Positions 1 to 64,000 of a stretch of 64,000 nucleotides of DNA are shown here, piece after piece. The translations under genes and the position numbers were made by a program. The stretch is from NCBI RefSeq assembly GCF_009451885.1, contig NZ_WIAO01000001.1, positions 62,001 to 126,000 of the forward strand. The letters are read 5' to 3'. This stretch comes from Glycomyces albidus (GTDB lineage Bacteria; Actinomycetota; Actinomycetes; Mycobacteriales; Micromonosporaceae). How positions within the stretch are numbered: position 1 is the first letter of the stretch; each line of letters opens with the position of its first letter. The notes beneath the pieces are model-generated. The model worked only from the letters and a program-made list of their open reading frames with translations, had not been told where the DNA came from and made no database searches.

Positions 1-81
1 GATCGGTAGCGTAGACGACGGATGTCAGACTTGTCAACGGCGGGTGTCCGGTAACCGCTCGCCCGATGGAGAGGAGCCCCC

Positions 82-1107
82 TTGGGCGTCACGCTGAAGG
101 ACATCGCGGCCGAGGCCGGCGTCAGCCTCATGACCGTGTCCAACGTGGTCAACGGGAAGCAGGCCCGGGTCTCCGCGGCCACGCGCGAGCGGATCATGCG
201 CATCGTCAAGGAGCGCGGGTACGTCCCCAGTGCTTCGGCGCGCAGCCTCGCCGCGCGCTCCTCGCGGCTGGTCGGCCTCCTCGTGCCCGCCGTCGGCGAG
301 TCGAGCCTGACGATCGACCCGCACACCGTCGAGGTCGTCGGCATGCTCGAACGCGAGCTGCGGCGGCTGGACTACCACCTGATGCTCCGGGGCATCTCCC
401 GCCACGGCGAGATCACCGAGGCCCTGCGGTCGTGGAACCTCGACGGCGCGGTCCTGCTGGGCTTCAACGACGTCGTCATCGACCGGCTCACCGCCGACGA
501 CGTCGGCGGCGTGGCGCTGGTGGCCATGGACTCCTACTCGGCCAACCCGCTCGCGCTCGAAGTGCGCTCCGACGACTTCGGCGGCGCCGAGCTCGCCACC
601 CGGCACCTCGTCGGCCTCGGCCACCGCCGCATCGCCTTCGCCGGGCCCGCGTTCTCGGCCACCGGCGTCGTCCGCCGCCGCTTCGAGGGCTACCGGAAGG
701 TCCTGGCCGAGCACGGGATCGCCTTCGACCCGGACCTCGTGTCCGAAGTGGAGACCACGCACGCGGACGGCCTCGCGTACGGGCGGCGCCTGCCCCGGGA
801 GCACCCCGACGTCACCGCCGTGTTCACCACCGCCGACATCCTCGCGATCGGCCTCATCGAGGGACTGGCGGCCGCGGGGAGGTCGGTGCCCGGGGACGTG
901 TCCGTGGTCGGCTACGACAACGCCGACCTCGCGGTCTACGTGACCCCCAAGCTCACCACCGTGGCCCAGGACCTGCCCGGCAAGGCCGCCGAGGCGGTCC
1001 GGCTCATGATGGACCGCCTCGCCGGCAAGGAGCGCCCCGCCCAGGCCGTCTCACTGGACGTGGCCCTCATCGAACGCGGCACCGCCGGCCCTCCGCCGGA
1101 GCGCTGA
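82..1107 (+). CDS. LacI family transcriptional regulator
   Basis: A 341-residue repressor of sugar metabolism. Residues 1-50 form the LacI helix-turn-helix and hinge (VTLKDIAAEAGVSLMTVSNV, then a hinge helix SASARSLAARS). Residues 60-335 are the periplasmic-binding-protein-like effector domain, with the usual ending in which a mid-domain VVGYDNADLA precedes the last helix. The start is the TTG at 82, because GAGAGGAG lies 6 nt upstream and the family's conserved N-terminus begins there. It faces away from the operon at 2090-7027 and no target gene lies downstream in the window, so its regulon is unknown; it may act on genes to the left of the window. Confidence 0.9.
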   Translation: MGVTLKDIAAEAGVSLMTVSNVVNGKQARVSAATRERIMRIVKERGYVPSASARSLAARSSRLVGLLVPAVGESSLTIDPHTVEVVGMLERELRRLDYHLMLRGISRHGEITEALRSWNLDGAVLLGFNDVVIDRLTADDVGGVALVAMDSYSANPLALEVRSDDFGGAELATRHLVGLGHRRIAFAGPAFSATGVVRRRFEGYRKVLAEHGIAFDPDLVSEVETTHADGLAYGRRLPREHPDVTAVFTTADILAIGLIEGLAAAGRSVPGDVSVVGYDNADLAVYVTPKLTTVAQDLPGKAAEAVRLMMDRLAGKERPAQAVSLDVALIERGTAGPPPER

Positions 1108-1251
1108 CCAGGGGCAAAACCTCCTTCGGATGTCGGATCGCCGACACCTGCCGGTCGGCATGGCGATAGGTGTGAACCTGTGCCCGGAAGGTCGCGCTGC
1201 GTGGCCGAAATCGGGGCGGGCTCCGGGGCCCGCGCTGCGTAATCTGAGCCG

Positions 1252-1950
1252 GTGAACGCAGAAACCTCGTCCGTGAACTGGAAGAAGACCGGTTGGCTCG
1301 CCGGCGCCCTCGCCGCCGTCGGGGGCATCGTGGCGCTCCTCGCCAACCTCACCACGATCGCCGGATGGCTCGGCTACGGTCCCGAGTCCGGGGGCGAGGG
1401 CACGACCGTCGCGGCGCAGTACGTCAAGGACTGCGAGGACGACGGCTACACCCGGGAGCAGTGCCAGGCCTCGCGCGACCTCGACCCCTCGCCCGAGTGG
1501 ACCGGGAAGCTCTACGAGCAGGGCGAGGGCACCCAGGATCCCACCGGCGACCCGGACCCCGGCGGCGGCGGCGACCCCGGACCGACCGAGGGCCCGGATC
1601 CGCGGGAGGTCTACGTCGAGGAGTGCGAAGAGGACGGCAACCCCCAGATCGACTGCGAGTTCTCCTGGGAGTACGACCCGGAGGGCGTCTGGAGGGGCGT
1701 CCTCTACACCCCCTACGACGCCTACATCCGCGAATGCGAGGCGGACGGCCACACCTTCGACGAATGCGACACCTCATGGCAGCACGACACGAGCACCGAG
1801 TGGTCCGGGCAGCTTGCACCCGCCCCGACCCCCTCGGAGTACGACGTGTACGTGCAGGAATGCCAGGACTACGGCGGCTACACGTGGGAGGAGTGCGACG
1901 GCTCCTGGTACCGCGACCCGAACAGCTACTGGTCGGGCCAGCTGTACTGA
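1252..1950 (+). CDS. membrane-anchored protein with four Cys-pair W-x-G-x-L repeats
   Basis: A 232-residue protein I do not recognise. Residues 13-41 are one hydrophobic segment preceded by KK, so the N-terminus is probably cytoplasmic and the rest outside. A Gly/Pro/Asp-rich linker (residues 92-118) separates the first of four repeats of 31-33 residues, at about 57-88, 121-152, 158-188 and 200-232. Each repeat has Y-(V/I)-x2-C, an acidic stretch, a second Cys 10-11 residues later, then D-x(5-6)-W-x-G-x-L. The protein is acidic. No Shine-Dalgarno is visible at the GTG; TAATCT at 1240-1245 ends 6 nt before it, which would suit a leaderless mRNA. A sensor, adhesin or wall-binding role is possible but unproven. 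Confidence 0.75.
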   Translation: MNAETSSVNWKKTGWLAGALAAVGGIVALLANLTTIAGWLGYGPESGGEGTTVAAQYVKDCEDDGYTREQCQASRDLDPSPEWTGKLYEQGEGTQDPTGDPDPGGGGDPGPTEGPDPREVYVEECEEDGNPQIDCEFSWEYDPEGVWRGVLYTPYDAYIRECEADGHTFDECDTSWQHDTSTEWSGQLAPAPTPSEYDVYVQECQDYGGYTWEECDGSWYRDPNSYWSGQLY

Positions 1951-2089
1951 CCCGCCTGTCAGATCCCGGTGCAGATTCCGGCGGGCCGCCGGGCTCACCC
2001 GCGCGACCCGGGCGCCGTCGCCGAGGGCCTGCCGCCGCCGCGGTGGGCCGGCACGGGCCGGAGTCCGCATCGGACCCCGGCCCGGGGCG

Positions 2090-3445
2090 CTAGGGCCAGG
2101 CGAGGGCCGCGCCGTTGGTGGCGATGACGTCGCGGTACCAGTGGGCGCTGCGTTTGAGGGTGCGGCGCTGGGTGTCGTAGTCGACGCGGACGAGCCCGAA
2201 CCGCTTCGAGTAGCCCTCGGCCCATTCGAAGTTGTCGAGCAGGGACCACACGAAGTAGCCGCGGAGGTCGACGCCGTCCTCGATGGCGCGGCCGGCCGCG
2301 CGCATATAGCCGTCGAGGTAGTCGACGCGGTCGGTGTCGTCGACCGAGCCGTCGGCGCTGACGGCGTCCTCGAAGGACGCGCCGGATTCGGTGATGTACA
2401 CCGGCAGGTCGGTGTACTCGCCGGCGAGGCGCCGCAGGACGCGGCGCAGGCTCTCGGGGTGGATCTCCCAGCCGAAGCCGGTGACGGCGTGCTGCGGCGG
2501 CAGGGCCCGGTTGCCCAGGTGGGCGTCGCTGGGGTCGGCTTCGACGACGAACCGGTGGTAGTGGTTGACGCCCACGAAGTCCAGGGGCGCGGCGATGAGC
2601 TCCATGTCGCCGGGCCGGACGGCGTCGAAGGCGCCGGTGGGCGCGAAGTGGGCGAGCATGTCCTCGGGGTAGGAGCCGCGGAAGAGCGGGTCGAGGAAGA
2701 GCCGGTTGCCGCCGCCGTCGGACAGCCGCGCGGCCGCGACGTCCTCGGGCCGGTCGGAGGCGGCCTCGATGTCGGTCAGGATGACCGCCGAGCCGATCCG
2801 GCCGGCGGGGGCGTGCTCGCGGAGGGCGGCGACGGCGAGGCCGTGGGCGACGTTGAGGTGGTGGGCCGCGCGCAGGGCCGCGGTCCGGTCCTGGCGGCCG
2901 GGGGCGTGGACGCCGGCGTGGTAGCCGAGGAACGCCGCGCACCAGGCCTCGTTGATCGGGATCCACTCGTCCACGAGGTCGCCGAGGGCCCGGGCGGTGC
3001 GGGCGGCGTAGTCGCCGAAGCACTCGGCGACGGACCGCTCGGGCCAGCCGCCCTCGTCCTCGAGCGGCTGGGGCAGGTCCCAGTGGTAGAGGGTGACCGC
3101 GGATCGGATGCCCTTGGCGCGCAGGTCGGCCAGCAGCTCGCGGTAGAACGCGACGGCCTCGGGGTTGAGGCCGCCGCGCCCGGAGGGCTGGAGGCGCGAC
3201 CACGACACCGAGAGGCGGTAGGCCTTCAGGCCCAGGTCGGCGGCGATCCGGAAGTCCTCGCGCCAGCGGTGGTAGTGGTCGCAGGCGGTCTCGCCGGTGT
3301 CGCCGTCCTTGACCTTGCCGGGGGTCGCGGCGAACGTGTCCCAGATGGACGGTCCGCGGCCGCCTTCGGCGGCGGCGCCCTCGATCTGGTAGGCCGCGGT
3401 CGAGGCGCCCCACAGGAAGCCGTCGGGGAAGGGACTGGTGGTCAT
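2090..3445 (-). CDS. GH1 beta-glucosidase
   Basis: A 451-residue family 1 glycoside hydrolase, probably cytoplasmic as no signal peptide is present. It should release glucose from beta-glucosides or cello-oligosaccharides imported by the ABC transporter encoded just upstream. Visible signatures are FLWGASTAAYQIEGA at the N-terminus, the acid/base Glu166 in PINEAW, and the nucleophile Glu353 in YITESGAS. In most members the acid/base sits in a T-x-N-E-P motif; here the Pro is Ala. WSLLDNFEWAEGY near the C-terminus is the aglycone-site signature. It is last in the leftward operon, 24 bp after the permease stop, with AAGGAGC ahead of the ATG. Confidence 0.93.
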   Translation of the reverse strand: MTTSPFPDGFLWGASTAAYQIEGAAAEGGRGPSIWDTFAATPGKVKDGDTGETACDHYHRWREDFRIAADLGLKAYRLSVSWSRLQPSGRGGLNPEAVAFYRELLADLRAKGIRSAVTLYHWDLPQPLEDEGGWPERSVAECFGDYAARTARALGDLVDEWIPINEAWCAAFLGYHAGVHAPGRQDRTAALRAAHHLNVAHGLAVAALREHAPAGRIGSAVILTDIEAASDRPEDVAAARLSDGGGNRLFLDPLFRGSYPEDMLAHFAPTGAFDAVRPGDMELIAAPLDFVGVNHYHRFVVEADPSDAHLGNRALPPQHAVTGFGWEIHPESLRRVLRRLAGEYTDLPVYITESGASFEDAVSADGSVDDTDRVDYLDGYMRAAGRAIEDGVDLRGYFVWSLLDNFEWAEGYSKRFGLVRVDYDTQRRTLKRSAHWYRDVIATNGAALAWP

Positions 3446-3469
3446 GCGGTGCTCCTTGCGGTGGTGGGT

Positions 3470-4567
3470 TTACTTGTCCACGCCGGTGACGACGATGCCC
3501 TGGACGAAGACCCGCTGGGCCGCGAGGAAGATCGCGACGGGCAGGGCCAGCGCCAGGAGCGAGGCGGCGAGGATGAGGTGGGGTTCGGAGTTGTAGACGC
3601 CCGAGAAGTAGCTCAGGCCCACGCCGATGGGGACGATGTCGCGGTTGCCGGCGAGGTAGAGCAGCGGTTCGAAGAAGTCGTTCCAGGCGTAGAAGAAGTG
3701 GAAGAGGCTGACGGCGGTCAGGGCGGGGACCGACTGCGGGACGATGACGCGCAGGAAGGTGCGGATCGGTCCGGCGCCGTCGATGCGGGCGGCCTCCTCG
3801 AGCTCCTTGGGGATGGTGAGGAAGTACTGGCGCAGCAGGAAGACGTTGAAGGCGTTGGCGAACAGCTGCGGGACGATGAGCGGCAGGTAGGTGCCGACCC
3901 AGCCCATCTGGAGGAACACCGCGTACTTGGGGACGAGGGTGACCGCCGGGGGCAGGAGGATCGTGGCCATGAGGAGTCCGAAGAGGATGCCGCGGCCGGG
4001 GAATCGGAAGCGGGCGAAGCCGTAGGCGACGACCGCGGAGGAGGCGACGGTCAGGACCATGGTGACCAGGGCGTACATGAGGGTCCAGCCGGTCAGGCGC
4101 AGGAACGCGATGGTGTTCCAGGCCTCGGCGAAGTTGCCCCACTGAGGGTTGACGCCGGTGACGGGGTCGAGGGTGCGCCAGCGGCCCTGCCATTCGAGGG
4201 GGCCGGCGCCGGGGTCGGCGGGGTCGACGAAGACGCTCGACTCGCGGCCCGGTTCGATGAGGGCGAGGTCGCGGACGGTGCCGTCGGACATGGGGACGGC
4301 GTAGACGTCGTGGACCTCGCCTTCGTATTCGAAGGTGAGAGCGGAGACGGGGAGGATCGACGCGTCGGGGTCGGAGACGCCGTCCTTGTCCTTGAGGGCG
4401 GTGGCGGCGCCGTAGCCGAGGGGCATGAGGAAGACGACGGCGAGCAGGAGCGCGCCGAGGGTGGTCACGAGGGTGGCGAGGATGCCGCGGCGCCGGCGGC
4501 GCAGTGCGGTCTCGGCCGGCGGGGCGTCGGCGGCCTCGGCGGGCCGCTCGGCGACAGTGGCGGTCAC
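3470..4567 (-). CDS. carbohydrate ABC transporter permease, MalG type
   Basis: A 365-residue inner-membrane permease of a CUT1 sugar importer. The cytoplasmic tail is followed by a first membrane segment (LATLVTTLGALLLAVVF), then an unusually long extracellular loop of about 80 residues before the five remaining segments. The EAA loop that docks the ATPase is EAARIDGAGPIRTFLRVIVP. The start is a GTG at 4567, whose GTGA overlaps the stop of the MalF-type gene and implies translational coupling; the open frame extends further upstream but lacks family sequence there. No ATP-binding subunit is encoded nearby, so a shared MsiK-like ATPase encoded elsewhere is inferred, as is usual in actinobacteria. 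Confidence 0.92.
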   Translation of the reverse strand: MTATVAERPAEAADAPPAETALRRRRRGILATLVTTLGALLLAVVFLMPLGYGAATALKDKDGVSDPDASILPVSALTFEYEGEVHDVYAVPMSDGTVRDLALIEPGRESSVFVDPADPGAGPLEWQGRWRTLDPVTGVNPQWGNFAEAWNTIAFLRLTGWTLMYALVTMVLTVASSAVVAYGFARFRFPGRGILFGLLMATILLPPAVTLVPKYAVFLQMGWVGTYLPLIVPQLFANAFNVFLLRQYFLTIPKELEEAARIDGAGPIRTFLRVIVPQSVPALTAVSLFHFFYAWNDFFEPLLYLAGNRDIVPIGVGLSYFSGVYNSEPHLILAASLLALALPVAIFLAAQRVFVQGIVVTGVDK

Positions 4568-5547
4568 GATCGCTCCGTTCCATAGTGGACCCAGTACCGG
4601 GAGGTGCCGAAGAGCACGCCGGTGAAGACGGCGACGACGATGAAGATGAGCCAGGCGAGGGCGGCGCCGTAGCCCATGTCGCCGAATACGAACGCCTGCT
4701 GGTAGAAGTGCACGAGCAGGAAGCGGCTGGCGCCGCCGGGCCGGCCGGTGGCGCCGAAGAGCACCCACGGGACGACGAAGTACTGCAGGATCGCCACCGA
4801 GCCGATCACGAGGTTGTAGAACATGATCGGCGACAGGAGCGGCAGCGTGACGCTGCGCAGGCGCCGCCACCAGCCGGCGCCGTCGATCGCGGCGGCCTCG
4901 TACAGCTCGGTGGGGATGGACTGCAGGCCCGCGAGGTTGACCATCATGGCGTTGCCGATGCCCCACAGGCCGATGAAGCTGAACGCGAACAGGACCAGGA
5001 TCGGGTTGTCGAACCAGCGGATGCCGTCGGTGCCGGTGGCGTCGACGCCGGCCAGGCCGATGAGCCGGTTGACCCAGCCGGTCTGGGGGTTGAGGACCTG
5101 CTGCCAGATGAGGACGCCGGCGACGAGCGGGATCATCGAGGGGGCGTAGAACAGCAGCCGGAAGAACCCGGTGAACTTGAGGTGCTCGGAGTTGAGCAGG
5201 AGCGCGAGCCCGAGGGCGGTGACGAGGCTGAGCGGGAGGAACAGCACGGTGAAGCGGAACGTGGCGGCCAGCGCGGTCCAGGTGTCGGGGTCGGACAGGG
5301 CCCGCTCCCAGTTGGAGGTGCCGGCGAACGTGGTCGCGTCGGGGTCGGTGAGCTGGAAGTCGAGGGTGGAGAAGACGAGGGAGGCGCCGATGGGGACGGC
5401 CCAGAACAGGAGGAAGCCGATGAGCCAGGGGCTGATGAACGCGTAGCCCCAGCGCGCTTCGCGGCGCTGCATCGGCCCGGCGGGGCGGGCGGGTGTGCGG
5501 CCGCCGCGGCGCCGGGCGGTGAGGACCGCGTCGGTGAGTGCGGACAT
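4564..5547 (-). CDS. carbohydrate ABC transporter permease, MalF type
   Basis: A 327-residue permease, partner of the MalG-type protein with which it overlaps by 4 bp. The first membrane segment is in WGYAFISPWLIGFLLFWAVP and the EAA loop is YEAAAIDGAGWWRRLRSVTLP. I chose the ATG at 5547 because AGAAAGG lies 6 nt upstream; an ATG 21 bp further out lacks such a site. The gene follows the binding-protein gene after a 67-bp gap that contains a strong hairpin. Confidence 0.92.
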   Translation of the reverse strand: MSALTDAVLTARRRGGRTPARPAGPMQRREARWGYAFISPWLIGFLLFWAVPIGASLVFSTLDFQLTDPDATTFAGTSNWERALSDPDTWTALAATFRFTVLFLPLSLVTALGLALLLNSEHLKFTGFFRLLFYAPSMIPLVAGVLIWQQVLNPQTGWVNRLIGLAGVDATGTDGIRWFDNPILVLFAFSFIGLWGIGNAMMVNLAGLQSIPTELYEAAAIDGAGWWRRLRSVTLPLLSPIMFYNLVIGSVAILQYFVVPWVLFGATGRPGGASRFLLVHFYQQAFVFGDMGYGAALAWLIFIVVAVFTGVLFGTSRYWVHYGTERS

Positions 5548-5581
5548 GGTGCGCCTTTCTGGAGGCATGGGAGGCGTCGGT

Positions 5582-5608
5582 GCGCCGGGCGGGCGGACCG
5601 CCCGGCGC
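5582..5608 (-). terminator. intra-operon hairpin after the binding-protein gene
   Basis: Perfect 11-bp arms (5582-5592 and 5598-5608) with a 5-nt loop lie just after the binding-protein stop and before the MalF-type start. There is no T-run. In ABC operons such hairpins usually protect the upstream message or terminate part of the transcripts, so that the binding protein is made in excess. That role is inferred here. Confidence 0.6.
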
Positions 5609-5614
5609 CCGGGG

Positions 5615-7027
5615 CTATTCGGCGGCGTCGAAGACGGCTTGGAGGTCGGCTTGGAGGTTCGCCAGTTCGGCGGGGATGTCGAGTCCGGCCTCCTGGTTGA
5701 ACCTGGTGGCGTACTCGGCGAGGACCGCCTCGGATTCGAGGAAGTTGGGCATGCCGCCCTCGTGCGAGGGGTTGTCGACGTAGCTCATGCCTTCGACGGC
5801 GACGTCCCAGTTGATGTCCTGGCCTTCGAAGTTGGCGGCGCCGACGCGGTCGAAGTAGCCGTCCTGGAGGCTGATGCGGGCGGGCATGCCGCCGTAGGTC
5901 TGGGTGAGCGTTTCGGCGGCGTCGCCGATGAGGTAGGTGAGGACTTCGAACGCCTCGTCGGGGTGCTCGGTGTCCTTGGTGATCGAGAAGGTGTCGGCGT
6001 GGAGCTTCGCGGTGGTGGTGTCGCCGTAGGCGGGGGCGACGGCGGTGTCCCAGGTGCCTTCGAAGCCGGCCATGCAGCAGGTGGCGTACCACAGGTGGGT
6101 GTAGCCCATGGCGAGGTTGCCCGACTCGAACCAGGAGCCGGCGCCCAGCATGTCGGAGTCGCCGTAGGGGCCGTTGGGGATGAAGTGGTCGGTCCACATG
6201 CCGTCGTAGTACCACTGCTGGGCCTCGGCCCAGTGGGGCGGGATCTGGGCGTTGCCCTGGTCGTCCACGAGGGATCCGGCGCCGAAGAGGGTGGACTGGG
6301 CGCGGATGTCGGCGAAGACGTTGCCGAAGCCGAACTGGACGATGTTCGCCGGGTCGAAGTCGGGGCTGGTGGCGTCGTTGCCGTCGGCGTCGACGGTGAG
6401 CTGCTTGGCCAGCTCGGTCATCGTGGCGATGTCCCAGGGCTTCTCGTTGCCGTCGGCGTCGATGTAGGGGGCGCCGTACTCCTGGGGCGGGTAGGGCAGG
6501 CCGGCCTCGTCGAACAGGTCGAGGTTGACGTACATGAAGGACGGGAAGACCGCGAAGGGCAGGCCGATCTGGCCTTCCTCTTCGATGCGGTAGAAGTCGA
6601 CCAGGGCGGGGTCGAAGTCGATGAGGTCGTACTCGTGCTCCTCGATGTAGGGGGTGAGGTCGAGCCAGGCGCCGGGGAAGGTGGAGCGGCCGCGGATGCC
6701 CATGGGGCCGACGATGTCGGGGGCGTCGCCGGTGGCGATCTGGGTGGAGAGGATGTTCGGGGCCTGGTCGGCGTCGACGATCTCGAGGACGAGTTCGATC
6801 TCGTCCTGGCTGGCGTTGAACTCCTCGACGACCGCTTCCTGGGCGGGGATGGTCGGGGCGTCCGAGCCGGCGCCCATGCCGACGAACCAGCGGATCTCGA
6901 CCTTGTCGGAGGCGCTGGAGCCGCCGCCGTCGAGGCATGCGGTGGCGAGGAGGAGGGCGGCGCCACCGAGGGCGGCGGCCTTGGCGGCCGCGGCGCCGCG
7001 GCCGCGGAGGGGAGGTGTGGTCCTCAT
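5615..7027 (-). CDS. sugar ABC transporter substrate-binding lipoprotein
   Basis: A 470-residue extracellular binding protein of the CUT1 family (family 1 solute-binding fold). A basic N-terminus, hydrophobic core and lipobox LLATAC give lipidation at Cys31. The mature part starts with VEIRWFVGMG and keeps a typical EEFNASQ helix. AAGGAGC lies at the right distance from the ATG. It is first in the operon binding protein-MalF-MalG-GH1, which points to beta-glucosides or cellobiose as substrate, although ligand residues cannot be read by eye. Confidence 0.92.
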   Translation of the reverse strand: MRTTPPLRGRGAAAAKAAALGGAALLLATACLDGGGSSASDKVEIRWFVGMGAGSDAPTIPAQEAVVEEFNASQDEIELVLEIVDADQAPNILSTQIATGDAPDIVGPMGIRGRSTFPGAWLDLTPYIEEHEYDLIDFDPALVDFYRIEEEGQIGLPFAVFPSFMYVNLDLFDEAGLPYPPQEYGAPYIDADGNEKPWDIATMTELAKQLTVDADGNDATSPDFDPANIVQFGFGNVFADIRAQSTLFGAGSLVDDQGNAQIPPHWAEAQQWYYDGMWTDHFIPNGPYGDSDMLGAGSWFESGNLAMGYTHLWYATCCMAGFEGTWDTAVAPAYGDTTTAKLHADTFSITKDTEHPDEAFEVLTYLIGDAAETLTQTYGGMPARISLQDGYFDRVGAANFEGQDINWDVAVEGMSYVDNPSHEGGMPNFLESEAVLAEYATRFNQEAGLDIPAELANLQADLQAVFDAAE

Positions 7028-7218
7028 GGATGCTCCTTGCTGCGGCCGCCGCAGGGCGCCGGCGGCCGGGAGGGAAATCGGAAGGCTCCTTTTCGGAGGG
7101 TCGTTGAGCGGGGGGCGCCGCTGGGGTGCGGGCGGCGCTCCCGCGCCGGGCTCGGGTGACCGAAATCGGCGCGCTCCGGGGTGCGGCCCGGATGTAGGCT
7201 GGACCAGTACGTCTACGA

Positions 7219-7242
7219 CTTACTGTTAAGACTTAGATTAAG
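7219..7242. promoter_or_regulatory. double CTTA-TAAG palindrome, probable ROK operator
   Basis: Two adjacent short palindromes, CTTACTGTTAAG (7219-7230) and CTTAGATTAAG (7232-7242), lie in an AT-rich island in the 292-bp divergent gap between the binding-protein gene and the ROK gene. Their position fits a shared operator for the transport operon and for autoregulation. The rest of the gap holds the RBS regions and nothing else that I can assign. Confidence 0.6.
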
Positions 7243-7319
7243 TAGGTCGACCCGTGCCGTCAATCTCCCCGCAATAACGGCATGGTCCCGGACAGGTAAC
7301 GACACGGACTGGTGGACAG

Positions 7320-8501
7320 ATGGCACGCCCCAAGCGGATGACCACGCGCGACCTCAAGCTCGGCAACCGGACGCGCCTGCTGCGCACGCTGTACTTCGAC
7401 GGCCCGCTCACCCGCCGCGACCTCGCCCCCGCCACCGACCTGAGCACCGCCACCGTCTCCAACGCCACCGCCGAGCTCATCGCCGAAGGGATCCTCCGCG
7501 AAGCCGGCAAGGTCGACTCCGACGGCGGCCGGCCCCACATCCTCCTCGACGTCGACCCCGGCCACGCCCTCGTCGTCGGCGTCGACGTCGGCGAGACCCA
7601 CGTCCAGGTCGAACTGCTCGACCTCAAACTCGCCCCGCGCGCCGCCGCCCGGTACGCGCTCGAAACCGGCCGCCACGACCCCGCCACCGTCATCGAGCAC
7701 ATCGCCGCCGGCGTCAAGGAAGTCCTCGCGGCCGCCGGGAGCACGCCGGTCCTCGGCGTCGGCGTCGGCATGCCCGGCATCGTCGAGTACGGACCCGACG
7801 GCATCGTCCACGCCCAGGCGTTCGGCTGGGACGCCGTCCCCCTGGGCCGCCTGCTCGCCGAGCGCCTCGACCCGCTCCCCGTCCACGTCGAGAACGGCGC
7901 CATGACCATGGGCCAGGCCGAACTGTGGTTCGGCGCCGGACGCGGCGCCGCCGACGCCATCATCGCCCTCATCGGCTCCGGCGTCGGCTCCTGCGTCGTC
8001 GCCGACGGCGCCCTCTACCGCGGCGCCGGCTCCAGCGCCGGCGAATGGGGCCACACCACCATGCGCGTCGACGGACGCCGCTGCCGATGCGGCAGCCGCG
8101 GCTGCCTCGAGGCGTACGTCGGCGCGGAAGGCGTCCTCGACCGCTACCTCGCCGCCGCCGGCGCCGTCGACCTCGCCGCCGGCGAGGCGGCCGCACTCGA
8201 GCGGATCCTCGACGACCCCTCCCCCGCCGCGGTCGCCGTCGTCGACGAGACCGTCCGCTACCTCGGCGCCGGCCTCGCCGACCTGCTCAACCTCTTCAAC
8301 CCCGAACTCATCGTCATCGGCGGCTGGGCCGGACTCATGCTCGCCGGCCGCCGCCTCCACGACATCACCGCCGCCACCGGCGAATACGCACTCCAGCAGC
8401 CGTTCGCCAGCGCCCGCATCGTCCCCGGGCTCCTCGGTCCCGACGCCGTCGCCAAAGGCGCGGCCACCCCCGTGATCGCGCGGTTCCTCGACGGCGCCTG
8501 A
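7320..8501 (+). CDS. ROK family transcriptional regulator
   Basis: A 393-residue ROK repressor. Residues 15-75 form a winged helix (LTRRDLAPATDLSTATVSNA). Residues 85-390 are the ROK sugar-kinase-like domain, with VVGVDVGETHVQVELLD as the phosphate loop region and the zinc motif CRCGSRGCLEAY. It is divergent from the GH1/ABC operon, so it most likely senses a glucoside or sugar phosphate and controls that operon. Its length is normal for the family. The ATG at 7320 has only a weak upstream GTGGAC; transcription may begin close to it. Confidence 0.92.
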   Translation: MARPKRMTTRDLKLGNRTRLLRTLYFDGPLTRRDLAPATDLSTATVSNATAELIAEGILREAGKVDSDGGRPHILLDVDPGHALVVGVDVGETHVQVELLDLKLAPRAAARYALETGRHDPATVIEHIAAGVKEVLAAAGSTPVLGVGVGMPGIVEYGPDGIVHAQAFGWDAVPLGRLLAERLDPLPVHVENGAMTMGQAELWFGAGRGAADAIIALIGSGVGSCVVADGALYRGAGSSAGEWGHTTMRVDGRRCRCGSRGCLEAYVGAEGVLDRYLAAAGAVDLAAGEAAALERILDDPSPAAVAVVDETVRYLGAGLADLLNLFNPELIVIGGWAGLMLAGRRLHDITAATGEYALQQPFASARIVPGLLGPDAVAKGAATPVIARFLDGA

Positions 8502-8567
8502 CCCGCCGCCGGCACCCTTGACGCGTTCTTGACGGCCGAACTGGCGAAACGCGTGAATGATTAGCAG

Positions 8568-11114
8568 GTGCCACGTGGACAACTCCGGATCTACCTCGGC
8601 GCGGCCCCCGGCGCCGGGAAGACCTACGCGGCGCTCGAGGAGGCCCACCGCCGCGCCGAACGCGGGACCGACGTCGTCATCGGCTTCGTCGAGACCCACG
8701 GCCGCCGCGCCACCGCCGACCTCCTCGGCGGCCTCGAAGTCGTGCCCCGCCGCACCGTCGAGCACGACGGGACGACCCTCGAGGAACTCGACGTCGACGC
8801 CGTCATCGCCCGCGCCCCCGCCGTCGCGCTCGTCGACGAGATCGCCCACACCAACGCCCCCGGCTCGCGCAACGAGAAGCGCTGGCAGGACGTCGACGAA
8901 CTCCTCGACGCCGGCATCGACGTCATCTCGACGGTCAACGTCCAGCACCTCGAATCGCTCAACGACGTCGTCGCCCAGATCACCGGGGTCCCCCAGCGCG
9001 AGACCGTCCCCGACGAGGTCGTCCGCCGCGCCGACCAGGTCGAACTCGCCGACATCACCCCCGAGGCGCTGCGGCGGCGCATGGTCCACGGGAACGTCTA
9101 CCCGCCAGAGAAGGTCGACGCCGCGCTGTCGAACTACTTCCGGCTCGGCAACCTCACCGCCCTGCGCGAGATCGCCCTGCTCTGGCTGGCCGACAAGGTC
9201 GAAGACCAGCTCGAGCAGTACCGCGAAGCCCAGCACATCACCGCCACCTGGGAGTCCAAGGAGCGCGTCGTGGTGGCCCTGTCGGGCGGCGACGAAGGCG
9301 ACACGCTCATCCGCCGCGCCGCCCGCATCGCCGCCCGCTCCGGCGGAGCGGACCTCAAAGCCGTGCACGTCGCCTCCGGCGACGGACTCACCAGCGCGAC
9401 CTCCGCACGCAACCTCGCCCGCCAGCGCAACCTCGTCGAAGCCCTCGGCGGCAGCTACCACCAGGTCGCGGGCGACTCGATCCCCGACGCGCTGCTGGAG
9501 TTCGCCCGGGGCGCCAACGCGACCCAGCTCGTCCTCGGCGCCTCCCGGCGCGGCCGCTTCGCGCAGGCCCTCTCCCGCGGCGTCGGCGTGACCACCACCG
9601 CCCGGTCCGGGAGGATCGACGTCCACCTCGTCAGCCACGAGCGGGTCGCGACCGTCAAACGCACCCGCTCGGGCCGCGGCCTGATCGACGCGGCCCGCCG
9701 CCGCCTGGGCATCGCCCTGGCGATCCTCGGCGTCCCCGCACTCGTGGCCGTGCTCATCCCCGTCCACGAAGAACTCTCGCTGACCACGATGATCCTCATC
9801 GTCCTCACCGCGGTCATGGCCCTGACGCTCACCGGCGGCATGTGGCCGGCCCTGCTGGGGGCACTGCTCGGATTCTTCCTCCTCAACTACTTCTTCGCCA
9901 CGCCCTACGGCGAACTCAAGATCGCCGACCGGGAGCAGCTCATCGCCCTGGTCATCTTCGTGGCCCTCGCCCTCGGCGGGGCCGCGGTCGTGAACCTGTC
10001 CGCGGCACGGGCGCGACTGGCGGCACGAGCGAGCGCCGAGGCCCAGACCCTCGCGACGCTCGCCGGAAGCGTCCTGCGCGGCGGCAACCGCCTCGACGAC
10101 CTCCTCGAACAGCTCCGCGAGACCTTCGGCCTGGACTCGGCGACGCTCCTGGAGCGCACCGAACCCGGCGCCGGCCCCGACGAGCGGCGGGACCCGAAGG
10201 CGTGGCGCGTCGTCGCCCACGCCGGCGCCGCGTGCGGCAGCCCCGGTGCCGCCGAGAACGACCTGCCGATCGGCGACGACCTCGCGCTGGCGCTGCGCGG
10301 GCACACCCTGGAGGCCGCGGACCGGCGGATCGCGCAGGCGTTCGCGATGCACGCGGCCGCGGCCCTGGAGCGGGAGCGGCTCGAGCGGCAGGCCGAGGCC
10401 GTGCAGCGGCTGACCGACGCGGACAAGCTGCGGACGGCGCTGCTGGCGGCGGTCTCGCACGACCTGCGGACCCCGCTGGCGTCCACGCGGGTCGCGGTGT
10501 CGAGCCTGAAGTCCTCCGGGGAGCTGTTCACTCCCGCGGAGCGCGCGGAGCTGCTCGATTCGGCGGAGCAGTCGCTGGCGCGGCTGACGGGCCTGGTGGA
10601 CAACCTGCTCGACATGAGCCGGCTCCAGGCCGGGGTGCTCGGGGCCGACCCGGTCCCGATCGCACTGGACGAGGCGGTGCCGTGGGCGCTCGACGAGCTC
10701 GGCAGCGCGGCGGCGGACGTGAGCCTCGACGTGTCGCAGGACCTGCCCGAAGTGCTCGCCGATCCCGGCCTGCTGCAGCGGATCCTGGTGAACGTCATCG
10801 GGAATGCGCTGCGGTTCAGCCCCGAGGGCGAGCCGCCGCGGGTGACCGCGGGGATCCACGGCGGCTCGGTGGAGCTGCGGGTGGTGGACCGCGGCCCGGG
10901 CGTCCCCGACGAGGACCGCGAGACGATGTTCCGGCCCTTCCAGCGGCTCGGGGACCGCGACAACACGACGGGCGTCGGCCTGGGGCTCGCGCTGTCGCGG
11001 GGCCTGGCCGAGGCGATGGGCGGCTCGCTGGCGGCGGAGGCGACTCCCGGCGGCGGGCTGACGATGGTGCTGGCGCTGCGGATCGCGGCGTCCGATGGAG
11101 AGGGTGCTGAGTGA
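8568..11114 (+). CDS. kdpD: osmosensitive K+ channel sensor histidine kinase KdpD
   Basis: An 848-residue membrane kinase sensing potassium limitation or osmotic stress. In order: KdpD N-terminal domain with Walker A GAAPGAGKT (residues 10-18), a universal-stress-like domain (about 225-365), four closely spaced membrane segments (about 380-480), a GAF-like region, then HisKA with phospho-acceptor His631 in SHDLRTPLAS and an HATPase domain ending GVGLGLALSRGLAE. The start is GTG 8568. It overlaps kdpE by 4 bp. The kdpFABC pump genes, usually adjacent, are absent from this window. Confidence 0.96.
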   Translation: MPRGQLRIYLGAAPGAGKTYAALEEAHRRAERGTDVVIGFVETHGRRATADLLGGLEVVPRRTVEHDGTTLEELDVDAVIARAPAVALVDEIAHTNAPGSRNEKRWQDVDELLDAGIDVISTVNVQHLESLNDVVAQITGVPQRETVPDEVVRRADQVELADITPEALRRRMVHGNVYPPEKVDAALSNYFRLGNLTALREIALLWLADKVEDQLEQYREAQHITATWESKERVVVALSGGDEGDTLIRRAARIAARSGGADLKAVHVASGDGLTSATSARNLARQRNLVEALGGSYHQVAGDSIPDALLEFARGANATQLVLGASRRGRFAQALSRGVGVTTTARSGRIDVHLVSHERVATVKRTRSGRGLIDAARRRLGIALAILGVPALVAVLIPVHEELSLTTMILIVLTAVMALTLTGGMWPALLGALLGFFLLNYFFATPYGELKIADREQLIALVIFVALALGGAAVVNLSAARARLAARASAEAQTLATLAGSVLRGGNRLDDLLEQLRETFGLDSATLLERTEPGAGPDERRDPKAWRVVAHAGAACGSPGAAENDLPIGDDLALALRGHTLEAADRRIAQAFAMHAAAALERERLERQAEAVQRLTDADKLRTALLAAVSHDLRTPLASTRVAVSSLKSSGELFTPAERAELLDSAEQSLARLTGLVDNLLDMSRLQAGVLGADPVPIALDEAVPWALDELGSAAADVSLDVSQDLPEVLADPGLLQRILVNVIGNALRFSPEGEPPRVTAGIHGGSVELRVVDRGPGVPDEDRETMFRPFQRLGDRDNTTGVGLGLALSRGLAEAMGGSLAAEATPGGGLTMVLALRIAASDGEGAE

Positions 11115-11785
11115 TCAAGGTCCTGGTGGTGGACGACGAGCCGCAGATCGCGCGGGCGCTGCGGATCAACCTCGCGGCGCACGGGTACGAGGTGACGACG
11201 GCGGCCGACGGCGCGCAGGCGCTGCGCGCGGCCGCCGCGGTGGTGCCGGACCTGGTCGTGCTCGACCTGGGGCTGCCGGACATGGACGGCTTCGAAGTGA
11301 TCGAGGGCCTGCGCGGATGGTCGAAGGCGCCGATCCTGGTCCTGTCGGGCAGGGCCGCGAGCGCCGAGAAGATCGCCGCGCTCGACGCAGGCGCGGACGA
11401 CTACGTGACCAAGCCGTTCGACATCGGCGAGCTGCTCGCCCGGGTGCGGGCGGCGACGCGCCGCTCCGGTCCGGGCGCGGACTCGCCGGTGACCGCGATC
11501 GGCCCGGTCACGGTGGACCTGTCCGCACGGGAGGTCCGCAGGGACGGCGAGGAAGTGCGGCTGACCCCGACCGAATGGCAGCTCCTCGAAGTGCTGCTGC
11601 GCAACCCGGGCAAGCTGGTGAGCCAGCGCGAGCTCCTGCACCGCGTCTGGGGCCCCAACTACGACCGCGAGACGAACTACCTGCGCCAGTACATGGCGCA
11701 GCTGCGCCGCAAACTCGAAGCCGACCCGGCCCGCCCGGTCCACCTGCTCACCGAACCGGGCATGGGGTACCGGTTCCGGCCGTAG
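11111..11785 (+). CDS. kdpE: KDP response regulator KdpE
   Basis: A 224-residue OmpR/PhoB-type response regulator. The receiver domain shows VVDDE at the N-terminus, the phospho-acceptor Asp in VVLDLGLPDMDG, and the conserved Lys in DDYVTKPF. The C-terminal winged helix has LTPTEWQLLEVLLRNPG and ends GMGYRFRP. The GTGA overlap with kdpD implies coupled translation. Its classical target, kdpFABC, is not in the window. Confidence 0.96.
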   Translation: MIKVLVVDDEPQIARALRINLAAHGYEVTTAADGAQALRAAAAVVPDLVVLDLGLPDMDGFEVIEGLRGWSKAPILVLSGRAASAEKIAALDAGADDYVTKPFDIGELLARVRAATRRSGPGADSPVTAIGPVTVDLSAREVRRDGEEVRLTPTEWQLLEVLLRNPGKLVSQRELLHRVWGPNYDRETNYLRQYMAQLRRKLEADPARPVHLLTEPGMGYRFRP

Positions 11786-12052
11786 GCCGCGGAGGGCACC
11801 GCAGGCCGTGGCCCGCAAGCGAGCGCCGCAGTCGTAGCTCCGCGGCGGGCACGGGAGCCATAGGCGCTGGGAAGAGCGGTGGACGCGGGCCGGAGCACGG
11901 CGGGCGGATGTGTCCGCTTGGGCACAGTGGACGGCGCAGTGGAAGCGGACAGTTCAGAGCCCACGGGTTCGCGCCGGATGCGCATCGTGCGGACGCGGGC
12001 GGGGAACCCGCTCCTACAGTGGGGGCCGATCACCGAAAGACTGGAGCGGGAC

Positions 12053-12583
12053 ATGAGCACGACGGAGACCACGGCGCGCAAGGGCGCGGTCGCCGCACTG
12101 TGGACGGCCGGGGCGCTGTTCGCGGCGTTGGCGGTCGCGAAGATCGCGCTGTACGGCGATTTCACCTCGGCCTCCGGCGACGGCTGCCGGTCCGAGCGGA
12201 ACCCGGATTGGACGGCCGCCTGCGAGCAGTTCGGGCCGATCTCCTGGTACGGCCCGTACTGGCTGGCGGTCCTCGCCTACGCGGTCTTCGCGGCCCTGTT
12301 CGCGGCGGCCGCCGTGAAAGCCTCCCGCGACCGGCCCGCGGCCCGGTTCGCGATGGCCGCCACGATCCTCGCGATCGTCCTGGCGGTCCTCCCGGCCGTG
12401 TTCGACCTCGGCTGGCGCTTCGCGGTCGCGACGGCGAACGAGGCCGACACGTGGGTCGCCGAGTACGTCCGCGACGCTGAACCGTTCTGGTACGGCCCCG
12501 TCGAGACCGCGGCCCTGACCCTCGCGGCCGTGGCCGCGATCCTCGGCACCGAGTGGCTGCGCCGCATCACCCGGCTCCCGTAG
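12053..12583 (+). CDS. four-segment membrane protein of unknown function
   Basis: A 176-residue hydrophobic protein with about four membrane segments (for example AALWTAGALFAALAVAKIAL and ARFAMAATILAIVLAVLPAV) and a Cys-containing loop between the first two, DGCRSERNPDWTAACEQFG. The start is the ATG at 12053, 4 nt after GGAGCGGG; the frame is open further upstream without supporting signals. It ends 13 bp before the convergent lyase gene. Its family is not recognised. The 267-bp gap before it shows no clear feature beyond short inverted repeats. Confidence 0.7.
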   Translation: MSTTETTARKGAVAALWTAGALFAALAVAKIALYGDFTSASGDGCRSERNPDWTAACEQFGPISWYGPYWLAVLAYAVFAALFAAAAVKASRDRPAARFAMAATILAIVLAVLPAVFDLGWRFAVATANEADTWVAEYVRDAEPFWYGPVETAALTLAAVAAILGTEWLRRITRLP

Positions 12584-12596
12584 CGCCGCTGCCGGC

Positions 12597-15050
12597 TCAA
12601 TAGCCGAGGACGGCGGTCAGGGTCTGGCCTCCGGTGTCCCCGAGCTGCACCGTGAGACGCGGCCGGTCGCCCGGCTCGAGCTCGATGCCGCGGTCGGCTT
12701 CGATGAGCCTGCTCACGGCGAACGGCAGCTCGATCACCGCGGTCCCCGTGGTGCGCCCGGAGTCGGCGACGGCCAGCGACCCGGCGGCCTCGTTCCGGCG
12801 GACCAGGACCGAAGCCGGGGCATCGCAGCTCAGCCCGCCCGCTTCGCCGGCCTCCCAGAAGTGGGCGGCGATGAGGCGGAGGCTCTCGTCCTGGACCGCT
12901 TGGACAGTGGCGGTGTTGGCGAGGACGCGGATGCGGTCGCCGCCGGCGAGGGTCGCCGTCGCGGACTCGTCGGCGCCCGGGAGCAGGATGTAGGCGTAGG
13001 CCGCGTCCGCCGGCGAGACACCGTGGTCGAACCAGAGGGTGGCGTAGCGGCGGGTATGGACCTCGGTGTCGCCGCCGCCGGTGGTCGGGCCCTGCTCGAT
13101 GTCGTTCCAGGCGCCCTCGCGGGACTCGCGCAGGCCGCGGAGGCCGGCGGCGCCCTCGGGGAAGACGTAGCCGCCGACGCCGTCGAGGTGGATCCAGCGG
13201 GCGTCGTCGAGGCTCGCCGACCAGCCGGTGTCCGAGGACTGCTCGTCGCCGTTGACGCTCAGGCGCGGAGCGCCGTCCTCGCCGAGGCTGCGGTGCTCCA
13301 CCGTGGTCTCGACGGTGCGGCCGTCCGAGGCGGTGATGCCCGCGCCGAGGGCGACGACCGCGTCGTCGAGGACGAACCAGGACTTCTTGGCACGCAGCGT
13401 GGAACCGTCGGCGATGAGGTCCATCGCCGCGGCGGCGTACCGGTCGTCGAGGACGGCGCCGCCTGCGACGGCGTTCTCGGGGAGGTGCTTGACCATGCCC
13501 TCGTCCGCGGCGATGACCTCGCGCTCCCGGGTGTCCACAGTGGTTCCGGGGAGGCGGTACGGGTTCACGGTGGGCCAGAACTCGTCGTTGTACTGGCGCG
13601 GGTCGCCGGGCAGGTAGAGGTAGGTCATGCCGTCGCCCAGGTACCAGCCGTGCAGGTTCTCCCAGTTGCCCATCTCGTAGGCGGCCACGCGGTTCGAGGA
13701 GAGCGAGAGCGCCCAGGACCACTCGGGGCGGCGGGCGAGGACGCGGTCCATGTCGGCGTAGACGCGGGTGTAGTCGGCGCGGGGCGCGGCCTGGACGCCG
13801 GGGTCGTCGAGGATCGACTTGACGCGGCTGATCCCGGCGATGCCGGCCTGCGCGGCGTACGGGAAGGACTCCTGCGAGCGCTCGACCCAGCCTTTGACGA
13901 GGGCGTGCCAGCGCGACCGGTAGTCCTCGGGCGCGCCGACGGCGAGCTGGGTGAGAGCGGTGATGAACCCGGCGCTGTTGTGGTAGTCGCGCTGCTCGGG
14001 CCGGGAGATGCCGCGGCCGTACACGCAGTCCATGAACAGGCCGTCCTCGATGAACGGCGCGTAGGAGCGCTCGACGGCGTCGTAGAGGACCGGCACGTTC
14101 TCGTCGACGATCTCCCCGGCGGAGCCGGCCAGGAGGGACACGGCCAGGCCGGTGGAGGACAGCAGCGAGGTCCCGTAGGCGGCGGCGTAGGGGACGTCGT
14201 CGTGCTGGATGAGCGAGCCGTCGCGGTAGAAGCCGTCGCCTTCGGTGACGTACTGGAAGAGGCTGTGGCGGCCGTCGTCGACCTTGCCGGAGAGGTCGTC
14301 GCGGGCCTGGCGGAGCTTGTCCTCGTCGCGGCCGAGGATCCCGCGCAGCGCGAGGATCACGGCCTTGTCGGCGCGGTTGGCACCGGTCTCGTGCGTGTCG
14401 TTGGCGACGCGCATGTCCGCGTCGGGGCACCAGCGGTCGACGGCGGCGAGGAAGTTCGCGAGCCGCTCGGCGGGGATGCGGTCGTAGAGGATCACGCAGG
14501 TCCGCAGGAGTGCCGCGGGCGAGCCGATCTCCCACCAGTACCAGTTGTCGACCTGTTCGGCGTGCTCGTTGTAGCCGCCGTCGTAGAGCAGGCCGAGCCC
14601 GGAGACGACGGCGTCGGCGACCTCGTCGCTGCCGTACTGGGAGGTGCCGGGAGTGGCCCAGGCGGTGGCCAGGCGGTAGAGCTGCCGGAAGGAGTTGTTG
14701 AAGTTCGAGGCCGAGGAGACCGGGGCGAGGTCGGGCCACACGGCGGTGCGGGAGTCGCTGCGGTCCATGGTCTCCCACAGCGGTGCGGCCTCGGCGTCGA
14801 TGCGGCTGATCGCGGGGGCGTACTCGGGGTCTTCGGGATGGATCTCGCCGCCGACGAGGAGTTCGGCTGCGCGCAGGCGCAACTGGTCGAAGTCGAGCGG
14901 GTTCGCGGGGCCGTCCACAGCGGTGATCCGCGGCGTGTCGGCGGCGGCGGTGAAGTAGGCCGCGAGGCCGGCGCCGGCGCCGATTCCCGCGGCGCCCAGG
15001 GCCCCTCCCAGCAGCAGTCGGCGTTTGAGAGCGGGGGGCGTTCCAGGCAT
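12597..15050 (-). CDS. secreted polysaccharide lyase family 8 (hyaluronate/chondroitin/xanthan lyase type)
   Basis: An 817-residue lyase that cuts uronic-acid polysaccharides by beta-elimination. Start at ATG 15050 gives a twin-Arg signal (ALKRRLLLGGALGAAG). The alpha/alpha-toroid domain carries NWYWWEIGSP, the catalytic Asn region NDTHETGANR and the His/Tyr segment SLIQHDDVPYAAAYG, followed by the beta-sandwich domains of the family. Substrate cannot be told by eye among hyaluronan, chondroitin, xanthan and alginate-like glycans. It is monocistronic and unlinked to a transporter here. Confidence 0.9.
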   Translation of the reverse strand: MPGTPPALKRRLLLGGALGAAGIGAGAGLAAYFTAAADTPRITAVDGPANPLDFDQLRLRAAELLVGGEIHPEDPEYAPAISRIDAEAAPLWETMDRSDSRTAVWPDLAPVSSASNFNNSFRQLYRLATAWATPGTSQYGSDEVADAVVSGLGLLYDGGYNEHAEQVDNWYWWEIGSPAALLRTCVILYDRIPAERLANFLAAVDRWCPDADMRVANDTHETGANRADKAVILALRGILGRDEDKLRQARDDLSGKVDDGRHSLFQYVTEGDGFYRDGSLIQHDDVPYAAAYGTSLLSSTGLAVSLLAGSAGEIVDENVPVLYDAVERSYAPFIEDGLFMDCVYGRGISRPEQRDYHNSAGFITALTQLAVGAPEDYRSRWHALVKGWVERSQESFPYAAQAGIAGISRVKSILDDPGVQAAPRADYTRVYADMDRVLARRPEWSWALSLSSNRVAAYEMGNWENLHGWYLGDGMTYLYLPGDPRQYNDEFWPTVNPYRLPGTTVDTREREVIAADEGMVKHLPENAVAGGAVLDDRYAAAAMDLIADGSTLRAKKSWFVLDDAVVALGAGITASDGRTVETTVEHRSLGEDGAPRLSVNGDEQSSDTGWSASLDDARWIHLDGVGGYVFPEGAAGLRGLRESREGAWNDIEQGPTTGGGDTEVHTRRYATLWFDHGVSPADAAYAYILLPGADESATATLAGGDRIRVLANTATVQAVQDESLRLIAAHFWEAGEAGGLSCDAPASVLVRRNEAAGSLAVADSGRTTGTAVIELPFAVSRLIEADRGIELEPGDRPRLTVQLGDTGGQTLTAVLGY

Positions 15051-15167
15051 GCGGCGTCCAAGTCGAGGCGGCGGGGTGGAGGTCGCTCCAATACTAGCGG
15101 CCGCTTTTCGAACGCATGGTCCGCCGTTGACCTGCGGCCGGACTGCGGACCCGCCACAGTGCACGAT

Positions 15168-16465
15168 TCAGGCGGTGCGGGAGACCAGGTCGTCGGCGCG
15201 GGTGCGGGCGCGGGCGACGAAGGACTCGGTGAAGCGGTCGACGGCGGCGGCGATGGCGGGGTCGCCTTGGGCGTCGCGGGCAGCGGTGAAGCAGGCCAGG
15301 GCGGCCGCGGCGAGTGGGCCGTCGCGGAGCGCGGCGGTGGCCGCGCGGCGGTAGAGGTCGTCGGCGCGGGCGGTGTCCCAGAGCGGTTCGAGGGCGGCGT
15401 CGGCGGCCGCGGCGGCGGCCGGGTGGTCGAGGAGGGCCGCGGCGACGGCGACGGGCACGATCCAGTCGGGTCCGGGCTGGGCGTCGATCATGCGCAGTTC
15501 GAGGTAGGGGCCGCGGGGGCGCACGGGCGGGACAGGGTCGTCAAGTGGTAGTCGAGGTCGTCCCGGGTGGGCGGGCGGGGTCCGTTGCCGCGCAGCCAGT
15601 CACGGAAGGTGAGGCCGCGCGGGACGGTCCAGCGGTCGGGGCCGCGGACGGCCATGACGCGGGCGTCGAGGGCGTAGCGGGCCCAGGCTTCTCGCGGGTC
15701 GCCGGCCGGGACGGGGCGCGAGCGGGTCGGGTCGACCGCCGCCCACACGTGCTGGCGGGTCGAGCGCCACACGGTCGGCTCGCCGCGGCGCAGCGGGGAG
15801 TTCGCGAACGCGGCGATGAGGACCGGGGCGAGGCGGTGGGCGAGGGACCAACGATCGGCGAGGCGGTGCGCGGCCGGGATCGCGGCGGCGTCGACCGGGC
15901 CGGTGCCGCCGGGTCCGCTGTTGTGAGCGCTGTCGCCGTCGAGGCCCGTGTCGAGGCAGACCTGGACGGAGGCGGTGTTGGCCATCATCCAGCGCCCTGC
16001 GCGGCCGTCCTGGTCGAACAGCTCCTCCATGGCCTGGTAGCGGAGGCTGCGGACGACTCTGCGGGGCAGGCGGACCGGGTCGAGGCCGAGCCCGACGAGT
16101 TCGAGGCCCTCCTCGGCGAGGGCCGCGCCGATGCGGGCGCGGTCGGCTTCGAGGTCGTCGAAGCCCTCGCGCAGGGAGCCGGGGCGGGTGCTCAGTTCGA
16201 GGGCGCCGCCGGGCTCGAAGGTGAGGCGGGTGCGGCGCGGGAGGGCGTCGCGGACGCCGAGCAGGGCCTTCACCGATTCGGGGTCGATGCGCCGGCGGCG
16301 GTCGGCCCGGCTCGTCAGGTGCCATTCGACCTCGGCGCCGACCCTGCCCGGGGCCACGGGTACGAAGCCCTGGGAGGCGACGCGTGCGGCGGCGTCGTCC
16401 TCGGTCAGGGGCGCCGCCTCGGTCGGGGTCGCGCTGGTGCGGTCGCGGAGCGTGGCTTCGGTCAT
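15168..16465 (-). pseudogene. egtA: egtA-like glutamate-cysteine ligase, broken by a one-base frameshift
   Basis: The first step of ergothioneine synthesis joins glutamate and cysteine. The N-terminal part (16465 to about 15533) has GAEVEWHL, TFEPGGALELSTRP and MMANTASVQVCLDTG, all EgtA signatures. It runs out of frame after LDYHLTTL, while the next frame resumes with RPRGPYLELRMIDAQPG, exactly the family continuation. Restoring one T in CTGTCCCGCC (near 15531) would give LTTLFPPVRPRG and a protein of about 432 residues. It is therefore either a recent mutation or a sequencing error. GGGAG precedes the ATG at 16465. The usual partners egtB-E are missing. Confidence 0.82.
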
Positions 16466-16515
16466 GCTGACTCCCGGTCTCGGAGGCGGCCGCGGGCCGT
16501 CCCGCACTCAAGCAT

Positions 16516-16534
16516 TCCTATTGGATTAATAGGA
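16516..16534. promoter_or_regulatory. TAGGA dyad box 1 (egtA side)
   Basis: A perfect dyad: TCCTATT (16516-16522), 5-nt spacer, AATAGGA (16528-16534). It embeds a -10 TAGGAT for the plus strand (16530-16535) and a -10-like TAGGAA on the minus strand, placed to transcribe egtA. A 26-codon Arg-rich open frame begins at ATG 16542, where a leaderless plus-strand transcript would start. Confidence 0.6.
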
Positions 16535-16623
16535 TATAGAGATGGTACGACGCCTCCGCGCGTCGCGCAACCACTACGCGCGAGGCGGGCGCCCTGCCCT
16601 CGGTCGACGCAGGCGCACTTGAA

Positions 16624-16642
16624 TCCTACTAAATTAATAGGA
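16624..16642 (+). promoter_or_regulatory. TAGGA dyad box 2 with -10 of leader peptide 1
   Basis: Same 7-5-7 layout as box 1: TCCTACT (16624-16630), 5-nt AT-rich spacer, AATAGGA (16636-16642), one mismatch between arms. The actinobacterial -10 TAGGAT occupies 16638-16643, putting a start site near 16650, just ahead of the leader GTG at 16655. A repressor on the dyad would cover the promoter. Confidence 0.6.
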
Positions 16643-16654
16643 TATGCTGCGGGA

Positions 16655-16771
16655 GTGAACCGCACCCGCGAACGCGCGAGACCGAGGTGGACCAAGAGGC
16701 GCCACATCGATTTCGCGCGTTCGGATTCCGCGCTGTGTCCTTCGGGCGACGCCGCCGGGCCCGTGCGCTGA
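16655..16771 (+). CDS. sulfur-type leader peptide 1
   Basis: A 38-residue peptide with the block RRHIDFARSDSALCPSG. Short actinobacterial peptides with R-x-HID-x2-R-x2-SA-x-C near the start of sulfur-metabolism operons are known as putative leader peptides. The single Cys28 is encoded by TGT (16736-16738), a rare choice in this genome, followed by ten codons and TGA. It starts at GTG about 5 nt after the predicted transcript start, and the winged-helix regulator follows 66 bp downstream. A role in sensing cysteinyl-tRNA supply is inferred. Confidence 0.7.
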   Translation: MNRTRERARPRWTKRRHIDFARSDSALCPSGDAAGPVR

Positions 16772-16837
16772 AACGAGCGCGGTCCGACGGCGACGCCCTC
16801 CCCCGGCAAGTCCCGTCGAGAAGCAGAAGGCGCAGCC

Positions 16838-17386
16838 ATGACTCCCGTCCAGATCCGCACCCGTCCGCCGGCGCACCGCCGCTCGGCCACCGCCGTCATC
16901 ACCGTCACCGTCGAGATCCCCGCCGACGACCCGCGCCTGGCGCGCCGCCTCACCGCGGCGCTCGGCGTGCTCGCACAGAGCGGCGGGCGGGTCGCGCTCG
17001 CCGCCGAAGGGGCGCAGCAGGTCCCGGCCGAACCGGCTCCTGCGACCGCGCCCGCCGCACTCGTCATCGACGTGCCCGGCCGCGAGGTCACCCTACACGG
17101 CGAGCCGGTCGCCCTGACGCGCTTGGAGTTCGAGCTCCTGGCGTTCCTGGCCCGCCACCCGGGGATGGTCCACACCCGGCCCGAGCTGCTCCATTACGTC
17201 TGGGAGACACCGGACCTCGGCCTGCCGGGCCGCACCGTCGACGTCCACGTGCGGCGCCTGCGGGCCAAGCTCGGCGAGTTCGACACGCTCGTGTCCACCG
17301 TCCGCGGCGTCGGCTACCGGTTCGCCCGGAGCACCGACGTGGAGTACCGGCCCGGGCCGGTCCAGGACCGGGGTCTCACCATCTAA
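16838..17386 (+). CDS. orphan winged-helix regulator (OmpR C-terminal type, no receiver)
   Basis: A 182-residue DNA-binding protein. Residues 1-80 contain a short beta-rich segment (TAVITVTVEIPADDPRLAR) unlike a receiver domain. Residues 88-172 are an OmpR/PhoB-type winged helix: TRLEFELLAFLARHPGMVHT, RTVDVHVRRLRAKL, and GVGYRFA. No phospho-acceptor is present, so it likely answers to a ligand or works constitutively. It lies between boxes 2 and 3 and is the best candidate to bind the TAGGA dyads. GAAGG lies 7 nt before the ATG. Confidence 0.85.
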   Translation: MTPVQIRTRPPAHRRSATAVITVTVEIPADDPRLARRLTAALGVLAQSGGRVALAAEGAQQVPAEPAPATAPAALVIDVPGREVTLHGEPVALTRLEFELLAFLARHPGMVHTRPELLHYVWETPDLGLPGRTVDVHVRRLRAKLGEFDTLVSTVRGVGYRFARSTDVEYRPGPVQDRGLTI

Positions 17387-17390
17387 GAAA

Positions 17391-17409
17391 TCCTAGTATT
17401 TCTATAGGA
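17391..17409 (+). promoter_or_regulatory. TAGGA dyad box 3 before leader 2
   Basis: TCCTAGT (17391-17397), 5-nt spacer, TATAGGA (17403-17409): the same layout with two mismatches between arms. It starts 5 nt after the regulator's stop codon. TAGTGT at 17417-17422 could serve as -10 for a transcript beginning at the leader ATG (17430); TAGGAA at 17405-17410 is an alternative. Confidence 0.55.
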
Positions 17410-17429
17410 ATACTGCTAGTGTTGACGGC

Positions 17430-17516
17430 ATGACACCCGCCAGCCTGCTGACGCGGCGGCGCGAGATCGATCAGATGCGCGCCGCCAGCGCCCTCTGTCC
17501 CCGGCGAATGCGCTAG
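17430..17516 (+). CDS. sulfur-type leader peptide 2
   Basis: A 28-residue peptide containing LLTRRREIDQMRAASALCP. It shares RR-x-ID-x2-R-x2-SALCP with leader 1, though the rest differs, so conservation is at the peptide level. The lone Cys23 is again TGT (17496-17498). Five codons follow before TAG. A transcript from box 3 would start at or close to the ATG. The two-way hairpin at 17560-17591 lies downstream, ahead of the sulfur operon. Confidence 0.75.
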   Translation: MTPASLLTRRREIDQMRAASALCPRRMR

Positions 17517-17559
17517 TCGGACCCGCTTCCGACCACTCCCCCGCACCGCTTCCCGTCGC

Positions 17560-17591
17560 ACCGCGCCCTGTTGGCGCGGTCCGGCCGCGCC
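17560..17591 (+). promoter_or_regulatory. two-way hairpin, probable transcription or translation attenuator
   Basis: ACCGCGCC (17560-17567) pairs perfectly with GGCGCGGT (17573-17580). The same middle strand GGCGCGG (17573-17579) can instead pair perfectly with CCGCGCC (17585-17591). The two stems exclude each other. The element lies 44-75 nt after leader 2's stop and 98 nt before the FMN reductase start. No T-run follows, so whether the first stem terminates transcription is unknown. Confidence 0.55.
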
Positions 17592-17688
17592 ACGACGCGG
17601 CGCCGATTCCCCACCGGCCCTTCAGGCCCGCTCCAGCACGCCCACCGCCGGCGTGCCCTCGCACGCTACCCACCGTAAGGACTGCACC

Positions 17689-18219
17689 GTGACCGACAGC
17701 ATCGCCGTGACCACTGTGGTCGGCAATCCCAAGCGCCTGTCGCGCACCCTGGCCGCCGCCGAGGCCGCGGCCGCCGCCATCGCCGGCGCCGAGCCGCGCA
17801 CCGCCCCGATCGACCTCGCCGAGCTCTACCTGGACGGCATCGAACCGCCGCACGAGGGCTTCGAGGCCGCCTTGGCCCGCGTCCGCGGCGCCCAGGTGCT
17901 CGTCGTGGGCACGCCCGTCTACAAGGCCTCTTACACCGGCCTGCTCAAGCTCTTCCTCGACCAGCTCCCGCCGAGCGCGCTCGAAGGGACCGTCGCCGTC
18001 CCGGTGACGATCGCGGCCGCCGCCGAGCACCGGTTCCTCGCCGACCTGCAGCTCCGGCCGGTCCTGGCCGAGCTCGGCGCGAGCCTGCCGGTGCCGTCGC
18101 TGGCGCTGCGCGAGAGCGAGCTCCCCGAACTCGACGCCCACCTGGCGAAGTGGACCGGCGCGCACCTGCCGGCCCTCGCCGCGGCCGCCGGCCGCGCGGG
18201 CGTCGGGGTCCCGGCATGA
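17689..18219 (+). CDS. NADPH-dependent FMN reductase (SsuE/MsuE type)
   Basis: A 176-residue flavodoxin-fold reductase that supplies reduced FMN to two-component monooxygenases. It shows VVGNPKRLSRT at the phosphate-binding loop and VVGTPVYKASYTGLLKLFLDQLP, the SsuE-like dimer/flavin segment. I chose GTG 17689, with AAGGA 7 nt upstream; the open frame reaches back 12 codons without a site. It heads an operon of six overlapping genes that includes a sulfonate-type transporter and a monooxygenase. Confidence 0.9.
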   Translation: MTDSIAVTTVVGNPKRLSRTLAAAEAAAAAIAGAEPRTAPIDLAELYLDGIEPPHEGFEAALARVRGAQVLVVGTPVYKASYTGLLKLFLDQLPPSALEGTVAVPVTIAAAAEHRFLADLQLRPVLAELGASLPVPSLALRESELPELDAHLAKWTGAHLPALAAAAGRAGVGVPA

Positions 18220-18716
18220 GCGCCGTACCGCGGACCGGGGTCGAGCCGGCCGCCTTCCGGTCCCTGTTCCGGGCCCACCCGGCCGGCGTCACGGTGGTGC
18301 TCGCCGACCCCGGGACCGGCCCGGCCGGGTTCACCGCCACCTCGCTCACGTCGGTCTCGCTCGACCCGCCGCTGGTGTCCTTCGCGATCGCGTCGGGCTC
18401 CTCGGCGTGGCCGGCGATCCGCGACACCGAGAGCCTGACGGTGAACTTCCTGTCCGCCGAGCAGCACGCCCTCGCGACCCGGTTCGCGACCAGCGGCATC
18501 GACCGCTTCAGCGGCACGGCCTGGTCGCGCCTGGACACCGGCGAGCCCGTGCTCGCCGACGCGCCCGCGCACCTGCGGGCCGTGGTCACCGACCGCATCG
18601 AGGCCGGCGACCACCACATCGTGCTGGCCCTGGTGGTCGGCGCCGCCGCGGGCGGCGACCACGAGCCGCTGGTCTACCACGCGGGGGGCTACTGCGCCGC
18701 CGCTCCCCTCGACTGA
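18216..18716 (+). CDS. flavin reductase domain protein
   Basis: A 166-residue protein of the HpaC/DIM6-NTAB flavin reductase family: FRAHPAGVTVVLAD, GFTATSLTSVSLDPPLVSFAI and HHIVLALVVGA are typical. It reduces free flavin with NAD(P)H. Its ATG overlaps the previous stop (ATGA). Having two unrelated flavin reductases in one operon is noteworthy; they may serve different monooxygenases or different flavins. Confidence 0.9.
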   Translation: MSAVPRTGVEPAAFRSLFRAHPAGVTVVLADPGTGPAGFTATSLTSVSLDPPLVSFAIASGSSAWPAIRDTESLTVNFLSAEQHALATRFATSGIDRFSGTAWSRLDTGEPVLADAPAHLRAVVTDRIEAGDHHIVLALVVGAAAGGDHEPLVYHAGGYCAAAPLD

Positions 18717-18746
18717 CCTCCGATCCTCTTGAAAGGCCCTTTCCCC

Positions 18747-19811
18747 ATGCGATCCAAGACCACCCGACGAACGCTCCTGGCGGGCGCACCCGCCCTCGCC
18801 GCACTCGCCCTCGCCGGATGCTCTCCGGAGGACGGCGGGCCGGTGCTCGCCGCCGACGCCGACCTGCCGACCGCGGTGCCCGAGGGCACCAAGCTGGTCA
18901 TCGGCGACCCGCCCCAGCAGCTCGCCTTCGAGCTGTCGGGGCTGGCGTCCCTGCTCACCTTCGACGTGGAGTGGGCGAACATCTCCGGCGGGCCGAAGTC
19001 CGCGGAGGCGTTCCGCGCCGAGTCGCTCGACATCTCCTCGGTGGCCGACATCCCGCCGATCCACACCAACTGGACCGGCCTGCCGACGCGGATCGTGGCG
19101 GCCGCCGGCCGCATCGACCCGCTCGAGCATCCGATCTACGACCTCGGCGTCGCCCCGGGCGCGGACGTGGCGTCCATCCAGGACCTCGCGGGCAAGCGGA
19201 TCGCGTACTCCCCCGGGCAGGCGCAGGGCGCCCTGATCCTGCGGGTCCTCGACGCGGCCGGGCTGACGCAGGACGACGTGGAGCTGGTGGAGCTGCCGTC
19301 CACCGCCGACACCTACTCGAACGCCCTCGCGGGCGGGGAGGTCGACGTGGCGCCGATCGGCGGCACCCAGGTCAAGTCCTATGTGAACAAGTACGGGGCG
19401 GACGGGGCGACCACGATCCCGCACGGGCTGCGCGACGACCCGTGGGTGCTGTACGCGCCCGTCGAGGTCCTCGAGGACGCCGGCAAGGCCGCCGCGATCG
19501 CCGAGTACGTGCGCCTGTGGGGCGCGGCGAAGCTGTGGACGCGCGCGAACCGCGACGAGTGGATCAACGCCTGGTTCGTCGAGCACGAGGGCCTGTCCGT
19601 CGAGGACGGCGAGTACCTGTTCGACCGCGAGGGCGAACCGGACTTCCCCGAGAGCTGGGACGAGACCATCGAGCGCCACCAGGAGACGATCGAGATCGTC
19701 GCGGAGGGCACCGGCAACGACGTGCTCGACGCCGGCGACCTGTACGACCGGCGCTTCGAGCCGCTCGTGGCCGAGGGCATCGCCGAGTACGGCGACGGGG
19801 GTGCGTCGTGA
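18747..19811 (+). CDS. sulfonate-type ABC transporter binding lipoprotein
   Basis: A 354-residue SsuA/NrtA-like binding protein with RRTLLAGAPALAALALAGC, a signal with both a twin-Arg and a lipobox (Cys25). The mature chain has the family's SLDISSVADIPPIH and DLAGKRIAYSPGQAQG segments. ATG 18747 was chosen over a TTG at 18729 because it begins the basic signal region and GAAAGG lies 10 nt upstream. Substrate is probably an aliphatic sulfonate or a sulfone. Confidence 0.88.
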   Translation: MRSKTTRRTLLAGAPALAALALAGCSPEDGGPVLAADADLPTAVPEGTKLVIGDPPQQLAFELSGLASLLTFDVEWANISGGPKSAEAFRAESLDISSVADIPPIHTNWTGLPTRIVAAAGRIDPLEHPIYDLGVAPGADVASIQDLAGKRIAYSPGQAQGALILRVLDAAGLTQDDVELVELPSTADTYSNALAGGEVDVAPIGGTQVKSYVNKYGADGATTIPHGLRDDPWVLYAPVEVLEDAGKAAAIAEYVRLWGAAKLWTRANRDEWINAWFVEHEGLSVEDGEYLFDREGEPDFPESWDETIERHQETIEIVAEGTGNDVLDAGDLYDRRFEPLVAEGIAEYGDGGAS

Positions 19812-20655
19812 CGGATTTGAAGGCCGCGACCGCGAGACCGGTCGTCGTTCCGCCGGTCGACGACGAGGAGCTCGCCGCCGGGCGGGCCTCGCGCCCGCGG
19901 GGCAGGCGCCGCCTCGGGCCGGGCCGGCCGATCCGCCTCGGGTTCCTCATCGGGCCGCTCCTGCTGCTCGGCGTCTGGATCTGGGGTTCGGCCGCCGGGT
20001 GGATCGACCCGCGGGTGCTGACGGCGCCGTGGACCGTCGCCGCCACCGCGTGGGACCTGTGGGAGTCCGGCCGGCTCGGCCCCGACCTGCTGGTCTCGGC
20101 GCGGCGCTTCGCGCTCGGCCTCGCCTTCGGCGTGGCGGCCGGACTCGTGCTCGCGCTCGTCTCGGGGCTCAGCCGCTGGGGCGAGGCGATCGTGGACGGG
20201 CCGGTGCAGATCAAGCGGTCCATCCCGAACCTCGCGCTGCTGCCGCTCCTGCTGCTGTGGTTCGGCATCGATGAGCGGATGAAGATCATCACCATCGCAC
20301 TGGGTGTATTGATTCCGATTTATATCCACACGCACAACGGGCTGCGCTCGATCGACGGGCGCTACGCCGAGCTGGCGGAGACGCTGCGGCTGCGCCCGGC
20401 CGCGTTCGTCGGCCGGGTGGTCCTGCCCGGGGCGCTCCCGGGGTTCCTGCTGGGCATGCGGTTCGCCGTGACCTCGTCCTGGCTGTCCCTCGTGGTGGTC
20501 GAGCAGGTCAACGCCACCAGCGGCATCGGGTACATGATGCTGCTGGCCGGGACGTACGGGCAGACCGACGTGATCATCGTGGGCCTGGTCCTGTACGCGC
20601 TGCTCGGGCTCGCCTCCGACTCCATCGTCCGACTCGTCCAAAGGAGGGCCCTGTC

Positions 20656-20680
<25 letters not shown>
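19808..20680 (+). CDS. sulfonate-type ABC transporter permease
   Basis: A 290-residue SsuC-like permease with about six membrane segments. The docking loop is AELAETLRLRPAAFVGRVVLP, and the VRLVQRR end is typical. Its GTG overlaps the binding-protein stop by 4 bp and its 3' end overlaps the ATPase gene by 25 bp, so the transporter genes are tightly coupled. The short patch at 20281-20330 is less G+C-rich than its surroundings. Confidence 0.9.
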
Positions 20681-21437
<757 letters not shown>

Positions 21438-21441
<4 letters not shown>

Positions 21442-22811
21442 GCCGTCCGCCCAAGCAGCTCCACCTCAACGCGTTCCTGATGAGCACCGGGCACCACGAG
21501 GCGTCCTGGCGGCTGCCCGAGTCCGACCCGTACGCGACCACGTCCATCGCGCACTACGCGAACCTCGCGCAGACCGCCGAGCGCGGGAAGCTCGACTCGA
21601 TCTTCTTCGCCGACTCGCCCTCGCTGTGGGGCACCGTCGGCCGCCGGCCCTCCGGGTCCCTGGAGCCCACGGTGGTCCTGGCCGCGATCGCCGCGCTCAC
21701 CACGCACATCGGACTGATCGCGACCGCGTCGACGACCTACAACGAGCCGTACAACCTGGCCCGGCGCTTCGCCTCGATCGACCACATCTCCGGCGGCCGG
21801 GTCGGCTGGAACATCGTCACCACCGCCACGCTCGACGCGGCCCGCAACTTCAACCTGGACGAGCTGCCCTCGCACGCGGCGCGGTACGCCAGGGCCGAGG
21901 AGTTCCTCCAGGTCGCCAAGAAGCTGTGGGACTCCTGGGACGACGACGCGGTCGTGGCCGACAAGGAGCGGGGCGTGTGGGGCGACGACCGCCTGCTCTA
22001 CCCCGCCGCGCACGAGGGCGAGCACTTCCAGGTGGCCGGCGCGCTCAACGTCCCGCGGTCCCCGCAGGGGCACCCGCTGCTGGTGCAGGCCGGGTCCTCC
22101 GAGGACGGCAGGGCGTTCGCCGCCGGCCACGCCGAGGCGATCTTCACCGCCTGGCAGACCATCGAGGAGGCGCAGGCGTTCTACGCCGACGTCAAGCGCC
22201 GCGCGAAGGACGCCGGACGCGACCCCGACACCGTGCTGGTGCTCCCGGGCATCGTGCCGGTCATCGGCTCGACCGAGACCGAGGCGTGCCTGCTGGAGGA
22301 GGAGCTCGACCGGCTCATCGTCCCCCGGTACGCGCTGGAGAACCTCGCCCGGCAGCTCAAACTCGATCCGTCCGAACTGGACCTCGACCGGGAGCTGCCG
22401 GAGGCGCTGCCCACGGAGGACGAGATCGAGGGCGCCAAGAGCCGGTTCACGCTCATCGTGGACCTGGCCCGGCGCGAGCGCCTGACGGTGCGCCGGCTCA
22501 TCGGGCGCCTCGGCGGCGGCCGCGGCCACCGGACCTTCGCCGGGACGCCCGAGCAGGTCGCCGACGCGATCCTCGACTGGGCCGACCAGGGGGCGGCCGA
22601 CGGGTTCAACATCATGCCCGCCGTCCTGCCCTCCGGTCTGGAGGCGTTCGTCGACCAGGTCGTCCCGATCCTTCAGGCCAAGGGCCGCTTCCGCACCGAG
22701 TACGAATCGGCCACGCTGCGCGGCCACTACGGGCTCGCGCGGCCGGAGAACCCCCGGCGGCGCGAGGCGCTCGAGTCGGCCGTCAAGGGCGTGCTCGCCC
22801 ACGTCCGCTAG
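21438..22811 (+). CDS. FMN-dependent monooxygenase, NtaA/SnaA/DszA family
   Basis: A 457-residue luciferase-fold flavin monooxygenase. The N-terminus HLNAFLMSTGHHEASWR, then GRVGWNIVTTA and HEGEHFQVAGALNVPRSPQG, are classic for NtaA/DszA/SfnG-related enzymes. Such enzymes use reduced FMN from a separate reductase, here encoded four and five genes upstream, to open sulfones, sulfonates or N-heterocycles. With a sulfonate-type transporter in the same operon, desulfurisation of an organosulfur compound is the best guess. Start ATGA overlaps the ATPase stop. Confidence 0.9.
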
Positions 22812-22926
22812 GCATAAGGGACGGAACCGTCCCAAGTGCCGGAACGGCGGGCGTTCTCCCAGCCAGAGCGGCCGCCACCCGCCCATATGGCGGGACAGGG
22901 GTTGCCTCGGCCCGCGAGGCAACCCT

Positions 22927-22973
22927 ACTATTCCCACTTAATTAGTCGGAGTGATCGGACTAGTAGGAATAGT
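22927..22973 (+). promoter_or_regulatory. TAGGAAT region, box 4, before the second transporter
   Basis: ACTATTCC (22927-22934) and GGAATAGT (22966-22973) form 8-bp arms 31 nt apart in an AT-rich island. The core TAGTAGGAATAG resembles box 3 (TATAGGAATAC). The layout is not the 7-5-7 dyad of boxes 1-3, so membership in the same regulon is less certain. It lies 29 nt before the second binding-protein gene and contains plausible -10 elements. Confidence 0.45.
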
Positions 22974-23001
22974 GTCCTCCCAACCGAACCGGAAAGCATC
23001 C

Positions 23002-24105
23002 ATGAGCTCTGCCAGACTGCGCCCCCTCAAGCGCCGCAGCGTCATCGCGGCCGCGGGAGCGGCCCTCACCGCCGCCCCGGTGCTCGCCGCCTGCGGCAGC
23101 GACGACGACAACCCCGCCGAGGCCGCCGCCGACGCCGACGCGTCGACCGCCAGCGGCACGATCCGCCTGGGCTACTTCGGGAACGTCACGCACGCCCCCG
23201 CCCTCGTCGGCCTCGAAGCCGGCGTCTTCGCCGACACCCTGCCCGAAGCCGTCACGATCGAGGAGACCGTCTTCAACGCGGGCCCCTCGGCGATCGAGGC
23301 GCTCTTCTCCGACGCCATCGACATCTCCTACATCGGGCCGAACCCGGCCATCAACGGCTGGGCCCAGTCCCAGGGCCAGGCGCTCCACATCATCGCCGGC
23401 TCCACCTCCGGCGGCGCCGGACTCGTCGTCAAGCCCGAGATCACCGAGGTCGAGGACCTGCGCGGCAAGGCCCTGGCCACGCCGCAGCTCGGCAACACCC
23501 AGGATGTCGCCGCCCGCCACTGGCTCAAGCAGCAGGGCTTCGAGACCGACGAGAACGGCGGCGGCGACGTCTCCGTCACCCCCATCGAGAACGCCGAGGT
23601 CGCAGCCGCGTTCGACGACGGCACCGTCGACGCGGCCTGGGCCGTCGAACCGCGGTACTCGGACCTCATCCTCAAGCACGGCGCCGTCGAGTTCCTCAAC
23701 GAGCGCGAACTGTGGGAGGGCGGCGAGTTCGTCACCACCCACATCATCGTCGCCAAGCGGTTCCTCGAGGAGCAGCCCGCACTGGTCAAGGCGTTCCTCG
23801 AAGGGCACCTGGCCGCACTGGACTACATCGCGGCGAACCCCGAGGAGGCCCAGACCGCCTCGAACGACCGCATCGAGGCCCTCACCGACAAGCGCATCGA
23901 CGACGCCGTGATCGCCGCGGCCTGGGAGAACCTGAGCTTCACCGCCGACCCGATCGCCGCCTCGCTCCAGGGCAGCAAGGACCACGCCGTCGAGGTCGGG
24001 CTCCTCGAGGACGTCGACCTCAAGGGCATCTACGCGCTCGACGCCCTCAACCAGGTGCTCGCCGACCGCGGCGACGCCGAAGTCTCGGCGGGAGACCTGG
24101 CATGA
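23002..24105 (+). CDS. second sulfonate/taurine-type ABC binding lipoprotein
   Basis: A 367-residue SsuA/NrtA/TauA-like binding protein. LKRRSVIAAAGAALTAAPVL followed by AAC gives lipidation at Cys31. The mature part has RLGYFGNVTHAPALVGLEAG and the family's NPAINGWAQS and LRGKALATPQLGNTQD segments. I chose ATG 23002, where the basic signal begins; the frame is open 17 codons further. It starts a second importer, the order being binding protein-ATPase-permease rather than that of the first set. Confidence 0.9.
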   Translation: MSSARLRPLKRRSVIAAAGAALTAAPVLAACGSDDDNPAEAAADADASTASGTIRLGYFGNVTHAPALVGLEAGVFADTLPEAVTIEETVFNAGPSAIEALFSDAIDISYIGPNPAINGWAQSQGQALHIIAGSTSGGAGLVVKPEITEVEDLRGKALATPQLGNTQDVAARHWLKQQGFETDENGGGDVSVTPIENAEVAAAFDDGTVDAAWAVEPRYSDLILKHGAVEFLNERELWEGGEFVTTHIIVAKRFLEEQPALVKAFLEGHLAALDYIAANPEEAQTASNDRIEALTDKRIDDAVIAAAWENLSFTADPIAASLQGSKDHAVEVGLLEDVDLKGIYALDALNQVLADRGDAEVSAGDLA

Positions 24106-24887
24106 CCGACACCCGCACTGCGCCGCGGGCCGACACCGCCCGGGCCGGAGCCGTGGTGCTGACCGACGTGGTCAAGCGCTACGGCCGCGGCCCGGGCGCC
24201 GTCACCGCCCTCGACGGCGTCTCCCTCAGCGTCGAGCCCGGCAGCTTCACCTGCCTGCTCGGCGCCTCCGGCTGCGGCAAGAGCACCCTACTCTCGCTCG
24301 TCGCCGGCCTCGACGACATCAGCGGAGGCGCGATCGAGCACGTCGACCAGCCGGTCGCCATGATGTTCCAGGAGTCGGCGCTGTTCCCGTGGCTGACGGT
24401 CCTGGGCAACGTCGAAATCGCCCTGCGCGTGCGCGGCGTCGGTCGGGCTGAACGACGCCGGCGCGCACTCGAGCTCCTGGAGACGGTGCGGCTCAGCGGG
24501 TTCGCGCACAAGCGGCCCCACGAGCTGTCCGGCGGCATGCGCCAGCGCGTGGCCCTGGCCAGGGCCCTGGCGCAGGACGCGTCGGTGCTGCTCATGGACG
24601 AGCCGTTCGGCGCGCTCGACGCCATGACCCGCGACCTCCTGCACGACGAGCTCGAGCGGATCTGGCGCGAGCAGCGCCTGACGGTGCTGTTCGTGACCCA
24701 CAACGTCCGCGAGGCGGTGCGCCTGGGCGACCGGGTGGTGCTCCTGAGCTCGCGGCCGGGCCGGGTGCTGAACGTCTACGACGTGGATCTGGATCGGCCG
24801 CGCCGGATCGACTCGGCGCCGGTGGCGACGCTGGCCGCCGACATCACCGACGCGCTGCGGGCGGAGGTGGGCCGCCATGCCGGCTGA
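24102..24887 (+). CDS. second sulfonate-type ABC ATPase
   Basis: A 261-residue ATPase with Walker A GASGCGKST, Q-loop MMFQESALFPW, signature LSGGMRQRVALARAL, Walker B LLMDEPFGALD and switch His in LFVTHNVREA. ATGA overlaps the binding-protein stop and its 3' end overlaps the permease gene by 11 bp. Closest in type to SsuB/TauB/NrtD. Confidence 0.93.
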   Translation: MTDTRTAPRADTARAGAVVLTDVVKRYGRGPGAVTALDGVSLSVEPGSFTCLLGASGCGKSTLLSLVAGLDDISGGAIEHVDQPVAMMFQESALFPWLTVLGNVEIALRVRGVGRAERRRRALELLETVRLSGFAHKRPHELSGGMRQRVALARALAQDASVLLMDEPFGALDAMTRDLLHDELERIWREQRLTVLFVTHNVREAVRLGDRVVLLSSRPGRVLNVYDVDLDRPRRIDSAPVATLAADITDALRAEVGRHAG

Positions 24888-25761
24888 GACCGTTCGTTCC
24901 GTCGCGGACGACACCTCGCGCCAGCTGTCGGGGCTCGACGCGCTGGAGAAGACGCCGATCACCGAGACCCGCTGGGGCCGGTTCGCGTCCCGGCTGTGGG
25001 CCGGGACGTGGCCGAAGGTCCTGGCGCTGGTGATCGTCATCGGGTTCTGGCAGCTCCTGTTCCTGTCCGGGTGGAAGGATCCGTGGGCGCTGCCGTCGCC
25101 GCTGATGGTGTGGGACGAGCTGGTCGCCTACGTCCCGACGCCGGGCTACTGGACGGCCATCGCGATCACGATGCAGCGGGCGCTGACCGGGTTCGCGCTC
25201 TCGGTGCTGGTCGGGTCGGTGCTGGGGATCGCGGTGGCGCGGTTCAAGCCGCTGCGCGCGGCGATCGGCTCGGCGATCACGGGCCTCCAGACGATGCCGT
25301 CGATCATCTGGTTCCCGCTGGCGATCCTGCTGTTCCAGATCTCGGAGTCCACGATCATGTTCGTGGTGGTGCTCGGGGCGGTCCCGTCGATCGCGAACGG
25401 GATCATCTCGGGGATCGACTACGTGCCGCCGGCGTGGAAGCGGGTCGGCGCGGTCCTGGGCATGAAGGGGTTCCAGCTCTACCGGCACGTGATCATGCCG
25501 GCGACGCTGCCGTCGTTCGTGTCGGGCCTGAAGCAGGGCTGGGCGTTCGCGTGGCGCTCGCTCATGGCCGGCGAGCTGCTGGTGATCATCGCCGGGCAGG
25601 GCTCGATCGGCGCGCTCATGCAGGGCGCCAGGGAGTTCAACGACGCGCCCCGGGTGCTGACGTGGATCATCACGGTCCTGGTCATCGGCATCATCGTCGA
25701 CACCGCGTTCAAGGCCGCCGACGACAGGATCCGCCGCGCCTGGGGGCTGCACCAGGACTAG
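24877..25761 (+). CDS. second sulfonate-type ABC permease
   Basis: A 294-residue SsuC/TauC-like permease. It has a cytoplasmic N-terminus, about six membrane segments beginning VLALVIVIGFWQLLFLSG, and a docking loop around PPAWKRVGAVLGMKGFQLYRH. GQGSIGALMQGAREF near the end is usual for the family. It closes the island; a strong terminator follows 2 bp after the stop. Confidence 0.92.
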   Translation: MPAETVRSVADDTSRQLSGLDALEKTPITETRWGRFASRLWAGTWPKVLALVIVIGFWQLLFLSGWKDPWALPSPLMVWDELVAYVPTPGYWTAIAITMQRALTGFALSVLVGSVLGIAVARFKPLRAAIGSAITGLQTMPSIIWFPLAILLFQISESTIMFVVVLGAVPSIANGIISGIDYVPPAWKRVGAVLGMKGFQLYRHVIMPATLPSFVSGLKQGWAFAWRSLMAGELLVIIAGQGSIGALMQGAREFNDAPRVLTWIITVLVIGIIVDTAFKAADDRIRRAWGLHQD

Positions 25762-25762
25762 C

Positions 25763-25802
25763 GGCGGTCGCCGCGCCGGGACGTCTCGGCGCGGCGACCG
25801 CC
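25763..25802 (+). terminator. strong hairpin terminator after the second sulfonate transporter
   Basis: Perfect 16-bp arms (25763-25778 and 25787-25802) enclose an 8-nt loop directly after the permease stop. No T-run, as is common in this clade. Confidence 0.8.
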
Positions 25803-25839
25803 TCGACGTGCCCGCAGGCACCGGGGACGCAGACACCGG

Positions 25840-25874
25840 GGCCGGGTTCCCGATCAGCTCGCGGGAACCCGGCC
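25840..25874. terminator. second hairpin in the 25.8-26.0 kb gap
   Basis: Perfect 13-bp arms (25840-25852, 25862-25874) with a 9-nt loop, 38 bp after the first terminator. It could be a back-up terminator or could stop antisense transcription. Confidence 0.55.
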
Positions 25875-26018
25875 TCGGCTCCTCTCCGCCGCTTCGGCGA
25901 CGCCGCGCCAGCCGCGTGAGAGGTGATCGGGACACCGCGCCGAGGGATTCCGATCTACGCTCGGGTTCCCGAGAGCGACGGCCCCGGCCGTGCCTGCACG
26001 AGTTGAAACCGGTAGCCC

Positions 26019-26594
26019 ATGCCCCGCACCAGCAGTCCCGAACCGCGATGGGACGGCGCCCCGCTCGATGCTCGCCACGAGATCAGGCTCGCGGTCGCCC
26101 TTCCTCTCGTCGCCGCCGCTGCGGCGGCCGCCGCGCTGTGGTCGCACCTGTTCGCGACCGGGCCGCTGCGCTGGTGGGGCACGGCGATCGCCGGCGCCGT
26201 CCTGGCGGCGGCCCTGGCCGGCGCGGTCGCCCTGTGCTTCCGCGGCAGGTCGCGTCGGCGCTGGAAGCCCGCCACCGTGTTCCCGATCGCCATCGCGGTC
26301 GGCGTCGGCGCGCTCGTTCCGGCCTTCGAGCAGTTCGCGCTCGCGCATCACGGCGTGAGCGTGGAGTGCACCGTCGCCTCTCGAATCGACTACATCGCGG
26401 AGACCGTCTTCGATCCGCTCGGCCGGGTCGGCCCCGAGTTCGGCGACCCGAGCGCGTCCGGCGGCCTTGCCTTCGCGCCGCTGACGCTGCTGTTCCTCAC
26501 CGCGGGCGCGTCGTTCCGGCTGTACCTGGTCGACGACGGGTCCATCAGGGCCGCGCTCGCGGACCGCATCCGCCGCCTCCGCGGCCGCGTCTGA
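26019..26594 (+). CDS. small membrane protein of unknown function
   Basis: A 191-residue protein with four predicted membrane segments (about 24-45, 52-74, 87-106 and 145-163) and an external loop holding one Cys (SVECTVASRID). No family recognised. Codon use supports this strand over the overlapping minus-strand frames. The RBS before ATG 26019 is weak. Confidence 0.6.
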   Translation: MPRTSSPEPRWDGAPLDARHEIRLAVALPLVAAAAAAAALWSHLFATGPLRWWGTAIAGAVLAAALAGAVALCFRGRSRRRWKPATVFPIAIAVGVGALVPAFEQFALAHHGVSVECTVASRIDYIAETVFDPLGRVGPEFGDPSASGGLAFAPLTLLFLTAGASFRLYLVDDGSIRAALADRIRRLRGRV

Positions 26595-26721
26595 CTGGGC
26601 GGGAGATGAACGGCGGTGGAAGGGTCGGGGACGGTTGTGTGAGGTCCGGCCCGGCGGATGGCCCCGCCTGCGTCGGGCGGTTACCGTTGCGGCTGACGTC
26701 CGCGCGAACGGAAGGCCCGCC

Positions 26722-27450
26722 GTGATCTACAACCTCTTCGACTCCGCCGCCGCCTACCGGCCGACCGAGGCCGAGCAGGCCGGGCCGGTGCCGCCGATCG
26801 AGGCGGTCCTGTTCGACTTCAGCAACACGATCTTCAAGCTCATCGACATCCCGACGTGGCTGCGGCGGGTCGCCGCCGAGAGCGGCCGGGCGCTCGACGA
26901 CACGCTCGTGGAGAAGACCGCCGCGCAGCTCTACGAGACCTACCGCATCCCCGAGGTCGCCGCGGCGCAGATCGGGCGCGACGAGTCGGCCGCGCAGCAC
27001 CGGATCGCGCTGTTCGCGTGGTTCGAGCGGGTGGACTACCTCCAGGGCATCGAAGCGGTCGCGTACGAGCTCATCGCCGCCCCCGACGCGTGGGTGCCCT
27101 ACCCCGACACCGAGCCGCTCCTGCGCGAGCTGCGCCGCCGCGGCGTCAAGACCGGGATCGTCTCGGACTTCCCGTGGGACGTGGGCGTCCACATGGAGCA
27201 CTTCGGGCTCGAGGACCTGGTGGACGTGCGGGTCATGTCGTACCAGTACGGGACCGAGAAGCCCGACCCGGTGCTGTTCCGGGCCGCCTGCGACCGGCTC
27301 GGGGTCGACCCGCGGGCGACGCTCATGGTCGGCGACAACCCCGCCAAGGACGGCGGCGCGGCCGCCTCCGGCCTGCGGGCGTACCTCCTCCCGGGCGAGC
27401 CCCGCACCGGCGAGCGCGGCCTCGCGCACGTCCTCGGCTTCCTCGACTAG
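26722..27450 (+). CDS. HAD-superfamily hydrolase
   Basis: A 242-residue haloacid-dehalogenase-like protein. Motif I is LFDFSNTIF: the nucleophile Asp is present but the usual second Asp two residues later is Ser. Motif II is near GIVSDF, motif III is the Lys in YGTEKPDPVLF, and motif IV is MVGDNPAKDGG. GTG 26722 was chosen because GGAAGG lies 6 nt upstream. Its stop shares a CTAG with the convergent regulator's stop. Substrate unknown. Confidence 0.85.
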   Translation: MIYNLFDSAAAYRPTEAEQAGPVPPIEAVLFDFSNTIFKLIDIPTWLRRVAAESGRALDDTLVEKTAAQLYETYRIPEVAAAQIGRDESAAQHRIALFAWFERVDYLQGIEAVAYELIAAPDAWVPYPDTEPLLRELRRRGVKTGIVSDFPWDVGVHMEHFGLEDLVDVRVMSYQYGTEKPDPVLFRAACDRLGVDPRATLMVGDNPAKDGGAAASGLRAYLLPGEPRTGERGLAHVLGFLD

Positions 27451-28025
27451 CCCTTCCGCTTCGGTTTGGCGCGCAGGTGGGCGCGCTCGCCTTGGGAGCC
27501 GAAGAGGCTGAGGAACTCCACCGATTCGTCCCCGGCGCGCCCGAACCAGTGCGGGGTGCGCGTGTCGAACTCGGCCGCCTCGCCGGGTTTCATCACGAAG
27601 TCGTGCTCCCCCAACACGACCCGGAGGCGTCCGTTGAGGACGTACATCCACTCGTAGCCCTCGTGGACCTGCGGCTCGGGTTCGCTGCGCTCCCCTGCGG
27701 GGATGATGAGCTTGTACGCCTGGATGCCGCCGGGCCGGCGCGTCAGCGGCAGGTGGACCATGCCGTGGCGCACGACCGGCCGGAGGTGGATGCGCGGGTC
27801 GCCGGTGGGCGGGGCGTCCACGAGCTCGTCGAGGGTGACGCCGTGGGCTTTCGCCAGCGGCAGCAGCAGTTCCAGGGTGGGGCGGCGCGCGCCCGATTCG
27901 AGGCGGGAGAGGGTGCTCACGGAGATGCCCGTCTCCGCGGCGAGGTCGGCGAGGGTCGCCTTGCGCTCCTTGCGGAGTTCGCGCAGGCGGGGGCCGACGG
28001 CGTCCAGGGCCTTGTCGAGATCCAT
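27447..28025 (-). CDS. XRE-cupin transcriptional regulator
   Basis: A 192-residue regulator with an N-terminal XRE helix-turn-helix (TLADLAAETGISVSTLSRLE, about residues 24-43) and a C-terminal cupin (HEGYEWMYVLNGRLRVVLG, KPGEAAEFDTRTPHWFG). Such proteins often repress a neighbouring oxidoreductase gene and sense a small metabolite in the cupin. It is divergent from the thioredoxin-reductase-like gene; a perfect palindrome lies between them. Start ATG 28025; a GTG two codons further out is possible. Confidence 0.92.
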   Translation of the reverse strand: MDLDKALDAVGPRLRELRKERKATLADLAAETGISVSTLSRLESGARRPTLELLLPLAKAHGVTLDELVDAPPTGDPRIHLRPVVRHGMVHLPLTRRPGGIQAYKLIIPAGERSEPEPQVHEGYEWMYVLNGRLRVVLGEHDFVMKPGEAAEFDTRTPHWFGRAGDESVEFLSLFGSQGERAHLRAKPKRKG

Positions 28026-28043
28026 GCCCACCAGTTTGCCAGA

Positions 28044-28086
28044 CCGGCAAGATTCCTTGCCGGTTTCGCGGGTCCCGTTCTACGGT
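28044..28086 (+). promoter_or_regulatory. promoter and operator of the flavoprotein gene
   Basis: A perfect palindrome with arms CCGGCAAG (28044-28051) and CTTGCCGG (28056-28063) covers the -35 TTGCCG (28058-28063). The -10 TACGGT (28081-28086) follows at exactly 17 nt. An extra half-site TTGCC lies at 28036-28040. A repressor here would block the promoter; the adjacent XRE-cupin protein is the obvious candidate. Confidence 0.75.
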
Positions 28087-28106
28087 TCAGGCCGGAGGTG
28101 GTCGAA

Positions 28107-29051
28107 GTGACCGATGAACTGATGGACCGGTACGACGTCGTGGTGATCGGCGGGGGCGCGGCCGGGTTGAACGGCGCGCTCGTGCTCGGGCGCGCCCGCC
28201 GGACGGTGGCGGTGATCGACGCGGGCGAGCCGCGGAACGCCCCCGCGGACGGCGTCCACGGGCTGCTGGGCCGGGAGGGCATGTCGCCGGGCGAACTGCT
28301 CGCCAAGGGCCGGGAGGAGGTCCGCCAGTACGGCGGGCACGTCGTCGAAGGCCGGGTCGCCAAGGCGCTCAAGCAGGACCGGGAGTTCGTGGTGGCCCTC
28401 GAGGACGGCCGCGAGGTCGCCGCGCGGCGCCTGCTCGTGGCCGCCGGCCTGGTCGACCGGCTCCCGGAGATCCCGGGCCTGGCCGAGCGGTGGGGCACGA
28501 GCGTCGTCCACTGCCCGTACTGCCACGGCTGGGAGCACCGCGACCAGGCGATCGGCGTGATCGGGACCGGCCCGATGGCCGTCCACCAGGCGACGCTGTT
28601 CCGGCAGTGGACCGACGACCTGGTGTTCTTCACGCACACCGCCCCCGAGCTCACGGTCGACGAGCGCGAGCGGTTCGCGGCCCGGGGCGTGCGCGTCGTC
28701 GAAGGCGAGATCGCCGCGATCGAGGCCGAGGGCGCCCGCATGCGGGACGGCCGGCTCGTCGAGCGGCAGGCGTACGCGATCGGGACCCGCTTGGAGGCCC
28801 GCGCCGGGTTCCTCGCCGACCTCGGACTGGAGCTCGCCGACCACCCCTCGGGCGCGGGCCGGCACATACCGGCCGACCCGACCGGCAGGACCGCCGTCGC
28901 GGGCGTGTGGGCGGCCGGGAACGTCACGGACCTGATGGGCCAGGTCGGGCCCTCGGCGGCGGCGGGCGCCATGGCCGCGGCGATGATCAACTTCGATCTG
29001 ATCGAGGAGGAGACGGCCGAGGCCGTCAGGCTCCACCGGCTGGGCGCGTAG
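28107..29051 (+). CDS. thioredoxin-reductase-like FAD oxidoreductase
   Basis: A 314-residue flavoprotein: FAD site VVVIGGGAAGLNGAL, a CxxC redox pair in HCPYCHG (Cys136, Cys139), a second nucleotide region around IGVIGTGPMA, and the terminal FAD motif GVWAAGNVTD. The size fits low-molecular-weight thioredoxin reductases, but no thioredoxin gene is adjacent and the region after CPYCHGWEHRD resembles stand-alone actinobacterial NAD(P)/FAD oxidoreductases. GGAGG lies 8 nt before GTG 28107. Confidence 0.88.
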   Translation: MTDELMDRYDVVVIGGGAAGLNGALVLGRARRTVAVIDAGEPRNAPADGVHGLLGREGMSPGELLAKGREEVRQYGGHVVEGRVAKALKQDREFVVALEDGREVAARRLLVAAGLVDRLPEIPGLAERWGTSVVHCPYCHGWEHRDQAIGVIGTGPMAVHQATLFRQWTDDLVFFTHTAPELTVDERERFAARGVRVVEGEIAAIEAEGARMRDGRLVERQAYAIGTRLEARAGFLADLGLELADHPSGAGRHIPADPTGRTAVAGVWAAGNVTDLMGQVGPSAAAGAMAAAMINFDLIEEETAEAVRLHRLGA

Positions 29052-29052
29052 C

Positions 29053-29162
29053 GGGGTGGGGGGGGCGCCCCGCCCCCCCCCCCCCACACCCCCCAGGGGC
29101 CCCCCCCCCCCCCCCCCCCGGGGGGGGGGGGGGGGGGGGGGGGGCCCCCCCCCCCCCCCCCC
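29053..29162. other. homopolymer G/C block, low-complexity
   Basis: After the flavoprotein stop the sequence turns into runs of C and G, ending with about 20 C, about 25 G and about 18 C. Nothing else in the window looks like this. It may be a sequencing or assembly artefact, or an extreme hairpin or G-quadruplex. The rest of the 310-bp gap to 29361 is ordinary G+C-rich DNA in which I see no gene. Confidence 0.8.
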
Positions 29163-29361
29163 ACTTCCAGTCCGCTTCGGGCACACCGCCGTCCGGCCGC
29201 GGGGACCGGGGCCGGTCCCGGAGAACCCGCGCACCGCCGGGCAACCCGGGGCGCCGATCCGGCGTATTCCTCTCGGCGCGCGCCCCGGAATCCTCCGGGG
29301 CCCATGCGCGACGACCGACGCTCGAACCCGGGCGCCGGCGCGACCACGAGAGGCATTCTTC

Positions 29362-29775
29362 ATGCGCACCCGCTTCGCGGCCATCCTCGCCGCACTCGCC
29401 ATACCGCTGTTCGCCGTCATCGGCTTCGCCAACCCGGCCTTCGCCGCCTACGAGCTGGACCAGGCCGTCGACGTCGACTGGTACGCCGACTCCTCGAGGG
29501 AGTGCTACAGCAACACCTGGGTGTCCGCCTGCATCCAGAAGAACGGCGACGACATCTGGCTCAAGGACAACGTCGACGACGGCCACTGGGTCAGGGTCGT
29601 CTGGTGGGACCTCGACGGGTCCCGCGAGGGCTACTGCACCGACTTCCTCGGGTACTCGAAGGCCTGGACCAGGTGCAACAAGGACTGGACCGACGGGCAC
29701 GAGATCGCCTGGTACGTCTACTACTACACCGGCGGCCAGTGGTGGGCCGGCCCCACCCAGACCACCGTCGTCTAG
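29362..29775 (+). CDS. small secreted protein of unknown function
   Basis: A 137-residue precursor. The signal peptide runs to about residue 28 (IGFANPAFA, then AYELD). The mature part of about 109 residues is rich in Trp, Tyr and Asp and has four Cys (in RECYSN, SACIQK, GYCTDF, TRCNKD), enough for two disulfides. The aromatic-rich beta-like pattern (WVRVVWWDLDG, EIAWYVYYYTGG) recalls carbohydrate- or surface-binding exoproteins, but no family is recognised. GAGAGG precedes the ATG by 8 nt. Confidence 0.75.
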   Translation: MRTRFAAILAALAIPLFAVIGFANPAFAAYELDQAVDVDWYADSSRECYSNTWVSACIQKNGDDIWLKDNVDDGHWVRVVWWDLDGSREGYCTDFLGYSKAWTRCNKDWTDGHEIAWYVYYYTGGQWWAGPTQTTVV

Positions 29776-29782
29776 CGGTCGT

Positions 29783-29800
29783 CCGGGCGCGCTCGCCCGG
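29783..29800. terminator. bidirectional hairpin terminator
   Basis: Perfect 7-bp arms CCGGGCG/CGCCCGG around CGCT, between two convergent genes that end at 29775 (+) and 29804 (-). Confidence 0.6.
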
Positions 29801-29803
29801 CGC

Positions 29804-29956
29804 TCACTCCCGCGTCGGCCCGGACCCGTCGCCGAAGGCGAAGTCGCCGCCGGTCGGGTCCTCGGCGACCACCTGCACGGTCTCGATGACCTCGGCAGGG
29901 TCGTCGTGCGGGTAGACCACGTACTCGCCGGTGCTGATCATGTCGCGGTCGCTCAT
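29804..29956 (-). CDS. 50-residue hypothetical protein
   Basis: A short acidic protein starting MSDRDMISTGEYVVYPHDD and ending GDGSGPTRE. AAAGG lies 7 nt before the ATG, and the codon positions show the genome's usual G/C bias. It is placed between the terminator at 29783-29800 and the larger one at 30011-30040, so it forms its own transcription unit. No family recognised. Confidence 0.55.
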   Translation of the reverse strand: MSDRDMISTGEYVVYPHDDPAEVIETVQVVAEDPTGGDFAFGDGSGPTRE

Positions 29957-30010
29957 GGCGGCGCCTTTCGATCGGAGGGTCCGCCTCCACTGTAGCCGCG
30001 GGAAGCGAAA

Positions 30011-30040
30011 GGCCCCGGCCCGCGATCGCGGGCCGGGGCC
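30011..30040. terminator. 30-bp perfect palindrome, bidirectional terminator
   Basis: All 30 bases are self-complementary (15-bp arms). It begins 10 bp beyond the stop of the leftward FMN reductase gene and lies upstream of the 50-residue gene, so it ends the leftward operon. Confidence 0.75.
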
Positions 30041-30049
30041 GTTCGGCGC

Positions 30050-30745
30050 CTATTCGGGACGCTTCGGCTTGAGCGCCGAACCGCCGGTGGCCAGCCGCAT
30101 CAGGTCGGAGCTCAAGTCGATGTCGAGCTCCGTGCCGCCGGCCGAGCCGAACTCGTGCTGGTAGCTCTTCCACGACTCCGAGCGGACCTGCTCGGCGAAC
30201 CCGGACTCCATGAGCAGCAGCAGCTCGATCGCCGCGCGCCCGATCCGCTCCCCCAGCTCCGAGGCGTTCCAGTCCTCGGTGGCCGCGAACACCGACGTCG
30301 GCACCGTCATCGTCCGCAGGTACGCGAACAGCGACCGCATCTGCTCGTCGACGACCAGCGCGTGCCGCGCCGTCCCGGCCGTCGCTGCCAGGATCACCGG
30401 CTTGGCGATGAGCAGGTCGTTGTCGAGGACGTGGAAGAACGAGCTGAACAGCCCGCTCGGCGCGGCCTTGTACACCGGGGCGCTGGCGACGATCCCGTCC
30501 GCGCGGCCGAGGACCTCGATCGCACGGGTCATCTTGGGGCCCATGTGCTGCGAGACGATCGCGGTGGTGATCTCGGTGGCGAGCCCGCGCAGGTCGACCA
30601 CGTCGACCGCGACGGCTCCGCCGCGCTCCTGGGCGAGCGCGCCGATGCGGGACGCGATGCGGTCGGCGAGCATGCGCGTCGACGACGGGTCGCTGGTGCC
30701 GGCGCTGACGACGGCGAGCCGGAACGGCTCCTTCGGGGTGTTCAC
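30050..30745 (-). CDS. NADPH-dependent FMN reductase (CE1759-like)
   Basis: A 231-residue flavodoxin-fold reductase with VVSAGTSDPSSTRMLADRI as flavin-phosphate loop and SAPVYKAAPSGLFSSFFHVLD. This type is found beside luciferase-like oxidases in actinobacteria, as here. GTGA overlaps the MarR stop, and AAGGAGG lies 6 nt upstream. It probably supplies reduced FMN to the oxidase encoded two genes upstream. Confidence 0.9.
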   Translation of the reverse strand: MNTPKEPFRLAVVSAGTSDPSSTRMLADRIASRIGALAQERGGAVAVDVVDLRGLATEITTAIVSQHMGPKMTRAIEVLGRADGIVASAPVYKAAPSGLFSSFFHVLDNDLLIAKPVILAATAGTARHALVVDEQMRSLFAYLRTMTVPTSVFAATEDWNASELGERIGRAAIELLLLMESGFAEQVRSESWKSYQHEFGSAGGTELDIDLSSDLMRLATGGSALKPKRPE

Positions 30746-31224
30746 AGCACGGCCTCCTTCGGGGTCCGTTGGGGCTTCGGGGCCGGGGCGGTCGCCCCGG
30801 CGAGTTTGCGGCCGATGGATTCGAGCTGGCGCATCTCCTCCTCGGTGAGGGCGTCGGCGACGGCGCGGGCCACGTCGACGGCGTGGCGGCCGCCGACCAG
30901 GCGCTGGGCCTCGCGCCCGGCGGCGGTGAGCCCCAGGCGCAGGCCGCGTCCGTCCTCGGGGTCGGCGAGCCGCTCGACCAGGCCGCGGTCGGCGAGCCGC
31001 TCGACCAGCCGCGACAGGGCGGGCTGGCTGAGCAGGACGCCGCGGCCGAGCTCGAACAGGCGGATCGGCCCGTCGTGTTTGGACAGGGTGTAGAGCACGT
31101 CGTACTCGCGCATCGACAGCTCGTCCCAGATCGGCTGGGCCGCGAACCGCTTCATGAGCGCCGCGTGGGCGGTCAGCAGCGATTCCCAGGCGTCGTTCGC
31201 GAGCCGGCTCCGTGAGCGGGTCAT
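30742..31224 (-). CDS. MarR family regulator
   Basis: A 160-residue MarR protein: LSMREYDVLYTLSKHDGPIRLFELGRG, then the recognition region LLSQPALSRLVERLADRGLVER and the wing LADPEDGRGLRLGLTAAGRE. It lies between the oxidase and reductase genes, so the three are co-transcribed and the regulator probably controls its own operon. GGAGG precedes ATG 31224. Confidence 0.92.
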   Translation of the reverse strand: MTRSRSRLANDAWESLLTAHAALMKRFAAQPIWDELSMREYDVLYTLSKHDGPIRLFELGRGVLLSQPALSRLVERLADRGLVERLADPEDGRGLRLGLTAAGREAQRLVGGRHAVDVARAVADALTEEEMRQLESIGRKLAGATAPAPKPQRTPKEAVL

Positions 31225-31241
31225 GGTGTCCTCCAAGCGGA

Positions 31242-32423
31242 CTAGATCTCGGGGTACTCGGCCGCGGGCTCGCTGTCCTGGTAGGGCGAGGCGCCGGTGA
31301 CGTTGTCGCCGCGGTTGGCGTTCGGGCGCGGCTGGCGGGCCGGCCCGTCGCCGTACTTGGCCTTCACCAGTCCGGCGTGCGTCGGGGCCTCGGCCGACTC
31401 GGGGTCGCGGCGCGCCGCGAGCTCCTTGCGCAGCACCGGGACGACCTCGCCGCCGAGCAGCTCGAGCTGGTCGAGGACCATGCCGAGCGGCATGCCGGCG
31501 TGATCGATGAGGAACATCTGGCGCTGGTAGTCGCCGAGGGCGTCGTGGAAGGTCAGCGTCTTGTCGATGACCTCCTGCGGGCTGCCCACCGACAGCGGCG
31601 TGCCCTGCGTGAACTCCTCCAGGGTCGGGCCGTGGCCGTAGACGGGCGCCTCGTCGAAGTACGGGCGGAACTCCTTGACCGCGTCCTGGCTGCGCTTGGC
31701 GATGTACGCCTGGCCGCCGATGCCGACGACCGCCTGCTTGCGGGTGCCGTGCCCGTAGTGCTCGAAGCGCTGCCGGTAGAAGTCGATGAGGCGCTTGGAG
31801 TGCGAGGTGGGCCAGAAGATGTGGTTGGCGAAGTACCCGTTGCCGTAGAACGCGGCCTGCTCGGCGATCTCGGGCGTGCGGATCGAGCCGTGCCACACGA
31901 ACGGCGGCACGTCGTCGAGCGGGCGCGGCGTCGAGGTGAAGCCCTGGAGCGGGGTGCGGAACTGGCCCTCCCAGTCCACGACGTCCTCGCGCCACAGCCG
32001 GTGCAGGAGGTTGTAGTGCTCCAGCGCGAGCGGCAGGCCCTGGCGGATGTCCTGGCCGAACCACGGGTAGACCGGCGCGGTGTTGCCGCGGCCGAGCATG
32101 AGGTCCATGCGGCCCTTGGCGAGGTGCTGGAGCATCGCGTACTCCTCGGCGATGCGCACCGGGTCGTTCGTGGTGATCAGCGTGGTCGCGGTGGTGAGGA
32201 TGAGCCGCTCGGTGAGCGCGGCGATGTGCGCGAGCAGCGTCGTCGGCGAAGAGGAGAAGAACGGCGGGTTGTGGTGCTCGCCGATGGCGAACACGTCGAG
32301 GCCGACCTCTTCGGCCTTGACGGCGATCTTCACGATCGCCTCGATCCGCTCGGCCTCGCTCGGGGTCTCCCCCGAGATGGGGTCGCGCGTGATGTCACTG
32401 ACTGAGAAGATCCCGAACTGCAT
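31242..32423 (-). CDS. luciferase-like FMN-dependent oxidoreductase (CE1758-like)
   Basis: A 393-residue class of bacterial-luciferase-fold enzymes using FMN from a partner reductase. Signatures: MQFGIFSVSDIT, GLDVFAIGEHHNPPF, GRGNTAPVYPWFG, and a loop VGSPQEVIDKTLTFHD typical for the family. I chose ATG 32423, at the first beta strand and behind AGGGA; an ATG at 32465 would add 14 residues. First gene of a three-gene operon. Substrate unknown. ATGC-gttt-GCAT at 32464-32475 could be part of the operator. Confidence 0.88.
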   Translation of the reverse strand: MQFGIFSVSDITRDPISGETPSEAERIEAIVKIAVKAEEVGLDVFAIGEHHNPPFFSSSPTTLLAHIAALTERLILTTATTLITTNDPVRIAEEYAMLQHLAKGRMDLMLGRGNTAPVYPWFGQDIRQGLPLALEHYNLLHRLWREDVVDWEGQFRTPLQGFTSTPRPLDDVPPFVWHGSIRTPEIAEQAAFYGNGYFANHIFWPTSHSKRLIDFYRQRFEHYGHGTRKQAVVGIGGQAYIAKRSQDAVKEFRPYFDEAPVYGHGPTLEEFTQGTPLSVGSPQEVIDKTLTFHDALGDYQRQMFLIDHAGMPLGMVLDQLELLGGEVVPVLRKELAARRDPESAEAPTHAGLVKAKYGDGPARQPRPNANRGDNVTGASPYQDSEPAAEYPEI

Positions 32424-32659
32424 CGGATTCCCTGCTCTCCCCGCCTCGGCGGGATCGAAGTTCATGCGTTTGCATCTACCTTAACGGGCCGGGGCGCCGG
32501 ACTATTCCGATTCGGGCCGGGGAGGCGGTCCTCACAGGCCGCCGCGCCGGGCGGTGACGCATGTGTGACGGATCGATGCCCGATTGCGTACCCTCAGAAG
32601 AGGACTGCCGCAATCGACCGGATTCGGCGCCGCCGTCCGACCCACCCCCGGAGGCTCCG

Positions 32660-33718
32660 ATGCACGACCTGTACTCGCCCGACCGCGCCTGCTACTGGAG
32701 CGACGACCACCCCGTCCTCGACCTGGTCCGGGCCCGCAAGCAGGCCGGCGGCAGGCCCGGTGCGCACGGAGACGGCCACAAGCTCGGACTGGCCGTCGAA
32801 GGCGGCGGCATGCGCGGCGTCGTCTCCGCCGCGATGCTCACCGCCCTGGACGACCTGGGCCTGCGCGGGGTCTTCGACTGCGTCTACAGCTGCTCCTCAG
32901 GGTCGGTCAACGCGGCCTACTTCGCCGGCGGCGAGACCTGGTACCCCCTCACCATCTACTTCGACGACCTCGCCACCAGGCAGTTCGTCGACATGCGCCG
33001 CTTCGCCTCGCGCCGCGGCATCCTCAACCTCGACTACGTGTTCGAGCAGGTCCTCGAGACCGTCAAGCCCCTCGACTACGACCGGATCCTCGCCGGCCCG
33101 GCCGGGTTCCACGTCGCCGTGACCCTCGTCGACGAGCTGCGCACCGAGTCCGTCGGCGACTTCTGCGACCGCGAGGACCTGCGCGAGGGCCTCCGCGCCT
33201 CCTGCTGGCTGCCCGTCGCCGTCCCCGGCGCGGGCGAGTTCCGCGGCCGCCGCGCCGTCGACGGCGGCGTCCTCACCGCCCACCCGTACCTCCTCGCGCT
33301 CGCCGACGGCTGCACCCACGTGCTGTCGCTGAGCACCAAGCCGATGCGCGCCCCCGGCCGCGCCTCGGCCGGCCGGCACCTGTCGGCGTTCTACATGGAG
33401 CGCATCAAGCGGGGCCTGGGCAAGGGCTACCTCGCGTCCCTCGAGCGGTACCGCGCCCAGCGCCGCCGGCTCCAGGAGTGGATGACCGAGCCCGGCGAGG
33501 GCCCCTTCGTCCTCGACCTCGCGCCGCTGCCGTGGATGTCCGAGGTCCGCCGCCACGAGATGTCCCTCGGGGCGCTGCTCACCGCCGCGCGCGAGGCGCA
33601 CGCCGTCATGCACGCGGCCGTCGGCGGGATCCCCGCCTCGCGCCTGCGCGACGGGTCCTTCGCCTCGCTCCCCCGCTTCGTGGCCGTCGACGGAGGCGTC
33701 CGTGCCGACGCAGCATGA
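32660..33718 (+). CDS. patatin-like phospholipase
   Basis: A 352-residue acyl hydrolase. The oxyanion glycines are in LAVEGGGMRGVVSAAML. The nucleophile elbow is YSCSSGSVNA, where the usual first Gly of G-x-S-x-G is Ser. The catalytic Asp is in RAVDGGV. No signal or membrane segment is seen. ATG 32660 follows GGAGG by 5 nt. Its end overlaps the kinase gene by 17 bp with a strong GGAGG RBS inside it, so the two proteins are made together. Expected reaction: release of fatty acids from phospholipids or neutral lipids. Confidence 0.9.
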   Translation: MHDLYSPDRACYWSDDHPVLDLVRARKQAGGRPGAHGDGHKLGLAVEGGGMRGVVSAAMLTALDDLGLRGVFDCVYSCSSGSVNAAYFAGGETWYPLTIYFDDLATRQFVDMRRFASRRGILNLDYVFEQVLETVKPLDYDRILAGPAGFHVAVTLVDELRTESVGDFCDREDLREGLRASCWLPVAVPGAGEFRGRRAVDGGVLTAHPYLLALADGCTHVLSLSTKPMRAPGRASAGRHLSAFYMERIKRGLGKGYLASLERYRAQRRRLQEWMTEPGEGPFVLDLAPLPWMSEVRRHEMSLGALLTAAREAHAVMHAAVGGIPASRLRDGSFASLPRFVAVDGGVRADAA

Positions 33719-36095
33719 GATCCTCACCGCCGCCATCGACGGCCTCGCCGGCGGCGGCGACCCCGCCGCCGCGGCCGCGCTCGACCGGTGGGACCCGAGC
33801 CACTGGCGCAGCGTCCTGCTCGACCTCCCGCTCGACGAGCGCGGCTACCGCGACCGCTTCCTGATCGACCAGGACGCCGAGATCGTGCGGCTCTGGCGCT
33901 GGTGGACGGCCGACGGCGGCCCGGACCGCCCGGCCCAGACCGCCGGGTACCTCGGGTTCTACCTGCTCACGATCGTGGCCCTCCACTGCTCCGAACGGGC
34001 CCGGTTCCACGGGGAGACGGACGTGCGGTTCGCCGTCGGCGAGGAGACCGTCACCGCCGCCCGCATCTCGGCCGGGCTCGTCGCCGACCCGCGGGTCCGC
34101 CGCGCCGTCCAGGTGCTGTACGACCCCGCGTTCGGGAGCGAACCGGCCACCGAGGAGACCCTCGCGGAGTGGGAGAAGATCGACTTCGACTCGCTGCGGT
34201 TCCACCGCCACGGGACCACCTCGGTCATCCTGTACGGCAGGAGCGCGAAACCCAAGGCCAGCCGCCACACCGAGTTCGCGTTCAAATGCCTGATCTACCC
34301 GTACCGGCAGCAGCCGCCGATCGTTGCCGCCACCAGGGCCTACGCGAGCCGGTTCGAAGGGTTCATCCCCGACGACGCGCCCCTGGTCGGCGTCTGGGCC
34401 AGCCACGACGGCTGGATCCTGATGGACTTCCTCAAAGGGGAGACGCTGGCCGACCGGCTCCGGTCGCGCCCGAAGGCCGAGACCAAGCCGCGCAAGACGG
34501 TCGTCCGGCCCGTCGACATCGCCGAACTCGACGTCCTCGGCAGCGCACTCCTGCACGCCCTGGCCGACCTGGAGCGGCTCGACTACCGCCACGAGGACCT
34601 CTCGCCGTCGAACATCGTCGTCCAGTCCGTCGGCGGCGGCACCCGCATCCGCTTCATCGACCTGGGCGTCAACCACCTCCACACCCGGATGCTGCCCGGC
34701 GAGGCGTACGGCGAGGCGGTCTACGTCGCCCCCGAGGTCCGCAAGGGCGGCGGCGGCGACGGGCAGGCCGACCTGTACTCGCTCGGGCGGATCCTGCTGG
34801 CGATCAGCGGCGCGGAGCTCCGACCCGACGGCAGCCTGCCGGACCACTCCTATGTGCTCTCGACGGGCATGGCCCGCCTCCTCGAGGACCTCGTGGACGC
34901 CGATCCGGGCCGGCGCCTGCTGGTGACGCCGATCGAGGAGCACGATCCCGTGCACGGGCAGGACCGCAACCGGATCGACCAGATCCGGGAGCTGTTCGAA
35001 CGCGAGATGGCGGTCATACGCGAGGCCGCCCGCCTCGAACCGGAAGGGGCGCTGGAGAAGGCCAGGAGCCTCCTGCCGGGTTCGGGGACGGTCTCGCGCC
35101 AGGGCCGCATCCTGCGGGTGCGCAAGCGCCAGGCCGCGGAGCTGCGGAGGCGGGGCCTGGCCGCCGACGTGCCGCGGCTGCGCAAGGCCCAGCGGCTGCA
35201 CCGGTGGGCGTGGGCGGCCGCGTTCGTCCTGTGGGGGACGGCCGCGCTCGTCGCGACCTGGTGGGTGGAGGACCTCGGCGTCGGCTGGCAGGCGAAGGGC
35301 ATCGAGATGGTCAACATCGCGATCGCCCAGACCGGGTCGGACTTCGACTTCTTCGCCGCGATGCGCCTGGACGGCTATGACATGCCCGACCCGTGGGAGA
35401 ACCTGCCGGCGCGGCTGGTCGGCTTCTCGTTCGCCCTGGTGAACGCGCGCCTGTACTTGAACCTCTTCGCCGAGATCTCGCCCCTGTCCCCGCTGCCGCG
35501 CCGCGGCCGGCGGCGGTTCCTCACGTGGGCCACCGAGTTCGGGCTCAGGTCGATGGCGGTCCTGCCGTCGCTGTGCGTGCTCATCCCCACGCTGCTCCAA
35601 GGCGACTGGTGGCCGCTGGCGACGCAGATCGGACTGGTGTGGACCGCGATCGTGTTCACCGTGTTCATCGCGTTCGAGCGCGACACCCACCGCCGGGCCC
35701 GCGAGGCGGGCCTGTCCACCGTGCCCGAGGGCGAGTTCCCGCCCGGGCGGCTGGTCCGGTGGCGGCCGACGCTGCTCATCTACTGCGCGACGGTGCTGGT
35801 CATGGGCACCCTGATCATGCTCGACCTGGTGCAGGATGAACTGGTGTACGCGTGCTTCGTGTCGCTGATCAACCTGTCGATCTACTACTTCAAGAGCGCC
35901 GGGGCCGACGCGCCGCGGGTGCGGACCGAGCTGTCGCGGGCGTTCCTGGCGGCCGAGCGGCTCGACCACCTGGAGGCGCGCCGGCGGGCCGCGGCGGCGG
36001 CCGGGCCCCGGACGCCCTCAGAGGGGGCGCCGCATGCAGACGCGGGGCCAGCGGTCGATGCCGTGGGCGGACTCGCGGTCGCGGATCGCGCGTAG
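33702..36095 (+). CDS. polytopic membrane protein kinase coupled to patatin
   Basis: A 797-residue protein. Residues 1-180 are an unrecognised N-terminal domain. Residues 180-420 are a Hanks-type kinase core: Lys195 in FAFKCLIYP, the catalytic loop YRHEDLSPSN (His297, Asp299, Asn304), Asp320 of DLG (for DFG), YVAPEV for the APE motif, and ADLYSLGRILL. No glycine-rich loop is obvious. After a basic coiled region come about six membrane segments (from WAWAAAFVLWGTAALVATWW to FVSLINLSIYYF). The key residues suggest activity. It is translationally coupled to the patatin. Confidence 0.8.
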   Translation: MPTQHEILTAAIDGLAGGGDPAAAAALDRWDPSHWRSVLLDLPLDERGYRDRFLIDQDAEIVRLWRWWTADGGPDRPAQTAGYLGFYLLTIVALHCSERARFHGETDVRFAVGEETVTAARISAGLVADPRVRRAVQVLYDPAFGSEPATEETLAEWEKIDFDSLRFHRHGTTSVILYGRSAKPKASRHTEFAFKCLIYPYRQQPPIVAATRAYASRFEGFIPDDAPLVGVWASHDGWILMDFLKGETLADRLRSRPKAETKPRKTVVRPVDIAELDVLGSALLHALADLERLDYRHEDLSPSNIVVQSVGGGTRIRFIDLGVNHLHTRMLPGEAYGEAVYVAPEVRKGGGGDGQADLYSLGRILLAISGAELRPDGSLPDHSYVLSTGMARLLEDLVDADPGRRLLVTPIEEHDPVHGQDRNRIDQIRELFEREMAVIREAARLEPEGALEKARSLLPGSGTVSRQGRILRVRKRQAAELRRRGLAADVPRLRKAQRLHRWAWAAAFVLWGTAALVATWWVEDLGVGWQAKGIEMVNIAIAQTGSDFDFFAAMRLDGYDMPDPWENLPARLVGFSFALVNARLYLNLFAEISPLSPLPRRGRRRFLTWATEFGLRSMAVLPSLCVLIPTLLQGDWWPLATQIGLVWTAIVFTVFIAFERDTHRRAREAGLSTVPEGEFPPGRLVRWRPTLLIYCATVLVMGTLIMLDLVQDELVYACFVSLINLSIYYFKSAGADAPRVRTELSRAFLAAERLDHLEARRRAAAAAGPRTPSEGAPHADAGPAVDAVGGLAVADRA

Positions 36096-36521
36096 CCCCG
36101 GGGTGAGGTCGGCTTCGGCGAGCGGGGCGAATCCGAGGCGGGCGTAGTAGGGCGCGTTCCATGGGACGTCCCGGAACGTGGTGAGCGTGAGCGCGGTCAG
36201 CCCGTCCGCGGCGGCGCGGGCGGCGGCATGGTCGATGAGGGAGCGGCCGATGCGGCGGCGGGCCCAGTCGGGGTGGACCGAGACCTGCTCGATGTGGAGG
36301 GCGCCGTCGACGGGCTCGGCGATGAGGTAGGCGACGGGCTCGCGGTGCTCGACGGCCGCCCAGGCGAGGCCGGTGCGGCGGTAGTCGTCGAGTTCTTTGA
36401 GGGTGAGCGGCTCGTCGTCGGCGATGGCGTCCATGCCGGCGGTGCGGAAGCACTCGCCGGCGGCGCGCTCGATGTCCTGGAGGAGGGGCAGGTCGGTGTC
36501 AGTCACAACCCTGATGCGCAT
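36018..36521 (-). CDS. GNAT family N-acetyltransferase
   Basis: A 167-residue acetyltransferase: VEQVS-like strand IEQVSVHPDWARRRIGRSLIDHA is the acetyl-CoA site (R-R-x-I-G for R/Q-x-x-G-x-G/A), followed by YYARLGFAPL. Its 3' end overlaps the kinase gene by 78 bp in convergent orientation. ATG 36521 is where the fold begins; no clear RBS is present. Substrate unknown. Confidence 0.87.
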   Translation of the reverse strand: MRIRVVTDTDLPLLQDIERAAGECFRTAGMDAIADDEPLTLKELDDYRRTGLAWAAVEHREPVAYLIAEPVDGALHIEQVSVHPDWARRRIGRSLIDHAAARAAADGLTALTLTTFRDVPWNAPYYARLGFAPLAEADLTPGLRAIRDRESAHGIDRWPRVCMRRPL

Positions 36522-36585
36522 GTGGCCAGTGTGCGCCGAACCGGGCCCGGCGGGCAAGTGGGTGCACCCTTCCGCGGGGTGCGTG

Positions 36586-37677
36586 TCACCGGTACTCCGG
36601 GAGCGGGTCCGCGAGGTTCCAGCCGGCGGCGACGAGTGCGTCGACGGCGCGGACGGCCTGCTCGAGTCGGTGCTCGCGGGAGCCCCGAAGTTTCACGTAG
36701 CGGCGGCCGGTGCGGCGCAGCTCCTGTTCGAAGCGGGCGGTCATCCAGGGCCGCAGGTGCTCGCCGTCGCGGAGGCCGTCGTCGTCGAACGGGACGCCGT
36801 CGTGGTCGGTGAGCAGGTATAGATGGTGGTGCAGGGCGTCGGCGAGCGGGTCGAGGGCGGGGTTGCGGCCGCCGAGGTAGCGCTCGTGCCAGATCGCGGT
36901 GGCGAAGGCGTCGGTGTCGCAGAACAGGACCGGGCCGCCGAGGCGCGCGGCGGCCTCCTCGAGCTCGTTCTGGCGGGCGGCGATGACCGGGAAGTCCGCA
37001 GTATCGAACGGCATCTCGAACCGGACGTCGGACCACGCGGCCCCGGGCCGGACCGCCTGGAGGGCCCGCAGCTTCTCCTCGCTGAAGGTCCGGCCGTACT
37101 CGGGGACGCACCGCGTGTCGGCCCAGGCGCCGCCGCGGGCGGCGTACGCGGCCGCGAGCGCCTCGGCGATGGTGGTCGTGCCGGAGGACTCGGCGCCGAG
37201 GGCCACGACGCGCAGCGCGAGCCCGGCGCGGACGGGGCCTTCGAGGTAGTGCCAGTTCCCGGCCGGGTCGGCGCGGATCTTGGTGCCCGAGACGGGGAAG
37301 CGGGCCCGGTCGAGGTCGACTTCGACGTGGGCGGCGCCGAGGCGGCGGGCGAGTTCGGGTCCGTAGGACTCGGAGGTGAAGAGGGCGTCGATCCGTTCGG
37401 GGACGGCGGCTTTGAAGATGTCGACGTGGGCCTGCCAGATCGCCTCGTCGTGGAGGTCCATGTGGACGTTGTCGACGGTGCCGACGACGCGAACGTCGGG
37501 GTGGGCCTCCCGGATCCAGGCGACGCGGGCCGCGAGGGGGATGGTCTCGACGTCGGCGTGGCTGACGAGGACGGTGAGCCGCTCGCAGCCGGCGCGGGCG
37601 GTGCGGATGAGGTGGTGGTGGCCGGCGTGGGGCGGGTAGAACTTGCCGAGGACCAGGCCGTGCTCGGGCAGGCTCAT
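36586..37677 (-). CDS. nadR: NadR-like NMN adenylyltransferase / nicotinamide riboside kinase
   Basis: A 363-residue bifunctional enzyme of NAD salvage. Residues 8-170 are the adenylyltransferase with GKFYPPHAGHHHLI (HxGH) and the PVSGTKIRADP late motif. Residues 175-360 form the P-loop kinase domain, whose loop reads GAESSGTTTIAEAL, so the Walker Lys is replaced by Thr. I recall this variant from actinobacterial homologues. It overlaps pnuC by 4 bp, pairing riboside uptake with phosphorylation. Confidence 0.9.
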   Translation of the reverse strand: MSLPEHGLVLGKFYPPHAGHHHLIRTARAGCERLTVLVSHADVETIPLAARVAWIREAHPDVRVVGTVDNVHMDLHDEAIWQAHVDIFKAAVPERIDALFTSESYGPELARRLGAAHVEVDLDRARFPVSGTKIRADPAGNWHYLEGPVRAGLALRVVALGAESSGTTTIAEALAAAYAARGGAWADTRCVPEYGRTFSEEKLRALQAVRPGAAWSDVRFEMPFDTADFPVIAARQNELEEAAARLGGPVLFCDTDAFATAIWHERYLGGRNPALDPLADALHHHLYLLTDHDGVPFDDDGLRDGEHLRPWMTARFEQELRRTGRRYVKLRGSREHRLEQAVRAVDALVAAGWNLADPLPEYR

Positions 37678-38309
37678 GCGACGGCCTCGGCGGTCCGGCG
37701 GGCCGTGAGGTCCTTCTGCCAGTTGCGCAGGCCGAGCACGCACAGCGCCATGAATCCGATGTAGAGGATCGCGGTGAGGTAGAGCTCCTTGTAGGCGTAC
37801 AGCGGGATGTAGACGATGTCGGCGGCGATCCACAGCCACCAGGACTCGAGGCACTTGCGGCACTGCCCGTAGGTCGCCATGAGCGACAGGACGGTGGTGA
37901 GGGCGTCCCAGAAGGGGACGGTGGAGTCGGTGGCGCGGTCGAGGAGGGTCGCGATGGCGGCGAGGCCGACGAGCCCGGCGCCGATGAGCGCGATCCATTC
38001 GGTGCGGCCGGTGCGGCTGACGGGGAGGGCGTCCTCGGCGGGGCCGCCGCCGCGGACCCAGTTCCACCAGCCGTAGGCCCCGAGGGCGATGAAGACGAGC
38101 TGGAGGCCGGCGTCGGCGTAGAGGCCCCACTGGGTGAACAGGACGATGAACATCAGGCAGTTGAAGATGCCGATGCCCCAGTTGGCGATGTGCTGGCGGG
38201 CGACCAGCCACACGCAGAGGGCGCCGGAGACGAAGCCGAGGGCTTCGATGAGGGTGGTCGGCACGCCGAAGGCGTCGAACAGGACGGGGTTGGGCACGGC
38301 GTCGAACAT
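37674..38309 (-). CDS. pnuC: nicotinamide riboside transporter PnuC
   Basis: A 211-residue seven-segment transporter. The family motif region is QWGLYADAGLQLVFIALGAYGWWNW, and the WLWIAADIVYIPLYAYKELYLTA repeat is present. GAAAGG lies 6 nt before the ATG. It takes up nicotinamide riboside by facilitated diffusion, trapped by NadR. No riboswitch is recognisable upstream. Confidence 0.95.
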   Translation of the reverse strand: MFDAVPNPVLFDAFGVPTTLIEALGFVSGALCVWLVARQHIANWGIGIFNCLMFIVLFTQWGLYADAGLQLVFIALGAYGWWNWVRGGGPAEDALPVSRTGRTEWIALIGAGLVGLAAIATLLDRATDSTVPFWDALTTVLSLMATYGQCRKCLESWWLWIAADIVYIPLYAYKELYLTAILYIGFMALCVLGLRNWQKDLTARRTAEAVA

Positions 38310-38425
38310 CGGGGGCCTTTCGAAGGGCGGTCGCTCAGGGGGCGTTCACGACTCTACGGCGGCCGGGGCGGCCGCGGCCATGCCGCAGGTCACCGTTCGG
38401 GCGGAGATCCGCTTTCGGCCGTCAC

Positions 38426-38477
38426 TTGACAGCGCGGTTGCGGGACCCGGTAGAGTGAAGCGACTTTACCGATAAAG
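38426..38477 (+). promoter_or_regulatory. promoter and LacI-type operator of the arabinofuranosidase gene
   Basis: TTGACA (38426-38431) and TAGAGT (38451-38456) are spaced by 19 nt. CTTTA (38464-38468)-CCGA-TAAAG (38473-38477) is a perfect dyad of the TTTACCG-type LacI operator class covering the start region. The LacI gene is the next gene downstream of the enzyme. Confidence 0.75.
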
Positions 38478-38507
38478 ACCGCTCGCCGCGACCAAGGAAA
38501 GGCACCG

Positions 38508-40034
38508 ATGAGCAGCACCGTCAACGCCGTCGTCAACCTCGACCTCGAAGGCCCCGTCATCAACCGCCACGTGTACGGCCACTTCGCCGAGCACCTGGGC
38601 CGGTGCATCTACGGCGGCTTCTACGTGGGCGAGGACTCCCCGATCCCGAACGAGGGCGGCATCCGCCTCGACGTCGTCGAGGCCCTCAAGGCCCTCGACA
38701 TCCCCAACCTCCGCTGGCCCGGCGGCTGCTTCGCCGACGAATACCACTGGCGCGACGGCATCGGCCCCAAGGAGGACCGGCCCGTCATGGTCAACACCCA
38801 CTGGGGCGGGGTCGAGGAGAACAACCACTTCGGCACCCACGAGTTCATGGCGCTGTGCGAGCTGCTCGGCGCCGAGCCGTACATCTCCGGCAACGTCGGC
38901 TCGGGCACCGTCCAGGAGATGAGCGAGTGGGTCGAGTACCTGACCCGCGACGGCGACTCCCCGGCCGTGCGCGAGCGCAAGGCCAACGGCCGCGAGGAGC
39001 CGTGGAAGGTCAAGTTCTGGGGCCTGGGCAACGAGACCTGGGGCTGCGGCGGCAACATGTCCGCCGAGCAGTACGCGATGGACGCCCGCAAGTACGCGAC
39101 CTACTGCCGCGACTACGGCGACAACAAGCTCTACCGCATCGCCGCCGGGGCCTCCGACTTCAGCTACGCCTGGACCGAGACCCTCATGAAGCAGCTCTCC
39201 CACCTCGGCTGCCAGCGCGTCGAGCGCCCGCTCTACCAGGCCGTCTCGGTGCACTACTACACCGTCGCGGGGACCTGGGAGGACAAGGGCGCCGCGACCG
39301 AGTTCACCGACGACGAGTACTACACGACGATGCTCAAGGCCGCCCGCACCGACGAGCTGCTGACCGGCCACGCCAACGTCATGGACCTGTACGACCCGAC
39401 CAAGGAGATCGGGATCGTCCTGGACGAGTGGGGCACCTGGTGGAACGTCGAGCCCGGCACCAACCCCGGGTTCCTGTACCAGCAGAACACGATGCGCGAC
39501 GCGCTCGTGGCGAGCCTGCACTTCGACATCTTCCACCGGCACGCCGACCGGCTCGTGATGGCGAACATCGCGCAGACTGTCAACGTGCTGCAGGCGATGA
39601 TCCTGACCGACCCGGACTCGGGGGCGCTGGTGCTCACCCCGACCTACCACGTGTTCCGGATGAACAAGGGGCACCAGGACGCCGCGAGCCTCCAGGTTCA
39701 CGTCGTCGGCGACGCGCCGGCGAAGGAGGTCGGGGGCGCCGAGCTGTCGACGGTGTCGGTGTCCGCCTCCCGCAAGGACGGCCGCCTGCTAGTGTCGCTG
39801 TCGAATCTGGACGCGGGCGAGGCCGCCGACGTCGTGATCGACCTGCGCGGCGGCTCGGTGACCGGGCTCGCGTCCGAGATCCTGACCGCCGGGGCCCTCC
39901 AGGCCCACAACACGCCCGAGCAGCCCGAGGCGGTCGCCCCCCGCACCCACGACGGGGCGCGGATCGACGGCGGCAAGCTTCACGTGCACCTGCCCGCGCA
40001 CTCCTTCGTCACCGTGGCCGGAGACGTGGCGTAG
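38508..40034 (+). CDS. abfA: GH51 alpha-L-arabinofuranosidase
   Basis: A 508-residue intracellular enzyme removing terminal arabinofuranose from arabinan or arabinoxylan fragments. Signatures: [19 protein letters not shown], the acid/base Glu176 in [12 protein letters not shown], and the nucleophile Glu307 in VLDEWGTWW. The C-terminal beta-domain is complete ([21 protein letters not shown]). No signal peptide. GGAAAGG lies 6 nt before the ATG. A LacI gene follows 63 bp downstream. Confidence 0.95.
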
Positions 40035-40097
40035 TCAGGCGCTTGCCCAGGGTGGGAACATAAGAGGATCGTCGAATCCCGAAAGGCGGTACCCGAG

Positions 40098-41093
40098 ATG
40101 GTGACGATGAGCGACGTGGCGCGCCTGGCCGGCGTGTCCAAGATGACCGTGTCCAACGTGGTCAACAACCGGGCCGGGGTCTCCGAGCCGGTCCGGTTGC
40201 GCGTCCTCGATGCGATCCAGCAGTCCGGGTACCGCCTGAACGTCAACGCCCGCACGCTGAAGGCCGGGCGCACCGGGGTCATCGGCCTCGCTGTGCCCGG
40301 CGTGGACGAGCCGTATTTCGGGATGCTCGGCTCGTTCATCATCGAGGCCGCCCGTGCCCGCGGGTTCCATGTGGCGATCGAGCAGACCGGCGCGAGCGAC
40401 ACCGGTGAGGCCGATGCGATCGCGCAGTCGCACAAGCTGCAGTTCGACGGCCTGATCCTGAGCGCGGTGGCGCTCGATCCGCGCGACCAGGGGCACTCGT
40501 GGGGGGACTTCCCGATCGTGATGCTCGGCGAGCGGGACTTCGGCGCGAGCATCGACCATGTGGGGATGGCCAACGAGGCCGGCACCCGGGCGGCGACCGA
40601 GCACCTGGTCGCCCAGGGCTGCACCAGGATCGCCAACGTGACCGGCTGGTCGCTGGAGGGCGTCCACGTCGTCTCGCGCCGCTACCAGGGGTATGTGGAC
40701 GGCTTGGCGGCGCACGGGATCGAGGTGGACACGTCGCTGGTGGCCCTGTCGGGCATGACCATGGAGGACGGCCGCCGGGCGGTCCGGCGCCTCCATTCGT
40801 CCGGGGTGCCGTTCGACGGGGTCGTGGCCGTCACCGACACGGTCGCCCTCGGCGTCATCCGCGGCCTGGCCGACCTGGGTCTGCGCGTCCCCGAGGACGT
40901 GCGCGTCATCGGCTTCGACGACGTCCCGCAGTCGCCTTACACGACGCCGTCGCTGTCCTCGGTGGCCCCCGACCACCGGTGGATGGCCGAGAAGGCCGTC
41001 TCCCTCATCGCGGCCCGCATCGAGGACCCCTCCCGCCCGCCGGAGGAGCACACGGCGCCCTTCGAGCTGAAGCTCCGGGAGTCGACCGCTTGA
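40098..41093 (+). CDS. LacI family regulator of arabinofuranosidase
   Basis: A 331-residue repressor with the helix-turn-helix MSDVARLAGVSKMTVSNVV and the sugar-binding domain typical of the family (VIGFDDVPQSPYTTPSLSSV near the end). It follows abfA in the same direction and probably binds the CTTTA-CCGA-TAAAG dyad at 38464-38477, releasing it on arabinose-containing ligands. GAAAGG lies upstream of the ATG. Confidence 0.92.
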   Translation: MVTMSDVARLAGVSKMTVSNVVNNRAGVSEPVRLRVLDAIQQSGYRLNVNARTLKAGRTGVIGLAVPGVDEPYFGMLGSFIIEAARARGFHVAIEQTGASDTGEADAIAQSHKLQFDGLILSAVALDPRDQGHSWGDFPIVMLGERDFGASIDHVGMANEAGTRAATEHLVAQGCTRIANVTGWSLEGVHVVSRRYQGYVDGLAAHGIEVDTSLVALSGMTMEDGRRAVRRLHSSGVPFDGVVAVTDTVALGVIRGLADLGLRVPEDVRVIGFDDVPQSPYTTPSLSSVAPDHRWMAEKAVSLIAARIEDPSRPPEEHTAPFELKLRESTA

Positions 41094-41189
41094 GCGGTGC
41101 GCTCTTCGAGCGCTGCGAGACGGCGGTCCACCGGTGCCCGGGGACTTCGGCGATAGAATGCGGGGATTCCTTCCCGGGAGGTCCCGCTC

Positions 41190-43631
41190 GTGCCCAGCGA
41201 CCCGCAGGCCGGCCTTTCGTTCGGCAGCCACTTCCACGACAGCGTCCGCGATGCCGCGCAAGGCGGACGCATCGAGCTGATCGTGGGTGCCCCGCGACCG
41301 CAACCGGTGCGCTGGCCGCACCGGATCGGCACGGTGCCGCAACTGGCGGCATCGAGGCAGGAGCGGGAGGCGGACTGGCGGCTGAGCGGGACGACGGCTC
41401 CATGCCTGGTCCTGTCCGGGATGGGCGGAGTCGGGAAGACGCAACTGGCCGCTGCCTACGCGACGGACCGCTGGAACCGGTCCGAGCTCGACCTGCTGAT
41501 GTGGGTGAACGCGAGCAGCGCTGAGGGCATCATCGCGGCTTTCGCCCAGGCGGGCGTCGAACTCTGCGGTGCGGAGCCGGGCGAGGACGTTCGGGCCGCC
41601 ACCGCGTTCCTCAATCTGCTGTCACGCCCGGAGGCGCCGAGGTGGCTGGTGGTCGTCGACGACCTCGGCGATCCAGCAGCGCTGCAAGGACTCTGGCCGC
41701 CGGTCAACCCGCGCGGCCGGACTCTCGTCACGACTCGGCGCAGGGACGCCGCTCTGGACGCGGAAGGCCGTTCCCGGATCGACATCGGGCTGTTCAGCCC
41801 GGAGGAGTCACTCGCCTACCTCCACGGGCGGCTCGGTTCGCGGTCGAGGCGGGTCGCCGGAGCCGAGCCATTGGCCGAACTCCTGGGCGGCCTCCCGCTC
41901 GCCCTCGGGCAGGCGGCGGCGTTCATCCTCGACCAGCCCGGTCTCACCTGTGAGGACTACCGCCGCCTGTTGGAGGACCGGACCGTGGCGCTGGCCGAGC
42001 TGAGCCCGGAGGCCGCCCCCGACGGTTACGGCGGCTCCCTCCACGCGGCCTGGTCGCTCTCGATCGAGCAGGCCGATCGGCATGCACCGGAAGGGCTCGC
42101 CGGCGGCATCCTGAAGATCGCCGCGCTCCTGGACCCGGCGGGAATCCCCATGGGACTCTTCACCTCGGCGTCGGTTCTCGGGTTCCTTGCGGACGTGACG
42201 GGCACCGAGGGGCTCCGCGCGCTCCAGGTGAGCGCCGCCCTGGGGAGGCTCCACCGGTTGAGCCTGATCGACGCCGACGGTGCCCTGGTGCGGATGCACG
42301 CACTCGTCCAGCGCGCCGTGCTGGAGATGACGACGTCGGTGGAGCGGAGCCTCGCCGCCGAATCCGCCGCCGATGCGCTGCAAGCGCTCTGGCCGGAACC
42401 GGCGGACGGACCGAACTCGACGGCCGTCCTCTGGACCAACCTCTCGCGGCTCATCGAGAAGGCCGGCCGATCGATCCTCGGGGGCGGCGTCCACCCGGTC
42501 TTCTTCGAGGCGGGGAACAGCGTCGGGGCGCAAGGTCAGGTCCGCATGGCGATGGGCTACTTCTCGATGCTCCGGTTCCTCATCGGCCAGGTGCACGTCG
42601 ACGACCATCCCGACGCCATAGAAGCACGGCACGGCTTCGCCCGCTGGCAGGGCGAGTCCGGGGACGTGCTCGGGGCGGTCGAGGGGTTCCAGGCGGTCCT
42701 CGCCGACCGCATCCGGGTCCTCGGCGACGAACACCCGAGGACGTTCGCGACCCGTCAGCGGCTCCTGTACTGGAGAGGGGAGGCGGGCGACCTCGAGACC
42801 GCGATCGCGGAGACCGAGTCGCTGCTCGCCGACCGGTTGCGTCTGCTCGGCCCAGAACATTTCGACGTCCTGATCACCCGTTCGCTGCGGGCCCGCTGGC
42901 AGGGCCGATCGGGTGACGCGGTAGGTGCGGCAGCGGCGAATGAGTCGCTGCTCGCCGACTGCCTACAGACCCTGGGCGCCGACCATCCGTTCACGCTCGC
43001 GGTGCGGCACAACCTCGCGCACTGGCGCGGCGAGGCCGGCGATCCGCAGGGCGCGGCCGCCGCGACGGAGGCACTGCTGGCCGACCGGCTCCGAGTACTG
43101 GGGCCCGACCATCCGGACACGTTCCGCAGCCGCCAGAACCTCGCGGGATGGCTCGGCGAGGCCGGCGACACGACAGCGGCGGTGGACGGTTTGACGAGCG
43201 TGCTCCACGACCAGCTCCGGGTTCTCGGCCCGGATCACCCCGACGTGCTCGCGGTCCGCAACGACCTCGCCAGGTGGACCGCGCGCAGCGACCGGGTGGA
43301 GGAGGCGATCGACGCGTTCACCGAACTGCTCGCCGACTGCGAGCGGATCCTCGACCCCGAGCACCGGTATACGAGGATCGTCGCGCACAACCTCGCCCAC
43401 TGGCGGGAAAGGCGGCGCGCCGGGATCGCCGGTGAGTTCAGCAACGTGGCGGTCTGGGCCGACGGCGGTCTCGCGTCGAACACCGGGGGGCGCGGCACGG
43501 GCGGGATCATGCGCGGCGGCATGATGGGCACCCGCGGAGGGGCCGCCGGCTTCGAACCGAATTCCGATATCGGCACCTGGCTCACCGAGGACGACGACAT
43601 CTGGGGTCAGGCCGAACACGACGAGGACTAG
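41190..43631 (+). CDS. STAND-type NTPase with NB-ARC-like core and TPR-like repeats
   Basis: An 813-residue signal-transducing ATPase. Residues 1-60 are a short N-terminus (SFGSHFHDSVRDAAQGG) similar in style to targeting segments of actinobacterial STAND proteins. Walker A is GMGGVGKT (Lys83), Walker B WLVVVDDL (Asp157-Asp158), then GGLPLALGQAAAF and a winged-helix region. Residues 480-740 hold about six 42-residue helical repeats with LLADRLRLLGPEH and W-R-G-E-A-G-D. A Gly-rich tail (about 757-790) and an acidic end EDDDIWGQAEHDED follow. No effector gene is adjacent. RBS GGGAGG precedes GTG 41190. Confidence 0.85.
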   Translation: MPSDPQAGLSFGSHFHDSVRDAAQGGRIELIVGAPRPQPVRWPHRIGTVPQLAASRQEREADWRLSGTTAPCLVLSGMGGVGKTQLAAAYATDRWNRSELDLLMWVNASSAEGIIAAFAQAGVELCGAEPGEDVRAATAFLNLLSRPEAPRWLVVVDDLGDPAALQGLWPPVNPRGRTLVTTRRRDAALDAEGRSRIDIGLFSPEESLAYLHGRLGSRSRRVAGAEPLAELLGGLPLALGQAAAFILDQPGLTCEDYRRLLEDRTVALAELSPEAAPDGYGGSLHAAWSLSIEQADRHAPEGLAGGILKIAALLDPAGIPMGLFTSASVLGFLADVTGTEGLRALQVSAALGRLHRLSLIDADGALVRMHALVQRAVLEMTTSVERSLAAESAADALQALWPEPADGPNSTAVLWTNLSRLIEKAGRSILGGGVHPVFFEAGNSVGAQGQVRMAMGYFSMLRFLIGQVHVDDHPDAIEARHGFARWQGESGDVLGAVEGFQAVLADRIRVLGDEHPRTFATRQRLLYWRGEAGDLETAIAETESLLADRLRLLGPEHFDVLITRSLRARWQGRSGDAVGAAAANESLLADCLQTLGADHPFTLAVRHNLAHWRGEAGDPQGAAAATEALLADRLRVLGPDHPDTFRSRQNLAGWLGEAGDTTAAVDGLTSVLHDQLRVLGPDHPDVLAVRNDLARWTARSDRVEEAIDAFTELLADCERILDPEHRYTRIVAHNLAHWRERRRAGIAGEFSNVAVWADGGLASNTGGRGTGGIMRGGMMGTRGGAAGFEPNSDIGTWLTEDDDIWGQAEHDED

Positions 43632-43639
43632 AACAGGGG

Positions 43640-43668
43640 GGCCGCCCCGGCGGGGTGCCGGGGCGGCC
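43640..43668. terminator. bidirectional terminator
   Basis: Perfect 12-bp arms (43640-43651, 43657-43668) with a 5-nt loop, between the convergent STAND gene and cellulase gene. Confidence 0.8.
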
Positions 43669-43682
43669 GCTGCGTCGTGCGG

Positions 43683-45749
43683 TCAGGAGAGCGAGCCGGT
43701 GACGTTGCCGCCGGACTCGGTCACGTAGTAGGTGACGGTCCTGCCGCTCCAGAAGTGGAACGTCAGGGTGACCTTCTGGCCGTCGTTGACCTCGGACCAG
43801 AAGGCGGTCGGGAGCGTGATCGTGCCGGCCGCGTAGTCCGGGTTGAACGCGCGGCCGAACTCCTTGTAGGAGGTCCAGTTCTGCGGTCCGGCGTTGGTGC
43901 CGTCGGCGTACTTCGCCTCCATGGTCGCGAGCTGGTCGCCCTTGAACTGGGTGGGGATCGCGAAGGTCGCCGAGGCGCCGGTGGCCGCCGACATGGTCGG
44001 CTGGTCGTAGGAGATGACGCTGATGCGCCATGGCGCGCCCTGCGAGAACACCGCGTGGAGGTTGCCCCTGACGCCGTAGGAGCGGTCGCCCAGGATCGCC
44101 GTCAGCCGGCTCGCCTTGATCGTCAGCGTGGAGCCCGAGACGGTGTAGTCGGTGCCCTGGACGAGGTTGGTGGAGCCGAGCCGCAGGCCCTGGAACGTGG
44201 TGCCGTTCAGGTTGAGGGTCACCGAGACGTCGGCGACGGTCGCCGTGCGGGGGACGAAGATCTGGTCCGTGGCGGCCGTGCCCGAGCGGGTGGTCCAGGC
44301 GGCCTTCATCATCGCGAAGAGCTCGGGGTCCCTCCACTGGAACGCGGTGCGGTCGAAGTGCTGGCCGTTGTCCCAGATCTGGAGGGTGATGCCCTTCTGG
44401 CGGGCGTAGTAGCCGGCATACTCGAAGAACTTGAGCTTCTCGCCCTGCTCGACGGTCCCGGTGTGGGTGTCGAAGCCGAGGAGTCCGTACTCGCCGACCA
44501 GGACGGGGATGCCGTTGGCGACGAACTCGTCGTGGGCGCGGTCGAAGTAGCCTTCCAGGTCGGCCCGGACCTCGTCGTTGAACTTGGTGAACCCGGCGAT
44601 GTTGACGCTGAAGGGCCAGAAGCCGTAGTAGTGGATCGTGGCCGCGATGTTGGGGTCGTCCAGGGCCTCGATGGTGGCACTGAGCGCGTCGAGGCGGCCC
44701 TGTTCGGCGTTCGTGTGGAGGGTCGGCAGGACCAGGACCCGGGTCGCGTTGCCGCCGCCGGAGGCGCGGACGATCTCGTGGAACGAGGTGTTGAGGTCGT
44801 CCAGGAGCGCGTAGGCGGTGGTGTCGTCGACGTTGTTGAACTGCGGCTCGTTGACGCTCTCGAACAGCAGCTCGGGCGGGGCGTCGCGGAAGCGGTCGGC
44901 GAGGGCGGTCCAGATGGCCTCGTAGCGGGCCTCGACGACGGTGCGGTTGGTGTTCATGTCCGCCATCCAGATCCACGAGTCGTGGTGGATGTTGATGAGG
45001 ACGTACAGGTCGGCTTCCAGGGCCCAGCCCACGACCTCTTCGACGCGGTCGAGGTAGGCGTCCTCGACGGCGTAGGGGGCGCTCTTGCTCTGGTGGTTGT
45101 CCCAGGTGACGGGGATGCGGATGCTGTTGTAGCCCTGGGCGGCGACGTTCTGGATGAGCGCCTCGGTGATGCGCGGGTTGCCCCAGGCGGTCTCGTCGGC
45201 GCCGACGGCGTCGAGGGAGTTGCCGAGGTTCCAGCCCGGCTGCATGGCCGCGACGGTCTCCATGGCGCTGATGCCGCCGGTGGGCGGCGGGGTGGTGGTG
45301 GGCGGGGTGCTGGGCTCGCCGACCGTGCCGGTGCAGACCTTGCCGTTGAGGCTGAACGAGGTCGGGACGCCGTTGGTGCCCGACCAGGAGCCGTTGAAGC
45401 CGAAGGAGACCGAGCCGTTGGTGGGGATGGCGGCGTTGTAGCCCATGTTCTTGGCGGTGACGGTGTCACCGGAGCTGGTCGTGGTCGCGTTCCACACCTG
45501 GGTGACGCGCTGCCCGTTCGGGAAGGTCCACACCAGGTTCCAGCCGTTGACGGCGTCGCCGAGGTTGGTGATCTTCACATCGCCGGTGAAGCCGCCGCCC
45601 CACTGGCTCGCGATCTTGTAGTCCACTTTGCATCCTTCGGCCGCGTAGGCGGCCGTGGGGGCGAGGATGCCGAGCCCTGCGGCGAAGACGGCGAGGGCGG
45701 CCACCGCCAGCGCCATCCACTTTCGGGTTCGTCGCTTGACGCCTTGCAT
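43683..45749 (-). CDS. secreted CBM2-GH5 endoglucanase with C-terminal accessory domains
   Basis: A 688-residue cellulase. The signal peptide ends near TAAYA. Residues 40-140 are a CBM2 with the Cys pair (GCKVDY, GKVCTG) and exposed Trp, followed by a Thr/Pro linker. The GH5 domain carries the acid Glu301 in ESVNEPQF and the nucleophile Glu420 in LVGEYGLLGFD. Residues about 480-560 look like the CBM_X2 Ig-like module (DVSVTLNLNGTTFQGL), and the end resembles the cellulase Ig-like/CBM46 module. It hydrolyses beta-1,4-glucan outside the cell. AGGAGA precedes ATG 45749. Confidence 0.93.
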   Translation of the reverse strand: MQGVKRRTRKWMALAVAALAVFAAGLGILAPTAAYAAEGCKVDYKIASQWGGGFTGDVKITNLGDAVNGWNLVWTFPNGQRVTQVWNATTTSSGDTVTAKNMGYNAAIPTNGSVSFGFNGSWSGTNGVPTSFSLNGKVCTGTVGEPSTPPTTTPPPTGGISAMETVAAMQPGWNLGNSLDAVGADETAWGNPRITEALIQNVAAQGYNSIRIPVTWDNHQSKSAPYAVEDAYLDRVEEVVGWALEADLYVLINIHHDSWIWMADMNTNRTVVEARYEAIWTALADRFRDAPPELLFESVNEPQFNNVDDTTAYALLDDLNTSFHEIVRASGGGNATRVLVLPTLHTNAEQGRLDALSATIEALDDPNIAATIHYYGFWPFSVNIAGFTKFNDEVRADLEGYFDRAHDEFVANGIPVLVGEYGLLGFDTHTGTVEQGEKLKFFEYAGYYARQKGITLQIWDNGQHFDRTAFQWRDPELFAMMKAAWTTRSGTAATDQIFVPRTATVADVSVTLNLNGTTFQGLRLGSTNLVQGTDYTVSGSTLTIKASRLTAILGDRSYGVRGNLHAVFSQGAPWRISVISYDQPTMSAATGASATFAIPTQFKGDQLATMEAKYADGTNAGPQNWTSYKEFGRAFNPDYAAGTITLPTAFWSEVNDGQKVTLTFHFWSGRTVTYYVTESGGNVTGSLS

Positions 45750-45821
45750 GGTTCTCCTTCTGTCCGCGTCGATGCCGGGGAGGAGGCGGGCCGCGGGCAC
45801 CCATCGAATATCCTCAATGCA

Positions 45822-45851
45822 AGACTAAGTTGTGAGACTAAACTTTGTCAA
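45822..45851 (-). promoter_or_regulatory. cellulase promoter with repeated AGACTAA
   Basis: On the minus strand, TTGACA (45851-45846) and TAGTCT (45827-45822) are 18 nt apart. On the plus strand AGACTAA occurs twice, 14 nt apart (45822 and 45836), once overlapping the -10. The CebR-type TGGGAGCGCTCCCA site is absent here. Confidence 0.65.
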
Positions 45852-45873
45852 ACCCCGTGGCTGCCGAGCCGGT

Positions 45874-46488
45874 TCACAGCAGGGCGTGCGCGAACTCGTA
45901 CGCGAGCCAGGCCGCGAAGACGAGGAGGATGAGCCCGGAGGCGCGGTCGAACCAGACGCGGCGCTCCTTCGTCATCGCGCGGCGCAGTCCCGTCGCGGCG
46001 GAGGCGAGGAGGAGGAACCAGGCCCACGAGGCGGTGACGGCCCCGGCGGCGAAGACCGCTCGCGAGGCCGCGGCCTGGGCGGCGATCGCGGCGCCGAGGA
46101 CGCCGACGGTGTCGAGGATGGCGTGCGGGTTGAGCAGCGAGACGGCGGCGGTGCGCCGCAGGGTGCGCAGCGGGGACCAGGCGCCGGTCTCGTCGGCGAG
46201 GTCGGCGGCCTTGGCGCGCAGGGACTTCACGCCGAGGTAGGTCAGGAAGGCGGCGCCGGCGGCGAGCATGGCCGGGCGCAGGCCGGGGACGGAGTCGAGC
46301 AGCGCGGAGGCGCCGGTGGCGCCGAGGACGATGAGGAGCGTGTCGCACAGGCCCGCGCCGGCGACGGCCCACAGGGCGCGCGGCATCCCGAGCGCGACGC
46401 CTTGACCGAAGACGAAGACGTTCTGGGCGCCGATGGGGACGATGAGGGCCAGGCCGAGGGCGAGGCCGGCGAAGAACGCGGCGGTCAC
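45874..46488 (-). CDS. LysE/ArgO-type amino-acid exporter
   Basis: A 204-residue inner-membrane exporter with about six segments. LALIVPIGAQNVFVFGQGV and SLLNPHAILDTVGVLG are the LysE-family motifs. I chose GTG 46488, since TAGGAT (46525-46520 on the minus strand) places the transcript start after an upstream in-frame ATG at 46578. A gapped 12-bp inverted repeat (arms GAACCGGTGCAA and TTGCCCGGTTC) at 46529-46555 may be the activator site. No LysG gene is adjacent. Confidence 0.87.
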   Translation of the reverse strand: MTAAFFAGLALGLALIVPIGAQNVFVFGQGVALGMPRALWAVAGAGLCDTLLIVLGATGASALLDSVPGLRPAMLAAGAAFLTYLGVKSLRAKAADLADETGAWSPLRTLRRTAAVSLLNPHAILDTVGVLGAAIAAQAAASRAVFAAGAVTASWAWFLLLASAATGLRRAMTKERRVWFDRASGLILLVFAAWLAYEFAHALL

Positions 46489-46558
46489 GGGCGCATCCGG
46501 GGGCTGGTTCGCATCCGGGAATCCTAGCGAACCGGTGCAATCGGTTGCCCGGTTCGTA

Positions 46559-46629
46559 TTGACAAGCTGAAAGCGCATTCCCTACGCTCGAGACCAGATC
46601 GCATCGACATATTTGCATGTTGACATGCA
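46559..46629 (+). promoter_or_regulatory. pectate lyase promoter with downstream palindrome
   Basis: TTGACA (46559-46564), 18-nt spacer, TACGCT (46583-46588) predict a start near 46595. The perfect palindrome TGCATGT-TG-ACATGCA (46614-46629) lies about 20-35 nt downstream, an arrangement suited to a repressor that blocks elongation or initiation. No regulator gene is adjacent. Confidence 0.65.
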
Positions 46630-46680
46630 GTTGTGGTTGCGAGAGTCCAGTGCGACAACGATGTTGTGAAGGGACACGAC

Positions 46681-48291
46681 ATGACTCCTCGGAGAAGCAT
46701 CAGGACGGCGCTCGTCGCCGGCCTGACCGGTGCGGTGGCGCTGACGGCCACGCTCGTCGGCATGAACATCGCCTCGGCGGCACCCGTCCGCCACGAGGCC
46801 GAGACCTCACCCGCCACCTGCCAGGGCACCATCGACTCGGACCACTCCGGCTACTCCGGCAGCGGGTTCTGCAACACCGCCAACACCACCGGCGCGGCCG
46901 TCCAGTTCACGGTCAACGCCGCGAGCGCGGGCACCGCCACCCTTGGCATCCGGTACGCCAACGGCGGCGGCGCCGACCGCCCTGCCGACATCACCGTCAA
47001 CGGCTCGGTCGCCGCGTCCGCGAGCTCCTTCCCGGCCGGAAGCTGGACGGGCTGGACCACCAAGACCGTCACGGTGCCGGTCACCGCCGGAACCAACACG
47101 GTCCGCCTCGCCGCGACCACCGCGAACGGCCTGGCCAACATCGACTACCTCGACTTCGAGGTCACGGGCTCGAACCCGCCCACCACCACCCCGCCGCCGA
47201 GCGGATCGGCGATCTACGTGGCCCCCAACGGGACCGACGGCGCCGCCGGCACCGTCACGGCGCCGACCACGCTGACCTCCGCGATCAGCCGCGTCACCGC
47301 GGGCGGCACGATCTACATGCGCGGCGGCACCTACAACTACTCGGCGACCGTCGTCATCCCCGAGACCAAGGACGGCACCTCCGGCGCCCGCACGGTCCTG
47401 GCCGCCTACGGGAGCGAGCGGCCGGTGCTGAACTTCTCGGCCCAGGCCGAGGCGTCGGCCAACCGCGGTCTCGCCGTCTACGCCGACTACTGGCACGTCA
47501 AGGGCCTCACGGTCGAGCGCGCCGGCGACAACGGCATCTTCGTCTCCGGCAGCAACAACATCTTCGAGCGCACCCTCACCCGCTACAACCGCGACTCCGG
47601 CCTCCAGCTCTCGCGCCAGTCCTCGACGAGCACCACCGCCTCGTGGCCGCGGAACAACCTCGTCATCAGCGCCGAGTCCCACGACAACGCCGACTCCGAC
47701 GGCGAGGACGCGGACGGCTTCGCCGCCAAGCTCACCGTCGGCCCCGGCAACGTCTTCCGGTACTCGGTGGCCCACCACAACGCCGACGACGGCTGGGACC
47801 TCTACACCTACGCCGATTACGACCCGATCGGGGCGGTGACCATCGAGGACTCGCTCGCGTACGAGAACGGCACCCTCTCCAACGGCACCGTGTTCAACAA
47901 CGGCGACCGCAACGGCTACAAGCTCGGCGGCGAGGACGTCCCGATCAACCACGTCGTGCGCCGCTCGATCGCGTTCGACAACGGCCAGCACGGCTTCACG
48001 TACAACTCCAACCCCGGCTCGATCACCATGGCGAACAACCTCTCGATCGACAGCGCCGAGCGGAACTTCCAGTTCAGCGCCGGGTCGCACGTGTTCACGA
48101 ACAACACCTCGTGCCGGTTCGACGTCTCCGGCGGCAACGACCAGACCGTCGGCGCCACCAGCACCGGCAACCAGTGGTGGACCGGCTCCAACGGCTCCCG
48201 CTGCGCGAACTACAGCGGTGCGCTGGCCTGGTCGTTCGCGAGCGACGGGCGCCTCGTGGTGACCCTCGGCGGCCGGACGGTGAGCCTGTGA
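46681..48291 (+). CDS. secreted CBM35-PL9 pectate lyase
   Basis: A 536-residue enzyme. The signal peptide ends near NIASAAP. Residues 35-160 are a CBM35-like beta-sandwich (HEAETSPA, GLANIDYLDFEV), then a Thr/Pro linker. Residues 178-536 are a right-handed beta-helix lyase of family 9, with DADGFAAKLTVGPGNVFRYS and HHNADDGWDLYTY as the Ca/Asp core. It cleaves pectate outside the cell. GAAGGG precedes ATG 46681. Unlinked to an uptake system here. Confidence 0.9.
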   Translation: MTPRRSIRTALVAGLTGAVALTATLVGMNIASAAPVRHEAETSPATCQGTIDSDHSGYSGSGFCNTANTTGAAVQFTVNAASAGTATLGIRYANGGGADRPADITVNGSVAASASSFPAGSWTGWTTKTVTVPVTAGTNTVRLAATTANGLANIDYLDFEVTGSNPPTTTPPPSGSAIYVAPNGTDGAAGTVTAPTTLTSAISRVTAGGTIYMRGGTYNYSATVVIPETKDGTSGARTVLAAYGSERPVLNFSAQAEASANRGLAVYADYWHVKGLTVERAGDNGIFVSGSNNIFERTLTRYNRDSGLQLSRQSSTSTTASWPRNNLVISAESHDNADSDGEDADGFAAKLTVGPGNVFRYSVAHHNADDGWDLYTYADYDPIGAVTIEDSLAYENGTLSNGTVFNNGDRNGYKLGGEDVPINHVVRRSIAFDNGQHGFTYNSNPGSITMANNLSIDSAERNFQFSAGSHVFTNNTSCRFDVSGGNDQTVGATSTGNQWWTGSNGSRCANYSGALAWSFASDGRLVVTLGGRTVSL

Positions 48292-48318
48292 CCTCCAGTG
48301 CCTGATTCCTTCCATCCC

Positions 48319-48353
48319 GGGAGCGGCCCGTCCACTGCGGACGGGCCGCTCCC
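48319..48353. terminator. terminator after the pectate lyase
   Basis: Perfect 15-bp arms (48319-48333, 48339-48353) with a 5-nt loop. Confidence 0.85.
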
Positions 48354-48538
48354 TTCGCGGCGTGGCCCCGGGCGGCGCGGTCAGCCGTTGTTGGTGCGGC
48401 CCACGTAGACGTCCCGGGCCCGGTAGAACCGCCTTGCCTCATGCCGATGCGACCGCACCGGGAGGATTGCGGTCACATCGAATCTTTTCAATATATGGTG
48501 CGGATCGGGCGCACATCTGTCAACGCCTTCCGACGCGT

Positions 48539-49105
48539 TCACCCGTTGACGGTCACCGCGATCATCGCGGCGGCGGCGATGACGTCGAGGAAGAGGCAGA
48601 ACTCGGCCATCGAGCGGACCACGACCCGGCCGGTGCGGTGGTGCCACGCGTCCCAGGCGGCGTGGCCGAGGAGCCCGGCGGCCACGAGGTAGGCGGCGGT
48701 GTCGCCGCCGATCACCATGACCGCGACGGCGGCCCCGCCGAACAGGACCATCGCCAGCGACTGGAGCGGCAGCACCTCGGCCGGGCGGACCGCGCCGCGG
48801 ACCAGGCCGTACAGGGCGAACGCGGCGGCGATGCCGAGCAGGACCCAGGTGGCCGCGTCCTCCCAGGGCGTGAACCCGGCCGCGCCGATGACCACGAAGG
48901 ACAGCCAGAACACGGGCCAGGCGGCGCGGGGCCGCTGGAGCGCGGCCGCGCCGAGGTAGACGAGGCCGGAGGCGGTGAGCACGGGCGCGAGGTCCGCGCC
49001 GGCGGCGAGGTCGTAGGCGACGAACGCGCCGAAGGCGATGCCCGCGGCGACGGGCCAGAAGCGGAGCACCCCGCTGCGGGCGGGGGCGGTGGTGGCGGTC
49101 GACAT
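48539..49105 (-). CDS. six-segment membrane protein behind a CsoR-like site
   Basis: A 188-residue hydrophobic protein with about six membrane segments and few charged loops (AAWDAWHHRTGRVVVRS near the end). No family recognised with confidence. GGAGC lies 6 nt before ATG 49105. The upstream sequence carries a CsoR-like operator, so copper- or metal-linked regulation is possible. The 247-bp gap downstream holds the terminator at 48319-48353 and no convincing gene. Confidence 0.7.
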   Translation of the reverse strand: MSTATTAPARSGVLRFWPVAAGIAFGAFVAYDLAAGADLAPVLTASGLVYLGAAALQRPRAAWPVFWLSFVVIGAAGFTPWEDAATWVLLGIAAAFALYGLVRGAVRPAEVLPLQSLAMVLFGGAAVAVMVIGGDTAAYLVAAGLLGHAAWDAWHHRTGRVVVRSMAEFCLFLDVIAAAAMIAVTVNG

Positions 49106-49117
49106 CGGAAGCTCCTT

Positions 49118-49137
49118 GTATACCTGGAGGGGGTATC
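49118..49137 (-). promoter_or_regulatory. CsoR/RcnR-like operator
   Basis: On the minus strand the site reads GATACCCCCTCCAGGTATAC. Type CsoR operators in actinobacteria have the form (G)TATACC-N-GGGGTAT(A)C with a C-rich half, which this fits in reverse. It starts 13 nt before ATG 49105 and would block transcription or loading. No csoR or copper pump gene is in the window. Confidence 0.5.
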
Positions 49138-49254
49138 TGACGTCCTCAACCATCCGCTCCGCGGGGCCGCAGGTCAAGCCGGGAGCCGGTCGAGGTCCGA
49201 AATCTTGGCATCCTGGTCTTCCGGACACCGCGCTTCCGGGCTTAGCCTGGAGGC

Positions 49255-50217
49255 ATGGACCCGCACCGCGTGGTCGTCGTCGGCTACGACGACGCCGAAC
49301 TCCTCGACATCGCCTGCGTCACCACCACCCTCGACGCCGTCCGCCAGATCAACCCCGACCTGGGGTACGACCTCGCGCTGGCGACCCCCGGCGGCGGGCC
49401 GATCACCTGCTCGACCGGGCTCGTCCTGAACGGCCAGGCCGTGCTCGAACGCGTCCGCGGCCCGATCGGGACGCTCGTCGTCTCCGGCGGACTCGGGCAC
49501 GCCGACGCCGCCCGGGACGAGCGGCTCGTCGGCCACGTGCGCCGCCTCGCCCGCGAGAGCGAGCGCGTCGCGTCCCTGTGCACCGGCGCGAGCGTCCTCG
49601 CCGCGGCCGGGCTGCTCGACGGCAGGCGCGCGACCACCCACTGGCACTTCGCCGAACAGCTCGCCGCGTCCTACCCGGCCGTCCGGGTCGACCCGCGGCC
49701 GATCTGGGTCCAGGACGGGAACGTCTACACCGCCGCGGGCGTGACCAGCGCGCTCGACCTCGCGCTGTCGTTCATCGAGGCCGACTTCGGGCCCGACATG
49801 GCCCGCTGGGTCTCCCGGGCCATGGTCACCTACCTGCACCGGCCGGGGAACCAGGCCCAGATGAGCATGTTCACCGCCGCGCCCGCGGCCGACCACGACA
49901 CGGTCCGCAAGGTCGCCGACCACATCGCCGGGAGGCTCGACGCCGACCTCTCGACCGAGGCGCTGGCCCGGCTCGCGCGGGTGAGCCCGCGGCACCTGAC
50001 GCGGCTGTTCCGCGCCCACCTGCACCAGACGCCGGGCCGCTATGTCAGGAAGGCCCGCGTCACCTCCGCGGCGCAGCTCCTGTCGACCACCGACCTCCCG
50101 GTGGCCCGCATCGCCGCCCGGTGCGGCTTCGCCTCCGCCGAGGCGCTGCGGCAGGCGTTCGCGAAGGAGTACGGCATCGCGCCATCGCAGTACCGGTCGG
50201 TCGCGTCCCGGACCTAG
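49255..50217 (+). CDS. GlxA-type AraC family regulator with DJ-1/PfpI domain
   Basis: A 320-residue activator. Residues 5-180 are a DJ-1/PfpI-like domain with the elbow SLCTGASVLAAAG. Residues 215-315 are a two-helix-turn-helix AraC domain (LARLARVSPRHLTRLFRAHL; ARIAARCGFASAEALRQAF). TAGCCT at 49243-49248 ends 6 nt before the ATG, which would suit a leaderless transcript. Its stop shares a CTAG with the convergent MFS gene. Target unknown. Confidence 0.92.
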   Translation: MDPHRVVVVGYDDAELLDIACVTTTLDAVRQINPDLGYDLALATPGGGPITCSTGLVLNGQAVLERVRGPIGTLVVSGGLGHADAARDERLVGHVRRLARESERVASLCTGASVLAAAGLLDGRRATTHWHFAEQLAASYPAVRVDPRPIWVQDGNVYTAAGVTSALDLALSFIEADFGPDMARWVSRAMVTYLHRPGNQAQMSMFTAAPAADHDTVRKVADHIAGRLDADLSTEALARLARVSPRHLTRLFRAHLHQTPGRYVRKARVTSAAQLLSTTDLPVARIAARCGFASAEALRQAFAKEYGIAPSQYRSVASRT

Positions 50218-51479
50218 GCCACGGACCTGATGGGCCACACCAGGATGCCCCCGAGTAGGGTCACGGCGGCGGCGACCGCGTAGAGGCCGGCGTAGCCGCC
50301 GAACCCGGCGATGATCGGGGCGGCCAGCGCCGGCCCGAGGACCTGCGGGACCGTGGAGGCGATGTTGATGATGCCGAGGTCTTTGGCGCGGTCGGCGGCG
50401 GCGGGCAGGACCTGGGTGATGAGGGCCTGGTCGACCGAGAGGTAGACGCCGAAGCCGGCGCCCATGATCGCGGCGGCGGCGATCGCGGCCGGCCAGGTGT
50501 GCCAGAAGACGAGGATGAGCGCGGCCGCGGCGATGACCACTGAGGACGCGAAGACGAGGATCTTGCGGCGGCCGATGCGGTCGGAGACGACCCCGCCGGC
50601 GACCGCGGTGGCGACGACCCCGCCGGTGTACAGGAGCGTGAGGACGAGGACGCCTTCCTCGGGGTTCGGGTGGTGGACGGCGTCGTCGAGGAAGTACAGC
50701 AGGTAGAGCGTGCCGGTGGCGTTGCCGAGCATGACCAGGAAACGGGTGAACCAGGCCCAGGCGAAGTCGGGGTGGGCGCGCGGGGAGACCCAGAAGGTCT
50801 CCAGGAGGGCCTTCCGGGTGAAGGGCGGGCGGGCCGCCCGCGGCAGCGGCGGATCCGGAGTGGACAGGACGAAGGGGAGGGCCATGGCGGCGGCCGCGAG
50901 GCCGATCACGGCGTAGCCGGCGGCGGTGCCGGTGACGAGCATGGTGACGATGACGGCGCCCACGACGAGGCCGAGGGCCTGCGGGAACCCGATCCAGCCG
51001 GACACGACGGCCCGCTGGCGCACCGGGACGTGGTCGGGGATGCCGGCGTTGAGGCTGGCGTACCCGGCGTTGAGGGCGGCCTGGGCGAGGCACCAGAACA
51101 GGAGGACCCCGAGGACGGTGGTCTGGGTGCCCAAGAGGCACAAGGCGACCGCACCGACGGCGAGGCCGCCGAGGGTCCAGGGGTGGCGGCGGCCGAAGCG
51201 GCCGGTGGTGCGGTCCGACAGCGCCCCGGCGAGGGGGTTGGCGACGACGGCGACGAGTGCGCCCACGCCGGTGACGAGCCCGAACGCGGCGACCTTGCCG
51301 TCCTCGTCGATCGCTTCGAGCTGGATCGGCAGCAGCACCTGGATCGGGGTGAAGAAGGCCATGTAGAGGCCGAGCATCGCGGTGGTGATGCCGCCGATCC
51401 AGACGCGGCCGACGTCGCGGTCCGGTTCGGCCAGCGCGGGGTGGGCGGGAGGGCTGGGGGCGGGCGGGGCGTCGGTCAT
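50214..51479 (-). CDS. MFS transporter (glycoside-type)
   Basis: A 421-residue transporter with twelve predicted segments. GALSDRTTGRFGRRHPW is the sodium:galactoside/sucrose-like loop, and DRIGRRKILVF is the classic MFS loop 8-9 motif. It follows the GH1 gene with an ATGA overlap, so both form one operon: uptake of a beta-glucoside by proton or cation symport and its hydrolysis. Confidence 0.92.
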   Translation of the reverse strand: MTDAPPAPSPPAHPALAEPDRDVGRVWIGGITTAMLGLYMAFFTPIQVLLPIQLEAIDEDGKVAAFGLVTGVGALVAVVANPLAGALSDRTTGRFGRRHPWTLGGLAVGAVALCLLGTQTTVLGVLLFWCLAQAALNAGYASLNAGIPDHVPVRQRAVVSGWIGFPQALGLVVGAVIVTMLVTGTAAGYAVIGLAAAAMALPFVLSTPDPPLPRAARPPFTRKALLETFWVSPRAHPDFAWAWFTRFLVMLGNATGTLYLLYFLDDAVHHPNPEEGVLVLTLLYTGGVVATAVAGGVVSDRIGRRKILVFASSVVIAAAALILVFWHTWPAAIAAAAIMGAGFGVYLSVDQALITQVLPAAADRAKDLGIINIASTVPQVLGPALAAPIIAGFGGYAGLYAVAAAVTLLGGILVWPIRSVA

Positions 51480-52822
51480 CGGCGCTGGTCGCGGATGAGC
51501 GCCGCGTAGCGGTCGAAGGAGTCCTTGGGGGTGCGCTCCTGGGTCTCGAAGTCGACGTGGACGAGGCCGAACCGCTGGTGGTAGCCCTCGGCCCATTCGA
51601 AGTTGTCGAGCAGGCTCCACACCAGGTAGCCGCGGACGTCGGCGCCCTGGTCGACGGCGGCGGCGACGGCCTTGACGTGGGCTTCGAGGTAGTCGATGCG
51701 GGCCTGGTCGCGGATGCGGCCGTCGGCGTCGGGGCCGGTGCCGTAGGAGCAGCCGTTCTCGGTGACCCACAGCGGCGGGAGGGCGTCGCCGTAGTCGGCG
51801 GTGAGGTCGAGGAGGGTCTGGGTGAGGCCGGAGGGGATGACGGGCCAGCCGAAGTCGGTGGTGTTGACGTGCTCGAACTCGGCGAGTTCGAACGGGAGCG
51901 GGGTCTGGCCGGGTTCGGGGGCGGTGACGCGGGTCGGGTTGTAGTAGTTGACGCCGAGTCCGTCGAGGGGCTGGTTGATCGCGGCGAGGTCGCCGTCCTT
52001 GATGAACGGGAGGGCGCCGTCGAGGCCGAAGGAGCCGAGGTCGGGGTAGGTGCCGAGGAGGACCGGGTCGGTGAAGACGCGGCGGTGGAGGGTGTCGTAG
52101 GCGCGGGCGGCCTCGGTGTCGGCGGCGCTGCCGCTGTAGGGGATCGCGGGCGTGTACGAGTTGGTGAGCATGACGTGGGGGGCGCCGGCGGCGCGGAGTG
52201 CGGCGGTGGCGAGGCCGTGCGCGAGGAGCTGGTGGTGGGCGGCCGGGAGGGCGTCGAGGAGGTAGGTGTGGCCGGGGGCGTGCTGGCCGAGCGCGTAGCC
52301 GAGCGCCATGTGCTCGAAGGGCTCGTTGAGGGTGATCCAGTGGGGCACGCGGTCGGCGAGGCGGGCGGCGACGATGGCGGTGTACTCGGCGAAGCGGTGC
52401 GCGGTGTCGCGGTCGAGCCAGCCGCCGCGGTCTTCGAGCGCCTGCGGGAGGTCCCAGTGGAAGAGGGTCGGCATGGGGGCGATGCCGGCGGCGAGGAGGG
52501 CGTCGACGAGACGGTCGTAGAAGGCGAGGCCGGGTTCGTTGGCGGGGCCGGTCCCGTCGGGCTGGATGCGGGGCCAGGCGATGGAGAAGCGGTAGGCGTC
52601 GACGCCGAGGCGCTGGAGGAGGGCGACGTCCGCTTCGTAGCGGTGGTAGTGGTCGCAGGCGGTCGCGGCGGTGTGGCCGTCGCGGACCTTGCCGGGCGTC
52701 GCCGTGAAGGTGTCCCATATGGATCGCCCGCGTCCGTCCTCGGTCGCGGCCCCCTCGATCTGGAACGCCGATGTGGCGGCGCCCCAGACGAATCCTTCGG
52801 GCAGGCGCGGTATCGCGGCCAC
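51476..52822 (-). CDS. second GH1 beta-glucosidase
   Basis: A 448-residue cytoplasmic enzyme with FVWGAATSAFQIEGA, the acid/base Glu167 in TLNEPFEHM, the nucleophile Glu355 in WVTENGCSYG and WSLLDNFEWAEGY. Unlike the first GH1 it has the full T-L-N-E-P motif. GTG 52822 follows GGAGG by 5 nt. Its partner is an MFS carrier rather than an ABC system, which suggests a different glucoside. Confidence 0.93.
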   Translation of the reverse strand: MAAIPRLPEGFVWGAATSAFQIEGAATEDGRGRSIWDTFTATPGKVRDGHTAATACDHYHRYEADVALLQRLGVDAYRFSIAWPRIQPDGTGPANEPGLAFYDRLVDALLAAGIAPMPTLFHWDLPQALEDRGGWLDRDTAHRFAEYTAIVAARLADRVPHWITLNEPFEHMALGYALGQHAPGHTYLLDALPAAHHQLLAHGLATAALRAAGAPHVMLTNSYTPAIPYSGSAADTEAARAYDTLHRRVFTDPVLLGTYPDLGSFGLDGALPFIKDGDLAAINQPLDGLGVNYYNPTRVTAPEPGQTPLPFELAEFEHVNTTDFGWPVIPSGLTQTLLDLTADYGDALPPLWVTENGCSYGTGPDADGRIRDQARIDYLEAHVKAVAAAVDQGADVRGYLVWSLLDNFEWAEGYHQRFGLVHVDFETQERTPKDSFDRYAALIRDQRR

Positions 52823-52859
52823 AGGCACCTCCGAAAACGTGACGTGAGTAACGTTCGTG

Positions 52860-52888
52860 AAGATACCAGGTCGTGAACCGGTCGGTAA
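52860..52888 (-). promoter_or_regulatory. promoter of the GH1-MFS operon
   Basis: On the minus strand TTACCG (52888-52883) and TATCTT (52865-52860) are 17 nt apart. AACGTT and overlapping ACGTGA/TCACG words (52835-52858) lie just downstream and look operator-like. The remaining part of the 358-bp gap (52823-53180) contains the PHO box and phoX promoter. Confidence 0.5.
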
Positions 52889-53053
52889 CCCCTCTTCGGC
52901 CGGGGCCTCCCGGTTGTTCACCGCGCCCGGAAAGGACCGGGCGCGGCGGGGCGGCCCGGCCGGGAGGCGGCGCCGGTGCAGGCCGGGACGGTTGCGGCGC
53001 AGTGATCCGATTCGCCCTCGCGTCGGTCGAATCCGCAGTACCGTGACGAGGGC

Positions 53054-53109
53054 GTTCGCCGGGAGTTCACTCGACGTTGGTGGAACCGCATACCCGCCGC
53101 GCATAGCGT
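53054..53109 (+). promoter_or_regulatory. three-unit PHO box and phoX promoter
   Basis: GTTCGCC (53054-53060), GTTCACT (53065-53071) and GTTGGTG (53076-53082) recur with an exact 11-bp period, the layout of actinobacterial PhoP boxes (consensus GTTCACC). TAGCGT at 53104-53109 is a plausible -10, leaving the box directly over or upstream of the -35. A lone GTTCACC lies at 52916-52922. Confidence 0.75.
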
Positions 53110-53180
53110 CCGGGGCGAGAGACAACCGAACGCGAGGAACCCCCGCACGCGTTCCCCATCGGACTGCCATGGAGAAGTGA

Positions 53181-55259
53181 ATGCATCCCCAGAACCCGGA
53201 GCGCCGCCGCCTGCAGCTGTTCCCGTCCGTGCACGGCGGACGGTCGGCGATGACCTGCCTGTACCGCTGCGGCGACGCCTGCAGCCACCCGGTTCCGAAC
53301 ACCTCCGACAACGAGTACCTGGGCGACGTGATCGCCAAGGCCGTCTCGCGCCGCGGCCTGTTCAAGGGCGGCGTGGCGGCGGGCCTGGTCGTCGGTGCGA
53401 CGGGTGCGCTCGCCGCTCCGGCCGCCGCGGCGGACGCCGACGACGCGCCGGCCTCGGCGCGCTGGGGCCGCGCCCCGCGCGGCCTCGACTTCGAGCCGGT
53501 CGCCCCCAACCGCGAGGACGCCGTCACCATCCCCGAGGGGTACGAGCAGCAGGTCGTGATCGCCTGGGGCGACCCGGTCCTCGAAGGCGCTCCCGAGTTC
53601 GACCCCGAGAACCAGACCGCCGAGGCGCAGGCCGGCCAGTTCGGCTACAACAACGACTACGTGGCCCTGCTCCCCCACCCCGACAGCAGCCGCAAGAAGG
53701 TCCTCGTGGCCAACCACGAGTACAGCGACGAAGTGCTCATGCTGCCGGACTACGACGCCGCCGCCCCCACCGAGGAGCAGATCAGGATCGGCCTCGCCGC
53801 GCACGGCCTGTCCGTGGTCACGGTGCAGGAGGACCGGCGCACCGGGGCGCTGACCCCGGTCGTCGGCGACGGGCTCAACCGCCGCATCACCGCCGAGACC
53901 CCGTTCGTGATCGCCGGCCCGGCCGCCGGCTCGGACCTGCTCAAGACCTCCGCCGACCCCGAGGGCACCACCGCGCTGGGGACGCTCAACAACTGCGCCG
54001 GCGGCATGACCCCGTGGGGCACGGTCCTCTCCGGCGAGGAGAACTTCAACCAGTACTTCGCGAACGCCGGCGCGGTGACCGACCCGGTCCAGAAGGCCCG
54101 GCTCGCCCGCTACGGCCTCTCCGGCGGCGCCAGCTCGCGCAAGTGGGAGACCTACGACAAGCGGTTCGACGTGCTCCAGGAACCGAACGAGCCCAACCGG
54201 TTCGGCTGGATCGTCGAGATCGACCCGTACGACCCGGAGTGGGCGCCGCGCAAGCGCACCGCACTCGGCCGCTTCAAGCACGAGGGCGCGGGCCCGCGCC
54301 TGGCGCGCGACGGCCGCGTCGTGGTCTACATGGGCGACGACGAGCGCTTCGACTACATGTACAAGTTCGTCTCCAAGGAGAAGATGCGGACGGGCAACTC
54401 GCGGCGCGCCCGCGAGCACAACCGCAAGCTCCTCGACGAGGGCACCCTGTACGTCGCCAAGCTGACCGGCGACAGCCCGGCCGCCGAGATCGACGGCTCC
54501 GGTGCGCTGCCCTCGGACGGCGCCTTCGACGGCTCCGGCGAGTGGATCAAGCTCGCCAGCGGCGACGAGTCCTTCGTGGAGGGCTTCACGGCCGAAGAGG
54601 TGTACGTGTTCACCCGCCAGGCCGCCGACAAGGTCGGCCCGACCAAGATGGACCGGCCCGAGGACGTCGAGCCGAGCCCGAAGACCGGCAAGGTCTACGT
54701 GGCGCTCACCAACAACAGCAACCGCGGCACCGGCACGAACGCCAAGGCCGACGAGGCGAACCCGCGCCACGCCAACCGCCACGGCCAGGTCCTGGAGCTG
54801 ACCGAGCGCCACAACGACCCGACGGCGCTGACGTTCGGCTGGAACCTGCTGCTGGTCTGCGGCGACCCGGCCGCGGCCGACACCTACTTCGGCGGCTTCC
54901 CGAAGGACCAGGTCAGCCCGATCTCGTGCCCGGACAACGTGGCGTTCGACCCGCACGGCAACCTGTGGATCTCGACCGACGGCAACGCGCTCGGCTCGAA
55001 CGACGGCCTGTTCGCCGTCGCGCTCGAGGGGAGCTACCGGGGCATGACCAAGCAGTTCCTGACGGTGCCGGTCGGCGCCGAGACCTGCGGCCCGGTCGTC
55101 CAGGAGAAGCACATCCTGGTCGCGGCCCAGCACCCCGGCGAGCTCACCGGCGCGAGCTTCGAGAACCCGCTCTCGGAGTGGCCCGACGGCCCCGGCTCGA
55201 TCCCGCGCCCGGCGATCGTGAACGTGACCAAGGAGGGCTTCGACAGCATCGGCTGCTAG
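53181..55259 (+). CDS. phoX: PhoX-type alkaline phosphatase (DUF839)
   Basis: A 692-residue secreted phosphatase. A 55-residue head precedes the Tat signal SRRGLFKGGVAAGLVVGA. The mature protein has the PhoX features VVIAWGDPV, NHEYSD, NCAGGMTPWGT, SGEENFNQYF, YMGDDERFDYMYKFV and NVAFDPHGNLWISTDG, several of which bind Ca and Fe in the family. It releases phosphate from organic phosphates. The PHO box supports phosphate-starvation control. Confidence 0.93.
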   Translation: MHPQNPERRRLQLFPSVHGGRSAMTCLYRCGDACSHPVPNTSDNEYLGDVIAKAVSRRGLFKGGVAAGLVVGATGALAAPAAAADADDAPASARWGRAPRGLDFEPVAPNREDAVTIPEGYEQQVVIAWGDPVLEGAPEFDPENQTAEAQAGQFGYNNDYVALLPHPDSSRKKVLVANHEYSDEVLMLPDYDAAAPTEEQIRIGLAAHGLSVVTVQEDRRTGALTPVVGDGLNRRITAETPFVIAGPAAGSDLLKTSADPEGTTALGTLNNCAGGMTPWGTVLSGEENFNQYFANAGAVTDPVQKARLARYGLSGGASSRKWETYDKRFDVLQEPNEPNRFGWIVEIDPYDPEWAPRKRTALGRFKHEGAGPRLARDGRVVVYMGDDERFDYMYKFVSKEKMRTGNSRRAREHNRKLLDEGTLYVAKLTGDSPAAEIDGSGALPSDGAFDGSGEWIKLASGDESFVEGFTAEEVYVFTRQAADKVGPTKMDRPEDVEPSPKTGKVYVALTNNSNRGTGTNAKADEANPRHANRHGQVLELTERHNDPTALTFGWNLLLVCGDPAAADTYFGGFPKDQVSPISCPDNVAFDPHGNLWISTDGNALGSNDGLFAVALEGSYRGMTKQFLTVPVGAETCGPVVQEKHILVAAQHPGELTGASFENPLSEWPDGPGSIPRPAIVNVTKEGFDSIGC

Positions 55260-55267
55260 AAGCCCGA

Positions 55268-55305
55268 CCGAACGGCGGCGTCCCTGGCCGGGCGCCGCCG
55301 TTCGG
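55268..55305 (+). terminator. phoX terminator
   Basis: Perfect 13-bp arms CCGAACGGCGGCG/CGCCGCCGTTCGG (55268-55280, 55293-55305), 9 bp after the stop. Closely related to the hairpin at 56422-56457. Confidence 0.85.
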
Positions 55306-55369
55306 CATCTCCGGCGGTCCGCCGCCCCGGGCGGTGCCCTGTCGTTTGGCGTCGCCCGGTGCCCTGCTG

Positions 55370-55545
55370 TCCGGAATTCCCACGCCAGGCGTTCCCAGGG
55401 CCGGTGTGCGTTGCCGTCCGGTGGCCCGCCGCCGTCCGGAAGTCCGGCCACGCCAGGCGCTCCCAGGGCTGGTGTTCAGCCGCCCGATGACCGCCCTCCG
55501 GAAGTGCGGTAACCGTCGGGTGTTCTCAGGGCCGGTGCTCCTGCC
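55370..55545. repeat. three degenerate tandem units of about 65 bp
   Basis: CCACGCCAGGCG and CCCAGGG(C/T)(C/T)GGTG recur at 55380-55406 and 55448-55474, and a weaker third copy ends AGGGCCGGTG at 55528-55537. TCCGGAA precedes each unit. The surrounding gap 55260-55660 shows no gene; it holds this repeat, the phoX terminator and the SDR promoter region. Confidence 0.65.
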
Positions 55546-55660
55546 GTTTGAGCGTTCTGCCGTTCGGTGTTCTGAGGGGCGGGACGGGCTTGGCGGACGG
55601 ATGTGGTTCCGCCTAAGTTTGACCCGGCCGAGATCCGGCCCCGAATCGGAGGTTCCCCGC

Positions 55661-56413
55661 ATGCCCGTCGCAACCGGTCCAGTCGCCCTCGTCTCCGGCG
55701 CTTCGCGCGGCCTCGGCGCCGTCATCGCGCGCCGCCTGGCCGCCGACGGCTTCGCCGTCGCGGTCAACTACGGCTCCAGCAGGGACGGGGCCGAGCGGGT
55801 GGTGGCGGACATCCGGGAAGCGGGCGGCACGGCCGCGGCGTTCGGCGCCGACGTCACCGACGAGGCCGCGGTCGCGGACCTCGCCGAGCGGGTCCGGGCC
55901 GAGCTCGGCCCGGTGACGGTGCTGGTGGCGAACGCGACCGGGCCGCAGCCGGAGGTGCCGCTCGACCGGCTCGAGTGGAGCGACCACCTGGCGCAGCTCG
56001 AGTTCTTCGTGAAGAGCCCGACGCTGCTGCTGAAGGCGTTCCTACCGGACATGCGCGCGGCCGGCGGCGGCCGGGTGGTGCAGATCGGCTCGGACATGTT
56101 CGAGCGGGCGCTCGCGGGCTGGTCGGCGTACGTGGCGGCGAAGGGCGCGCAGTGGGGCCTCACCCGCTCGTGGGCGCGCGAGCTCGGCCCGGACGGGATC
56201 ACCGTGAACCTGGTGGCGCCCGGCTGGATCCCGGTGGAGCGCCACGGCGAGCTCACCGACGACGACCTGGCCGGGTACCTCGCCGACCTGCCGCTCGGCC
56301 GCATCGGCAAGCCCGACGACATCGCCGCCGCGGTGTCGTACCTGGCCTCGGACGCGGCGTCGTTCGTGACCGGCCAGCGCCTGACGGTCAACGGCGGCCA
56401 CACCATCGACTAA
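55661..56413 (+). CDS. short-chain dehydrogenase/reductase
   Basis: A 250-residue NAD(P)H oxidoreductase of classical SDR type: GASRGLG cofactor motif, a NAT-for-NAG variant in VANATG, catalytic Tyr157 and Lys161 in YVAAKG, and the G-x-x-x-T/V-G-x-x-L-x-V-x-G-G end. GGAGG lies 8 nt before the ATG. Flanked by two near-identical terminators. Substrate unknown, possibly a 3-oxoacyl-type ketone. Confidence 0.92.
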   Translation: MPVATGPVALVSGASRGLGAVIARRLAADGFAVAVNYGSSRDGAERVVADIREAGGTAAAFGADVTDEAAVADLAERVRAELGPVTVLVANATGPQPEVPLDRLEWSDHLAQLEFFVKSPTLLLKAFLPDMRAAGGGRVVQIGSDMFERALAGWSAYVAAKGAQWGLTRSWARELGPDGITVNLVAPGWIPVERHGELTDDDLAGYLADLPLGRIGKPDDIAAAVSYLASDAASFVTGQRLTVNGGHTID

Positions 56414-56421
56414 GAGCCCAA

Positions 56422-56457
56422 CCGAACGGCGGCGCCCGACCGGGCGCCGCCGTTCGG
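56422..56457 (+). terminator. SDR terminator
   Basis: Perfect 17-bp arms (56422-56438, 56441-56457) starting with the same CCGAACGGCGGCG as the phoX terminator. The rest of the gap to 56768 has a short hairpin near 56515 and the imuA promoter region, and no convincing gene. Confidence 0.85.
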
Positions 56458-56735
56458 CGTCTCCCGGGCCGGTGTGCGCGCTCCGCCGGGCCGCTTCCGA
56501 TTCCGTCGTGAACCCCCCGAGCGGGGTCTCCCGCGCTTGGGCCGACGCGCCGCGGGCGGCGGGAGGGTTCGCCGTCTCCTGCGGAGTGGGCGAACGGCGC
56601 AGAGCGCGTTTCGGCGCAGTTTTCATGACATCGGCGTGCCATGCGGCCTGGGGTCGGGCCGAAAAAATCGGGCAGGAGATTAATCGAACACCAGTTTGAG
56701 GTTGCGTCGCGCCCGCAGTTCGGTATGTTGATCTT

Positions 56736-56749
56736 GATACACATGTTCG
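56736..56749. promoter_or_regulatory. degenerate SOS (LexA) box of the mutasome operon
   Basis: GATAC-ACAT-GTTCG matches the actinobacterial LexA consensus CGAAC-N4-GTTCG at eight of ten arm positions (right arm perfect). It lies 20 nt before GTG 56769, at the expected promoter position, and TATGTT (56724-56729) is a possible -10. Confidence 0.55.
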
Positions 56750-56768
56750 ACAGAGCACGGGGGAACTG

Positions 56769-57851
56769 GTGGCGACATCCGTCGCGGCCGCGCTGGCCGC
56801 TGAGCTCGGTCTGCGCACGGCCGCAGAGTTGCACCCGGCAGCCGGGGCGCGCACCGCTGACGCGCCGCGGCCCGCCGAGGCGGGCCCGGCGGCCGAAGCG
56901 CGCGCCGCCGCGCTCGTCGGTGCGGCCCGCTCGGAGGTGCTCCCGCCGCCGAAGGCCATCCTGCCCGTCACCCCCGACATTTCCGCCCTCCTGCCCTACG
57001 GCGGACTCGCAACCGTGACCGCAATCACCGCCTCGGCCCGAGGAGCCACCTCGCTGCTGTGGCGGCTGCTGGCCGGGCCCAGCCGGGCCGGGGCGTGGTG
57101 CGCGCTGGTCGGGATGCCGCGCGTCTACCCGCTCGCCGCGACCGCCGCCGGGGTCGACCTCGGGCGGGTGGCCCTGGTCGACCCGGGGCCGCGCATCGCC
57201 GAGGCGGCCGGGGCACTGGCCGAGGGCGTCGCCGCGATCGTCGTCCCCAGCGAGGCCCTGAGCCCCGCGCAGGCGCGGCGCCTGGCCGCCCGCGCCCGCG
57301 GCAGCGGCACCTCCATCGTGTGGTGGGAGACGCGGCCCGTGGCCGGCGCCGACGCCCGGCTCCAGGTGGCCCGCGCCCACTGGAAGGGCCTGCGCGAGAA
57401 CGCCGGCCGCCGCTGGGGCGCCGGGCGGCTCGACGCCTGCGAACTCGAGGTCGCCGCCCGCTGGCGCTCCGGCGGCGTCCGGCGGGCCTCGATCTGGCCG
57501 TACGGCGGCAGGCCCGGGGAACCACTCCCCGATCCCCGCGGCCGTGCCGCTGAACCGCACGCCGAGCCGCGCGACAGGGCCGGGCACCGCACCGTCGTGA
57601 ACCTGCGCTCCCGCGCCGCCGAACCGTCGAGCGGCGAACGGCCTGCCCAACACCTCACCGAGGCGGGCGACCCGGCCGAGTGCCGCACGGACGACCGGCC
57701 CGCCGACGGCACCGCGGGCCCGCAAGACGGCGCCACCGCGGTCGTGGACCTGCGCACCCGCGCCGCCGAACCGCACCGTCCCGAAGGCGCCGCGGAGGCG
57801 CGCGGCGTGTTCCGCCCCGCCGCGCGCGTCGGTGGAGGTGAGCGGCGATGA
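56769..57851 (+). CDS. imuA: ImuA-like SOS mutagenesis protein
   Basis: A 360-residue RecA-fold-like accessory protein of the translesion mutasome. The core (about 65-240) shows LLPYGGLATVTAITASARGATSLLWRL, where the usual P-loop Gly-Lys-Thr is lost, and PYGGRPGE ends the fold. The tail (245-360) is Arg/Pro/Ala-rich and carries three R-x-RAAEP repeats. GGGGGA precedes GTG 56769. Its ATGA overlap with imuB makes a tight operon. Identity rests mainly on context. Confidence 0.8.
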   Translation: MATSVAAALAAELGLRTAAELHPAAGARTADAPRPAEAGPAAEARAAALVGAARSEVLPPPKAILPVTPDISALLPYGGLATVTAITASARGATSLLWRLLAGPSRAGAWCALVGMPRVYPLAATAAGVDLGRVALVDPGPRIAEAAGALAEGVAAIVVPSEALSPAQARRLAARARGSGTSIVWWETRPVAGADARLQVARAHWKGLRENAGRRWGAGRLDACELEVAARWRSGGVRRASIWPYGGRPGEPLPDPRGRAAEPHAEPRDRAGHRTVVNLRSRAAEPSSGERPAQHLTEAGDPAECRTDDRPADGTAGPQDGATAVVDLRTRAAEPHRPEGAAEARGVFRPAARVGGGERR

Positions 57852-59248
57852 CCCGGGTCGGCCGGCCCCCGAGCCGGGTCCTGGTCATGCGCCTCGTCGA
57901 CTGGGACGGCGAGGACGCCGCCGCGTTCGAACCGGTCCTGGAGGCCCTCGACCGGCTCACCCCGTACGTCGAGGTCCTCGAACCGGGCTGCGCGGCCGTA
58001 CCGCTGCGCGCCGGGGCCGGTGACGAGGCGGTGTTCTGCGAGCGGCTCATCGACACCGTCGCCGGTCTGGTCGACCAGGACTGCCTCACCGGGGTCGCCG
58101 ACGGCCTGCTGGCGGCCGTCCTGGCTGCCCGCGACGGCCGGATCGTCCCCGCCGGCGGCGACGCCACGTTCCTCGCCGGATGCGACATCACCGACCTCCA
58201 GGTCACCGGCCTGGTCGATCCCGAGACGTGCGAGACCCTGCGGCACCTGGGCATCGACACGCTCGGGAAGTTCCGGGAGCTGCCGCCGCAAGCCGTGGCC
58301 GAGCGGTTCGGCGCGCCCGTGCGGCGGGCCCAGCTGCTCGCCGCGGGCCGGTTCTCCCGCCCGCTCGTGCCCCGCCCGGCCGCGCCGGAACTCGCGGTCA
58401 CCGAGACTCCCGAGACGCCCTACGAGACCGTCGAACACGCCGTCTTCGCCGCCCGGCCCCTCGCCGAACGGCTCCTGCGCGTCCTCGACGAACGCAACCT
58501 CGCGTGCACCCGCATCACCGTCACCGCCCGCACCGGCAGCGGCCTGGAGCGGCGCCGGACCTGGCAGATCGACCCCGCGATCACTGCGGCCGACCTCGCC
58601 CGCCGCGTCCGCTGGCAGCTCGAGGGCTGGCTCGCCGCCGGGCCGCTCACCAGTGCCGTGGACGGGCAGCCCGGCGGTGACGAGGCCGCGAACGCCGTCA
58701 CCTCCCTCGAACTCGCCCCCGGCGGCCTCGTCGGCCTCGTCGAGGCCGGGCGCGGATTGTGGGGCACGAAGACCGCCGCCGCCGTCAAGGCCGAGGCCGC
58801 CCTGCGGCACGCCCAGAGCCTGTTCGGCCCCGAAGCCGTCCGCATCGCCGGCCCCGCCGACGGCCGCGACCTCGACGAGCGGTACGCCAGCGCCGCCTGG
58901 GAGGTCGAGCCGGCCCCGCCGCCGCCGTCGGGGCCGTGGCCGGGCGGGCTGCCCGACCCGCTGCCGCAGCTGACCGGGACCGGGCAGGACGTCGAGGTCC
59001 TCGACGCGGCCGGCGCGCCCGTGGCGGTCTCGGCCCGCGGCGACCTCTCCGCGACGCCGGCACTGGTCGCATTGGGCGGCAAGCGGATCAGGATCGCGGC
59101 GTGGGCGGGCCCGTGGCCGGTGACCGAGCGGTGGTGGAGCGCGGGCGCCCGCCGGTACGCGCGGCTCCAGGTGGAGCTGACCGACGGGAGCTTCGCGCTG
59201 CTGGCCCGCGAGGACGGCCGGTGGAAGGCGGTGGGCTGGTATGACTGA
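57848..59248 (+). CDS. imuB: ImuB-like Y-family polymerase homologue
   Basis: A 466-residue DinB/Y-family protein, thought to be catalytically dead and to act as a hub joining DnaE2 and the sliding clamp. It has the Y-family little finger and DNA-contact regions (ELAVTETPETPYETVEHAVFA) and a C-terminal OB-like extension ending in EDGRWKAVGWYD. The catalytic D-x-D/S-x-D-E residues are not visible. The start ATG overlaps the imuA stop and its end overlaps dnaE2 by 8 bp. Confidence 0.9.
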   Translation: MTRVGRPPSRVLVMRLVDWDGEDAAAFEPVLEALDRLTPYVEVLEPGCAAVPLRAGAGDEAVFCERLIDTVAGLVDQDCLTGVADGLLAAVLAARDGRIVPAGGDATFLAGCDITDLQVTGLVDPETCETLRHLGIDTLGKFRELPPQAVAERFGAPVRRAQLLAAGRFSRPLVPRPAAPELAVTETPETPYETVEHAVFAARPLAERLLRVLDERNLACTRITVTARTGSGLERRRTWQIDPAITAADLARRVRWQLEGWLAAGPLTSAVDGQPGGDEAANAVTSLELAPGGLVGLVEAGRGLWGTKTAAAVKAEAALRHAQSLFGPEAVRIAGPADGRDLDERYASAAWEVEPAPPPPSGPWPGGLPDPLPQLTGTGQDVEVLDAAGAPVAVSARGDLSATPALVALGGKRIRIAAWAGPWPVTERWWSAGARRYARLQVELTDGSFALLAREDGRWKAVGWYD

Positions 59249-62200
59249 CTACGCCGAGCTGCACTGCCACTCGCACTACTCGTTCGCCGACGGCGCGGAC
59301 GCCCCCGCGGCCCTGGCCGCCGAGGCGGTGCGGCTGGGCTTGAGCGGGCTCGCGATCACCGACCACGACGGCCTCTACGCCGTCTCCCAGTTCGCCACCG
59401 CCGCAAGGAACATCGGCCTCCCCACGGTCTTCGGGGCCGAGCTCGGCATTGAACTCCCGCGGGCCCGGCGGGGCCAGGCCGACCCGGCCGGACGGCACCT
59501 GGTCGTCCTCGCCCGCGACGCGCACGGGTACCGGGGCCTCTCGCGCGCCCTCACCGAGGCCAAACTCGAAGGCGGCGAGAAGGACCTGCCCCGGTACCGC
59601 CTCGAACGGCTCGCCGAGCACGCGGACGGCCGCTGGCAGGTCCTCACCGGCTGCCGCAAGGGACCGCTGAACGCGGCGCTCGACGCGGACGGGCCCGCCG
59701 CGGCCGAGCGGAAGCTGCGGGAGCTGACCGACCTGTTCGGCGCCGAACGCGTCGCGGTCGAGCTGACCTGCCACGACCTGCCCGGGGACACCGAGCGGAT
59801 GGAGGCGCTCGCGGCGGTCGCCCACCGGTGCCGCGTCCCGGTGGTGGCGACGAACAACGTCCACTACGCGTCCCCGGCCCGGGCGAAGGCGGCCGCGGCG
59901 CTGGCGGCGATCCGGGCGCGGACGACACTGGACCAGGCCGACCCGTACCTGCCGGCGAACGCGGGCGCGCACCTGCGCAGCGGCGCGGAGATGGCGCTGC
60001 GGTTCGCGGACTTCCCCGAGGCGGTCGAGCGTTCGGCGGCGATCGCCGCCGAGTGCGCCTTCGACCTGCAGCACCTGGCCCCGCGGCTGCCGCACTTCCC
60101 GGTCCCCGACGGCCACGACGACGTCTCGTACCTCAGGGAGCTGACCGAGCGGGGCGCCGAGGAACGCTACCCGGGCCGGCCCGCGAAGGCGTGGGAGCAG
60201 CTCGAGCACGAGCTGCAGGTGATCAAGCGGCTGGGGTTCAGCGGGTACTTCCTCATCGTCGCCGACATCGTCGACTTCTGCCGCCGGAGCGGCATCTTCT
60301 GCCAGGGAAGGGGGTCGGCGGCCAACAGCGCGGTCTGCTACGCCCTCGGAGTCACCAATGTGGACCCGGTCGAGTTCGGGCTGCTGTTCGAGCGGTTCCT
60401 CTCCGACGACCGGGACGGCCCGCCGGACATCGACATCGACATCGAGTCGGGCCGCCGGGAGGAGGTCATCCAGTATGTCTACAACCGGTACGGCAGGGAC
60501 CGCGCGGCGCTGGTGGCCAACGTGGTCACGTACCGGCCGCGTTCGGCGGTCCGCGACGCGGCCAAGGCGCTCGGCTACAGCCACGACCAGGCGGTGGCGT
60601 GGTCGAAGCGGCTGCACCGCTGGGGCGGCATCGACCCCGATGAGGCCGAGGGCATCCCGGCGGAGGTCCAGGCGCTCGCCGGCGAGCTGCGGGATCTGCC
60701 GCAGCACCTGGGCATCCACCCGGGCGGCATGGTGCTCACCGAGGAGCCGGTCAGCCAGATCGTGCCGGTGGAGCCGGCGCGGATGGAGGACCGGACGGTC
60801 CTCCAGTGGGACAAGGAGGACTGCGCCGACGCCGGGCTCGTCAAGTTCGACCTGCTGGGCCTGGGGATGCTGGAGGCGCTGCACCGGATGGTGGACCTGG
60901 TGGCGGACTTCCATGGGACGCGGGTGGACCTGGCGCACCTCCCGCCCGATGACGGCGACGTCTTCGCGATGCTCCAGCGCGCCGACACCGTCGGCGTGTT
61001 CCAGGTCGAGTCCCGCGCGCAGATGGCGACGCTGCCCCGGTTGAAGCCCAGGGAGTTCCGCGACCTGGTGGCGGAGGTGGCGCTGATCCGCCCCGGCCCG
61101 ATCCAGGGCGGCGCGGTCCACCCGTACCTGCGCCGCCGCAACGGCGAGCCGTGGCGCGACAAGGTGCCCGAGCTCCTGCACCCGGCGCTGGAGAAGACGT
61201 ACGGGGTGCCGCTGTTCCAGGAGCAGCTCATGCAGATCGCGATCGTGGCCGCGGGGTTCAACGGCGGGGAGGCCGACCGGCTGCGGAGGGCCATGGGCGC
61301 CAAGCGGTCGGCCGAGCGCATGGAGGAGCTGAAGGCCCGGCTGTACGCGGGGATGAAGGAGAAGGGCATCGCCGGCGCGCAGGCCGACCAGATCTACGAG
61401 CAGCTCAAGTCGTTCGCGGACTTCGGGTTCCCCGAGTCGCACGCGGCGTCGTTCGCGCACCTGGTGTGGTCCTCGGCGTGGCTCAAGTGCCACTACCCGG
61501 CGGCGTTCTACGCGGGGCTGCTCGCGAGCCAGCCGATGGGGTTCTACTCCCCCGCGTCGCTGATCGCCGACGCCCAGCGGCACGGCCTGGCCGTCCTCGC
61601 CCCGGATGTGAACGCCAGCAAGGAGACCGCCTCGCTCATCCCCGCCGACCGCCCGTGCGAGCCGCCGCTGCACGGGGTGGCGGACCTGTGGCTGGGCCTC
61701 GACAGCGTCAAGGGTCTCGGGGAGGCCGCGGGGAAGCGCATCGTCGCCGCCCGCGAGGCCGGCGGGCCGTTCACGTCCATGGCCGACCTGGCCCGCCGCG
61801 CCGGCCTCGACCAGGCCCGGCTCGAGAAGCTCGCCGTCGCCGGGGCCCTCGGAAGCCTCGAACCCGACCGCCGCCGGGCGCTGTGGACGGCCGGCACCGT
61901 CGACGAGCGCCCCGGCACGATCCCCGGCACCGGCCCCGCCGCGCCGCCGCCCACGCTCCCGGGCATGAGCGCGGCCGAACTCGCCCGCGCCGACTACACC
62001 GGCCTGGGCCTGTCGGTCGAGACGCATCCGATGGAACTGGTCCGCGACCTCCTCGACGCCGACGGGGTCCTCCCCGCCCGGCGCCTCCCGTTCGTGCCTG
62101 ACGGCGAACGCGTCGAGGTCGCCGGGATCGTGACCCACCGCCAGCGCCCGTCCACCGCCAAGGGCGCGACGTTCCTGAGCCTGGAGGACGAGACCGGCAT

Positions 62201-62396
62201 CGCGAACGTCGTCTGCTCCGAGGGGCTGTGGAAGCGCTGGCGGACCGTGGCCTCGGTCGCGAAGGCGATGCGGGTCAAGGGAACCGTGGAGAAGGCCGTC
62301 GACGCGGCTTCGGACACGATGCCGATGATCGTGGCGTACAAGCTCATCCAACTGGACTTGAACAGCCCGGCGGCCCCGTCCCGCGACTTCCGCTGA
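59241..62396 (+). CDS. dnaE2: error-prone DNA polymerase III alpha subunit DnaE2
   Basis: A 1051-residue C-family polymerase that copies over damage and raises mutation under SOS. Order: PHP domain (ELHCHSHYSFADG), palm with GFSGYFLIVADIVDF and the catalytic acids of PPDIDIDIESGRR (Asp396, Asp398), finger domain with GIHPGGMVL, and a C-terminal OB-fold (VEVAGIVTHRQRPSTAKGATFLSLED). Length and gene order identify DnaE2 rather than DnaE1. Third gene of the mutasome operon. Confidence 0.96.
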   Translation: MTDYAELHCHSHYSFADGADAPAALAAEAVRLGLSGLAITDHDGLYAVSQFATAARNIGLPTVFGAELGIELPRARRGQADPAGRHLVVLARDAHGYRGLSRALTEAKLEGGEKDLPRYRLERLAEHADGRWQVLTGCRKGPLNAALDADGPAAAERKLRELTDLFGAERVAVELTCHDLPGDTERMEALAAVAHRCRVPVVATNNVHYASPARAKAAAALAAIRARTTLDQADPYLPANAGAHLRSGAEMALRFADFPEAVERSAAIAAECAFDLQHLAPRLPHFPVPDGHDDVSYLRELTERGAEERYPGRPAKAWEQLEHELQVIKRLGFSGYFLIVADIVDFCRRSGIFCQGRGSAANSAVCYALGVTNVDPVEFGLLFERFLSDDRDGPPDIDIDIESGRREEVIQYVYNRYGRDRAALVANVVTYRPRSAVRDAAKALGYSHDQAVAWSKRLHRWGGIDPDEAEGIPAEVQALAGELRDLPQHLGIHPGGMVLTEEPVSQIVPVEPARMEDRTVLQWDKEDCADAGLVKFDLLGLGMLEALHRMVDLVADFHGTRVDLAHLPPDDGDVFAMLQRADTVGVFQVESRAQMATLPRLKPREFRDLVAEVALIRPGPIQGGAVHPYLRRRNGEPWRDKVPELLHPALEKTYGVPLFQEQLMQIAIVAAGFNGGEADRLRRAMGAKRSAERMEELKARLYAGMKEKGIAGAQADQIYEQLKSFADFGFPESHAASFAHLVWSSAWLKCHYPAAFYAGLLASQPMGFYSPASLIADAQRHGLAVLAPDVNASKETASLIPADRPCEPPLHGVADLWLGLDSVKGLGEAAGKRIVAAREAGGPFTSMADLARRAGLDQARLEKLAVAGALGSLEPDRRRALWTAGTVDERPGTIPGTGPAAPPPTLPGMSAAELARADYTGLGLSVETHPMELVRDLLDADGVLPARRLPFVPDGERVEVAGIVTHRQRPSTAKGATFLSLEDETGIANVVCSEGLWKRWRTVASVAKAMRVKGTVEKAVDAASDTMPMIVAYKLIQLDLNSPAAPSRDFR

Positions 62397-62421
62397 CGCC
62401 GCCGGCCGACCGGCGGCGTCA
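62394..62421. terminator. bidirectional terminator overlapping both stop codons
   Basis: Perfect 12-bp arms (62394-62405, 62410-62421). The first arm contains the dnaE2 TGA, the second the VOC stop. Confidence 0.85.
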
Positions 62422-62910
62422 GGTCAGACCGGGGGCGTTCATGATCTGGGTCTGCTCCATGGCTTTGACGTACTTCGGGTCCTGCATGCGCCGGGCCATC
62501 TGCGCGGGGTCGACTTCCTCGACTCGTTCCTGGAGCCAATAGAGGTTGCCGAGCGGGTCTTGTACTCGTGCTATGCGGTCGCCCCACGCCTGGACGTCGG
62601 TGACCGGGGTGACCACGGCCGCTCCGGCGCCGACGGCGCGCTGGAGTGCCGCCTCGGCGTCGGCGACGTAGAGGCGCAGCATCGCCGGCGTGCTGGTCGC
62701 GAAGGGCGAGTCGAACATCATGACGATGGAGGTGCCGATACGGACCTCCGCGTGTCCGATCGACCCGGGAGCGGCACCCGGGACGCGACCGAGTTCCTCG
62801 GCGCCGAACGCGGCCTTGAGAAAGTCGATCAGCGCCGCGGTGTCCTCGGAGAGGATCCAAGGGGTGACCGTGCCGTAGCCGTCGGGGATCGTGTCAGGTC
62901 GGGTGGTCAT
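62419..62910 (-). CDS. VOC/glyoxalase-fold protein
   Basis: A 163-residue protein of the PhnB/glyoxalase-like type: TVTPWILSEDTAALIDFLKAAFG, a first metal/ligand region and DRIARVQDPLGNLYWLQERVEEV at the end. The C-terminal QDPKYVKAM-type tail is frequent in these proteins. GGAGGAG lies 8 nt before ATG 62910. An imperfect palindrome GGAA-CATATG-TTCC type at 62961-62975 lies in its promoter. Function unknown. Confidence 0.85.
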   Translation of the reverse strand: MTTRPDTIPDGYGTVTPWILSEDTAALIDFLKAAFGAEELGRVPGAAPGSIGHAEVRIGTSIVMMFDSPFATSTPAMLRLYVADAEAALQRAVGAGAAVVTPVTDVQAWGDRIARVQDPLGNLYWLQERVEEVDPAQMARRMQDPKYVKAMEQTQIMNAPGLT

Positions 62911-63003
62911 GGCGGTCGCTCCTCCATCGGCGTGCATTGTCCCGCCAGTATATCAGAACGGAATCATATGTTCCAATCTTTGGCGACTGGCGCGGCCGGC
63001 GGT

Positions 63004-63876
63004 TCAGCGGAGCGGATCGGCGAGCACTTCTTTCAGCGTGCGGCGCTGGACGCCTTCAGGGTCGGTCCCGGAGACGCCCGCGATCATGATGAGGGCCTTC
63101 CACAGGGTCCAGGCCCGGGCGCGCGCCCAGGTGGCGTCGTCGAGGCCGGCCGCTTCGCGGAAGACGCGGCGTTCGGCGCCGGTGAAGTAGCCCCAGGCGA
63201 TCTGGAGGTCGCAGGCGGGGTCGCCGATGCCGCAGGTCCCGAAGTCGATGAGCGCCGAGAGCCGGCCGTCCGCGGCGAGGAGGTTTCCGACGGCGATGTC
63301 GCCGTGGAACCACACCGGCGGGCCCTGCCACACCGTGCGCATCCCTTCGGCCCAGACCGCTTCGCACGCGGCGGTGTCCACGGTGCCGCCCAGGCGCTCG
63401 AGGGCGCGCTGGACCTCGTGGCCGTAGGCGCTGGGGTGGCAGCCGCGGTAGAACGAGTGATGCCCGGCGACCGGGCCCTCCCCGGCGGGGGCCGCGCGCA
63501 GCGCCGTCAGGACGGCCCCGAGGTCGCGCGCCAGCCGGAACCGGTCCAGGTCGGGACTGTCCTGGACGGTGGTGCCGTCGAGCCAGCGCCGGATCGACCA
63601 CGGGTGCGGGTAGTCCTCGCCAGGGCGACCGGTGGCGACCGGTTCGGGTACCGGCACAGGCAGGTGCCGGGCGAGGACGGGCAGCACCCGGTCCTCCTTC
63701 GCGACGGCCAGTGCGTACGTCGGACCGGTGGGCATGCGGACCGTGAGCCCGCCCCCGAGCCGGAACGTCCGGTTGTCCCAGCCTTGGCGCTCGACCGGGG
63801 TCACGGGCAGTCCGGCCCAGTGCGGGAACTGCTCGGCGACGAGGGCGCGGGCGAGGTCGGCGGTGGGTTCAACCAT
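63004..63876 (-). CDS. aminoglycoside phosphotransferase (APH) family protein
   Basis: A 290-residue small-molecule kinase. The catalytic loop is VWFHGDIAVGNLL (H-x-D-x-x-x-x-N form) and the metal site is LIDFGTCGIGDPACDL. It lacks close similarity by eye to clinical resistance types and may phosphorylate a house-keeping metabolite or an antibiotic. GGAGA lies 6 nt before ATG 63876. The 27-bp upstream region to 63950 shows no further gene. Confidence 0.88.
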   Translation of the reverse strand: MVEPTADLARALVAEQFPHWAGLPVTPVERQGWDNRTFRLGGGLTVRMPTGPTYALAVAKEDRVLPVLARHLPVPVPEPVATGRPGEDYPHPWSIRRWLDGTTVQDSPDLDRFRLARDLGAVLTALRAAPAGEGPVAGHHSFYRGCHPSAYGHEVQRALERLGGTVDTAACEAVWAEGMRTVWQGPPVWFHGDIAVGNLLAADGRLSALIDFGTCGIGDPACDLQIAWGYFTGAERRVFREAAGLDDATWARARAWTLWKALIMIAGVSGTDPEGVQRRTLKEVLADPLR

Positions 63877-63951
63877 GCGGGGTCTCCGTCGTCGGGGGCC
63901 GGTGTCCGGGCGTGAGTCTAGAACGGTGACCGTGGTCGGGTCGATTGGTTT

Positions 63952-63987
63952 GCGGTGCGACCGCCGGTCGTCCGGCGGTCGCACCGC
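63952..63987. terminator. terminator at the window end
   Basis: Perfect 16-bp arms (63952-63967, 63972-63987) around TCGT. It probably ends a leftward gene lying beyond the right edge, since the APH gene reads away from it. Confidence 0.7.
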
Positions 63988-64000
63988 GTGGTGCTCAGGT

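Follow-up and report, generated by a model that had tools for sequence, protein, structure and literature searches.

Single-cysteine leader peptides with a near-invariant UGU codon and a shared palindrome in a Glycomyces sulfur island: a likely two-layer switch

In the stretch of the Glycomyces albidus genome analysed here (64,000 nucleotides, hereafter the window; 72% GC), a gene for an orphan regulator stands between two short open reading frames, the second of which precedes a predicted operon for sulfonate/sulfur uptake and oxidation. Each of the two contains one cysteine codon. Cysteine leaders are already known, and the interest of this locus is in the way a single Cys codon might serve as sensor. 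The original prediction was that the two peptides are leaders of a known kind and that, by bracketing the regulator, the pair would let one signal act on both regulator and operon. Does the locus bear this out, and what would be read at the single codon?

Organization of the locus

Table 1. Features of the sulfur island, with positions in the window
Feature	Position	Strand	Remarks
egtA-like gene (ergothioneine-type glutamate-cysteine ligase)	15488..16507	-	divergent; first palindrome upstream
Palindrome, egtA side, TCCTATTGGATTAATAGGA	16516..16534	.	exact TCCTA-N9-TAGGA
Palindrome TCCTACTAAATTAATAGGA	16624..16642	.	overlaps last base of -35-like TTGAAT (16619-16624); abuts leader-1 -10
-10-like TATGCT	16643..16648	+	6 nt 5' of leader-1 GTG
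Leader peptide 1, 38 aa, MNRTRERARPRWTKRRHIDFARSDSALCPSGDAAGPVR	GTG 16655..16771	+	Cys codon TGT 16736-16738
Orphan OmpR/PhoB-type winged-helix regulator	16838..17386	+	Pfam Trans_reg_C 88-162 only
Palindrome TCCTAGTATTTCTATAGGA	17391..17409	.	5' of leader 2
-10-like TAGTGT	17417..17422	+	7 nt 5' of leader-2 ATG
Leader peptide 2, 28 aa, MTPASLLTRRREIDQMRAASALCPRRMR	ATG 17430..17516	+	Cys codon TGT 17496-17498
Strong hairpin within leader-2 coding sequence	17452..17490	+	ends 5 nt 5' of TGT; 15 pairs
C-rich, G-poor 5' UTR 3' of leader 2	17517..17688	+	87 C, 44 G
SsuE-like FMN reductase, first gene after leader 2	17689..18219	+	TIGR03567 E 1.7e-22 (under cut-off); PF03358 E 6e-22
Flavin reductase	18216..18716	+	PF01613 E 2.2e-39
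SsuA-like substrate-binding protein	18729..19811	+	TIGR01728 E 1.9e-21 (under cut-off); PF09084
SsuC-like permease, start not fixed	19880..20680	+	NF008470 E 6.3e-63 (under cut-off); PF00528
ABC transporter ATPase	20656..21441	+	PF00005 E 1.6e-28
NtaA/DmoA-family FMN-dependent monooxygenase	21441..22811	+	TIGR03860 553 bits, over cut-off 279.7

The egtA-like gene (Table 1) matches TIGR03444 with an E-value of 3.4e-78 and 263 bits over profile positions 3-289 of 390, under the cut-off of 370.8. It is apparently split (15168-16507, minus strand), its remainder seeming by eye to be in a different frame (15168-15524); the cause may be an error in sequencing, or the gene may be broken. The adjoining gene encodes a polysaccharide lyase family 8 protein with three Pfam domains (12600-15164, minus strand). 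The SsuE-like FMN reductase gene has a GTG start with AAGGA upstream. On the 3' side of the monooxygenase gene, the stretch 22951-25761 encodes a second SsuA-family binding protein (22951-24105, plus strand), which is over the TIGR01728 cut-off, and an ABC permease (24877-25761, plus strand).

The regulator has no receiver domain, Trans_reg_C being its sole Pfam match. Orthologs were found in 13 of 22 Glycomyces genomes (73-100% identity), and the closest named match is from Glycomyces dulcitolivorans (79% identity). Outside the genus, a search of 394 genomes of the class at E≤1e-27 returned only the regulator's own genome and G233, where the match is partial (49% identity, residues 51-173). 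The predicted structure of the regulator was set aside (pLDDT 46.8).

Conservation of the two leader peptides

Leaders 1 and 2 share RR-x-ID-x2-R-x2-SALC and have one Cys each, encoded as predicted by TGT, the claimed rarity of which was borne out (TGT makes up 5 of the 142 Cys codons counted over 44 window ORFs selected on GC3). The description of this Cys as lying a few codons before the stop holds for leader 2 only, because five residues follow it there and ten in leader 1. The motif had been read as SALCP, but the Pro varies among relatives: the residue after Cys is P, R, Q or L in leader 2, and P or R in leader 1. In the aligned loci, the codon after Cys starts with C in every such case.

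Both peptides proved to be conserved among close relatives, leader 2 in all 13 regulator-bearing Glycomyces loci and leader 1 in 11 of them. Leader 2 sits 3' of the regulator in all 13, at a fixed spacing to the palindrome and to a TAnnGT box. A regular-expression scan caught it in 12 loci and missed it in G008, where by eye it has a far longer C-terminal tail; the codon is also TGT there. All 13 orthologous loci have the same leader-2 core, TRRREIDQMRAASALC, and its six variable codons differ by synonymous changes only. These substitution counts concern the leader-2 core alone; of the 11 leader-1 sequences, the expression for their core recovered 7, and its counts were not used. Leader 1 is missing from G002 and G006, which retain its promoter and a palindrome with one mismatch. 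By eye, these two loci (L053, L054) have an in-frame GTG 7 nt past the -10; starting there, the regulator gene would be leaderless and 17 codons longer.

G012 and G005, in which no ortholog of the regulator was found, have leader-2-type modules too. A third copy of the same type, MKPANAFAQRREVDQMRVASALCR, is present in this genome (G000:C34:29715-29820, L222); it has a related inverted repeat and precedes an ORF of 427 aa whose start is twin-arginine-like. A protein similar to this ORF, encoded behind the same module in another genome, gave no Pfam match at 0.01. The bracketing pair does exist, and the palindrome shared by both promoters adds to the evidence that one signal can reach both units, but the pair is no fixed unit: it is optional, since leader 1 is missing from 2/13 loci, modules exist without the regulator, and there is a third copy. 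Modules like that of the C34 leader were also seen in other Glycomyces genomes (L214, L215, L218, L220), and leader-2-like modules (L216, L219, L221; MRTAxxLTRRREIDQMRAASALCRPLMR) precede other genes in G004, G013 and G019.

Relation to a known leader family

Both leaders resemble NF042934 ('putative leader peptide') and miss its curated cut-off of 27: leader 1 has an E-value of 0.0013 (18.3 bits) and leader 2 of 0.0019 (17.8 bits). Searched genome-wide, they reach only 0.03 and 0.11; this search was lenient (E≤10) and gave matches in 10 of 14 control genomes too, none over the cut-off. With the Ms4527A family NF042936 (cut-off 45 bits), leader 1 scores 14.7 bits, too low for membership, and leader 2 has no match at E≤1. 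As they resemble NF042934 but miss its cut-off, we treat the window leaders as a putative diverged branch of the actinobacterial cysteine-attenuator leaders, a kind already known, and do not file them as NF042934 members. The original prediction, that they are Cys leaders of a known kind standing before an orphan regulator and an uptake/oxidation operon, agrees with this. The same genome has a leader over the NF042934 cut-off, VARRHVDLCRVFSAACLLMRA (L001, 1483-1659, minus strand), which by eye precedes a sulfite/nitrite reductase-like gene.

At E≤1e-4, 233 of 394 genomes of the class have NF042934 matches (229 over cut-off), against none of the 14 control genomes. We examined 90 class leaders, composed of 30 automatic loci and 60 rows picked from a score-sorted list; they are high-scoring and interrelated, no random sample, and span 23 families by hand count; binomial and Fisher values are therefore not to be taken as real probabilities. 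R, D, R and C are spaced at positions -13, -9, -6 and 0 in 90/90 of them and in both window leaders, an invariance for which the profile search itself partly selects. The likeness to NF042934 thus consists of a short ORF with the RRx(I/V)DxxR....C core at equal spacing, often before sulfur genes. The differences are at position -8, which is F or Q in the window leaders and L in 90/90 class matches, and at position -7, which is A or M in the window leaders and Cys in 50/90.

As to placement, leader 2 precedes SsuE-, SsuA- and SsuC-like and DmoA-type genes, and leader 1 the regulator of the island. The better-scoring leaders of Glycomyces precede sulfite/nitrite reductase, rhodanese and dicarboxylate/amino-acid symporter genes (assigned by eye). 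Class-wide, a mechanical choice of the first ORF downstream, made from the 90 leaders, gave 25 ORFs, of which 20 were scanned (L164, L173, L181, L184 and L186 were left out). Fourteen of the 20 are sulfur-linked by their best NCBIfam match, mostly under the curated cut-offs: seven of the NirA/sulfite-reductase type, three mercaptopyruvate sulfurtransferases, one sulfatase, one SsuA, one taurine dioxygenase and one luciferase-like monooxygenase, whose link to sulfur is loose. The others are one symporter and five ORFs without a match at 1e-20.

The TGT codon rule

The Cys at the final profile position is encoded by TGT in 89 of the 90 high-scoring class matches and by TGC in one (L182). In the same peptides, the Cys seven codons earlier (position -7) is TGC in 48/50, and in the longest stop-free downstream frames TGT accounts for 46 of 281 Cys codons. 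GC3 is 0.01 at the final Cys codon versus 0.69-0.97 at the other 17 scored positions. The profile is a protein profile, and so codon choice is independent of the recovery of matches. The codon positions were set by profile coordinates; a first motif regular expression had recovered 21/90 only. In Glycomyces, 62/62 distinct leaders have TGT at the motif-final Cys, followed in 62/62 by C, while position -7 is TGC in 24/24; these 62 come from a regular expression run on the fetched loci, in which ORFs with more than 25 residues past the Cys are dropped (e.g. leader 2 of G008). Class-wide, the base after TGT is C or T in 84/90.

In 17 of the 90 class leaders, at least three Cys are adjacent; position 0 is TGT in 17/17 of these and position -1 TGC in 13/15. 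The rule stands out most clearly against -7 and -1, as TGT is also common at -2 (10/12), +1 (13/16) and +2 (12/16) in these poly-Cys leaders. UGU is read by wobble by the single tRNA-Cys, which has the anticodon GCA. It is worth noting that one position has a fixed synonymous codon in matches from 23 families of the class while another Cys of the same peptide takes the other codon. No statement of this rule was found in the portions of the literature on cysteine leaders and attenuation that were consulted, and the rule may be in print. As far as the literature was searched, the palindrome and the position-specific UGU rule appear to be new.

Promoters and the shared palindrome

The leader-1 -10 box is TATGCT in 10 of the 11 loci that have leader 1, and TATAGT in G008. 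The leader-2 box is TAnnGT at the same place in 13/13 loci. Before both window start codons, a conserved TAnnnT ends at a distance of 6-7 nt. Class-wide, 53/90 leaders have a TAnnnT ending 4-9 nt 5' of an in-frame ATG or GTG, against an expectation of 0.64 at matched random positions. Streptomyces promoters have TAnnnT about 6 nt upstream of the start site, according to the part of the source consulted (PMC8079986). The spacing in the window fits these published promoters, and the leader mRNAs are probably leaderless.

The exact palindrome TCCTA-N9-TAGGA starts at 16516, 16624 and 17391. Three copies in the window were reached in none of 100 shuffles, and these are the only exact copies in the 5.76-Mb genome, in which the reversed control pattern has none. 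They lie in the promoter regions of leaders 1 and 2 and upstream of the divergent egtA. Glycomyces genomes with the regulator have three to seven exact sites each, and the nine without it 0-1. The control pattern reaches a count of five in one Glycomyces genome, and the location of the palindrome therefore weighs more than its count. Ten of the 13 loci have three exact sites; G008, G002 and G006 have two exact sites and a third that has a mismatch. Across the 13 loci, the leader sites are in alignment, and the distance from the first to the second site ranges from 66 to 584 nt. The start of egtA is seen beside the first palindrome in 11/13 loci; for G004 and G017, the 80 nt displayed do not include it. 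In one relative, G030, contigs C2 and C3 contain many TCCTAACGGGGTTTTAGGA-like palindromes, apparently an unrelated repeat.

The palindrome is a candidate operator, bound by a protein if our reading is right. The neighbouring regulator is a natural candidate binder. It is unlikely to be the sole one, because G012, in which no ortholog was found, keeps the module: leader 2 and a palindrome with one mismatch precede an FMN reductase there.

RNA structure and 5' UTR

No Rfam family matched above its gathering score in the window. An RNA partner for UGUC was found neither downstream, where the longest complement is 6.77 versus 6.75 in shuffled sequences, nor upstream (6.20 versus 6.41). A conserved masking or terminator structure was also rejected: pairs changed on both sides amount to 0/44 for leader 1 and 0/15 for leader 2, using 13 leader-2 sequences and 10 of the 11 leader-1 sequences (L047, whose span was truncated, was left out). 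Leader 2 contains a very stable hairpin within its coding sequence, with an MFE of -27.7 for the 45-nt segment versus a mean of -14.1 in synonymous resamples (z -4.4). Leader 1 lacks one (z +0.6), and over the class z averages only -0.8.

The C/G ratio of the leader-2 UTR (172 nt) is 1.39-2.05 in 12/13 loci, including that of the window, and 0.76 in L047. Class-wide it is 1.38-1.60 over the first 150 nt after the leaders versus 1.17-1.19 further on, a modest bias, and one that the leader-1 UTR does not share (26 C, 22 G, ratio 1.18). From its composition, the leader-2 UTR is a possible Rho loading region.

A likely two-layer switch and its alternatives

We consider it likely that the island is a two-layer sulfur switch, in which control at the palindrome is combined with a leaderless mRNA on which the first ribosome reads the Cys-tRNA supply at a fixed UGU. 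The reading frames, their conservation, the palindrome, the promoter layout and the UGU rule are observed features. In the first layer, a DNA-binding factor would recognize TCCTA-N9-TAGGA in the promoter regions of egtA, leader 1 and leader 2. In the second, the leader-1 and leader-2 mRNAs would begin at the leader's own start codon, and therefore a ribosome would translate the leader first. The supply of Cys-tRNA would be read at one UGU, 13 codons past the conserved Arg and nine past the conserved Asp. With plentiful cysteine, we infer, the ribosome would reach the stop codon and the downstream genes would be damped: either Rho would act at the C-rich UTR, or the ribosome-binding site that comes next would be masked. 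When cysteine is scarce, the ribosome would pause at UGU and the downstream genes would be on. Several findings count against such a switch: the missed family cut-off, the lack of covarying pairs, the modest excess of C over G, the loss of leader 1 in 2/13 loci, and a single Cys codon, unusually small as a sensor when compared with the poly-Cys mycobacterial leaders.

The near-invariant UGU(C) could instead be a signal at the RNA or DNA level that happens to lie inside the leader ORF, such as an RNA polymerase pause, an RNase site or an RNA-binding site. We regard this as doubtful, even if the base after TGT speaks for it, being C in all 62 Glycomyces leaders although the residue varies among P, R, Q and L, and C or T in most class leaders (84/90); the hairpin ending 5 nt 5' of the TGT in leader 2 could fit as well. 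However, the TGT is in frame as a Cys codon, with constant spacing to the R, D and R codons (by construction of the protein profile), complementarity is not in excess upstream or downstream, and the hairpin is absent from leader 1 and weak on average in the class. Decoding is the favoured explanation because neither an RNA partner nor a covarying structure was found.

It is also conceivable, though rather unlikely, that RRx(I/V)DxxR in the exit tunnel arrests the ribosome, the trigger being a sulfur metabolite and not uncharged tRNA-Cys. The spacing of R, D, R and C, kept in 90/90 class leaders and both window leaders, would suit a nascent-chain arrest, as would the purely synonymous changes in the leader-2 core; but this residue conservation was partly chosen by the profile search, and the variants with three or more adjacent Cys (17/90) favour a read-out of tRNA-Cys. 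That the peptide works in trans as a functional small protein is very improbable: the amino acids of the leader-2 core are strongly conserved, yet the leaders hold their place before the regulator or operon in 13 orthologous loci, the tail varies in length and sequence, and the codon itself is constrained. Chance ORFs with a common motif, a reading that short ORFs with profile scores under the curated cut-off might invite, can practically be dismissed given the conservation in 13/13 and 11/13 loci and the TGT rule.

Returning to the two-layer switch, we can tentatively propose that one codon suffices as a sensor, perhaps in actinomycete cysteine leaders generally, an idea that is more speculative than the switch itself. 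The nascent RRx(I/V)DxxR would prime the ribosome, and the signal would be read at a single A-site codon, which would have to be UGU and not UGC; in the island, this read-out would be tied to a palindromic operator, one and the same for egtA, the regulator and the uptake operon. Decoding of UGU could report the charging of tRNA-Cys or, as a speculation, a sulfur-dependent modification of its anticodon loop.

Comparison with known systems

Cysteine-responsive attenuator sORFs of mycobacteria were reportedly described by Canestrari in 2020. In Rhodobacterales, uORFC-8-2 upstream of cysS contains Cys codons, and ribosome-mediated attenuation was proposed for it (PMC8632094). In the parts of this source that were available, it is like the window leaders in having Cys codons in a short uORF, and is set apart by its description, UGC being dominant and followed by a terminator-like U run (PMC8632094). 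The candidate cys leaders of Mycobacterium, P. acnes and B. longum have Cys codons near the stop and no conserved terminator hairpin, and Rho-dependent termination was raised for them as a weak possibility (PMC1262725). Going by the sections of that paper at hand, the window leaders share with them a Cys near the stop and the lack of a conserved terminator hairpin; the published leaders have Cys runs, and those sections do not mention single-Cys leaders or the UGU rule.

In M. smegmatis, sORFs with contiguous Cys codons are cysteine-responsive attenuators, according to the portions seen of a review (PMC9031893) and of PMC13236596. Mycobacterial attenuator sORFs are described in the excerpts consulted as leaderless, with Cys codons near their end, and as standing before sulfur genes (PMC4633059, PMC9031893), for example ahead of cysA2 and nirA (PMC4633059). 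As far as these excerpts go, the mycobacterial sORFs have clusters of Cys codons, whereas each window leader has one Cys and no run of adjacent ones. The window promoters differ further from them in having a palindrome in common with egtA. This common palindrome suggests a small Glycomyces sulfur regulon comprising the ergothioneine-type ligase, the regulator and sulfonate use.

Follow-up and report, generated by a model that had tools for sequence, protein, structure and literature searches.

Overlaps between convergent genes have been described in bacteria, and in the part of the 2007 Biol Direct study drawn on here (PMC2174442), their number jumps at a length of four bases, the tetramers being CTAA, TTAA, CTAG and TTAG. 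According to the same sections, such genes must then have their terminators within coding sequence. Examples exist in E. coli, in which rho-independent terminators were predicted for at least one of the two genes at 21 of 58 convergent overlaps. Convergent overlaps require movement of a stop codon and are both gained and lost, as set out in the relevant portion of PMC4161906. For Rickettsia prowazekii, the pertinent text of PMC3027695 reports measurements on convergent pairs lacking site-specific termination, some of which yield antisense RNA. For Streptomyces clavuligerus, the passages of PMC8269248 used here describe stable stems at overlapping transcript ends on opposite strands, with 49 of 1,427 transcript ends located inside an opposite-strand ORF. 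As this class of overlap has already been published, the two shared stops of Glycomyces albidus analyzed here represent two instances of a known and ordinary feature.

Two convergent gene pairs with a common CTAG

The window, i.e. the whole analyzed stretch of 64,000 nucleotides (72% GC; genome size 5.76 Mb), contains two positions at which the TAG stops of two called convergent genes overlap by exactly four bases within a CTAG, that is, within a pyrimidine-TA-purine tetramer. Gene limits were obtained from a home-made (unpublished) Markov caller in combination with ORF lists, and families were assigned using Pfam. The junctions and their genes are as follows:

27447-27450, both strands: junction 1, CTAG providing the overlapping TAG stops of the HAD hydrolase (+) and XRE-cupin regulator (-) genes
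26635-27450, + strand: HAD-family hydrolase gene (Pfam PF00702, E 2e-23; GC at codon position 3, GC3, 0.97; start codon approximate)
27447-28025, - strand: gene of a regulator with XRE-type HTH and cupin domains (Pfam HTH_3 and Cupin_2, best family E 7e-16; GC3 0.94; start at 28025 according to the gene caller and at 28031 in the ORF list)
50214-50217, both strands: junction 2, CTAG providing the overlapping TAG stops of the DJ-1/AraC regulator (+) and MFS transporter (-) genes
49255-50217, + strand: gene of a regulator with DJ-1/PfpI and AraC-type HTH domains (Pfam HTH_18 and DJ-1_PfpI; GC3 0.98)
50214-51479, - strand: MFS transporter gene as called (Pfam MFS_1, E 2e-32; GC3 0.97)

The minus-strand ORF listed at 50214-52718 is overlong relative to the called transporter gene; the best MFS_1 stretch corresponds to residues 451-677 of this long ORF, and the next minus-strand gene (51476-53104) overlaps the transporter start by four bases.

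Both frames are real genes at each junction, as indicated by their Pfam domains, GC3 and homologs in relatives. The best Pfam family reaches an E-value of 3e-23 or lower for three of the four genes, the XRE-cupin regulator being the remaining one, and GC3 lies between 0.94 and 0.98 throughout. In one scan, from which records of the own genome were possibly omitted, the nearest named relatives of the hydrolase were from Glycomyces species (80-90% protein identity). The initial annotation had proposed that at both positions two convergent genes use the same CTAG as TAG stops, and this is confirmed by sequence, ORFs, Pfam families and GC3.

Since each CTAG stops one frame per strand, ORF lists exaggerate stop sharing, and either ORF at a junction could in principle be a shadow created by gene calling. 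Only two of the 17 CTAGs in the window (27447 and 50214) join two called genes, and three others yield look-alikes. At two of these (2090 and 29772), the ORF that faces a called gene has codon-position GC of the non-coding type; the third, at 46524, sits within a called minus-strand gene, so that its plus-strand ORF is a shadow. Given the domains, third-position GC and homologs of all four junction genes, however, such an artefact has next to no chance of accounting for the two junctions and is already refuted.

Some further called gene ends deserve mention in their own right. A 78-base convergent overlap was called at 36018-36095 between a kinase-domain ORF (+) and a GNAT acetyltransferase (-), both with Pfam matches, and possibly reflects a wrong end or a frameshift. 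Two long stretches (41094-41870 and 56414-57113) are devoid of called genes, the former perhaps belonging to the N-terminal region of the ORF that comes next, listed at 41190-43631. Elsewhere, two 17-base convergent overlaps, both with TGA stops, are found 906 bases apart (L079, 17521-17537 and 18427-18443).

Recurrence and frequency of the four-base overlap

A hydrolase homolog with at least 62% identity is present in 17 of 41 genomes, own genome included. Among these 17, junction 1 is at an offset of -4 (stops overlapping by four bases) in four genomes, at offsets of 7 and 12 bases in two and at 473-1164 bases in five, the value of 473 (L022/L101) running to a stop well beyond the aligned end of the regulator, such that the true spacing is maybe nearer 1 kb; in the remaining six, a search over 1.5 kb detected no partner. 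When flanks of 3 kb were considered in the 14 named Glycomyces records, a set that overlaps with the 17 genomes, the partner was located at 1994 bases in one further record and at 2020 bases in another, and two records showed no partner within the flanks. Alignment of the six close cases revealed a constant hydrolase terminus and a regulator tail of varying length.

Junction 2 could be followed in 15 genomes. The shared stop is CTAG in the own genome and TTAA in one relative, three genomes have offsets of 3, 32 and 35 bases, the partners are 3.1-5.3 kb apart in seven, and the partner was not found in three. In the five close cases, the terminus of the transporter is constant and the AraC tail varies.

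Two additional own-genome pairs were compared in the same manner. In the first, a TTAG dual stop (L075, 6559-6562) is shared by genes labeled, by eye and without family search, as encoding a helicase (HrpB-like) and a membrane protein (M50-like). From a set of 22 genomes, one in which the helicase is missing from the flank and three with implausible offsets (-213, -729 and -780) were dropped; in the 18 scorable Glycomyces genomes, this junction is at -4 in six, with CTAG, TTAG or CTAA as the tetramer, and, in a tree built from four proteins, the -4 state is distributed over three clades that stand apart from one another. The second is a CTAG at which the gene of an MFS-like protein and a small gene on the minus strand share their stop (L070, 11726-11729); a close match of its left gene occurs in 5 of 22 genomes, own included, and the overlap was seen in none of the other four, the right gene being missing from the flank in three of them.

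Judged from these comparisons, shared-stop overlaps are thus recurrent and labile, other relatives having offsets of 3-35 bases or 0.5-5 kb of other DNA at the same pairs. Because the branching within the five-genome clade is weak (0.11-0.63), a relative with a gap could also derive from an overlapping one.

Regarding overall frequency, the 464 kb sampled from the own genome contain 68 called convergent pairs, of which 4 show the -4 overlap (three CTAG, one TTAG), the commonest single overlap offset among them. Over 1.26 Mb of three genomes, it accounts for 9 of 176 pairs (six CTAG, two TTAG, one CTAA), some of the 176 being probably miscalled (e.g. offsets of 1885 and 2913 bases). These rates rest on stretches picked non-randomly, by contig and position: for the own genome, the window and a further 400 kb in 20 stretches, and for each of two relatives, 400 kb. 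Two -4 cases among the nine called convergent pairs of the window (binomial P about 0.07) are within expectation and not remarkable. As a separate observation, CTAG is about threefold depleted in the own genome and scarce in the two relatives as well (114 observed versus 305 expected, and 76 versus 332), where 44 of 114 and 19 of 76 copies are at stops.

Kingsford and others reportedly modeled the offsets of near-overlapping genes in 2007. We simulated stop loss by deleting the stop of one gene and reading on in three frames (126 gene ends, 378 trials). Eighteen of the 378 trials ended at -4, compared to a mean of 0.62 for each of the 60 remaining offsets in the range of -30 to 30; -4 is favored because a terminus of the form pyrimidine-TA-purine acts as a stop whichever strand is read. 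The simulated share is about the same as the observed one (9 of 176). In the simulation, 81% of the trials ended within the partner, as opposed to 9 of 68 observed pairs that overlap, which implies that long overlaps must be weeded out by selection. The simulation is therefore an incomplete null, and the match between the -4 shares may be partly luck.

Probable stop-codon capture and competing explanations

We consider it highly probable that both junctions are ordinary four-base convergent overlaps made by stop-codon capture. An indel or a substitution, perhaps accompanied by loss of intergenic DNA, would have removed the stop of one gene, whose frame would then run on to the first in-frame stop, namely the complement of the partner's terminus. 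Capture of the partner's terminus in this way is possible because each pyrimidine-TA-purine tetramer reads as a stop from either strand, and the terminus would act as such in one of the three frames of the stop-less gene. The alignments are consistent with this second step: the fixed end belongs to the hydrolase at junction 1 and to the transporter at junction 2, and the variable tails to the XRE-cupin and AraC regulators, respectively. The states encountered among relatives (CTAG, TTAG, CTAA and TTAA, all dual stops) would represent the resulting overlaps, which may be lost again. As a consequence, each transcript would be expected to end inside the partner gene, by Rho, polymerase collision or diffuse termination.

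A different possibility is that the shared stop has been selected as a tail-to-tail excludon, in which mutually antisense mRNAs let a regulator and its neighbor repress each other. Each window pair does include one regulator (XRE-cupin or DJ-1/AraC), convergent genes without a terminator between them are one arrangement drawn in the part of PMC7154746 used here, neither junction has a strong hairpin, in agreement with the lack of a terminator in the tail-to-tail type, and the -4 state recurs in three clades at the HrpB-like/M50-like pair. However, most of the relatives considered lack the overlap, which was seen in 4 of 17 genomes for junction 1 and in 2 of 15 for junction 2, the genes are often non-adjacent, and the -4 frequency is near that expected from passive capture, making such a selected role unlikely. 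The tetramer itself could alternatively be a signal, e.g. a protein-binding or termination site, retained at gene ends. CTAG is rare in the 464 kb of the own genome (102 observed versus 317 expected), and 46 of these 102 copies sit at a called stop codon, yet the gene-end copies match the count of C-preceded TAG stops (49), and the tetramer is exchanged for TTAA at the junction 2 ortholog and for TTAG and CTAA at the HrpB-like/M50-like pair. These swaps weaken the idea of a CTAG signal, which we regard as very improbable.

Termination at convergent gene ends

The initial annotation had further stated that no terminator fits between the convergent genes and that antisense read-through is likely at both places. 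The former holds by geometry. A scan of 26600-28100 and 49250-51600 also detected no site combining a hairpin with a T-run, and no unusually stable fold was found around the four junction stops in the region that begins 20 nt ahead of each stop and ends 80 nt beyond it (z -0.5 to 1.6 in one computation and -1.28 to 1.77 in the other, which folded 100-nt segments). The best 40-nt folds near the four stops range from -13.5 to -21.5 kcal/mol, compared to medians of -17.8 or -18.4 in gene interiors, and neither junction has, between its stops, a strong bidirectional hairpin that both transcripts would read, hairpins being counted as strong when the most stable 40-nt fold close to the stop has -25 kcal/mol or lower. 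In addition, the window has no Rfam match at gathering scores.

As for antisense read-through, the missing space for a terminator would force the 3' ends into a short antisense overlap and make a longer one possible. Each mRNA that contains its own stop enters the partner by some bases, and with no strong hairpin at either junction it must run at least slightly into it; in this weak sense the claim is supported, whereas extended read-through is a guess. Termination may take place inside the partner gene at these junctions. Rho is encoded in the genome, and the C-over-G bias past the stops, scanned as a Rho signature, is unremarkable at -4 junctions (mean -0.031, compared to -0.073 antisense to gene interiors).

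Strong hairpins are distributed unevenly over the convergent ends of the three genomes, with the restriction that both ends of one pair read one hairpin, so that the end counts are non-independent. They occur at 80 of 102 ends with gaps of 31-80 bases, at 15 of 50 with gaps of 11-30, at 2 of 20 with offsets of -3 to 10, at 3 of 18 ends of -4 pairs and at 7 of 30 ends of longer overlaps; wider gaps show intermediate shares (37 of 80 ends at 81-200 bases and 18 of 40 at 201-600), and gene interiors have them at 13 of 200 places. The median fold of -4 ends (-20.6) is slightly more structured than that of gene interiors (-18.4; P 0.05) and clearly differs from that of 31-80 base gaps (-32.6; P 6e-8). 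The hairpins within 31-80 base gaps are nearly devoid of T-runs (at least four T in eight positions in 1 of 78; mean 1.50, expected 1.12) and would thus be missed by a hairpin-plus-T-run terminator scan. The occurrence of strong hairpins without T-run in most convergent gaps of this size points to a possible class of U-less bidirectional terminators in Glycomyces.

At orthologous pairs of three junctions with gaps of 21-60 bases, 0 of 16 ends reach -25 kcal/mol, compared to 1 of 24 at -4. The overlap hence did not clearly cost a terminator, since the gapped orthologs equally lack strong hairpins, and the idea that junction 2 has lost a hairpin terminator kept by its relatives is unsupported by these counts. 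One relative with a 32-base gap at junction 2 (L050/L151) has a visible hairpin of -26.5 kcal/mol (-24.6 and -23.7 in a second computation).

Convergent ends in Glycomyces might fall into two termination classes, with gaps of 31-80 bases carrying a strong shared hairpin without U-run and shared-stop pairs ending by Rho or collision inside the partner, a model that we put forward as speculative and rather doubtful. If it were true, a pair that loses its spacer would exchange its clean ends for mutual antisense RNA, and close species that differ in offset, as at junction 2 and the HrpB-like/M50-like pair, would constitute a natural experiment. Taken alone, the two shared stops have little significance; they fit a passive and labile origin of such overlaps and direct attention to orthologous pairs within one genus, with and without spacer, in which the effect of losing terminator space is measurable.

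Overall, the closest comparison can be made in light of the known systems introduced above. The R. prowazekii pairs covered in the text of PMC3027695 used here are 137-1910 bases apart and had their RNA measured, whereas the Glycomyces genes overlap at both junctions. Pairs with gaps of 31-80 bases in Glycomyces are possibly like the bidirectional ends of S. clavuligerus described in the cited part of PMC8269248; in contrast, the two window junctions lack a hairpin of that type. The pertinent sections of PMC4161906 deal with gene pairs of E. coli and the corresponding orthologs, while single junctions are compared here base by base in Glycomyces relatives. With respect to the four-base convergent overlaps in the portion of PMC2174442 used here, geometry and tetramers are the same as at both junctions and there is no difference in kind; in addition, the present analysis follows individual junctions, with their respective states, through one genus.
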